A stretch of 30,456 nucleotides of DNA. Source: a virus. Positions within the stretch are counted from its first letter, which is position 1. The number at the start of each line of letters is the position of its first letter. The notes beneath the pieces were generated by a model. The model had not been told where the DNA came from. It searched no databases and worked only from the letters and a program-made list of their open reading frames with translations. Shown here piece by piece: positions 1 to 30,456 of the stretch. Location of the stretch: the IMG/VR virus record IMGVR_UViG_3300030102_000212, positions 1-30,456 of that record; one strand, written 5' to 3'. The translations under genes and the position numbers were made by a program.

Positions 1-33
1 CTTACAGCGCGTGTCGCCGCGCTCGAATCATAG
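1..33 (+). CDS. C-terminal end of an upstream gene (partial)
   Basis: Frame 1 is open from the window edge and reads LTARVAALES before a TAG stop at 31-33. The stop lies directly against the AGGAGG ribosome binding site of the next gene, as expected of a tightly packed phage operon. The leucine/valine spacing would suit a short C-terminal coiled coil. Only ten residues are visible, so neither the product nor its reality can be established from this window. Confidence 0.45.
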   Translation, partial: LTARVAALES

Positions 34-42
34 GAGGACATC

Positions 43-297
43 ATGTCTGAAGAAGCAAGAACCGACGAAGAAAAAGCACAGATGTATCAGGCCATGCTGG
101 GTGGCGCGAATGTCATCACAAGTGTACTTGATGCCGACAATGAGTACGGCAACGATCTGACCAACACTGAAAAGCAAGAGCGTGTGTTACGCAGTGCTGG
201 TTATCTTGAATACGGCAAGGCGCTTGACGATTGGGGTTCTGAGGACTTCACCGCCATCGACTCTGCAGTAGCAGCCGCAAAAGCATATACACCATAA
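43..297 (+). CDS. Small acidic protein of unknown function
   Basis: An 84-residue acidic, mostly helical-looking protein that I do not recognise. The start is well supported: a near-perfect Shine-Dalgarno (AGGAGGA) lies seven bases before the ATG. No signal peptide, membrane segment or cysteine is visible. It is the first complete gene of the + strand block, and the next gene follows after 13 bases, so the two are probably co-transcribed. Genes in this position of marine phage genomes often sit near the capsid and tail genes, so a minor virion or assembly role is possible, but nothing in the sequence shows it. Confidence 0.75.
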   Translation: MSEEARTDEEKAQMYQAMLGGANVITSVLDADNEYGNDLTNTEKQERVLRSAGYLEYGKALDDWGSEDFTAIDSAVAAAKAYTP

Positions 298-310
298 GGA
301 AAAATAGACC

Positions 311-496
311 GTGCAAATTAGCCTAGAAGAAAACGAAATCAATGCAATCCTAGCGATTCTTGGCGATCTGCCAAGTAAGTCAGGCACATGGCCTTTGATG
401 ATGAAGATTAAAGTGCAAGCTGACGCGCAACTGGTTGAGCCAGAAGAGAACGAGGAGGGCGAGGAAGAAGCTGCCGTCGAAGCCATAAATGGCTGA
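311..496 (+). CDS. Small acidic protein of unknown function, GTG start
   Basis: A 61-residue protein starting with GTG, preceded by AAGGA at a suitable distance. The first forty residues (ISLEENEINAILAILGDLPS and on) look like a compact helical domain of a type common among tiny phage proteins. The last twenty are a strongly acidic Glu-rich tail. It overlaps the following oxygenase gene by eight bases, which suggests translational coupling. No function can be assigned. An antisense reading frame covers the same region, but it has no supporting ribosome site and runs against every neighbour. Confidence 0.65.
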   Translation: MQISLEENEINAILAILGDLPSKSGTWPLMMKIKVQADAQLVEPEENEEGEEEAAVEAING

Positions 497-1202
497 AATA
501 CAGTTTCAGATGCACTCGCTGCCGTCAGTGTTTCTGATGGAGCTGGACATCCCGACAGAGTTCGTTGATTCGTGTAATGACTATCTTGATGAGCTGGTTA
601 CACAAAACGACAGAGTAAGCGCAGCGCATACGTTAGTGGGCCAGATCAAGACAGGCGAACAGCTAGTAATGGATCATGAAGATCCAAGGCTGGCACCGTT
701 TTCTAGGTTCTTGCGCGAAATGGGCGTGACGTATATTAACCAGTTTATGGCCCAATCTGGTCAGGTTCTGGACGGTAACAGAAACGTCGAAATAGATGAG
801 TTATGGTCAGTGCATAGCTACGAGGGTGATTACAACCCCATCCACGATCACGGCACGAAAACTGTGATGGGTATTAGCTGTACGACATGGACGAGAGTGC
901 CGCCCCAGATAGTGCAGGGGCCAAGGCCGGGATCGCAAGAGTACGGACTGTATAACGCCTCTGGCGAGAGTGATGGCTGTCTCTGCTTTAACTACGGACA
1001 GAGCAGCACATGGGATAGAGAGCGGCTTAAACCTACGCAGAACGTCGTGGTCAGGCCGCAGGTGGGGCGTTTATATATGTTCCCATCATGGATGCAGCAC
1101 ATGGTTTACCCCTTTCAAGGTGAGGGTGAACGAAGGACGGTAGCTGCCAATATAAATTGTTTTCCTGTAGAGGGACGGCAAAATGGAAATAACGTCAGTT
1201 AG
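489..1202 (+). CDS. Putative 2OG-Fe(II) oxygenase
   Basis: A 237-residue protein resembling the putative 2OG-Fe(II) oxygenase family found in many marine phages. The family uses iron, 2-oxoglutarate and oxygen to hydroxylate a protein, nucleic acid or small molecule. Visible signs of the double-stranded beta-helix fold are the NPIHDHGT segment with H119 and H121 as likely proximal iron ligands, the distal H204 in MQHMVYPF, and R215/R216 in ERRTVAANI, placed where the 2-oxoglutarate carboxylate is bound. The first 100 residues are less recognisable. The gene sits between small unknown genes and the lysis cassette and overlaps both neighbours (8 and 20 bases). The substrate is unknown; modification of a virion or host protein is a guess. 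Confidence 0.75.
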   Translation: MAEIQFQMHSLPSVFLMELDIPTEFVDSCNDYLDELVTQNDRVSAAHTLVGQIKTGEQLVMDHEDPRLAPFSRFLREMGVTYINQFMAQSGQVLDGNRNVEIDELWSVHSYEGDYNPIHDHGTKTVMGISCTTWTRVPPQIVQGPRPGSQEYGLYNASGESDGCLCFNYGQSSTWDRERLKPTQNVVVRPQVGRLYMFPSWMQHMVYPFQGEGERRTVAANINCFPVEGRQNGNNVS

Positions 1203-1389
1203 CGATACTGCTAAAGTTAGTTGGAAGCAAGTCGCAGTACAAAAGCAAGAACGCCTACGAACAGGTGCAGACGGCGAAACCGTTAAAGAAACGGTAGAGA
1301 CAATAATGCCTATTTTGTATACCCAAAAGGGCAATAAAATTGAAGCGCAGCCCCTTGCGCCTACACAACGAATCAATATAACCGTTTAG
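1183..1389 (+). CDS. Small protein of unknown function
   Basis: A 68-residue protein I do not recognise. It begins inside the end of the oxygenase gene, with GAGGG ahead of the ATG. Composition is polar with several Val/Thr-rich stretches, more beta-like than helical (for example the ending TQRINITV). No cysteines, membrane segments or known motifs are present. The 20-base overlap with the oxygenase and the 11-base gap to the next small gene indicate that it belongs to the same operon. Confidence 0.65.
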   Translation: MEITSVSDTAKVSWKQVAVQKQERLRTGADGETVKETVETIMPILYTQKGNKIEAQPLAPTQRINITV

Positions 1390-1400
1390 AGGATTGTTCG

Positions 1401-1523
1401 ATGGCTGAAATGACAACAGCACAAAAGCGCAAGATGATAGCTGAACTGCGTAAAGCGTCTAAGTTACATGCGGGGCAAGCAGATAGGCTAGAAAAAACCT
1501 TACCCAACAAGAAGAAAAAATGA
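1401..1523 (+). CDS. 40-residue basic helical protein
   Basis: A 40-residue reading frame fills what would otherwise be an unexplained gap. ATG at 1401 is preceded by AGAGGA, and the TGA stop at 1521-1523 overlaps the ATG of the next gene (ATGA), the packing seen throughout this block. The product is highly charged and Lys/Arg-rich, reads as one amphipathic helix (TTAQKRKMIAELRKASKLH in the middle) and ends in KKKK. Similar short Ala/Lys-rich proteins occur in other marine phages, but I know of no function. DNA or membrane-surface binding would fit the charge. Confidence 0.65.
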   Translation: MAEMTTAQKRKMIAELRKASKLHAGQADRLEKTLPNKKKK

Positions 1524-1708
1524 GCGACAAAGGCGAACAAGCACTAAACGAAGTCAACGCGCATGAGCGGGAGTGTGCTTTGCGTTATCAACGTATCGAA
1601 GAGCGCCTTGCAGAAGGCTCTGCTAAGTTCAAGCACTTAGAAAATCTCATTTACGGATTGTACGCATTGATTGCAGCGGCAGCATTGCCGCAGTTCTTTA
1701 TGGGGTAA
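1520..1708 (+). CDS. Holin-like small membrane protein
   Basis: A 62-residue protein: a charged, heptad-like helical region (residues 1-42, including HERECALRYQRIEERL) followed by one C-terminal transmembrane segment (about 44-60, IYGLYALIAAAALPQFF). The soluble-helix-plus-single-anchor layout resembles XhlA-type lysis accessory proteins. It is the first of four consecutive membrane proteins leading into the lysozyme gene, so a role in host lysis (holin helper or antiholin) is likely by context. The start overlaps the preceding stop by four bases. A general membrane-anchored factor remains possible. Confidence 0.6.
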   Translation: MSDKGEQALNEVNAHERECALRYQRIEERLAEGSAKFKHLENLIYGLYALIAAAALPQFFMG

Positions 1709-1711
1709 GCC

Positions 1712-2179
1712 ATGATTATTGAATCTGTTGCAGCCGCTGGCATGTTGCTCCAGCAGATTAACTCGGTCATCCAGAATGTGAACGAAGGCAAGGCTAATGT
1801 CGATCAGGCAATGGCTTTGGTATCTGATTTTGGTGAAGCCCTTAATGCGTTTGAGATTGACCGCAAGTCTTCCGCATTCAAGCCACTATCCAAGAATGAC
1901 ATACTAAAGCTGCAAATGCTTCGTAGGTCGCAGGAGCGATACCAAAAAGATCTTAGGGATTTGCTATTAGTCGCAGATCCGGCGCTTCTGAAATCTTATG
2001 ATGACGCGATTTTTCAACAAGAAAAAGATAGGAAGGCCCACCAAGCTATGCTGAACAAGAAACGCAAAGAACGTGAAAAACTCATGCACGACATTTCAGT
2101 TGGATTAGTGGCTTTAATTCTTGGCGGTGGTGTAGCCATCGGTATGATTTACTTAATTGTCAAAGCGTTTGGGCCGTAA
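1712..2179 (+). CDS. Coiled-coil protein with C-terminal membrane anchor, lysis cassette
   Basis: A 155-residue protein I cannot assign to a family. Residues 1-45 are amphipathic and moderately hydrophobic. The middle (about 50-125) is a long charged helix ending in a basic stretch rich in Lys/Arg (NKKRKEREK). Residues about 128-150 (ISVGLVALILGGGVAIGMIYLIV) form a clear transmembrane segment. The basic patch just before the membrane segment suggests that the helical part faces the cytoplasm. Its position between two other small membrane proteins and upstream of holin and lysozyme suggests a lysis-related job, for example timing control. A spanin would normally be anchored at the N-terminus, so that reading is less likely. 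Confidence 0.6.
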   Translation: MIIESVAAAGMLLQQINSVIQNVNEGKANVDQAMALVSDFGEALNAFEIDRKSSAFKPLSKNDILKLQMLRRSQERYQKDLRDLLLVADPALLKSYDDAIFQQEKDRKAHQAMLNKKRKEREKLMHDISVGLVALILGGGVAIGMIYLIVKAFGP

Positions 2180-2181
2180 TT

Positions 2182-2508
2182 ATGAATGCAAAACGATTAG
2201 AAGAAGATAGCGAATACGCCGAATACGATGCGGATGGAGACGGCGTAGTTTCTGATGCAGAGATAGAAACGAGCAAAGAGCTACTGGAGCTACGGTTGCA
2301 CCATGAACGAGCCGATGCACAACGTGCTATGAGTTGGTTTGCTCTTTGGGGAATGCTGTTATACCCGTCATTAGTCGTTGCATCAGAGTTTTTCGGTATG
2401 AACCAAGCAGCTTCGATCTTGGGTGATATGGCCGCAGTCTACTTCGTATCGGTTGCCGGTATATTGGCTGCGTTTTTTGGCGCACAAGCATGGTCAAATA
2501 GGAAATAG
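2182..2508 (+). CDS. EF-hand motif membrane protein, lysis cassette
   Basis: A 108-residue protein combining a canonical EF-hand calcium loop with two membrane segments. The loop DADGDGVVSDAE occupies residues 16-27 with Asp at positions 1, 3 and 5, Gly at 6, Val at 8, Ser at 9 and Glu at 12. A charged helix (28-48) follows, then transmembrane segments at about 50-71 and 83-102. Two short helices joined by a small loop are typical of small holins. The gene lies directly before the 3-TM holin and lysozyme. I infer a calcium-binding holin-like or lysis-regulating protein; calcium binding itself is predicted from the loop only. Confidence 0.6.
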   Translation: MNAKRLEEDSEYAEYDADGDGVVSDAEIETSKELLELRLHHERADAQRAMSWFALWGMLLYPSLVVASEFFGMNQAASILGDMAAVYFVSVAGILAAFFGAQAWSNRK

Positions 2509-2510
2509 AT

Positions 2511-2894
2511 ATGAGTATCGTTGCATCGTTAGTTGGGCCGGTTACAGGGTTGCTGGACAAGTTCATTGAGGACAAGGATCAGAAAAATGCCTTGGCCCAT
2601 GAGATTGCTACTATGTCTGAAAAGCACTCACATGAGGCGCTGAAAGGCCAGCTAGAAATTAACAAGATGGAAGCTGCACATAAGTCGTTATTTGTAGCGG
2701 GATGGCGACCTGCTATCGGTTGGATCTGTGCATTAGGGCTGCTGTACAACACCATCATTGCCAACATAATCAGCATCTGGGTAGCTGTACCAGAGGTAGA
2801 TACAACGCTTCTTGTGCCCGTTATGATGGGGATGTTGGGGTTGGGCGCTATGCGTTCATACGAGAAGGTCAACTCCGTCGCACGGGAGAAATAA
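2511..2894 (+). CDS. Holin, GTA/3-TM type
   Basis: A 127-residue protein resembling the family 'holin of 3 TMs, for gene-transfer release', first described for gene transfer agents. The signature region is visible: FVAGWRPAIGWICALGLLYN begins the first membrane pair (about 60-92), and a last hydrophobic segment (about 98-118, LLVPVMMGMLGLGAMRSYEK) ends in the typical RSYEK. The N-terminal half is a charged helix. Holins form the inner-membrane lesions that let lysozyme reach the cell wall. Its stop overlaps the lysozyme start by one base (TAATG), the classic holin-endolysin arrangement. Confidence 0.8.
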   Translation: MSIVASLVGPVTGLLDKFIEDKDQKNALAHEIATMSEKHSHEALKGQLEINKMEAAHKSLFVAGWRPAIGWICALGLLYNTIIANIISIWVAVPEVDTTLLVPVMMGMLGLGAMRSYEKVNSVAREK

Positions 2895-3313
2895 TGGGTG
2901 AGCTAATTGACATGATAAAGCGCCATGAAGGCGTTAAATCTAAAGTTTATAAGTGCAGTCAGGGGTACGAAACGATAGGCGTGGGCAGAAATATCTCAGA
3001 GTCTGGCCTTGGGTTGTCTGACGATGAAATAGACTACCTATTACACAATGACTTAGAGCGTTGTCACCAAGAACTGCGAGATGCGTACTACTGGTACGGG
3101 GGACTGAGTAAGGCTAGACGTGACGCAATGGTCGATATGTGCTTCAATCTAGGCATAACGCGGCTGCGCGGGTTTGTTAACGCTCTGGAAGCCATGTCTC
3201 GTGAGCAGTTCGACATCGCCGCTGATGAGTTTATGGATAGCCGTTGGGCTAAACAAGTCGGCAACCGTGCTGTAGAGGTGACTGAAATGATCCGCACAGG
3301 TGAATATAGATAA
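2894..3313 (+). CDS. Endolysin, T4-type lysozyme (GH24)
   Basis: A 139-residue muramidase that cleaves the peptidoglycan glycan strand at lysis. It aligns by eye with T4 lysozyme from the first residues: catalytic E12 in KRHEG, C21 where T4 has Asp20, and T27 in ETIGVG, with exact family spacing of 9 and 6. The second half carries the helical region (RRDAMVDMCFNLG, RWAKQVGNRAVEVTEMIRTG) of the family. The ATG at 2894 overlaps the holin stop; longer readings in this frame start inside the holin gene and are not credible. No signal peptide or signal-anchor is present, so export should depend on the holin. Overlaps the next gene by one base. Confidence 0.9.
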   Translation: MGELIDMIKRHEGVKSKVYKCSQGYETIGVGRNISESGLGLSDDEIDYLLHNDLERCHQELRDAYYWYGGLSKARRDAMVDMCFNLGITRLRGFVNALEAMSREQFDIAADEFMDSRWAKQVGNRAVEVTEMIRTGEYR

Positions 3314-5163
3314 TGCCGTTGCGTAAGTTAACCCTACGCCCCGGTGTGAACAAAGAAGTTACACGTTATGTAGATGAAGAAGGTTGGGCCGACTGCGATA
3401 AAGTACGTTTCCGTGCTGGGTACCCCGAAAAGATAGGTGGGTGGCAGCAAATATCTGGTAATACGTTTCTTGGTATTGCACGTTCCCTATTTAATTGGGT
3501 TACGCTAGAAGGTCAAAACCTGCTTGGTGTCGGTACCAATCTCAAGTTTTATATAGAGAAGGGTGGACAATACTTTGATGTGACACCTGAACGCACGCCG
3601 TCTGGCGTGTCCCTTACCAACCCCTTTACAACCGTTTCTGGCTCTACCACCGTCACCGTTACAGATGCTAACGGAGGATATATAAACGGTGATTTCGTTA
3701 CGTTTAGTGGGGCATCTGCTGTAGGCGGGTTAACTCTAAATGGTGAGTTTCAGATAACGTACTCTACGGGCAACACATATACCATAGAATCAAGCAGTGC
3801 AGCCTCATCATCCGCTACTGGTGGGGGGTCTGTAACAGCAAAATACCAAATAAACGTAGGCCCAGAGTTTGTTGTACCTTTAGTTGGTTGGGGTGCTGGT
3901 GGGTGGAACGAAGGTACATGGGGTAACGGATCTACCTCTACGGATTCATTACGCTTGTTTAGCCAGTCTAATTTTGGTGAAGACTTGGTATTTGGCCCTC
4001 GTGGTAGCAGTATCTATTACTGGGATGCGTCTGGGGGGCTTGAGGTTCGCGCAGTAGAACTATCTTCTCTAGCAGGCGCATCCAACACACCTACAAAACA
4101 AAATTTTATACTTGTGTCCGATGTAAGTCGTTTTGTGTTTTGTTTTGGGGCTAATACGCTAGGCTCTGCGACACAAGATCCTATGCTTATCCGATGGTCA
4201 GACCAAGAAGATATTACCAACTGGACTCCCAGTGCTACTAACCAAGCGGGGGATCTACGTCTGTCCAAAGGCTCTGAAATAGTAGGCGCGTTGCAGTCTC
4301 GCCAAGAGGTGCTGGTATGGACAAATTCTGCGTTGTACGCCTTACAGTATCTAGGCGGTACGATTGTGTGGGGATCTCAGCTTCTTGCGGATAATATATC
4401 TATAGCTTCGCAGAATGCCGCTTCTTTCTCAGATGGGGTCACCTACTGGATGGGGCTTGATTCCTTCTATGTATACGATGGCACCGTTAAAAACCTACCG
4501 TGTGATCTAAAACGACATGTATTTAACGACATAAACCATGAACAGATAGGACAGGTGTTCGCTGGTACGAACGAAGGGTTTGACGAAGTTTGGTGGTTCT
4601 ACCCATCAGCTAGCTCAACCACTATAGACAAGTATGTAGTATACAATCATGCACAAGGTATTTGGTACTTCGGCAGTTTAGCTCGCTCTGCATGGCTTGA
4701 TACAGGAATTAGACAGTTCCCTGTTGCAGCTACATACAGTAACAACTTAGTCACACACGAAGACGGTGTAGACGATAACGAAAGTGGCACAAGAGCAGCC
4801 ATTACTGCGTTTATAACTTCTGGTGAGTTTGACATAGACGACGGTGACAGATTCTCGTTTATACGCCGAGTGCTGCCTGACCTGACGTTTGATGGATCTA
4901 CTGCGGACAGCCCTACAGCTACGCTAGAACTCCTACCACTACAGTCTTCAGGTTCGGGATATAGTAACCCTGCATCAGAGGGTGGGAGCAGTAGTAGATC
5001 TGTCGTAAGGTCTGCAACAGTACCCGTTGAGAAATACACTACACAGGTGAACATTCGCGTACGTGGCAGGCAGCTATCCATAAAGGTACAGTCAGCAGAT
5101 CTAGGCGTGCAGTGGCAGCTTGGGGCACCAAGGCTTGATATACGTCCTGACGGGAGGCGATAG
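3313..5163 (+). CDS. Virion structural protein, P22 stabilisation-protein-like
   Basis: A 616-residue protein, probably part of the short tail or head-tail connection. The N-terminus (PLRKLTLRPGVNKEVTRYVD, then DCDKVRFRAGYPEKIGGW) is a signature I associate with marine phage structural proteins related to packaged-DNA stabilisation/tail accessory proteins. The rest is rich in beta-strand, Gly, Ser and Thr with many Trp-containing strands (ITNWTP, GIWYFGSLARSAW), as expected for a beta-propeller-like or similar virion protein; residues about 95-165 form a Ser/Thr-rich insert. No enzyme motif seen. It follows lysozyme by one-base overlap and opens the virion gene run. The exact tail position is uncertain. 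Confidence 0.65.
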   Translation: MPLRKLTLRPGVNKEVTRYVDEEGWADCDKVRFRAGYPEKIGGWQQISGNTFLGIARSLFNWVTLEGQNLLGVGTNLKFYIEKGGQYFDVTPERTPSGVSLTNPFTTVSGSTTVTVTDANGGYINGDFVTFSGASAVGGLTLNGEFQITYSTGNTYTIESSSAASSSATGGGSVTAKYQINVGPEFVVPLVGWGAGGWNEGTWGNGSTSTDSLRLFSQSNFGEDLVFGPRGSSIYYWDASGGLEVRAVELSSLAGASNTPTKQNFILVSDVSRFVFCFGANTLGSATQDPMLIRWSDQEDITNWTPSATNQAGDLRLSKGSEIVGALQSRQEVLVWTNSALYALQYLGGTIVWGSQLLADNISIASQNAASFSDGVTYWMGLDSFYVYDGTVKNLPCDLKRHVFNDINHEQIGQVFAGTNEGFDEVWWFYPSASSTTIDKYVVYNHAQGIWYFGSLARSAWLDTGIRQFPVAATYSNNLVTHEDGVDDNESGTRAAITAFITSGEFDIDDGDRFSFIRRVLPDLTFDGSTADSPTATLELLPLQSSGSGYSNPASEGGSSSRSVVRSATVPVEKYTTQVNIRVRGRQLSIKVQSADLGVQWQLGAPRLDIRPDGRR

Positions 5164-5339
5164 TGACTACTTATAATTCTATAGCACCTCGACTACCGAC
5201 ACCTCCAAAAGAATACACGCAGGTGTCGTTTGAACAGTTTAATAACGTATTGCGTATATACTTTAACCAGCTAGACGAGAGCATAAAAGAAGCAGCCGTT
5301 TCTACTGAATCTCAAGCGCAGGTGTGGTTCCTTGGCTAA
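5163..5339 (+). CDS. 58-residue phage protein of unknown function, GTG start
   Basis: A short reading frame that fills the gap between two structural genes. GTG at 5163 overlaps the preceding TAG stop (TAGTG), and TAA lies at 5337-5339. The product begins TTYNSIAPRLPTPPKEY and continues with an amphipathic helix (NNVLRIYFNQLDESIKEA), a Pro-rich-then-helix pattern I associate with small proteins next to marine phage structural genes. Probably a minor virion or assembly component; function unknown. Its end overlaps the TTG start of the next gene by eight bases. Confidence 0.7.
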   Translation: MTTYNSIAPRLPTPPKEYTQVSFEQFNNVLRIYFNQLDESIKEAAVSTESQAQVWFLG

Positions 5340-5655
5340 TCAATACAAAAACGCAAAAGTAGATTTAACTACTACTAACGCAACTACGCTGTACACATGC
5401 CCAACAGCAAAGACTGCGATTGTTAAGTCTATACTCGTGTCAGAAGACTCAGGCAACGCGGACACTATAACGGTAACGCTTACCGATGCTGCCTCTGCGG
5501 TGTTCAGTGTGTTTAAGGTCAAGGCTGTTGGTGCTAATACCACAGTAGAGCTACTTACTGCGCCTATGGTGGTAGAGGAGTCGGAAATACTAAAAGTCAC
5601 CGCCGCAACCGCTAACAGGTTACACGTTGTAGCTAGCTTGCTGGAGGTTACGTAA
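5332..5655 (+). CDS. Small beta-rich virion protein, TTG start
   Basis: A 107-residue protein dominated by short Thr/Val strands (TTTNATTLYTCP, TAIVKSILVSED, DTITVTLTDAA, NRLHVVASLLEV), resembling small beta-sandwich structural proteins seen beside the tail genes of marine phages. The only plausible start is TTG at 5332 (first residues MANQYKNAKVDL), with AGGTG upstream; a rare start codon may lower expression. It overlaps the 58-residue gene before it, and its TAA overlaps the next ATG (TAATG). A capsid decoration, tail or fibre-associated role is possible, but the sequence does not decide. Confidence 0.65.
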   Translation: MANQYKNAKVDLTTTNATTLYTCPTAKTAIVKSILVSEDSGNADTITVTLTDAASAVFSVFKVKAVGANTTVELLTAPMVVEESEILKVTAATANRLHVVASLLEVT

Positions 5656-7877
5656 TGATAGGTATGGAGAGTGAAGATTTTAGCGGCATGGGTCTGGGGT
5701 CGTTTGATGCGTTTGCACCTACCTCAGCACAAATGCAGAGGCGACTGGGCACCGTTGGGGTACCGAGTTACACTCCTCCTAGACCTGCGAGTGTAGCGCC
5801 ATCTACGCGCATATCACCCACAACATCAAACCCTGCACCAGTAACAATGCCAACCAGCATGGGTCAGCCTAATACTACAGCCACAGCGCCTAAACCAGTA
5901 ACACAGCCAAAAAGGTCAACAGCATTACAGAAGCGGCTAGACGAGATTGAGGCAGAAGTAGCGCGTAAGCGCCAAGCAGAGATAGCTAAAGGGCCAAGGG
6001 TGGTCGATAATTTAAGAAATACGACGCCGAACATGACTGAGTTTAGAAAGGCGCTACGTACAGGCTATACGGGGGATAATGTTGACCGTGTAGACGATTT
6101 CTACAATATGACTTTCCTAGACGTAATGCACGACCCAGAAGGCGGCAATATATATCTTCCAGATGCTACGGACTTCGCAGAGAAGGGTGCAATGGGCATC
6201 CCACTGACCAAAGAAGAGCAGATGCTCAACATTTCCAGCAGGGCGTACTTTGGGCAGGATGGCCTGCCGGGGTATGAAACAACCCGTTTCTATGAACCTC
6301 CTTCAGAAAAAGACTATACGGATGCGCGTAAAGCCGAGGTAAGTGCGATAACTGGAACTATAGGAGATGCGACCAGTACAGGGCAGATAGTAGACACGTT
6401 ATCTAGTTACTACGGCGCTGATGTAAAGCCTATTAAAGAAACTAGGTCGTTTACGGGGGATATAGAGGGCTACACAAGCACTTCTCCAGAACTAATGGCA
6501 GAGTTTCAGTCGGTCATCAGACCGTTGATGGAAGAAAAAGTCGCGTACGGTATGAGTGTGGGTAAAAAGGACTACCACGAAACCATACTAGATGCCTACA
6601 ACAACGATCCCGTTATCCGTTCTGTATACGACAAGTACGGAGTAAAACCTACACGAACAAACGCAAGAGGGTCTGAGTACATATATGACCCATTGGGTTA
6701 CAGGGATTCCAGAGTAATTAAAAGAAGCCCTGCGCTCGGTAATGCTATAAAAATGGCAGCTACCCTAGCGTTTACCGCTGGTGCAGGTGGGGCATTAGCC
6801 GGTACGGCAGCATTTGGTGGAGGCACGTCCGCATTGGGTACAGCAGCGGCAAAAGGGCTAACATCTGCCGCTGTAACTGCCGCTACAGGTGGTGAGGGGA
6901 GTGACATTCTAAAGGCTGGGCTACTGGGCGGTGCAGGAGCTTACGGGCAAGAATTAGCTAAGGCCGCAGAAGCAGCAGACCTCGCCGCAGCCGCTGGCGC
7001 AATGACAGCCGAGTCTCCTCAACTTATAAAAGCTGCGGAACTAGCCAGAAAAACCTCGGATACCTTCAATAAAGTAGCCAAAACAGCCAAGTTTGTAGAT
7101 GCTGCTATAGACGGAGATATAGCTGGCGCTGCGGTTGCTGCGTTTGGCCCTAGATTCACCAAAACAGCAATGGACAAAGTTGGTTTAGACGAGAAGTTTT
7201 TAGACAGATACAACATAAACCAAGATGATGCTGTTGCAGGACTTGTTAAAACTCAGCTTGAACTAACAAAGGGCACCGATTTTGGCGATGCTGTAGCTAG
7301 AGGCTTTGGTAAATACATCACGGAAGGTGGAGCGTTAGCGCCTAATAACGTAAAAACACCTGAGTTTATCCAAATGATAGGTGACGCAATAAAGGCAACT
7401 GGGAGTATGTTTGACGACGTACTATTGCAGCCCATAAAGGGTGTTGTAGAGCCGGTAATAGATGTTGCAAGGGACATAGGTAGCGCAGCAGACGATGCGT
7501 TCATACAGCCTATTCGAGAAGGACTTAAAGTTGTAGACGACGAGGCAATACAGCCTATAAAGGAAGGGTTTGAAACAGTATATGAGTCGATACCAAATTT
7601 AGGTGTGGATTTATCAAATCTGCCAGATGTAAATTTACCTGCATCTACACAAACAGCATCAACATCGTCAACGCCATCAACAAGACGTTCAGCACCTCGT
7701 ATAATTCAAGAACGCACTGCGGATATAGTTGACCTTGGCGAAGAGCGATATAGGAAAGTAGACCCTGTGGCCGCATACCTAGCTAGCATTACAGGTAGTG
7801 GCATGGCAAACGGTGGTGCAGTCAGAAGTTCTTATGGTAATCTTGACGAGCTACTACGTATAGTTGAGGGCAAGTGA
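5655..7877 (+). CDS. Putative internal/ejection virion protein (740 residues)
   Basis: A 740-residue protein without an enzymatic motif. Residues 1-95 are Pro/Thr/Ser-rich and look disordered. A globular, charged middle follows, then a strikingly Ala/Gly-rich hydrophobic stretch (about 360-450, including TLAFTAGAGGALAGTAAFGG) that could insert into or cross membranes. Residues about 590-650 carry three related QPIK/QPIREG segments, and the C-terminus contains MANGGAV, a motif shared with neighbouring proteins. Hydrophobic glycine-zipper stretches in large phage proteins are typical of components ejected with the DNA. Structural or ejection function is inferred from this and from its place between structural genes. 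Confidence 0.6.
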   Translation: MIGMESEDFSGMGLGSFDAFAPTSAQMQRRLGTVGVPSYTPPRPASVAPSTRISPTTSNPAPVTMPTSMGQPNTTATAPKPVTQPKRSTALQKRLDEIEAEVARKRQAEIAKGPRVVDNLRNTTPNMTEFRKALRTGYTGDNVDRVDDFYNMTFLDVMHDPEGGNIYLPDATDFAEKGAMGIPLTKEEQMLNISSRAYFGQDGLPGYETTRFYEPPSEKDYTDARKAEVSAITGTIGDATSTGQIVDTLSSYYGADVKPIKETRSFTGDIEGYTSTSPELMAEFQSVIRPLMEEKVAYGMSVGKKDYHETILDAYNNDPVIRSVYDKYGVKPTRTNARGSEYIYDPLGYRDSRVIKRSPALGNAIKMAATLAFTAGAGGALAGTAAFGGGTSALGTAAAKGLTSAAVTAATGGEGSDILKAGLLGGAGAYGQELAKAAEAADLAAAAGAMTAESPQLIKAAELARKTSDTFNKVAKTAKFVDAAIDGDIAGAAVAAFGPRFTKTAMDKVGLDEKFLDRYNINQDDAVAGLVKTQLELTKGTDFGDAVARGFGKYITEGGALAPNNVKTPEFIQMIGDAIKATGSMFDDVLLQPIKGVVEPVIDVARDIGSAADDAFIQPIREGLKVVDDEAIQPIKEGFETVYESIPNLGVDLSNLPDVNLPASTQTASTSSTPSTRRSAPRIIQERTADIVDLGEERYRKVDPVAAYLASITGSGMANGGAVRSSYGNLDELLRIVEGK

Positions 7878-8779
7878 TGAGCTTTATTGATGACATTCTA
7901 AGGGTAGATAGTCCTGACTATAGTTTTGACACCAAAGCCTATATGGGCGACTTTGATCCGTTAGAAGACAACCTTGCTGACTTTTTTGGTGGCGGTGACC
8001 CTAAGTTTAACGATGATGGCTTCAGCGTAGATTTTCTTGACGCACTATACGGTAGAGGCGGGGATCTATCTGACTACTCTGACAGTTCCATCGACGACTT
8101 TTTTAGTTACCTTACTGATAGCGAAGACAAAGATAAACCTAGTGGTTTTAAGAAGTTACTAAGTCAGTTTTTCCCAGAAAGAAGAGGGTCTGGCGGTGCT
8201 GGTGGGTTACTTGAGTTGCTAGGCCCACTAGCTATATCTAGCTTCCTTAAAGATCGGGGCTTAACGTCACCTAAAATACCTAGTAATGCTTACGAAGGCA
8301 GCATTCCTGAGTATACCGCAGTACGAGAACAAGTTACAGGCAGAGACGATACAAGCCGTCGTCCCGGCAGTGGTGGTAGACGTTATTTCTCTGACACCAT
8401 ATACGCCAAGAAGCCTGAAGGTCAGCAGCCTATGTCTGTTGAAGAAGCTCAAGCTAAAGCTAGAGCACAAGCAGCAGGGTTTATGGGGGGCGGTCAAGTG
8501 CTCGAAGATGGGGGCTACCTGCAAGGCGTTTCTGATGGGCAAGCAGACCTAGTTCCCGCCGATATTGATGGCGTGCAAGAAGCACGATTAAGCCACGGTG
8601 AGTATGTGTTACCTGCCGATTTAGTAGCTATACTAGGTAACGGTAACTCCGATGCAGGTGCCGCAGCGTTGGACGATTTCATGTCCACAGTACGTAAGAA
8701 AGCTACAGGCACACCAAAACAACAGAAAAACATCGACGCAGATCAAGTGCTTGCGATGTTATCCAAGAGGATGTCGTAG
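7877..8779 (+). CDS. Virion-associated protein with GGGQV / GEYVLP motifs
   Basis: A 300-residue acidic protein. The N-terminal 90 residues are rich in Asp, Phe and Gly (several DDFF-like clusters). The middle is Gly/Pro/Ser-rich. The C-terminal third contains MGGGQVLEDGG and, about 35 residues on, ARLSHGEYVLPADLVAILGN, a motif combination widespread in marine phage virion and tape-measure-like proteins, whose biochemical meaning is unknown to me. ATG at 7877 (TGATG overlap) is preferred to the GTG one codon earlier. Co-located with other GG-x-V proteins, so probably an internal virion protein. Confidence 0.6.
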   Translation: MSFIDDILRVDSPDYSFDTKAYMGDFDPLEDNLADFFGGGDPKFNDDGFSVDFLDALYGRGGDLSDYSDSSIDDFFSYLTDSEDKDKPSGFKKLLSQFFPERRGSGGAGGLLELLGPLAISSFLKDRGLTSPKIPSNAYEGSIPEYTAVREQVTGRDDTSRRPGSGGRRYFSDTIYAKKPEGQQPMSVEEAQAKARAQAAGFMGGGQVLEDGGYLQGVSDGQADLVPADIDGVQEARLSHGEYVLPADLVAILGNGNSDAGAAALDDFMSTVRKKATGTPKQQKNIDADQVLAMLSKRMS

Positions 8780-8782
8780 ACC

Positions 8783-10018
8783 ATGAGCAACGGCGATACA
8801 GTAGGACAAGAATCGGGTATATCAGACGGACTAACTAAGTTCGCTGGCCCTTATGTCGCAGAAATGCTTGGTAAAGCACAAGCACTCGCTGATACACCTT
8901 ATCAAGCCTACACCGGCCCACTTACTGCTGGTGCTAGCGGTTTACAAGATCAGGCTTTTGCGGGTTACGCTGGTTTAGATCCCAGCCAACAAACTGGCAT
9001 AGGCTCTTTTGCTGGTGATATGACTGCCGGTGGTACGTTTGGTTTTGGTAGCGCAGCAGGACAAGGTTACGAAGCAGGGTTTACTCCCGGTTCTTATGAT
9101 CTGTCCGGTATGCAGCAAGGTACGTTCCAAAACACATACAACCCTACAGCTTTTACAGCGGGCGCTGCACAACAGTATATGAACCCCTATTTGCAAGCTG
9201 CATTAGAGCCACAACTACGTGAAGCCTCTAGGCAGTCAGAAATACAACGTATTGCAGACAGAGGTCGATTGTCTCGTGCAGGTGCTTTTGGCGGTTCACG
9301 TCAAGCTATTATGGAAGCAGAGAGTGGACGTAATTTAGGGCAGCAACTTGCCGATATAACTGGTAGAGGATACTCCGAAGCCTTTGGGCAAGCACAACAG
9401 CAGTTTAACACTGAACAACAGCGAGCTATGGCTAACCGCGATGCTCTCATGGCGCAGTTTAATGAAGAAGAGCGTATGCGCCAGCGTATCGCTGAAGTCG
9501 GCGTAGATCAGTTTAACAGGGAGCAAGAAGCACAACGTCAAGCAGAAGAAGCGCGACGTACCCAGTTTAATACTGAGGCTGACCGCCTATCTGCTTTTGA
9601 CGAACGCCGTAGACTACAGTCAAACGAAGAAGCTCGACGTGAAATAGAACGTCAAGAGCGAGAACGTGAGCAGTTTAACGAGCAAGAACGTCGTAGAATT
9701 GCGGCAGAAGAAGCTGACCGGCGCTACGGTTTAAGCGCACTACGTGATATGCGTGCTGCCGGACAAGAACAGCGTGATATTGAGCAAGAAGGCATCACTG
9801 CTGACTACTTACAGTACCAGCAAGAACAAAAGTATCCATACGAACAGCTACAGTTTATGCAATCTATGTTAGATGGGTTACCAATATCAACTTCGTCTAG
9901 GTCATTTGTAGAGCCGTCTTCTTTAGATGAATTGACTTCTGGGACGGGCGATGTCTTGGCATACCTTGCAAGATTATTGGGCGGCGGTAGTGGTGGCGGT
10001 GGCGGCGCTCCAACATAG
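8783..10018 (+). CDS. Virion protein with six-copy 18-residue helical repeat
   Basis: A 411-residue protein. Residues 1-130 are Gly/Ala/Tyr/Phe-rich with low complexity. A conserved-looking segment follows (MNPYLQAALEPQLREASRQ at 133-151, then GAFGGSRQAIMEAESGRNL at 167-185). Residues 207-314 form a long charged helix with QFN recurring at exactly 18-residue spacing (207, 225, 243, 261, 297, with QSN at 279). The C-terminus has YPYEQLQFMQSMLDGLP and a Gly-rich tail. A ribosome site with GAGGA precedes the ATG. Similar proteins occur in marine phages as uncharacterised structural proteins. A rod-like or bundled role in the virion or ejection channel is inferred. Confidence 0.65.
   Translation: MSNGDTVGQESGISDGLTKFAGPYVAEMLGKAQALADTPYQAYTGPLTAGASGLQDQAFAGYAGLDPSQQTGIGSFAGDMTAGGTFGFGSAAGQGYEAGFTPGSYDLSGMQQGTFQNTYNPTAFTAGAAQQYMNPYLQAALEPQLREASRQSEIQRIADRGRLSRAGAFGGSRQAIMEAESGRNLGQQLADITGRGYSEAFGQAQQQFNTEQQRAMANRDALMAQFNEEERMRQRIAEVGVDQFNREQEAQRQAEEARRTQFNTEADRLSAFDERRRLQSNEEARREIERQEREREQFNEQERRRIAAEEADRRYGLSALRDMRAAGQEQRDIEQEGITADYLQYQQEQKYPYEQLQFMQSMLDGLPISTSSRSFVEPSSLDELTSGTGDVLAYLARLLGGGSGGGGGAPT
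9401..9724 (+). repeat. 54-nt in-frame tandem repeat, six copies
   Basis: The triplets for Gln-Phe-Asn (CAGTTTAAC or CAGTTTAAT) start at 9401, 9455, 9509, 9563 and 9671; CAGTCAAAC starts at 9617, completing an exact 54-base register. Between the markers the sequence has diverged but stays rich in Glu, Arg, Gln and Ala codons, so this is an old, protein-level repeat. Eighteen residues equal five turns of an alpha helix, which places every QFN on the same face. Confidence 0.85.
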
Positions 10019-10029
10019 GTAGATAGTTA

Positions 10030-11820
10030 ATGTTAAATAATCCTCTTAGTCAGATTGAACGCACGAAAGACGCTTATATGGGTAGACCCCAAGAGCTACA
10101 AAAACGTGCCAACATGACCAAAGAACTGGTCGATTTGCTTGCCATGCAGCAACTCAAGAAAGACCTTGATGCAGTAAAGCGTAACCAAGCCATGCAAGCG
10201 CAAGGCACCCCTGCGACGATCAAAGAGCAAATGCAGCAGGGGCTTATGGGCGAGTACCGCCAACAAGCTGCCAAAGATATGGGCGTAGGCCCAAGCGAAA
10301 TGGATACTGTAAATCGTGCACGACAGGGTATGCCTCAAGGTGGCCCACGTATGCCACAAGGCGCTCCACAACAGATGCCACAGCAGGCACAAGGTGTTAT
10401 GAGCCAAGCACGCCCAGTGCAGTTAGCTGGCGGCGGTATTGTTGCGTTCGCTAATGGGTCAGAAAATGAAGGGCCGGTAGAAGTCACAGAAGACCAAATA
10501 CAAGCATTGCAACAAAGGCTCGGCAGGACTATAGATCGGAATAGAGCTATAGAGATGATTCGTAGCAACCCAGAGGGCAAGAGCGCCATTGAACGTCTTT
10601 TCTCAGCCCTTGGCCCCGAAGGTTTTACGCCGGAAAGAATCAAAAGAAGGCAAAGAAGCGAGATAGGTGAAGAGCCTAGCGCAGAGATAGATGACGGTGC
10701 AGAAGCAGGACTAGCGAGCACAGCGCAGCCAAACTTGTACCCACCAAAAGATGATTCTTTTGCTCCTACGAATGAAGAAGTAGCGGCACGTCGCGCAAAA
10801 GAAAAAGAAGCTATTATTGCTAGAGCGGTAGAAGAAAAACAAAGCGCAGAAGAAGCGCCACTTTCTGGGTTAGCTGCTATAACAAAAGCGCAGACCGACC
10901 TATTTACTAAAGATATGCCTGAGTTTAAGCCGCCAGCGCCTAGCGAGAAGCTACGCGGTGCTATAGACGAAGGTATAATGTCCCTTGATGACGCTCGTGC
11001 TGAAAGTACGAAACGAGAAGAACGTGCATTAGAGCTTATGGGTATGGGGCCAGATGGCCAGTCTCGTAAAGACTTTGAAGAACAGCTAGCTGGTTTAGCT
11101 GCACTACGAGACAAAAATGCAGAGACACAAAGACGTAGAGATCTCATTGAGTTCTTAGGCGCAGGTTTTAGTCAAGGCGCAGAAAAGTACGTAGAACAAG
11201 AAGATGCTCGCCGTGCCCGTGATGCGAAGTACCTTACTGACCGCAAAGCCATACAGAATACACGTATGGAACTACAGAAAGTTGCTGGACAAGAAGCAGT
11301 GGACTCATACGATAACGCCCTACAGTCCTACCTGACCACACGCAGTAACGCTGTAAGAGATCTATCTAACCTAGAAGGCCAAGATAGAGAAGACTACAGA
11401 GCGTCGTACAACGCGGGCATGAACAATAGACAGATGCAAGCGGACATACTTGCTTCTTTATCTGCTAACGAACAGAACGCGCTATCTAGGATCATATCGG
11501 GGCGTAACGCTGATGCAAACATACTTCAGGTGGCATTTGCCGGACTTGATAAACAACAAGCTGCTATAGAAAGTGCGAAGCTGACTGAGATACAACGAAT
11601 AGTGGGGCCAGAAATAGCACAAACAGTAGCACTCAACGGTACCTTGACCGACGAAGAGAATGCCGCATACGCTGCGGCACAGGTGAAAGTACAGCAGCAA
11701 TTTGCTGAAAGAGAAGCCGCGATAGCAACCCTACGTGAAGACGCACTAAAAAAAGTTAGCCAGTCAGTAACAGGAGAAGAAGTACGCGGTTCTTCTGATT
11801 TTGACAAGTATCAAGATTAA
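10030..11820 (+). CDS. Putative internal virion protein with GGGIVAFANG motif
   Basis: A 596-residue, largely helical and charged protein with no enzymatic signature. Residues 1-95 form a charged helix. Residues about 97-130 are a Met/Pro/Gln-rich low-complexity stretch (repeated MPQGG, MPQGA, MPQQ). QLAGGGIVAFANG follows at about 134-146, a motif frequent in marine phage virion proteins and related to motifs in the two upstream genes. From about 250 onward it is long coiled-coil-like helix. It ends three bases before the giant gene. Likely part of the internal or ejectosome set; function inferred from neighbours and composition. Confidence 0.6.
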   Translation: MLNNPLSQIERTKDAYMGRPQELQKRANMTKELVDLLAMQQLKKDLDAVKRNQAMQAQGTPATIKEQMQQGLMGEYRQQAAKDMGVGPSEMDTVNRARQGMPQGGPRMPQGAPQQMPQQAQGVMSQARPVQLAGGGIVAFANGSENEGPVEVTEDQIQALQQRLGRTIDRNRAIEMIRSNPEGKSAIERLFSALGPEGFTPERIKRRQRSEIGEEPSAEIDDGAEAGLASTAQPNLYPPKDDSFAPTNEEVAARRAKEKEAIIARAVEEKQSAEEAPLSGLAAITKAQTDLFTKDMPEFKPPAPSEKLRGAIDEGIMSLDDARAESTKREERALELMGMGPDGQSRKDFEEQLAGLAALRDKNAETQRRRDLIEFLGAGFSQGAEKYVEQEDARRARDAKYLTDRKAIQNTRMELQKVAGQEAVDSYDNALQSYLTTRSNAVRDLSNLEGQDREDYRASYNAGMNNRQMQADILASLSANEQNALSRIISGRNADANILQVAFAGLDKQQAAIESAKLTEIQRIVGPEIAQTVALNGTLTDEENAAYAAAQVKVQQQFAEREAAIATLREDALKKVSQSVTGEEVRGSSDFDKYQD

Positions 11821-11822
11821 TA

Positions 11823-14800
11823 ATGCCCACACTACAGCAAGCGCGTAGAGCTATAGCAAATGCAGAAGCGGCGGGGGATTTCGCAGCGGCTAACCGTATG
11901 CGCCAAGCTATTAAGGCGGCTGAAGCACCCACTGACTCCTATGACCAACGTGTAGCTCGCCGTGCTGAAGAGATAAGGCGACGAGCAAGGGATATACCTG
12001 TACCCGTATCTACACCCGAAGAAACCGGCATATTTGAGGACATCACCTCTGGATTCGGTGCAGGTGTTGTTGGTGTAGGTGAAATGGCTGCACTTGGTCT
12101 TGCTGCTCCCCTAGAAGAAGAAAGTGAGCTTGCTGCACGGGATAAGATACAGTCTATTGCCGAGTCTTTTCGTCCTGAAGGCGGTGATCCCGATTCTATC
12201 TCCTACAAACTAAGTTCTGCGCTTGGTTCTATTGCTGGCCTTGCTGCTGTTCCCGCTGCCGCAGCATTTACCCCTGTAGGCACTGCTGGTGCTTTGGGTC
12301 TGGGTGCGTTAGCCGCTGGCGCTGCCGGTACTGGTGAAGCAAGTGAGCGTGCCCGCGCTGCTGGTGCCACTGAAGAAGAACGTGGAGATGCGGCACTCCG
12401 TGGTACCTTTATTGGTCTACTTGACGTAGTGCCTATTGCACGGATATTACCTACCAGCAAGCTACCTGAACTTGCAAAACTTCTTGAGAAGATACCGCCA
12501 GAAAAGGTAGAGACTTTTGGCGAACGTATCGCAAGCGCAGGCATAACAGGCACCGCAGAAGGCGTGCAAGAAGCTGCATCCGCTTTCTTACAAAACCTCA
12601 ACGAGCGCGAATATAACGCCGCTGCCGAAGTGTTTGGTGCTTCAGACTTAGAGGAAGGTGCATTAGGTGCCGGTGCTGGTGCTATCTTGCAAGGCTTTGT
12701 TGATTTGTTTGCCCCACGTCGTGCGAAAGGGCCAGACCCTGTAACTCCGGTTCCTACTGAAAAAACGCCTGTAACAGAAGCAGATGTAGATGCAGAAGCA
12801 GAAGCTGCGGCTGAAGAGGTTACAGATGAGACGCTCGACGCTGATGCAACTTTAGACGACGCTCCAAGAACCCTCGCTGAAATACGCACTGAATTAGGGG
12901 AAGGACTACCTGTAGACGCGGACGGAGTATTAGATACCGACAATTTCACAGATGAACAAATAGCTACGTACGTGGCACGGGTTAAAAAACTCAGCCCAGA
13001 AGAGCTTGCCGTACTACGAGGTGACGAGACAACGGCGGTAACAGAAGACACTGGCGAAGCAGAACTCACCGAAGAACAAGTTGCCGCTAGAATAGAAGCT
13101 GGCGAAGAGCAGGGTGCGGTAACTACTGTAACTAAGGGTGGTGAGACAACTACAACAGTACAGCCCATAGAACAACTTAGAGGGAAGGTAGATGAACAAG
13201 GTGATACAGATACCGATGCCGAAGGAGAATCTGTCGCAGCAGGAGGTGGAACAGGCTTTGCAGTTGATCCATCAGGCTTGGATGACGCTACAGGAGGTAA
13301 AGATCCCGTGGCAGTTGCGGGCGCTGACGGAAGAACAGTGGACGATGTTGGAAGAGACACTGGAAGAGCTGATGTCGGAGAAAGAGGACAGCTTGTTGCA
13401 TTAGAAGAACTGGACACGCGACTTACGGAAGCAAAAGAAGGACTAAAGAAGGCAACAGACCAGACTCCTTCTAAGGCCAACATACGTTATGCGTTGAAGT
13501 TCGCAAACGATATAAGACCTGAAAATGAACGGGCCAGCAACGCTGAGTTAAAGGTAGAAACAGATGCAGAATTCAAGGCGCAGAATACACAATACAAAGC
13601 TAACGTAGCTGCTGCACAAGCGGAAGTAGATAGGCTCCAAGAAGAAAGGAGAAACATACTTACAGAGTTCGACTCTCCCGTACAAAAAGCAGAATCTAGT
13701 CTTATAGAAGCTAGAGGCACAGAGGCAGAACCAGAAGCAGTAGAAGGGTTTAACCGTGCGTACGAAGAAGTCTACGGTACCCCTGAAGAAGTTAGTAAGC
13801 GAGAGTTCATAGGCAGAAGCAACCAGACAAAGGCTGTGCCACTACCTGAACAAGACCAACAAGCCATACAGCAGTTCCTTACGCAGTACGATGCGCTATC
13901 TAAAACAGCTCAGCGTGATGCACCAACAGAAGTTAAGGCTGTAGCTGACTACTTGAAGCTAGGCGAAGCAACGGGTGACCCCGCCAAAGGACTTACGTTT
14001 GCCGCTTACGATGTATCTACTGGTGCAGATAAAGTACGGCAAGTCTCACGAAAAGACGCTAGAGAAGCTCCAGATACACCAATACCACTTGATGAAGCTG
14101 CTTTAACTGCGGGTATGGGGCGTAAAAAAGGGCAAGCGGTGCTTGATTGGGCTAACGCTAACCTATCACCTACCGCACAGGCCCGTATTGAAGAGACTGC
14201 ACAAGAAGCGCAAACAGCAGAGTTTGAGTTAGGTGTAGGGCAGCGAAGGAGAGAGGCCGCAAAGGATAGGGAACTGCTTGAGCGTGCACAGCGTAAAAAA
14301 GCAGCGAGTAAGCCGCTAACGAAAGAAGAGACGGCTAGACTTAAAAAGTTCAGGGCGTCTATAGCAACACCAAGCCCTCGCAAAGAAGTATTAGGTACAG
14401 CCAAAGGTGCGAAAGCAGAAGAGAAAGCTGCAACACTACTACCCGACATTAGGAAACGTGCGCGGGAGGGTGATGTAGCCGCCCAACAGGAGTTAGCGGC
14501 AAGAAAAGCTGATGAAGAAAAAGCACGCGAAGCCGAAACCTATTTGAAGATGGTGCTGCCCAAGAACGCTGCCCTGTCTACCACCCTGCCTATGCCTGAT
14601 ACCGCTACTGCGGCACTACGCAACGGCGATTTGAAGGGTGCACTGGAGGCTATCGCAGCAGATGCGCCTAACCCTGCGGTCAAGCGGTTCGCTAAGAAGT
14701 TAGCCGAGAACGTGGGTACCACCAAGGTATCGCTGGTAGAAGACCTACAGAACGAGGGTGGTGACTTCGCCTATGGCTTGTTTGACCCCAAGACCAACGC

Positions 14801-17800
14801 GATTAGCTTAGATGCAGTAGACGGTCTGAACGTGCATACATTAGTGCATGAGATGGGCCACGCTGGGGTTTCTGCAACACTGGCAGATGCCAAGAACCCA
14901 CTAACTATTCAGCTACAGAAAGTCTTTGATAACGTGAAAGACAAGCTGAAGTCGCATTACGGGTCACAGGACATACAGGAGTTTGCTTCTGAATACATGA
15001 GCAACCCTGAGTTCCGCTCTGAACTTGCCCTGCTGTCTACCCCCAAGGCACCGTCGGTGTTACGTAAAGTGTCTGACATCATCAACAAGATAGTCAGAAA
15101 GATTCTGGGCGTGCCACCCAAGAAGGGCAAAGAAGACAGCCTTAACGCCATAGACGAGCTGATCGAAACGATCATTGCACCTGCACCCGAGTCTCGCAAT
15201 GCCGGTCAGCTACTGATGGCATCCAAAGAAGGTAAGTTAGGTAAGTCAATTGATGCTTCCGCAAGAGCTGCTTCTCGTGCTGGCAGTAAGGTACCAAAAC
15301 AAGACTTCGTAGAGGCTGTAGATTTTATCAGCACGCTGCGAGACCAAGGCACGCGAGGTGTGCAGGGTATAGGTCTTGGGTTCCTTAATAACAGCGCATT
15401 CAACGACGTAGCGGATGTCATAAACATACCGTCGATAAAGAACTTTACGCGGGCGATTGAGGCATCAAACGGTGCAGTAGATACAGTAAACAAGAGACTA
15501 AACTCCACCACTGCGGATATAGAACGTAAGCTACAAGCGGCTAGGAAACAATTCCCAGACAGGGACATACCGACCATATTTAATGAGTTGACCACAGATT
15601 CCACTATGGATCGTGTAGACCCATCCAAACCTGAATCAGACTACAAAGGCAAGAAGAAAGCAGCGTGGAAAAGGCTAAACGCTGAGTACCAAAAACTTGG
15701 CCCCGATGGTCAGGCTGCTTACGTGCAGCTACGAGATACGTACAAAGATATACTAGAAGATCTGAAGAAGAGCTTAGAAGCTCGTATAGACAGCGTTGTT
15801 ACAGATAAGGCAGAAGCCACAAAGCTGAAAGATACGATAGTCAAACGGCTTTTAGATAAGAACATGGTAGATCCGTATTTTCCCTTGGCGCGGGAAGGTG
15901 ACTACTGGCTTAAATGGTTTGTTGTGCCAACTAATCCAGACGGCACAAAGGGACAGCCAGAAGAAGTCATAGAGGCGTACACCAGCCCTAGAGCTAGAGA
16001 CAGAGCGCAAGCATCCTTGCTGGCTATAGCAAACGGGGAAGCCGATCCCATAGAGGTGGAAGGCGCTACGTTTACTGTATCTGGTATAGAGCCATTCAAC
16101 GGCAACAAGAACATGAAGTTTGAAGGTGGTGCGCCCCCCACTGCTTTTGCCACTCAGATGGTAAACACGTTGAAGAACGCTAAGGTAGATTCAGATACTA
16201 TCAACAGTGTCGTGCAAGAGTTTGTATCTGCACTACCTGAATCTTCTTTCTTAAAAGCGTTCAAACAACGTGAAAACAAGTTTGGTGCTAAGGATGACGC
16301 GCTGTATGCCCTAAAAACAAAGGGCTATGGTATGGCTAGACGTGCGGCAAACATGAGGTCTGCGGAAAACATACGTAGTAGCTTAGAGCAAGTATATGTT
16401 GACATAGATAAAGCGCCCACAAGCCAAGTATCGAGCAACTTCAAAGACGCAATAACGTCTGAACTGGACGCTCGTAAAGAACTTACGATCAACCCGCCGG
16501 ATGATTTCTTCAACAACGCTGCCAAAGAACTTAACCGTATAGCATTCTTCGGCACGATGGGCTTTAACGCTGCGTCTACCATAGCAAACGGATTTCAGTT
16601 ACCTGCTGTGGTAATGCCACACCTACAAGGTAAAACAGACTTCAAGACAGCCGCTAGGTCTATGAACGCCGCACGTAGGATGTTCACCAGTAGTGCTATA
16701 GAACATAAAGTCATGCCGTACGGCGGCAGTGATGTGGTCACTAGCGATAAGAACCTTATAAATTCGTACACGCCATCCATTGATAACTACTACCTGCTTA
16801 ACAGAGACGGGGAGTTGCAGTTACGAGATGACCTGCCGGATCTGGACACGCCAAACTACTACCAAAACAAAACAAAAAGGCAGTTCCTAGAAGAACTTAT
16901 GCCTGTCGTACAGGAAGCAGAGAACCGGGGCTTTTTGACTCGCTCTCTATGGGCTGACCAGATGGGCGCAGATATGGCAAGTACGCCGCAAGGTAGCCTG
17001 CCTCGTAGGTTTTATGAAAACCTTACTAAGTGGAGCGCGTTGCCTTTTCACACAGTGGAGCGAGGCAATAGGCAGATGACGGTAGTTGCCTCCTACCTAA
17101 CCGAGATGTCGCGGTTAGAAAAGAACCCAGATAAAGCGAAAGGTGAAGACAAGCTATCCGATGCCGAGAAGAGGAAGCTAGCCACACAAGTTGCTATGCA
17201 AGATACGTCACAGTTGAACGGTGGCTCGGCACTTAATACAGCACCTAGATTCGCACAGGGTACGCCTGTGGGCCGTCTGGCTATGATGTTTAAGACCTAC
17301 GGCTTCACCATGTACTACAACCAGTTCAAGATGATGGCTTCTGCGTTAAAACAAGCGCGAGAGTATGGGCTGTCAGAAGAACAGGGTCGTATAGCCATGA
17401 AGCAGTTTGTAGCAAGTAACGGCACCATAGCAGCCATAGCTGGCGTACAGGGCATACCACTGGTGGGTATATTCCAAGGTCTTGCAGACTTGTTCTTGGA
17501 AGATGACGAGGAAGACGCTGATCTGCTATCTCGTAGGTACTTAGGCGATCCACTGTACCGTGGTGGTGTGCAGTACCTCACTAACTTCGCAGGGGCTGAA
17601 GTTGATATTGCAGCACGTATCGGTCTGTCTAACCTGATCCTCGGTAACAACCGGTATGACTTCAATAAGTCCGCTAAAGAAGAGTTCATAGACTTTATTG
17701 GTGGCCCCGCTCTAGGCTACGCATCAAGTATAGGTCGCGGTTATATTGACGTGATCAATGGCGAAACTAGACGTGGGGTAGAGTCCATGCTGCCGTCAGC

Positions 17801-18266
17801 GTTCCGAAATATGCTTCAAGCAGAACGGTTTGCTACTGAAGGTGCTCAGACACGTCGTGGCGACCCGATCACAGATGACTTCAACGCGGGTGAGGTAGCA
17901 ACTAAGTTCTTCGGTTTTGCCCCTGCAAGCTACACCAACGCGCAAGAACGTAACCAAGACACCAAGAAGATTCAAAAAGCTGTATCTAGGCAGAAGAGCA
18001 GGCTGCTGAAACAATACTACATAGCGTTGCGTCAAGGTGACGATGTTTCTGAAATAGTAGACGAGATAATAGAACACAACAGAAAACATGCCCGTAAAGG
18101 TAAAGCGGCGGTTATAACCCCCGATACGATCAAACGATCAATGAAACAACACGCTAGAACTTCTTTGACCATGCACAACGGTGTGACGCTGTCCCCAACC
18201 ATGCGTTTGTACGCACAAGATATGCAGAATGAGCTGGAATATCAGCCGTGGTATATGAACGACTAA
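11823..18266 (+). CDS. Giant polyvalent/ejection protein with zinc metallopeptidase motif
   Basis: A 2147-residue protein, a fifth of the window. Residues 1-60 form a charged helix. About 72-95, 130-176 and 245-299 are Ala/Gly-rich hydrophobic segments. About 300-500 is acidic low complexity (Glu, Asp, Thr, Ala). About 500-950 is helical. At 1009-1013 lies HEMGH in VHTLVHEMGHAGV, a gluzincin-type zinc site, with E1053 or E1057 in QEFASEYMS as a possible third ligand. The C-terminal 600 residues hold hydrophobic helices (near 1575-1603 and 1866-1898) and a terminal region resembling those of large polyvalent phage proteins. Such proteins travel in the capsid and enter the host with the DNA, like T7 gp16, which instead carries a transglycosylase. 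The peptidase could open the cell envelope or process proteins; this is inferred. Confidence 0.7.
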   Translation: MPTLQQARRAIANAEAAGDFAAANRMRQAIKAAEAPTDSYDQRVARRAEEIRRRARDIPVPVSTPEETGIFEDITSGFGAGVVGVGEMAALGLAAPLEEESELAARDKIQSIAESFRPEGGDPDSISYKLSSALGSIAGLAAVPAAAAFTPVGTAGALGLGALAAGAAGTGEASERARAAGATEEERGDAALRGTFIGLLDVVPIARILPTSKLPELAKLLEKIPPEKVETFGERIASAGITGTAEGVQEAASAFLQNLNEREYNAAAEVFGASDLEEGALGAGAGAILQGFVDLFAPRRAKGPDPVTPVPTEKTPVTEADVDAEAEAAAEEVTDETLDADATLDDAPRTLAEIRTELGEGLPVDADGVLDTDNFTDEQIATYVARVKKLSPEELAVLRGDETTAVTEDTGEAELTEEQVAARIEAGEEQGAVTTVTKGGETTTTVQPIEQLRGKVDEQGDTDTDAEGESVAAGGGTGFAVDPSGLDDATGGKDPVAVAGADGRTVDDVGRDTGRADVGERGQLVALEELDTRLTEAKEGLKKATDQTPSKANIRYALKFANDIRPENERASNAELKVETDAEFKAQNTQYKANVAAAQAEVDRLQEERRNILTEFDSPVQKAESSLIEARGTEAEPEAVEGFNRAYEEVYGTPEEVSKREFIGRSNQTKAVPLPEQDQQAIQQFLTQYDALSKTAQRDAPTEVKAVADYLKLGEATGDPAKGLTFAAYDVSTGADKVRQVSRKDAREAPDTPIPLDEAALTAGMGRKKGQAVLDWANANLSPTAQARIEETAQEAQTAEFELGVGQRRREAAKDRELLERAQRKKAASKPLTKEETARLKKFRASIATPSPRKEVLGTAKGAKAEEKAATLLPDIRKRAREGDVAAQQELAARKADEEKAREAETYLKMVLPKNAALSTTLPMPDTATAALRNGDLKGALEAIAADAPNPAVKRFAKKLAENVGTTKVSLVEDLQNEGGDFAYGLFDPKTNAISLDAVDGLNVHTLVHEMGHAGVSATLADAKNPLTIQLQKVFDNVKDKLKSHYGSQDIQEFASEYMSNPEFRSELALLSTPKAPSVLRKVSDIINKIVRKILGVPPKKGKEDSLNAIDELIETIIAPAPESRNAGQLLMASKEGKLGKSIDASARAASRAGSKVPKQDFVEAVDFISTLRDQGTRGVQGIGLGFLNNSAFNDVADVINIPSIKNFTRAIEASNGAVDTVNKRLNSTTADIERKLQAARKQFPDRDIPTIFNELTTDSTMDRVDPSKPESDYKGKKKAAWKRLNAEYQKLGPDGQAAYVQLRDTYKDILEDLKKSLEARIDSVVTDKAEATKLKDTIVKRLLDKNMVDPYFPLAREGDYWLKWFVVPTNPDGTKGQPEEVIEAYTSPRARDRAQASLLAIANGEADPIEVEGATFTVSGIEPFNGNKNMKFEGGAPPTAFATQMVNTLKNAKVDSDTINSVVQEFVSALPESSFLKAFKQRENKFGAKDDALYALKTKGYGMARRAANMRSAENIRSSLEQVYVDIDKAPTSQVSSNFKDAITSELDARKELTINPPDDFFNNAAKELNRIAFFGTMGFNAASTIANGFQLPAVVMPHLQGKTDFKTAARSMNAARRMFTSSAIEHKVMPYGGSDVVTSDKNLINSYTPSIDNYYLLNRDGELQLRDDLPDLDTPNYYQNKTKRQFLEELMPVVQEAENRGFLTRSLWADQMGADMASTPQGSLPRRFYENLTKWSALPFHTVERGNRQMTVVASYLTEMSRLEKNPDKAKGEDKLSDAEKRKLATQVAMQDTSQLNGGSALNTAPRFAQGTPVGRLAMMFKTYGFTMYYNQFKMMASALKQAREYGLSEEQGRIAMKQFVASNGTIAAIAGVQGIPLVGIFQGLADLFLEDDEEDADLLSRRYLGDPLYRGGVQYLTNFAGAEVDIAARIGLSNLILGNNRYDFNKSAKEEFIDFIGGPALGYASSIGRGYIDVINGETRRGVESMLPSAFRNMLQAERFATEGAQTRRGDPITDDFNAGEVATKFFGFAPASYTNAQERNQDTKKIQKAVSRQKSRLLKQYYIALRQGDDVSEIVDEIIEHNRKHARKGKAAVITPDTIKRSMKQHARTSLTMHNGVTLSPTMRLYAQDMQNELEYQPWYMND

Positions 18267-18270
18267 AGAA

Positions 18271-18314
18271 CCCACTCCCCTAACTAGCAAGGGGTAAGCA
18301 GCTAGAAGAGTGGG
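18271..18314 (-). terminator. Possible terminator of the - strand operon at the convergent junction
   Basis: CCCACTC (18271-18277) pairs with GAGTGGG (18308-18314), and inside it CTAGC (18284-18288) pairs with GCTAG (18301-18305). Read on the - strand the stem is followed by TTCTTTAG, moderately T-rich, so it could end the replication operon. On the + strand no T-run follows. An alternative small hairpin CCCCT/AGGGG (18277-18281 with 18290-18294) competes with the larger fold. Confidence 0.4.
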
Positions 18315-18346
18315 GTGGCTATGGAGAACCGAGTAAATTTTATCAT
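18302..18346 (-). CDS. Possible 14-residue peptide at the operon end
   Basis: ATG overlaps the TGA of the preceding 80-residue gene (ATGA) and is preceded three bases away by GGAGAAC, the same ribosome site that precedes four established starts in this operon. The frame reads MIKFTRFSIATPLF and stops at TAG. It ends inside the putative terminator stem. It may be a chance ORF; only the ribosome site and coupling support it. Confidence 0.25.
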   Translation of the reverse strand: MIKFTRFSIATPLF

Positions 18347-18357
18347 AGCGTTCTCCA
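18322..18357. repeat. 8-bp inverted repeat around the last stop codon of the - strand block
   Basis: TGGAGAAC (18322-18329) is mirrored by GTTCTCCA (18350-18357) around a 20-base loop that includes the stop codon of the 80-residue gene. On the - strand the GGAGAAC arm at 18350-18356 doubles as a potential ribosome site. It could stabilise the 3' end of the transcript or be fortuitous. Confidence 0.5.
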
Positions 18358-18585
18358 CATACGCACGCCTAATTTACCGTCTTCAACACGCACCAAAACG
18401 TGCGACTCCCACCCCTTATCCTTAGATATACGCCTAAGTTCTTTGGTAGCTCCGTCTGTATTGATACACGGGACAAAAATAGAAGCGCCGACTACCATAT
18501 TGTCCCAGCGCACTACCACCCTTACACCGTCGGGGTTGAGGTCGTACTCTTTGACCACACCCCTGCTGACCGTGCCTTTAGCCAT
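18343..18585 (-). CDS. Small basic protein of unknown function
   Basis: An 80-residue protein, the last clear gene of the replication operon. It is basic and beta-rich: GTVSRGVVKEYDLNPDGVRV and SHVLVRVEDGKLGVRMWRTL look like strands of a small barrel or ribbon fold. Four of the last ten residues are Arg, Trp or Met. I do not recognise a family. Its ATG overlaps the stop of the preceding HTH gene by eight bases, with AAGG upstream, so the two are probably translated together and may act together. Nucleic-acid binding would suit the charge but is not shown. Confidence 0.65.
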   Translation of the reverse strand: MAKGTVSRGVVKEYDLNPDGVRVVVRWDNMVVGASIFVPCINTDGATKELRRISKDKGWESHVLVRVEDGKLGVRMWRTL

Positions 18586-18859
18586 AAATACCTTGGTATA
18601 GCTTGACTACTTTACCTTTCTTTATGTCATACCTGCGTATGGTGTTGTGTACGGTAGACGGGTTTAGCCCCATGTTCTTGGCTATAACAGTGCCTTTCAC
18701 TTTCTGCTTGTTCAACGTAAGAATCTTTAACCGCTGTGCGTCTGACAGTGGGCCTGATGGTCGCCTAACATTGTCATCCGATAAGGCTCTAGGGCGGTTA
18801 TTGCCTAGTGCTTTGGCTACTTCCTGCGCTCGTATCGCTGCCAAAAATGTCTTACTCAT
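18578..18859 (-). CDS. Helix-turn-helix DNA-binding protein
   Basis: A 93-residue basic protein with a homeodomain-like helix-turn-helix at about residues 38-76. LSDAQRLKILTLNKQ is the first helix, VIAKNMGLNPSTVHNTIRRY the turn and recognition helix. The pattern resembles the HTH of transposase N-termini, sigma factors and small phage regulators. The first 35 residues are basic and probably flexible. It overlaps the end of the primase-helicase gene by eight bases and the next gene by eight. Its role could be transcriptional control of the phage or origin recognition; position at the end of the replication operon allows either. Confidence 0.65.
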   Translation of the reverse strand: MSKTFLAAIRAQEVAKALGNNRPRALSDDNVRRPSGPLSDAQRLKILTLNKQKVKGTVIAKNMGLNPSTVHNTIRRYDIKKGKVVKLYQGIYG

Positions 18860-21689
18860 CCGTACTCTCTACCTCTGTATCTTCGTTGCTGTCATCTACA
18901 TCAAACTCTAGTTCCAACACACTCTGCTGCGATAGCTTCATGTGGGTACCTTTACTGAGTCGTTTCTGTACCCGTTTTGCACCCATCTTGGTCTTCAGGT
19001 CTTCCAAGAATGACGCATAGTTTATCTGCTGCTTACCGCACCATGCCTTCAAGGACTTAGGCACAAGGTACAGCTTCTTGAGATCCGTCTCGTATCGTGC
19101 GACTAGCCCGCTTCTGGGTGTAGCATCAGGTATAACCAGCTCATCTAACCCTGTATCGGCCTTGCCACGGCGGTCTTCTGTGCTACGTATCCATAGTATG
19201 TTGTTCCAGTTCTCGTGCACGTAGTCATTAAGCGTCTGCTCTACTGATTCGTGCATGTCGTGCACTGTGTTCTTGTTCAGTTTCAACACGCGGATGATCC
19301 ACCGAAGCACCGGCTTAGGGCTGTATGATAGTAATCCTATCTGCTCACACAAAATCAAAGATGTTATGGCGCACGCTGCACCTGCCGACCAGAATCGGTT
19401 TTCAGATGTAAGCCCAGCTTCCCTGTCAATACGCTGCTGTATCGACCTCAGTAGGTCTGTGACTGTATCCAGATTCGCCATCACGTACTTAACAAAAATC
19501 GCACCTGCCTGCCCATAATTGTTGTGCACTTCCCGTGTCCACTCGTCAGTTAGCAGCTTGCTAGCAGCATCTTTGAACAGTCGGTCTACCTTGAACTCAA
19601 GAATACGTTGGGCTTCAGCCTTCGGTGCGTCCTTATACAGCGCTATCTTCTCAATCAGGCTGACGTTACCGGTAGATATGGACGTAAAGCTCCACGGAGA
19701 TCCGTTAGCACGTTCTTGGTTGGCGCTGCTGGTAAGTCTTCGACGCTGACGCCCACTCACATACTGGTACGCAAGGTCACTAAGTTCTTTAGGGGCTAAG
19801 TTGGTAAGCTCATCCAAAAACAGCGGTAGGCTGTGGTAGACCTCACCCCTGTTCATTTTAGTGTTGTACGTATCTTCTTTGTACAGAAGCAGTTCTTTAG
19901 GGTCGCCCCATACGGTAAGCGCTGCCTCTAATGCAGTGGTCTTGCCTAATCCTGAGTCCTTGCTGTGTATGTGCAATGCAGAGCACGCTACGGGCATAAG
20001 CTCCATCAGCGCAGATCCAAAAGACGCGCCCATCACATATTGATATGGCTCTTGCCCTTCTTTGTTTAAGAACTCAGCCATTGCCTTCCAATCATCTAAG
20101 GAACCTTTGGGTTCAAACGCGGGGAACATCGCCATAGTGGTAGAGGCAGGTGGGTTAAACTCCACACGGTCTTTGTATATCTTCTGGTTGCCTAATATGA
20201 ATGCTTCCATATTGTCGCCAGCCCAACCAAATTGCCGGTGAGCCTCATCTGCGGTCTCCCTTGCCTGTAACTCGTTAACCCAAGTCGTTGTGTATTGCAT
20301 AATCTCGTCCATCTGCCGTATTGCCACGCCCCGCATAGACATGCTCTTACGGAACTCTTCCCGTGACGTAACGGCGGTAAGTGGTATGGTGAACTCGCTA
20401 ACGCCATCTTTCGGTAGGTGTAAACGCATAACGACAGCTTCACCTATCTCTGCGTCACGCACCCGTTTCACTACGTAGATGTCGTTGTGGTATATGACCT
20501 TCTCATCTATGTCCCCATCTGCACCTGCCGAGCGCATATATACGCCACCATTAGCGCCCCTGAAGTATGGTCTGGGATATGTCGGTATTGTGTATGTCTG
20601 CACATCGGCGCTGGCTAACGTGGCTGACGGTGCCTCTACGACGTTGTCTTCTTCCGTAGCCTCAACGATCACATTGCCAAGCGTGATTGGTGACTTGATC
20701 TTCTTCCAATGCTTACATTTCTTGCATATCTTGGGGTTAAACTCGTCAAACTTGTTGCATAAGTACGGCCCTTTGATGAGGTTAACCTTCTCAACGGTTT
20801 CTGCGATTGAGTAGTTAGGGTGCCTTTCGGATAACTTGTGTATGGCCTTGTCACTATCGGAGCAGAACTTAGCGATAGACAACCCAGCCCTCCACATAGG
20901 TTCTGTGCACTCTTCTTGTTCTGCGTATATCAGCCGTAGCTGCTCACATCCGTTTCCGTTGTATGTCTTTTCTAGTATCTGCCTGAAGGAAGATTCCGTG
21001 TTACCCATCAGCGACTGCATCATTGCGTTCGGTGCTGCTGGCATGTACTTCTTAGGCGGAAACACAAGGTCTTTGCCACCAAGCAGTTCGTAGAATTCAT
21101 CAAAATCTACGAGAGTGGGGGGAGCTGGTATCAATCCAGCAACTCTTGTTGGCGGATTAGTCTTGTGGTTGTGCGTACCAATAGGGCGTAACACCCTAGC
21201 AGCATCAGCGGTGACGGCAGGGTCTGCTGCGAATCCATGTTCAGTACAGAGACTCTTCAGCCGTTCAGCCGCAGGAATCCAATCTTCTTTGCCTACAGGC
21301 TCAGTGAGAAACCAATAGGCGTGTACACCGCGACCTGAATCGACTAGGTACGGCTTTGGTAGTTTTGTTGTTTTACAGAATGCCTTTAATTCATCAAGGG
21401 CATCCGATTGCGTGGGGAAGTCTTTGCTAGGCCCACAGTCGAGATCTAAAAAGAACGAACTAAGTTGTTTGACGTTGTCTACTTTTCGGGTGTCATTTTC
21501 GCCTAGAACACCTAACGCGAAATACACATCGTACCCCTTTGCGTCTAGTTCATAGGCTGCTTGTTGTAGATCATCTAAGGATTCATAGAAATTCTGAACC
21601 CTATCGTTCTTATCTCCACTGTTCGCAGCGAATATGCAGTATCGGCCCTCTCCACGTAACGCCTTCTGCAAGAATGCTTTTGTGTCCAT
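18852..21689 (-). CDS. Primase-helicase (AEP-type primase fused to DUF927-like helicase)
   Basis: A 945-residue replication enzyme. The N-terminus is an archaeo-eukaryotic-type primase/polymerase: catalytic D82 and D84 in SFFLDLDCG, H123 in DSGRGVHAYWF, and R165/R168 with THNHK in ARVLRPIGTHNHK. A cysteine cluster (C311, C322, C325, H327) may bind zinc. The second half is a DUF927-like hexameric helicase: SGLGKTT (579-585) as Walker A, LFLDE (623-627) as Walker B, and a TSISTGN sensor-like segment (669-675). The last 20 residues are strongly acidic. It should prime and unwind DNA for the PolA encoded upstream. The ATG has a weak ribosome site and lies behind a structured 86-base leader. Confidence 0.85.
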   Translation of the reverse strand: MDTKAFLQKALRGEGRYCIFAANSGDKNDRVQNFYESLDDLQQAAYELDAKGYDVYFALGVLGENDTRKVDNVKQLSSFFLDLDCGPSKDFPTQSDALDELKAFCKTTKLPKPYLVDSGRGVHAYWFLTEPVGKEDWIPAAERLKSLCTEHGFAADPAVTADAARVLRPIGTHNHKTNPPTRVAGLIPAPPTLVDFDEFYELLGGKDLVFPPKKYMPAAPNAMMQSLMGNTESSFRQILEKTYNGNGCEQLRLIYAEQEECTEPMWRAGLSIAKFCSDSDKAIHKLSERHPNYSIAETVEKVNLIKGPYLCNKFDEFNPKICKKCKHWKKIKSPITLGNVIVEATEEDNVVEAPSATLASADVQTYTIPTYPRPYFRGANGGVYMRSAGADGDIDEKVIYHNDIYVVKRVRDAEIGEAVVMRLHLPKDGVSEFTIPLTAVTSREEFRKSMSMRGVAIRQMDEIMQYTTTWVNELQARETADEAHRQFGWAGDNMEAFILGNQKIYKDRVEFNPPASTTMAMFPAFEPKGSLDDWKAMAEFLNKEGQEPYQYVMGASFGSALMELMPVACSALHIHSKDSGLGKTTALEAALTVWGDPKELLLYKEDTYNTKMNRGEVYHSLPLFLDELTNLAPKELSDLAYQYVSGRQRRRLTSSANQERANGSPWSFTSISTGNVSLIEKIALYKDAPKAEAQRILEFKVDRLFKDAASKLLTDEWTREVHNNYGQAGAIFVKYVMANLDTVTDLLRSIQQRIDREAGLTSENRFWSAGAACAITSLILCEQIGLLSYSPKPVLRWIIRVLKLNKNTVHDMHESVEQTLNDYVHENWNNILWIRSTEDRRGKADTGLDELVIPDATPRSGLVARYETDLKKLYLVPKSLKAWCGKQQINYASFLEDLKTKMGAKRVQKRLSKGTHMKLSQQSVLELEFDVDDSNEDTEVESTDE

Positions 21690-21714
21690 AATGCTTACTC
21701 AAAACCGAGAGACA

Positions 21715-21761
21715 CCGTGGCAGGGGCATCGGCACGCCCTTTTCGGAAATCCTAGCCACGG
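21715..21761. other. Structured intergenic region between SSB and primase-helicase
   Basis: The 86-base gap 21690-21775 contains CCGTGGC (21715-21721) pairing with GCCACGG (21755-21761), and nested within it AGGGGC (21722-21727) pairing with GCCCTT (21736-21741, one G-T pair). On the - strand this lies in the leader of the primase-helicase mRNA. On the + strand the inner hairpin runs into TTTT (21740-21743) and resembles a weak terminator against opposing transcription. No promoter consensus or reading frame was recognised in the gap. Confidence 0.45.
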
Positions 21762-21775
21762 AAATTAGTTAGCGT

Positions 21776-22543
21776 TTAGTCGTCAAACCATTCGTCTAGA
21801 ACAGAGGCTAACTTTTCGTCCTTCTCAGCTTTGGCGGGGGCAGACTTTTTGACCACCTTCTTCTTGGGTTCCGCTACAACTTCTTCGTCGTCATCCCCAA
21901 AGGCATCGGCCTTAGCACTTTTCTTGGGTGCTTCTGTAGCAGGAGCTTCTACAACAGCGGGTTCTTCTCCGAAAGAATCATCAGATACTGCTGTGAACGC
22001 ACTACCGCCAACATCTTCCATAGTGAAGCCGTCTTCGACTACATCGAATGCTGCACGTACAGGCTCTGGCTTGTACTGTAGCACTTGCACCTGACGGACA
22101 CGTAACTTAACGCCGGAGTTACCGTCCCTAGACCAAGGATGCAGGCTCACTTGCACGTTGATGGTGCTACCCGTAGTTAGTCTAAAGTCTTTAGGCAACT
22201 CGTTGTTCTTTGAGTCAAACTGTTTTGGCGGCTTAGTTTCTTCACCCTGATAAGCTGCTTCCAACGTAGCCTTGTGTAGCCAAGTCTTGTCTTCCTGCTT
22301 CTTGAACGGGATTTCACCGTCGTTTAAGGATTTAGGCCAGCCATCTTTTTTATCTTCTTCGTACGCCACTTCCATAGCTGCCATAAGCCGTTTGGCTTCG
22401 CCACCAGACATGACCCACTGTAGATCGTACGCCGCCCCATTTTCTTTGTATGAGCAGGGCATCGTCCTATTTTGCGCGTCACTCCACTTGTATGGCTGAT
22501 CCAAGTGTGGGTAGTGCGCGGTCACATTTTTAATAATGTGCAT
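21776..22543 (-). CDS. Single-stranded DNA-binding protein
   Basis: A 255-residue protein that should coat single-stranded DNA during replication and recombination. The first 170 residues resemble the OB-fold phage SSB group (DUF2815/T7 gp2.5-like): a conserved-looking start (HIIKNVTAHYPHLDQPYKWS), then strands with aromatic residues and LRVRQVQVLQY. Residues about 180-240 are a low-complexity linker mixing acidic and Ala/Lys-rich parts, and the protein ends in the acidic aromatic tail SVLDEWFDD, the type of tail that SSBs use to bind partner proteins. AGGAGAAC lies five bases before the ATG. It is flanked by the Cys-cluster gene and the primase-helicase. Confidence 0.75.
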   Translation of the reverse strand: MHIIKNVTAHYPHLDQPYKWSDAQNRTMPCSYKENGAAYDLQWVMSGGEAKRLMAAMEVAYEEDKKDGWPKSLNDGEIPFKKQEDKTWLHKATLEAAYQGEETKPPKQFDSKNNELPKDFRLTTGSTINVQVSLHPWSRDGNSGVKLRVRQVQVLQYKPEPVRAAFDVVEDGFTMEDVGGSAFTAVSDDSFGEEPAVVEAPATEAPKKSAKADAFGDDDEEVVAEPKKKVVKKSAPAKAEKDEKLASVLDEWFDD

Positions 22544-22554
22544 CGTTAGTTCTC

Positions 22555-23244
22555 CTAATTGTTGTTAGCTGCGTCATAAACAAACCCGTCTACCGGCTCG
22601 AACATTGACGTTGGTGCGTTGCCCTCATCAGGCTTGACCATAGTCAAAGCACGTTCGGTATCTGGGTGGCTGCTCATTTCCACAGCGACTTCTAGCTCTT
22701 CAGGTTTCAACACCCGTACAGGGCGAAACCGAAGTTTTGGTATATAACCGTCATTCTCGAAACAGATCCGAGTAATAATGGTTATCACCGAGGTATCGTG
22801 CTTATGCAGGTGCTTTGCGTAGTTCTGCATAGACATCCAACCCCGTTGTGCGTCACCAAACAAAGCATTTGCTGGTAACTGCAATTGGTATATTTCTTCT
22901 GGGTTATCCTCCAAAGTGACAGCTAAACGCTGTGAGTATTTACACGCACGGGAATTGCCATGCCCTGAACCTTTTATGTTCTGTGGGCAATCCATGCAGC
23001 GTGTGGCTTGCTTAGTATCGGCAGGCACATCTGGGTCAGGCATCTTAGTGGTCGATGACCAGCATATAGGAGCTGACTTCTTACCCGCATCATAGGCATC
23101 GCCATAAAACATGCGGCCTCTGGGTGCAGCATTGAGTATGACTACGTCTATGGTGTCAGAGTCGATAAGCGTCTCTTTACCACCTACGGCAGTGCGAAAC
23201 TTCCCGTCTCTGATACTTACGCGCCTAAAGGTGCCGTCCGACAC
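22555..23244 (-). CDS. Cys-cluster protein next to SSB, unknown function
   Basis: A 229-residue protein starting with GTG (TAGTG overlap). Cysteines C61, C83, C86 and C101 (in ICWSS, TRCMDCPQN and RACKYSQRLAV) are spaced like a four-cysteine zinc site. The rest is mixed alpha/beta; the C-terminal 40 residues are acidic. Genes of this look, with a CxxCPxN...GSG...CK pattern, commonly precede SSB genes in marine phages, which suggests a role in DNA replication or recombination, for example loading of SSB or helicase. No catalytic motif is visible and the family name is not known to me. Confidence 0.65.
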   Translation of the reverse strand: MSDGTFRRVSIRDGKFRTAVGGKETLIDSDTIDVVILNAAPRGRMFYGDAYDAGKKSAPICWSSTTKMPDPDVPADTKQATRCMDCPQNIKGSGHGNSRACKYSQRLAVTLEDNPEEIYQLQLPANALFGDAQRGWMSMQNYAKHLHKHDTSVITIITRICFENDGYIPKLRFRPVRVLKPEELEVAVEMSSHPDTERALTMVKPDEGNAPTSMFEPVDGFVYDAANNN

Positions 23245-23531
23245 TACAGATCCTCGTCTAAATCAGCAACAACTTCGCCTACAGATTCGTCAAAACCTAT
23301 CTCAGATTGCCTATCCAAGTCTGTTCCAGAAATCCCCAATGCTGTTGCAGAATTTAATCGGGCTACAGATTTATCCACTTCAGACAGCTTGAACCGATAT
23401 GTCTTACCAATCTTGATAAAACAACCGTCTCTGGGTATCTGTCCGTTCCTAATCCACGTTCTAATGGTAGATACAGACACTTTGAAGTGTTCCGCAACCT
23501 GCTCTATTTCAACGTATGCCTCTTCTGACAC
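23244..23531 (-). CDS. Excisionase/MerR-like HTH protein with acidic tail
   Basis: A 95-residue protein. Residues 5-55 match the helix-turn-helix type of excisionases and MerR-like regulators (HTH_17): IEQVAEHFKVSVSTIRTWIR, then the wing GCFIKIGKTYRFKLSEVDK. The last 30 residues are acidic (ending VVADLDEDL). GTG start with GAGGA upstream and a TAGTG overlap with the preceding stop. No integrase gene is present in the window, so this is more likely a transcription or replication regulator than an excisionase. The acidic tail could contact replication proteins. Confidence 0.7.
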   Translation of the reverse strand: MSEEAYVEIEQVAEHFKVSVSTIRTWIRNGQIPRDGCFIKIGKTYRFKLSEVDKSVARLNSATALGISGTDLDRQSEIGFDESVGEVVADLDEDL

Positions 23532-23941
23532 TATTTTTTCCTCACGGTTATGGTGTATTCGGTAGTGGTGTTAAGACCCATCGGCAACTTGTCAGGGTTA
23601 TCTTCCAAGTATTGCTTCATGTTGCCCTGCGCTACCCGCTTCTCCAGAAGTTCCGGTGCGTTCTCTTCCACAACGAATTTATGAAAACTTTCCCAGTCAT
23701 CAGTCCAGTATTTCGTCTTGGTGGTACGTATAAACATACCTTCCTCGCTGCTGAAGTTAGTGGCACCCTCGTTTTCTGGCTGCTTGAAGTATTCCAACAT
23801 CCGCTCTTTCAGGAGGTTCATGTTCTCTTCAAACACTTTATCTTGGGCTTCAAATTCAGACTTCAGTTCTGAACGCTTCTCGCGGAGCTTCATGTACGCC
23901 CGTATGAGTTTAGCGTTAAGTCCTTTATCATCTTCTGCCAT
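23531..23941 (-). CDS. Conserved-looking helical protein of unknown function
   Basis: A 136-residue charged protein. Residues 1-60 are a long helix, coiled-coil-like (KLREKRSELKSEFEAQDKVF). The C-terminal half has an aromatic-rich core (TKYWTDDWESFHKFVVEENA, PELLEKRVAQGNMKQYLEDN) and ends TEYTITVRKK. Proteins of this appearance occur in replication regions of marine phages without known function. GGAGAAC lies four bases before the ATG. The 48-base gap upstream, to the helicase stop, contains only short AT-rich repeats. Confidence 0.7.
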   Translation of the reverse strand: MAEDDKGLNAKLIRAYMKLREKRSELKSEFEAQDKVFEENMNLLKERMLEYFKQPENEGATNFSSEEGMFIRTTKTKYWTDDWESFHKFVVEENAPELLEKRVAQGNMKQYLEDNPDKLPMGLNTTTEYTITVRKK

Positions 23942-23989
23942 ATCGGTTCTCCATGTACCTAGATATGTAATGTAATGCCAAACGCTATG

Positions 23990-25525
23990 TTAATCAAGTA
24001 TCTCGTTGTATAAATCAATCATTTTTGTGTGTACGTCTATTCTACTATCTAGTAGCGCATACACTCTCTTCTCTACAAACGAGCCTTGTAGCTGTACCAC
24101 CGTACACTTGTGGTCTTGCCCCTGTCTGTGCACTCGTGCGTTAGCCTGTGCGTATGTTTCCAAAGAGCTGGTTGGCCCCCACCACACCACGGTGTTCGCA
24201 GCGGTGAGTGTTACGCCGTGTGCTGCTGCTTGTGGCTGAATGACCAGCACCTGTGGAGTATCGGTCTGTTGGAACTGTTTGAAGATTTCGGTACGTTTCG
24301 CGCCCGAAACATCACCACGAATTATGCTAGTGGGTATGCCATCGGCGGTGAGCTTGTCCGCCAGAATATCTATGACGTGCTTGAATGGCACAAATACAAG
24401 TACCTTCTTGCTAGATTCGTCTATGACTTCGCGCAGTACCTTATATCGGTGCTTGATGTCGAACTCTAGGGACTCACCGTCATCTGTGTAGACAGCACCG
24501 GCAGATATTTGCAGCAGCTTATTCATACCTACGGCTGCGTTAACTGCGGTTATTTGCTCGCCGGACGCTTGCATAACCATCTTACTTTTAAGTTCTTTGT
24601 AGTATTTGATCTGTTGGCGGGTCAGTTCTACTTCACGTTTGACGTAAACCATGTCAGGTAGGTCTAGGCATTCGTCTTTGGTAAACCGTATCGCTGGCTG
24701 CAATGCGTTGAACACGGTGTCTGTCGCTGTGTCCTTGGGCACCCACTTGAAGTTAGTCACCTTGACCATGACCTGATCGCGGAACGAGCTGAAGAATCTA
24801 GGCACGGCTGACGGGTTAACAAGTTTAGCCAGACCGTACGCATCCAATGGACTTTGTGCTGCTGGTGTACCTGTCATCATCCACAACCACGTCTCAGGGT
24901 TCAGTAGTTTGTTCAGGGTCTTCCAGCGTTTTGTCTGCGGGTTCTTATAGTGTGTAGCTTCGTCTACGATAATCAGATCAAACCCGCCATTTGCGATAGC
25001 GTCTGCCACTATCTCTACACCGTCGTAGTTAATAATGACGAAATCAGAGCCGTTCTCTATGATTTGCTTTCGTTTCTTGGGTGGCCCATAGGCCACATCT
25101 ACCGTACGGTGCATAGCGAAGGTAAACAGATCGTCTGCCCACGCAGAGTGCATGATAGATAGAGGGCATATAACTAGAGCGCGGCTCACATACCCCTTGT
25201 TCATTAGGTAATCCGCTGCCCAGATAGCACTAGCAGTCTTGCCCGTACCCTGCTCGTTGAAGCAGAACCCCCGCTTGTTTATGGTGAAGAACTCAGAAGT
25301 AGTCTTCTGGTGCCTCATTGGTGAGAACTTGCCCGCCCATTCGTATTGTGTGCTGATAGGTGAGGGTGCATCTATACCTAAGTTCTTTAGCACACGGGTT
25401 TCTTCGACACCCCAGTTAACTACCACTCTGTTATCCGATAGCTCTTTGCTCTTCGGTATAATCGTTGTAATACGTTGCGGGTCACGTAGGCGCAGTAGCA
25501 GCGCCTTGTTATCTATCACTTGCAT
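23990..25525 (-). CDS. SNF2-type superfamily II helicase
   Basis: A 511-residue helicase/translocase. Motifs in order: MRHQK (70-74) as Q-like motif, EQGTGKT (91-97) Walker A, IIVDEATH (185-192) motif II, MMTGTP (216-221) motif III, FVPFK and IIRGDVSG in the second domain, and ARVHRQGQ (463-470) motif VI typical of SNF2-like ATPases. It probably remodels replication or recombination intermediates. Start chosen at 25525: GGAGAAC lies two bases upstream, matching other starts in this operon, whereas the two in-frame starts further up lack a ribosome site and would reach into the likely terminator region. Confidence 0.88.
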   Translation of the reverse strand: MQVIDNKALLLRLRDPQRITTIIPKSKELSDNRVVVNWGVEETRVLKNLGIDAPSPISTQYEWAGKFSPMRHQKTTSEFFTINKRGFCFNEQGTGKTASAIWAADYLMNKGYVSRALVICPLSIMHSAWADDLFTFAMHRTVDVAYGPPKKRKQIIENGSDFVIINYDGVEIVADAIANGGFDLIIVDEATHYKNPQTKRWKTLNKLLNPETWLWMMTGTPAAQSPLDAYGLAKLVNPSAVPRFFSSFRDQVMVKVTNFKWVPKDTATDTVFNALQPAIRFTKDECLDLPDMVYVKREVELTRQQIKYYKELKSKMVMQASGEQITAVNAAVGMNKLLQISAGAVYTDDGESLEFDIKHRYKVLREVIDESSKKVLVFVPFKHVIDILADKLTADGIPTSIIRGDVSGAKRTEIFKQFQQTDTPQVLVIQPQAAAHGVTLTAANTVVWWGPTSSLETYAQANARVHRQGQDHKCTVVQLQGSFVEKRVYALLDSRIDVHTKMIDLYNEILD

Positions 25526-25575
25526 CAGTTCTCCCATGCAAAAAAGCGCGAAGTGGGTGTCCACCACACGCGGTT

Positions 25576-25607
25576 AAAAAGCCCGCCATGCGACCACACC
25601 GGACGGG
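25576..25607 (-). terminator. Possible intrinsic terminator or mRNA hairpin upstream of the helicase
   Basis: On the - strand CCCGTC (25602-25607) pairs with GGCGGG (25582-25587; one G-U pair, 14-base loop), followed by C and five T (25576-25580). This is the shape of a modest rho-independent terminator within the 73-base gap after the 33-residue gene. It may attenuate transcription into the helicase gene. Confidence 0.4.
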
Positions 25608-25640
25608 AACGGTGCCAACAGGCAGGAAGGCCGCCTTGGT

Positions 25641-25742
25641 CTAAGCTGTTATTACCAAAGTAAGGATTAAAGACAGTACGTTGATCGCTACAATAATACC
25701 GATACCGACCAATATGCCCGTCTTTACGTCGTTCTTACTCAC
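25641..25742 (-). CDS. 33-residue single-span membrane peptide
   Basis: A short reading frame in the gap between the HNH-like gene and the helicase. GTG at 25742 overlaps the preceding TGA (GTGA); the stop is TAG. Residues 1-8 are polar (MSKNDVKT) and residues 9-31 are almost entirely Gly, Ile, Leu, Val and Ala, a clear transmembrane span. Tiny membrane peptides in phage early regions often act on host membrane proteins or superinfection, but nothing here identifies a target. The coupling and clean hydrophobic span argue against a chance frame. Confidence 0.55.
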   Translation of the reverse strand: MSKNDVKTGILVGIGIIVAINVLSLILTLVITA

Positions 25743-26038
25743 TGTCTACGTCGGGGTCTATGCCCCGCTTTCTTGGGCTTCTGCCCGTTACGGCTGCGAT
25801 TAGCACTCTTGCTCTCTATACGCACGCCGTCTTTATTGCTGCCACCCTTACTCAACATCTTGTTGTGGCTGACATCTTTGCCTTCACGCTTGTCTGCTTT
25901 GCCATTCTTGTTGGCATCGCGTCCCACCTTGTCCATAGCACGTCTAGCACGTTGCCTTTCCATTCGGGCTTCGTGTGCAGGGCTACCCACTGGTGGGTTC
26001 TTCTGCTTTTTACGGTCTGCTTTGTTCTTATACGGCAT
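25739..26038 (-). CDS. Small very basic HNH-like protein
   Basis: A 99-residue protein, about a third Lys/Arg. The start (PYKNKADRKKQ) and the segment GKDVSHNKMLSKGGSNKDGVRIESKSANRSR resemble small phage HNH endonucleases, where the core reads D-x-D-H ... LSxGGSN ... N-R. Here the Asp before the key His is replaced by Ser (DVSH), and the usual Asn-Leu pair before the second strand is Asp-Gly, so nuclease activity is doubtful; it may be a DNA-binding derivative. GAAGAACTG precedes the ATG. It directly follows the Cas4-like nuclease gene with a one-base overlap. Confidence 0.6.
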   Translation of the reverse strand: MPYKNKADRKKQKNPPVGSPAHEARMERQRARRAMDKVGRDANKNGKADKREGKDVSHNKMLSKGGSNKDGVRIESKSANRSRNGQKPKKAGHRPRRRQ

Positions 26039-26709
26039 CAGTTCTTCCCGTTATGTGGGCATTCCAACACAGGGCACCATGCTTTGCACAGCCCACTGGG
26101 TTTTGGGTTCCACACGTCTTTCTCAAAGGCTGCTTCCATATCCCTATGGTTACTAAGCCATTTCTTCCACAACCGTTCTTCGTCTTTCAACGTGTACCGG
26201 TCTTTTATTAAGTCGTTACTAACAACGAATACTAGGCCAGCTCGTACAGTTTCCACTTCAGGGTAATGCTTGAAGGTCGCCAACGCCATAAGCTCTAGCT
26301 GCCCTTTATCCGCATACCTTGCCGACTTGCCGGTCTTGTAGTCAATTACCCACGCTACCTTGCCTTCTCTGTCTAAGATGATTAAGTCAGCGATACCGCG
26401 AAACCAAACATCTTTATCATAGAATCCACATGGCTTTAGGTTTCTAGTCAACCCCATCTGGATCTCACACAGCTTTTCACCTTTCTTGGCGTCCAGCACA
26501 TCCAACATGTCTTTAGCGTAATCGAACCGTGGGTCTAGCTCACCACCGTCGCGGATGTATTCTTCCGCAGCTTCATGGAAAGCCGTACCGTAAAGCGTGG
26601 CCTCAGACTCCTTGAACGGGTACTGCTTGAGCACCTTCTCATGGTAAAACTGCTTAGGGCATTGTTGAAATGCCTTTATGCGACTGAACGACCACGCTGG
26701 TGTACCCAT
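26038..26709 (-). CDS. Cas4/RecB-like PD-(D/E)XK nuclease with predicted Fe-S cluster
   Basis: A 223-residue exonuclease of the Cas4/RecB family. Visible motifs: H45 in GTAFHEAAEE, D108 in RGIADLIIL, D123 and K125 in WVIDYKTGK, and Q137 in KGQLELMAL, the expected order for the PD-(D/E)XK core. Four cysteines at C17 (QQCPKQF) and C208, C212, C217 (LCKAWCPVLECPH) frame the domain as in Fe-S cluster nucleases such as Cas4 and AddB. No Cas1, Cas2 or repeat array is nearby, so the likely role is DNA end processing in phage recombination or replication, together with the SNF2-type helicase. Follows the membrane-anchored gene after one base. Confidence 0.82.
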   Translation of the reverse strand: MGTPAWSFSRIKAFQQCPKQFYHEKVLKQYPFKESEATLYGTAFHEAAEEYIRDGGELDPRFDYAKDMLDVLDAKKGEKLCEIQMGLTRNLKPCGFYDKDVWFRGIADLIILDREGKVAWVIDYKTGKSARYADKGQLELMALATFKHYPEVETVRAGLVFVVSNDLIKDRYTLKDEERLWKKWLSNHRDMEAAFEKDVWNPKPSGLCKAWCPVLECPHNGKN

Positions 26710-26710
26710 A

Positions 26711-27367
26711 CTATCCCAACAACTTTGTTACCAAGTAGAACAATACTATAGCAACCGAGGTGCCGATAAGTGACCCCAAATACTGGTTCACAAAAGGCGT
26801 ATTGGGTGTAGGCAGCGGGACTGAGCTAGGGGAGCTTACATCCTTGCGTTCCACTGCCAACTCTTCCTTGGCCTCTTTTTTAGCTTCTGCCCACGCCCGT
26901 TGTCTTAGTACGGACTCTTTAGCTTTCCCCCTAAGAAGATCGCCCTGCACTGGGGGTTCCAAAGTAATCTCTTTCTGCACGGTGGGCATGGCTTGTTTCT
27001 TTTCTTCGCGCCGTTTTTTAGCTTCAATTTTGTTTTTGTGCACTTTATGCGCCCGTTTATTTCTTACCACGACGGCATCGTACTCTTCTAGGGTCGCTAC
27101 ACGGTATTTATCCTTTGCTAGCCTAACTATGTATCCCTTACTGGTGGCGCTAGAACTAATCCAGTCCCGTAGTTGCTGCTTGTTCTTTGGCTTCGCCATA
27201 TCACTGGCGGGAATCATTTTGTACATCTCGTTCAACGTCGCTGTACCGCCCAAGCTACGGATTATTTCATACAGATAATACGACCTACTTGTCCTCTTGA
27301 TTGGGGTTGGTGCTGTACCATCGTCCATCCAATCGTCCAAAATACTAGATATATTCTCAGCGTCCAT
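26711..27367 (-). CDS. Membrane-anchored protein with SSB-tail-like N-terminus
   Basis: A 218-residue protein of unknown family with an unusual layout. Residues 8-16 (SILDDWMDD) nearly copy the tail of the phage SSB. Residues about 27-95 look like a small winged-helix-type domain (YYLYEIIRSLGGTATLNEMY, KGYIVRLAKDKYRV). Residues 100-125 are highly basic, 126-190 are charged and Pro-rich, and 194-218 form a C-terminal transmembrane anchor (YLGSLIGTSVAIVLFYLVTK). The gene starts within the PolA stop (TAATG) with GGAG upstream, so it is coupled to the polymerase. I infer a tether that could bring DNA or replisome parts to the inner membrane. Confidence 0.7.
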   Translation of the reverse strand: MDAENISSILDDWMDDGTAPTPIKRTSRSYYLYEIIRSLGGTATLNEMYKMIPASDMAKPKNKQQLRDWISSSATSKGYIVRLAKDKYRVATLEEYDAVVVRNKRAHKVHKNKIEAKKRREEKKQAMPTVQKEITLEPPVQGDLLRGKAKESVLRQRAWAEAKKEAKEELAVERKDVSSPSSVPLPTPNTPFVNQYLGSLIGTSVAIVLFYLVTKLLG

Positions 27368-29199
27368 TATTCACAATCTCCATAAGTTTTTGCTGTTCCG
27401 CTTTCGCAGTCTAAGGGCAGTCCCTCTGCCCATTCCGGTAGCCAGCGCATACACGCCTCTATGTGTGTTTGGGCTTCACTAACTTCTTCGTCCCTAACGC
27501 AACACACAATAGAGTCATGCACAGTCATCACGACGTTATACTGCTTGGCGATCTTCACCATTTGTTCTGCGATGATGCACCGCGCTACTGCTTGGCAGAC
27601 GTTCTCTACCATCTTTCCCCCGTAGATACGGGTTCTACTACGACGAGTCTTGTAGGTGTATTCCACCCTACCTTCTTCGTTCTTCTCACCTTCCAATTCG
27701 TTGTACCGCATGAGTATTCCCGACGGTAAACGAAGTGCTTGTAGTGGCCCAATGGGTTCCGCTACAGCTACATCCCCTATTCGTAGGGCTGTATTCTTAG
27801 ATAGCTGTTCAATGGACTTACCAGCGTCCCACCACAGCTTAGTTATTGCGTGGTTTGCGTCACGATAGATCTTAATAATGCGTCGGGACTCTTCTAGGGT
27901 CACAGACACACCGAAGTTCTTTAGCTGATCCATGAACCGCTGGGCACCCATGCCATACCCACAACCTAGAATCGTAGTCTTACCTACGAACCGTTGGTCT
28001 TTAGTGACCTCTTCCTCGGGCACCCCATAGATTCGCGCTGCCATCTTGACGTACACGTCTTCACCGTTGGCGAACGATGTAACCAAGTCTTTCTGCCCAG
28101 CCCACCACGCTAATACCCGCGCCTCTATCTGACTGGAATCGCAGTCGATGAGCGTGTAGCCCTTTGGTGCAGTAATGCTTTTCTTTAAGACCTTACCGTC
28201 AGGCCCACGGCTAGGTAGGTTCTGCATGTTGATCTTGTCAGCACCGCCCCATCTACCGGTGTGTGCGGCGTAATAACGTACGGGTACAGGTAGCAGTCCG
28301 CGCTTTGATATGTCGATGAACCGCTGCGTGCGAGTTTCTTCCAGCGTGCTTTTGTTGCCTAGCCTAGCAGCGACCAATGCCTGTACATTGGTGTTTTCGT
28401 GTTCCGCTAGTGCTTTGAATGCTTCGTCTGTCTTAGCAAACGCATAGGTTTCTTTCCCCGTGGTAAGGCTTATTTTGGTTGGTGGTATGACCCCTTCCAG
28501 CATCAGCAACTGAGCAAACTTGTCGTTGCTCATCAGCTCTTTCTTGTCGGTAACACCCGCCTTTATAAGAAGTTCGTCCTTACGATCCTTTATGTCTTCT
28601 AGGTGCTGCTCCAATAACCCCACATCCAGATCTAGTACGGGGTGTATAAACATACGTAGCGTGGTATCTATGACTTTCAGTTCGTGGCGGGGGAAGTTCT
28701 TGGTCATTATCCCAAACAACTTATAGGTAAGTTCCACATCGTTGATGCAGTAGTCGCCGTACCGATCCAACTCAGCGTCAGAAAAGTCTACACGGCGTTT
28801 ACCCAGTGCATCTAAAACCTCAGTACCTTTCTCCCCGATGTCGTATCGTTCTGCCAGCGCCTTGAGGCTTCCACCAGCTTCCACCCCATGTACAGCACGG
28901 GCGATACAAAGAGTATCAGCCCAAATCCGAGGGCGAACATCAAATAGCCAAGATAATATAGCGCCATCGAACATAGTGTTGTGAGCCAGCACCATACTGT
29001 CAGCCCAGTCAAACCCGTCCAGATAGTCCTGAAGTTCTTCATGTGTCCCCGATGCCCATTCGGTTGGGCCGTTGTTGACCTTCACACCTACACCGATGAC
29101 CTCAAAACGAGGGTCACGAACGTAGGATTCAGTGGTCATCTTAGTTAAAGAGAACTCTTTACTGTAGTACGTCTCGAAGTCCAAGGTTATAAGATCCAC
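27367..29199 (-). CDS. polA: DNA polymerase, family A
   Basis: A 610-residue replicative polymerase with 3'-5' proofreading and no 5' nuclease domain, like T7 gp5. Exonuclease motifs: D7 and E9 in TLDFETYY, D78 in AHNTMFDGAI, and Y150/D154 in DYCINDVEL. Polymerase motif A is LIDCDSSQIEAR (catalytic D354). Motif B is RFVGKTTILGCGYG, with R403, K407, Y415 and Leu411 at the position of E. coli Phe762. Motif C is TVHDSIV with D562, where Ser replaces the usual Glu. GTG start just after the preceding TAG, with GGAGGG upstream. Central enzyme of the replication operon. Confidence 0.95.
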   Translation of the reverse strand: MDLITLDFETYYSKEFSLTKMTTESYVRDPRFEVIGVGVKVNNGPTEWASGTHEELQDYLDGFDWADSMVLAHNTMFDGAILSWLFDVRPRIWADTLCIARAVHGVEAGGSLKALAERYDIGEKGTEVLDALGKRRVDFSDAELDRYGDYCINDVELTYKLFGIMTKNFPRHELKVIDTTLRMFIHPVLDLDVGLLEQHLEDIKDRKDELLIKAGVTDKKELMSNDKFAQLLMLEGVIPPTKISLTTGKETYAFAKTDEAFKALAEHENTNVQALVAARLGNKSTLEETRTQRFIDISKRGLLPVPVRYYAAHTGRWGGADKINMQNLPSRGPDGKVLKKSITAPKGYTLIDCDSSQIEARVLAWWAGQKDLVTSFANGEDVYVKMAARIYGVPEEEVTKDQRFVGKTTILGCGYGMGAQRFMDQLKNFGVSVTLEESRRIIKIYRDANHAITKLWWDAGKSIEQLSKNTALRIGDVAVAEPIGPLQALRLPSGILMRYNELEGEKNEEGRVEYTYKTRRSRTRIYGGKMVENVCQAVARCIIAEQMVKIAKQYNVVMTVHDSIVCCVRDEEVSEAQTHIEACMRWLPEWAEGLPLDCESGTAKTYGDCE

Positions 29200-29475
29200 C
29201 TACGAAACCCTCCAGATACGAATTTCGCTTCCATCGGCTGACCCTCGCATCGTCATTTTGTAGCCGAATTGCGTTCTAGCCGTACTCCTAAAGTTTTCAG
29301 CCTGTCTAGACACTAAGATGTCCTTACGGTTTTTAGGCCCACGTCTTGTCGTGTCGATAGGAAACGCAATGCTGTCACCGACCTCCATAACCTTTAACAA
29401 GTTATGGAATTCTTCATTGCGCCTTTTGCCGCTGGCCTTCTTGGGTATTGGCACATGCTTATCTAACTTCAGCAT
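29200..29475 (-). CDS. Small phage protein of unknown function (VGDS...RIWRV type)
   Basis: A 91-residue basic protein. After a basic N-terminus (VPIPKKASGKRRN) come EVGDSIAFPID, a helical stretch with SRQAENFRSTARTQFG, and the final strand SEIRIWRVS. This pattern recurs in small proteins next to replication genes of cyanophages and other marine phages; their function is unknown to me. The ATG at 29475 is chosen over the adjacent GTG because GGAGG stands four bases upstream; it overlaps the preceding stop by one base. Confidence 0.7.
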   Translation of the reverse strand: MLKLDKHVPIPKKASGKRRNEEFHNLLKVMEVGDSIAFPIDTTRRGPKNRKDILVSRQAENFRSTARTQFGYKMTMRGSADGSEIRIWRVS

Positions 29476-29657
29476 CACGCCTCCTCCTTCTCTACAACAC
29501 GAGTGACAATCACATCAGTAGTGGTGGGTTTGCGTAGCCAATTACCCCAACTGCCACGGTCATCTATGATGGCAAACCGTGCTTCCTCGTCGTTCTTGGC
29601 CTCCACGATCACCTGACGTTGTACGGTTTCCTCGAAGGTTACGATAAACTTCTTCAT
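29475..29657 (-). CDS. Small DpnD/PcfM-like protein
   Basis: A 60-residue protein. KKFIVTFEETVQRQVIVEAK then NDEEARFAIID matches the beta-strand-then-helix pattern of DpnD/PcfM-type small proteins, whose role is unclear. The start at 29657 is preferred over upstream in-frame codons because those overlap the 48-residue gene, while GGGGG lies just upstream and the ATG follows that gene's stop after one base. Confidence 0.6.
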   Translation of the reverse strand: MKKFIVTFEETVQRQVIVEAKNDEEARFAIIDDRGSWGNWLRKPTTTDVIVTRVVEKEEA

Positions 29658-29658
29658 C

Positions 29659-29805
29659 TCAACCCCCATCTTTTGGTCTGGTCGCGTTGACAAGCTGCCA
29701 CGCAAGCTCATGTATGTGAGATTCACTCTCTCCTTCTTCGCACGCCCAGATAATCTGATTGATTAGCAGAATGAGGGTAGCGCGTTCTTCTAATTCTGAC
29801 TCCAT
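29659..29805 (-). CDS. 48-residue acidic protein of unknown function
   Basis: A short frame in the gap between two small genes: ATG at 29805 one base after the preceding TGA, stop TGA at 29659-29661. The product is acidic and helical (ESELEERATLILLINQIIW, HIHELAWQLVNAT) with one Cys. GGGGGTTGA stands directly before the ATG, exactly as before the next gene, which supports translation. I do not recognise a family. Confidence 0.6.
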   Translation of the reverse strand: MESELEERATLILLINQIIWACEEGESESHIHELAWQLVNATRPKDGG

Positions 29806-29806
29806 A

Positions 29807-30262
29807 TCAACCCCCTAACCGCTTGATTTCAGCATCAATATAGAACCGGATCTTCTTCGCATCGCGTAGCTCGTCGCTGTGAGATGACTGCCCATAACGG
29901 TACGCAGCGCGGAATATCTCACCGATTTGTGCATTCATGTTTTTGTAAGAGATAAGATCTTGCAGTTCTGCTGCACCTTCAGGCAGCTCGTAGTATGAAG
30001 CAGTGCTTCCGTCAGACACGGAAGGCTCGGTGCTAATGCCTTGTTGCGTATGCTTGAGGTTGTCTGGGATGAAGTTCTTAGACCTCACAACGGGTTTGGT
30101 TGGTCTATTCATCTTCCATTTGCGTAGCCACTTACCAGCGTAGCTCTCGCTTACGCCGACTTCAGCAGCTAGGACTTCGGGTCTAGTATCTCCGTTCTTG
30201 TCTAGATACTCAGTCACCATCGCCCCCTTTACCGCTTTGCGGTTGTACTTCCGTTTTGCCAT
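29807..30262 (-). CDS. HTH protein with DUF3310-like C-terminal domain
   Basis: A 151-residue protein in two parts. The N-terminal 60 residues are basic with a helix-turn-helix (PEVLAAEVGVSESYAGKWLR). Residues about 90-149 (YYELPEGAAELQDLISYKNM, IGEIFRAAYRYGQ, RDAKKIRFYIDAEIKRL) follow the layout of the DUF3310 family, which includes the T7 gp1.7 nucleotide kinase. The pairing suggests a DNA-binding regulator built on that scaffold, or an enzyme with a DNA-binding arm; the family link is by eye only. GGAGAAC lies four bases before the ATG, within the end of the VRR-NUC gene. Confidence 0.6.
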   Translation of the reverse strand: MAKRKYNRKAVKGAMVTEYLDKNGDTRPEVLAAEVGVSESYAGKWLRKWKMNRPTKPVVRSKNFIPDNLKHTQQGISTEPSVSDGSTASYYELPEGAAELQDLISYKNMNAQIGEIFRAAYRYGQSSHSDELRDAKKIRFYIDAEIKRLGG

Positions 30263-30263
30263 T

Positions 30264-30456
30264 TCAGTTCTCCATAAGTAAGTCAGACACGTCGTGCATG
30301 TTTGACTCGTTTACTACCAGCGCGATCCCTTTGCTGGCGTCTATTTCATCTAAGTTCTTTTGCTGTAACGCCGTTACTTTCCCTTTACCGGCTTTACATT
30401 CGATACCAAAGAACTTTCCTTTGTAGCACCCAACGATGTCAGGCACGCCGCTCTTG
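30264..30456 (-). CDS. VRR-NUC-type nuclease (partial, N-terminus outside the window)
   Basis: The frame is open to the right window edge, so only the C-terminal 63 residues are seen. SGVPDIVGCYKGKFFGIECK followed by KGKVTALQQKNLDEI is the core of the VRR-NUC nuclease domain: Asp in PDI, then E and K in IECK, then a Gln, as in PD-(D/E)XK enzymes. Family members act as structure-specific nucleases or Holliday-junction resolvases, which fits the replication and recombination operon. The last codons contain the ribosome site of the next gene. Confidence 0.75.
   Translation of the reverse strand, partial: KSGVPDIVGCYKGKFFGIECKAGKGKVTALQQKNLDEIDASKGIALVVNESNMHDVSDLLMEN

Follow-up and report, generated by a model that had tools for sequence, protein, structure and literature searches.

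The closest described systems are cited here from the accessible portions of the respective papers. In its ejected state, gp14 of T7 consists of two antiparallel helices with a short loop and is present in six copies in the extended channel (PMC11784390); T7-type gp14 proteins mostly have four or five predicted transmembrane helices (PMC8954989), and gp73 of DEV is a nonameric channel (PMC10925440). The pilot protein H of phiX174 forms a decameric tube of 170 A, which lines the DNA channel mostly with Gln, Asn and Arg, and its helix is made of turn-commensurate repeats, 11/3 and 7/2 (PMC7354561). Tape measure proteins show Phe/Trp marks at 11 residues and in a mixed 11-11-18 order (PMC3271669), and the coiled-coil linkers of sensor histidine kinases occur in discrete helix lengths governed by helical register, with heptad steps at 3.5 residues per turn (PMC6798134). 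Both quantised helix lengths (in the kinase linkers) and aromatic marks (in the tape measure proteins) are already known.

The window analysed here, 30,456 nucleotides of the IMG/VR record IMGVR_UViG_3300030102_000212 (positions 1 to 30,456), belongs to a virus genome of 58.6 kb, which encodes a terminase, a portal, a capsid protein and a protein resembling a tail spike. Judging from its relatives and gene content, this phage probably is short-tailed. The protein of interest is encoded by the first of three consecutive genes:

8783 to 10018, plus strand: probable DNA-ejection protein carrying the marks, 411 aa (open reading frame; phrog_4287 match, stronger in relatives)
10030 to 11820, plus strand: next gene, 596 aa, in the position of a second ejection protein (open reading frame, gene order)
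11823 to 18266, plus strand: giant protein, 2147 aa, with LPD39, in the position of the large ejection protein (open reading frame, Pfam)

The order of 411, 596 and 2147 aa, the last being the largest, is that of P22 (7/20/16) and of T7 (14/15/16), so the window protein takes the place of P22 gp7 and T7 gp14. Its own match to phrog_4287 is weak (E=9.7e-4, 19.4 bits, residues 25-299); the family is named 'DNA ejection protein', a name given by annotation and not a tested function. In relatives the match is stronger: 15 of the 34 sequences of alignment A1 at E<=0.01 (best 2.1e-9), and nine of ten further relatives (L059 being the one with no match), among them all six named phages scanned, from 4.6e-5 to 2.1e-40, the best in Ochrobactrum phage OH. 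Chlorobiaceae phage CV-1-33 has its family gene downstream of genes annotated as P22-type portal and coat, with an SLT protein two genes on. The window protein thus probably is the first of three ejection-type proteins, a function which we infer from sequence matches and gene order. No phage record was hit by the window protein itself in tblastn, phage homologues being reached only through relatives, and the 47 pattern stretches found with the relative L071 in bacterial genomes were none of them confirmed, leaving no sign of a prophage by that query.

The models of the family are helical hairpins, comparable to the two antiparallel helices of T7 gp14 but with one arm far longer and variable. 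Unlike T7-type gp14, the window protein contains no membrane-like segment by a rough test (best 19-residue Kyte-Doolittle mean 0.79). Comparison of the family with P22 gp7, gp20 and gp16 and T7 gp14 by hhalign revealed no homology above chance (probability at most 0.7% for gp14 and gp7), and P22 gp7 is assigned to another family, phrog_598. The likeness to DEV gp73 would be one of analogues only.

The 596-aa product of the next gene matched no PHROG or Pfam family at E<=0.1. In 29 of 196 homologues (for example L074, L240 and L191) the open reading frame of the family runs on for at least 290 aa, and by eye this extension looks like the protein that the window encodes in its separate next gene (GGGIVAFA-type motif), which suggests that the two are fused there. 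A protein of MW202675 (L084:8938-12495), annotated as internal virion protein D, combines the family domain with a lytic transglycosylase in a single open reading frame, which speaks for a role in ejection; it also shows an S74-like motif by eye and a match to phrog_6121. In gp40 of Ochrobactrum phage OH (L088:11899-13038, annotated tail fiber domain protein) a Peptidase_S74 chaperone domain stands at the C-terminal side (308-361, E=9.8e-10).

Some further observations were made in these genomes. The 2147-aa LPD39 protein has distant matches to very large phage proteins. The 301-aa protein upstream of the window protein (7874-8779) ends in a C-terminal SHGEYVLPADLVAILGNGNSDAGA stretch and has no PHROG or Pfam match at E<=0.1, and positions 489-1202 encode a 2OG-Fe(II) oxygenase. 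In a relative, the portal gene passes into a long Gln/Ala-rich stretch, helical-looking by eye (L082:13700-14044), perhaps a portal barrel that ejection proteins could adjoin. Another carries a phage-borne GroES-like co-chaperonin (L083:189-563) and a protein of a family labelled ferredoxin (L083:4944-5624).

The initial annotation had reported six marks at exact 18-residue steps in the window protein, and the translation of the open reading frame (8783-10018, plus strand, 411 aa) confirms them: QFN lies at residues 207, 225, 243, 261 and 297 (window coordinates 9401, 9455, 9509, 9563 and 9671) and QSN at residue 279 (9617), every step being exactly 18 residues.

9401 to 9724, plus strand: six 18-residue units with QFN or QSN at the start of each (sequence, comparison within the QFN clade)

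Scored for a common step, the six marks agree in 17 of 18 letters, against 9 in the best of 300 composition-preserving shuffles (steps 5-40). Self-identity of residues 186-340 reaches its maximum, 0.277, at lag 18 (lags 1-59; most others about 0.1), with secondary peaks at lags 27, 36, 45 and 54, and the grid extends past the marks, residues 315 (YGL) and 351 (YPY) standing in the same register. A recent DNA repeat behind the marks was considered and is ruled out by the pairwise identity of the six 54-nt units, 37-54%, together with the absence of any Tandem Repeats Finder call at these units in the window. Since the units are so far diverged in DNA, we take the repeat to be old and kept at the level of the protein.

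When homologues were aligned and their repeats counted, as the initial annotation had proposed, 21 distinct sequences, the window protein included, formed a QFN clade, in which neither irregular spacing nor indels between marks were seen and every step is exactly 18. Membership was defined by all Q[FSA]N steps being 18, which fixes Q1 and N3 of the units by construction; beyond these, the 45 distinct units have F at position 2 in 37, E at position 5 in 41 and R at position 17 in 38 cases. A looser listing (Q[FSAL]N) returned 24 sequences with at least two marks, the three additional ones (L025, L027 and L078, from other clades) being spaced differently. Complete sequences of the clade contain 2, 4, 5, 6 or 8 units, two that run off their contigs show 2 and 3, and the nearest relatives (L023 and L055, for example) have one mark only. 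The relative with 8 units, L012, bears a recent 108-nt duplication, 88.9% identical. Because the number of units varies from 2 to 8 (1 in relatives) among close homologues, helix length is not conserved, contrary to the proposed selection for a rigid helix of fixed length; what is conserved across whole turns, as read from the sequences, is the helical phase.

The predicted architecture of the window protein is as follows:

8783 to 9172, plus strand: N-terminal part, residues 1-130 (AlphaFold2, homologue lengths)
9182 to 9277, plus strand: first arm of the predicted helical hairpin, residues 134-165 (AlphaFold2)
9266 to 9373, plus strand: upstream anchor block, residues 162-197, AGAFGGSRQAI...GY (conserved block)
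9293 to 9874, plus strand: predicted single continuous helix, residues 171-364 (AlphaFold2)
9809 to 9883, plus strand: downstream anchor block at the end of the long helix, residues 343-367, YPYEQLQFM..MLDGLP (conserved block, AlphaFold2)

The AlphaFold2 model, computed as a monomer from 34 family sequences, places a helix at residues 134-165, a short turn at the conserved AGAFGG and then an unbroken helix over residues 171-364, about 29 nm long at 0.15 nm per residue; the upstream anchor block covers the hairpin turn and the start of this helix. Overall confidence is low (mean pLDDT 59, pTM 0.26), the N-terminal third being worst: residues 1-130 form one short helix followed by a low-confidence spacer (ten-residue pLDDT means 33-54). 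Along the long helix the ten-residue means are 70-92 over residues 201-310, 66 over 311-320 and 44-69 towards both ends. The continuous helix which had been postulated across the marks is therefore borne out by this monomer model, at its low overall confidence, and no break within the repeat was seen. A short relative, modelled as a monomer from 75 sequences, follows the same plan with a helix of 104 residues (116-219; pLDDT 76, pTM 0.41), and in both models the long helix follows a hairpin turn at the conserved GG. The PDB gave no sequence match to the two family alignments (A1 and A2) and, in a fold search with the model of the short relative, nothing below E 0.56; the best VIA-align Z, 8.0, is within a range described by the tool itself as common among helical bundles. 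In BFVD there were 21 matches at E<=0.001, and among the matches listed none is named for an ejection function.

Helix length was measured in the family as the distance between the two ungapped conserved blocks (residues 162-197 and 343-367 of the window protein). In a first, pattern-based version 62 distinct sequences gave 18 lengths with a best period of 3.62 residues (R=0.907), a value reached by none of 20,000 random sets. The profile-based version started from 294 loci (297 minus three of the window's own record), 285 of which have the upstream anchor; it is lacking in L021, L283, L294 and the six named phages. Of the 285, nine more drop out for want of the downstream anchor, and the remaining 276 represent 196 distinct sequences. 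These show 32 lengths between 80 and 460 residues, all at most 0.15 turn off one lattice, with a best period of 3.619 (R=0.905; scan 2.05-12; bootstrap 3.6145-3.6215). Jittering the length sets by up to 4 residues (1500 sets) gave an R of at most 0.628. At the heptad period of 3.5 the lengths reach only R=0.126, against 0.904 at 3.62. The same proteins provide two controls: the N-terminal spacer has 51 distinct lengths with R=0.025 at 3.62, and the C-terminal tail, taken up to 150 residues with longer tails excluded, 42 lengths with R=0.085. Unlike the helix, the spacer is disordered and free in length, and in L009 it contains an exact 19-residue duplication (within 5001-5560). Anchors were placed by hand in the six named phages, which lie outside the set of 196; five of them fit the lattice, the off-lattice one being gp40 of Ochrobactrum phage OH, which lacks the Y-P. 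Nearly all prolines of the segment (243 of 252) occupy one of two fixed positions, which lie 13 and 28 residues before its C end.

On a rough tree of 226 sequences, built from 107 columns of the flanking blocks, 52 of the 54 inferred length changes of up to 44 residues are whole turns (chance 30%), compared with 20 of 69 changes in the N-terminal spacer on the same tree; with the long changes included, 75 of 85 are whole turns. The commonest steps are 7 residues (15 of the 85), 18 (11) and 11 (7), and in the long relatives a unit of 29 residues, 8 turns, can be recognised by eye. An earlier tree of 194 sequences had given 61 whole-turn changes out of 63 (97%). Local whole-turn steps in helix length are well supported by these sequence comparisons.

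The single lattice fared less well in a prediction set before two further scans, namely that new lengths would fall on it. Of the 89 loci in these scans, 36 gave distinct sequences not met before, 33 repeated known ones, 13 were duplicates and 5 + 2 had no anchor. Only three of nine new length values (167, 174 and 218) fit the lattice, no better than chance (p=0.54); the others, 168, 229, 230, 233, 262 and 263, belong to nine of the 36 new sequences, eight from the scan with L240 and one from the scan with L138 (L323, L334, L338, L359, L363, L367, L382, L307 and L372). Several of these off-lattice relatives carry LANQ/GLTTGQ repeats. Among the six lengths with at least two LANQ motifs, 196, 218, 229 and 262 are equal modulo 11, and 233 and 263 are not. 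An 11-residue step corresponds to three turns at 3.667 residues per turn, and there is some indication in these sequences that part of the LANQ-type clade steps by 11 residues, a reading made after the prediction had failed. Pooling old and new data, 223 of 232 sequences and 35 of 41 length values lie on the lattice; the best period is 3.6195, and R falls to 0.704. As judged from the sequences, a single global lattice of 3.62 holds for most of the family, not for all of it.

The composition of the long helices follows the same period. Over 21 length classes, Phe/Tyr, Ala, Gly, Gln and charged residues each have their maximum at 3.620-3.625 residues per turn (scan 3.2-4.2); no peak at 3.62 is seen for the FYLMIVW residues as a group or for Arg by itself. 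The power of Phe/Tyr is 0.58 at 3.5 and 4.17 at 3.62, and neither in the lengths nor in Phe/Tyr does the family show the 3.5-residue periodicity of a heptad coiled coil. In 17 sequences of the QFN clade the sidedness of Phe/Tyr (R=0.61, shuffle maximum 0.20) and of Asn (R=0.69, shuffle maximum 0.22) is strong, which is to be expected from repeats of exactly 18 residues; the earlier claim that the marks form a repeating face of the helix holds for Phe/Tyr in these sequences. Glu and Arg have no preferred side there. Wheel analysis was also applied to the idea of a Gln-lined lumen, which was rejected: Phe/Tyr, Gln, Ala and others are sided, but Arg and Glu are not in the QFN clade and the sides differ between clades, and for these reasons we claim no lumen face. 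Stripes of less and of more than approximately 3.6 residues go with left-handed and right-handed supercoils, respectively, according to the accessible part of PMC6798134. The 3.62 stripe runs almost parallel to the helix axis, and since this lattice is close to the pitch of the helix itself, the sequences suggest long arms packed nearly straight and hardly supercoiled.

Compared with the systems described above, the family resembles phiX174 H, a protein of an unrelated virus, by the analogy of a long helix of turn-commensurate repeats, although the repeat of the QFN clade is 18/5 and its Arg and Glu have no face. With the tape measure proteins (as far as presented in the accessible part of PMC3271669) it shares aromatic marks at fixed steps and, in the QFN clade, a variable number of units, but matches no tape-measure family. 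The histidine kinase linkers (PMC6798134, likewise in part) differ in their heptad steps, the steps here being 7, 11, 18 and 25 on a lattice of 3.62 with a range of more than 100 turns.

What could hold the phase of a helix the length of which is free? A tape-measure-like ruler, in which the length of the helix sets a dimension and the 18-residue Phe steps are the marks of the tape, agrees with the exact units and their variable number in the QFN clade and with the marks known from PMC3271669. Against it, the number of units varies among close relatives, and the next gene nevertheless keeps to 575-614 aa in the 15 of 19 listed QFN members in which it is complete (1-6 units; L012 with its 8 units being unmeasurable). 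Nor did the window protein or the scanned relatives match a tape-measure family. Tested in its strict form, over 149 complete pairs uncorrected for kinship, helix length against the next gene gave a Spearman coefficient of -0.26 (p=0.0013), weak and of the wrong sign, and this form was rejected. We regard a ruler as very unlikely; of the initial annotation's placement in an ejection apparatus, the setting stands as probable on account of phrog_4287 and gene order, and the strict ruler falls. Alternatively, the arms could form a parallel trimeric coiled-coil stalk that serves as fibre or needle and not in ejection, assembled with the help of a C-terminal S74 chaperone domain in some members. 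Intramolecular-chaperone (S74) domains act on trimers; gp40 of phage OH has one, and in BFVD two of the 21 matches (E<=0.001) bear the name of such a domain. The window protein, however, has no S74 match at E<=0.1, a left-handed trimer should have a 3.5-residue stripe, of which there is none (R=0.126), and the relative from MW202675 has its transglycosylase domain in the same open reading frame, as ejected proteins can have. We consider a stalk unlikely.

The quantised lengths might also arise without any selection on phase, if unequal recombination between in-register repeats gained and lost whole units. The recent duplication in L012 and the clear repeat units of some clades are what this process would leave behind. 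Yet 7-residue changes are the most frequent, and at lag 7 the self-similarity of the length classes 91-123 (0.10-0.18) does not stand out from that at other lags; the units of the window have diverged far in DNA, and the family uses several different step sizes, all of them whole turns. Recombination as the sole cause therefore appears quite unlikely. The reading which we favour, and hold to be somewhat more probable than its negation, is that of a helical-hairpin subunit of the DNA-ejection apparatus, the long arm of which changes length only in phase; the ejection function, the oligomer and the role in a channel are inferred parts of it. The protein would fold into a hairpin of helices, one arm of which is very long and capped by the two conserved blocks, and several copies would probably pack side by side as part of the apparatus, so that each helix keeps every face turned to one and the same neighbour, or to the channel or DNA path, along its full length and at both ends. 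Insertions would then be tolerated only as whole turns, of 7, 11, 18, 25 or 29 residues: the clade of the window would use an 18-residue, 5-turn QFN cassette, the long relatives one of 29 residues and 8 turns, and another clade one of 11. Free length and locked phase would go together because whole-turn cassettes lengthen the helix without loss of fit. Against this reading speak the failed prediction of new lengths and the largest member, whose helix of about 71 nm would be hard to fit straight into a phage head. The earlier suggestion of a helix wrapping around DNA found no support.

A more speculative step, which we put forward tentatively and with considerable doubt, would have the arms wall in a conduit for the DNA, alpha-helical, straight and with hardly any supercoiling, assembled from interchangeable whole-turn cassettes of 18, 29 or 11 residues, which phages would be free to add or remove. 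If true, the wall of the conduit would be a modular, phase-locked channel of no fixed length, along which the stripes stay on their own faces; no such channel was met in the accessible parts of the ejection-protein papers. Similarly, the literature searched, which mostly lacked subscription journals, yielded no description of a phage ejection protein that varies in length by whole turns.

Ejection proteins show little conservation and are difficult to investigate. A rule visible in the sequence alone, whole-turn changes between two fixed caps, would provide a structural constraint on such a protein and points to a nearly straight helical assembly. It also makes a prediction for the bench, namely that inserts in phase should be tolerated and those out of phase should not. 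In this probable virion protein, length drifts from 80 to 460 residues between the anchors and the geometry stays locked.
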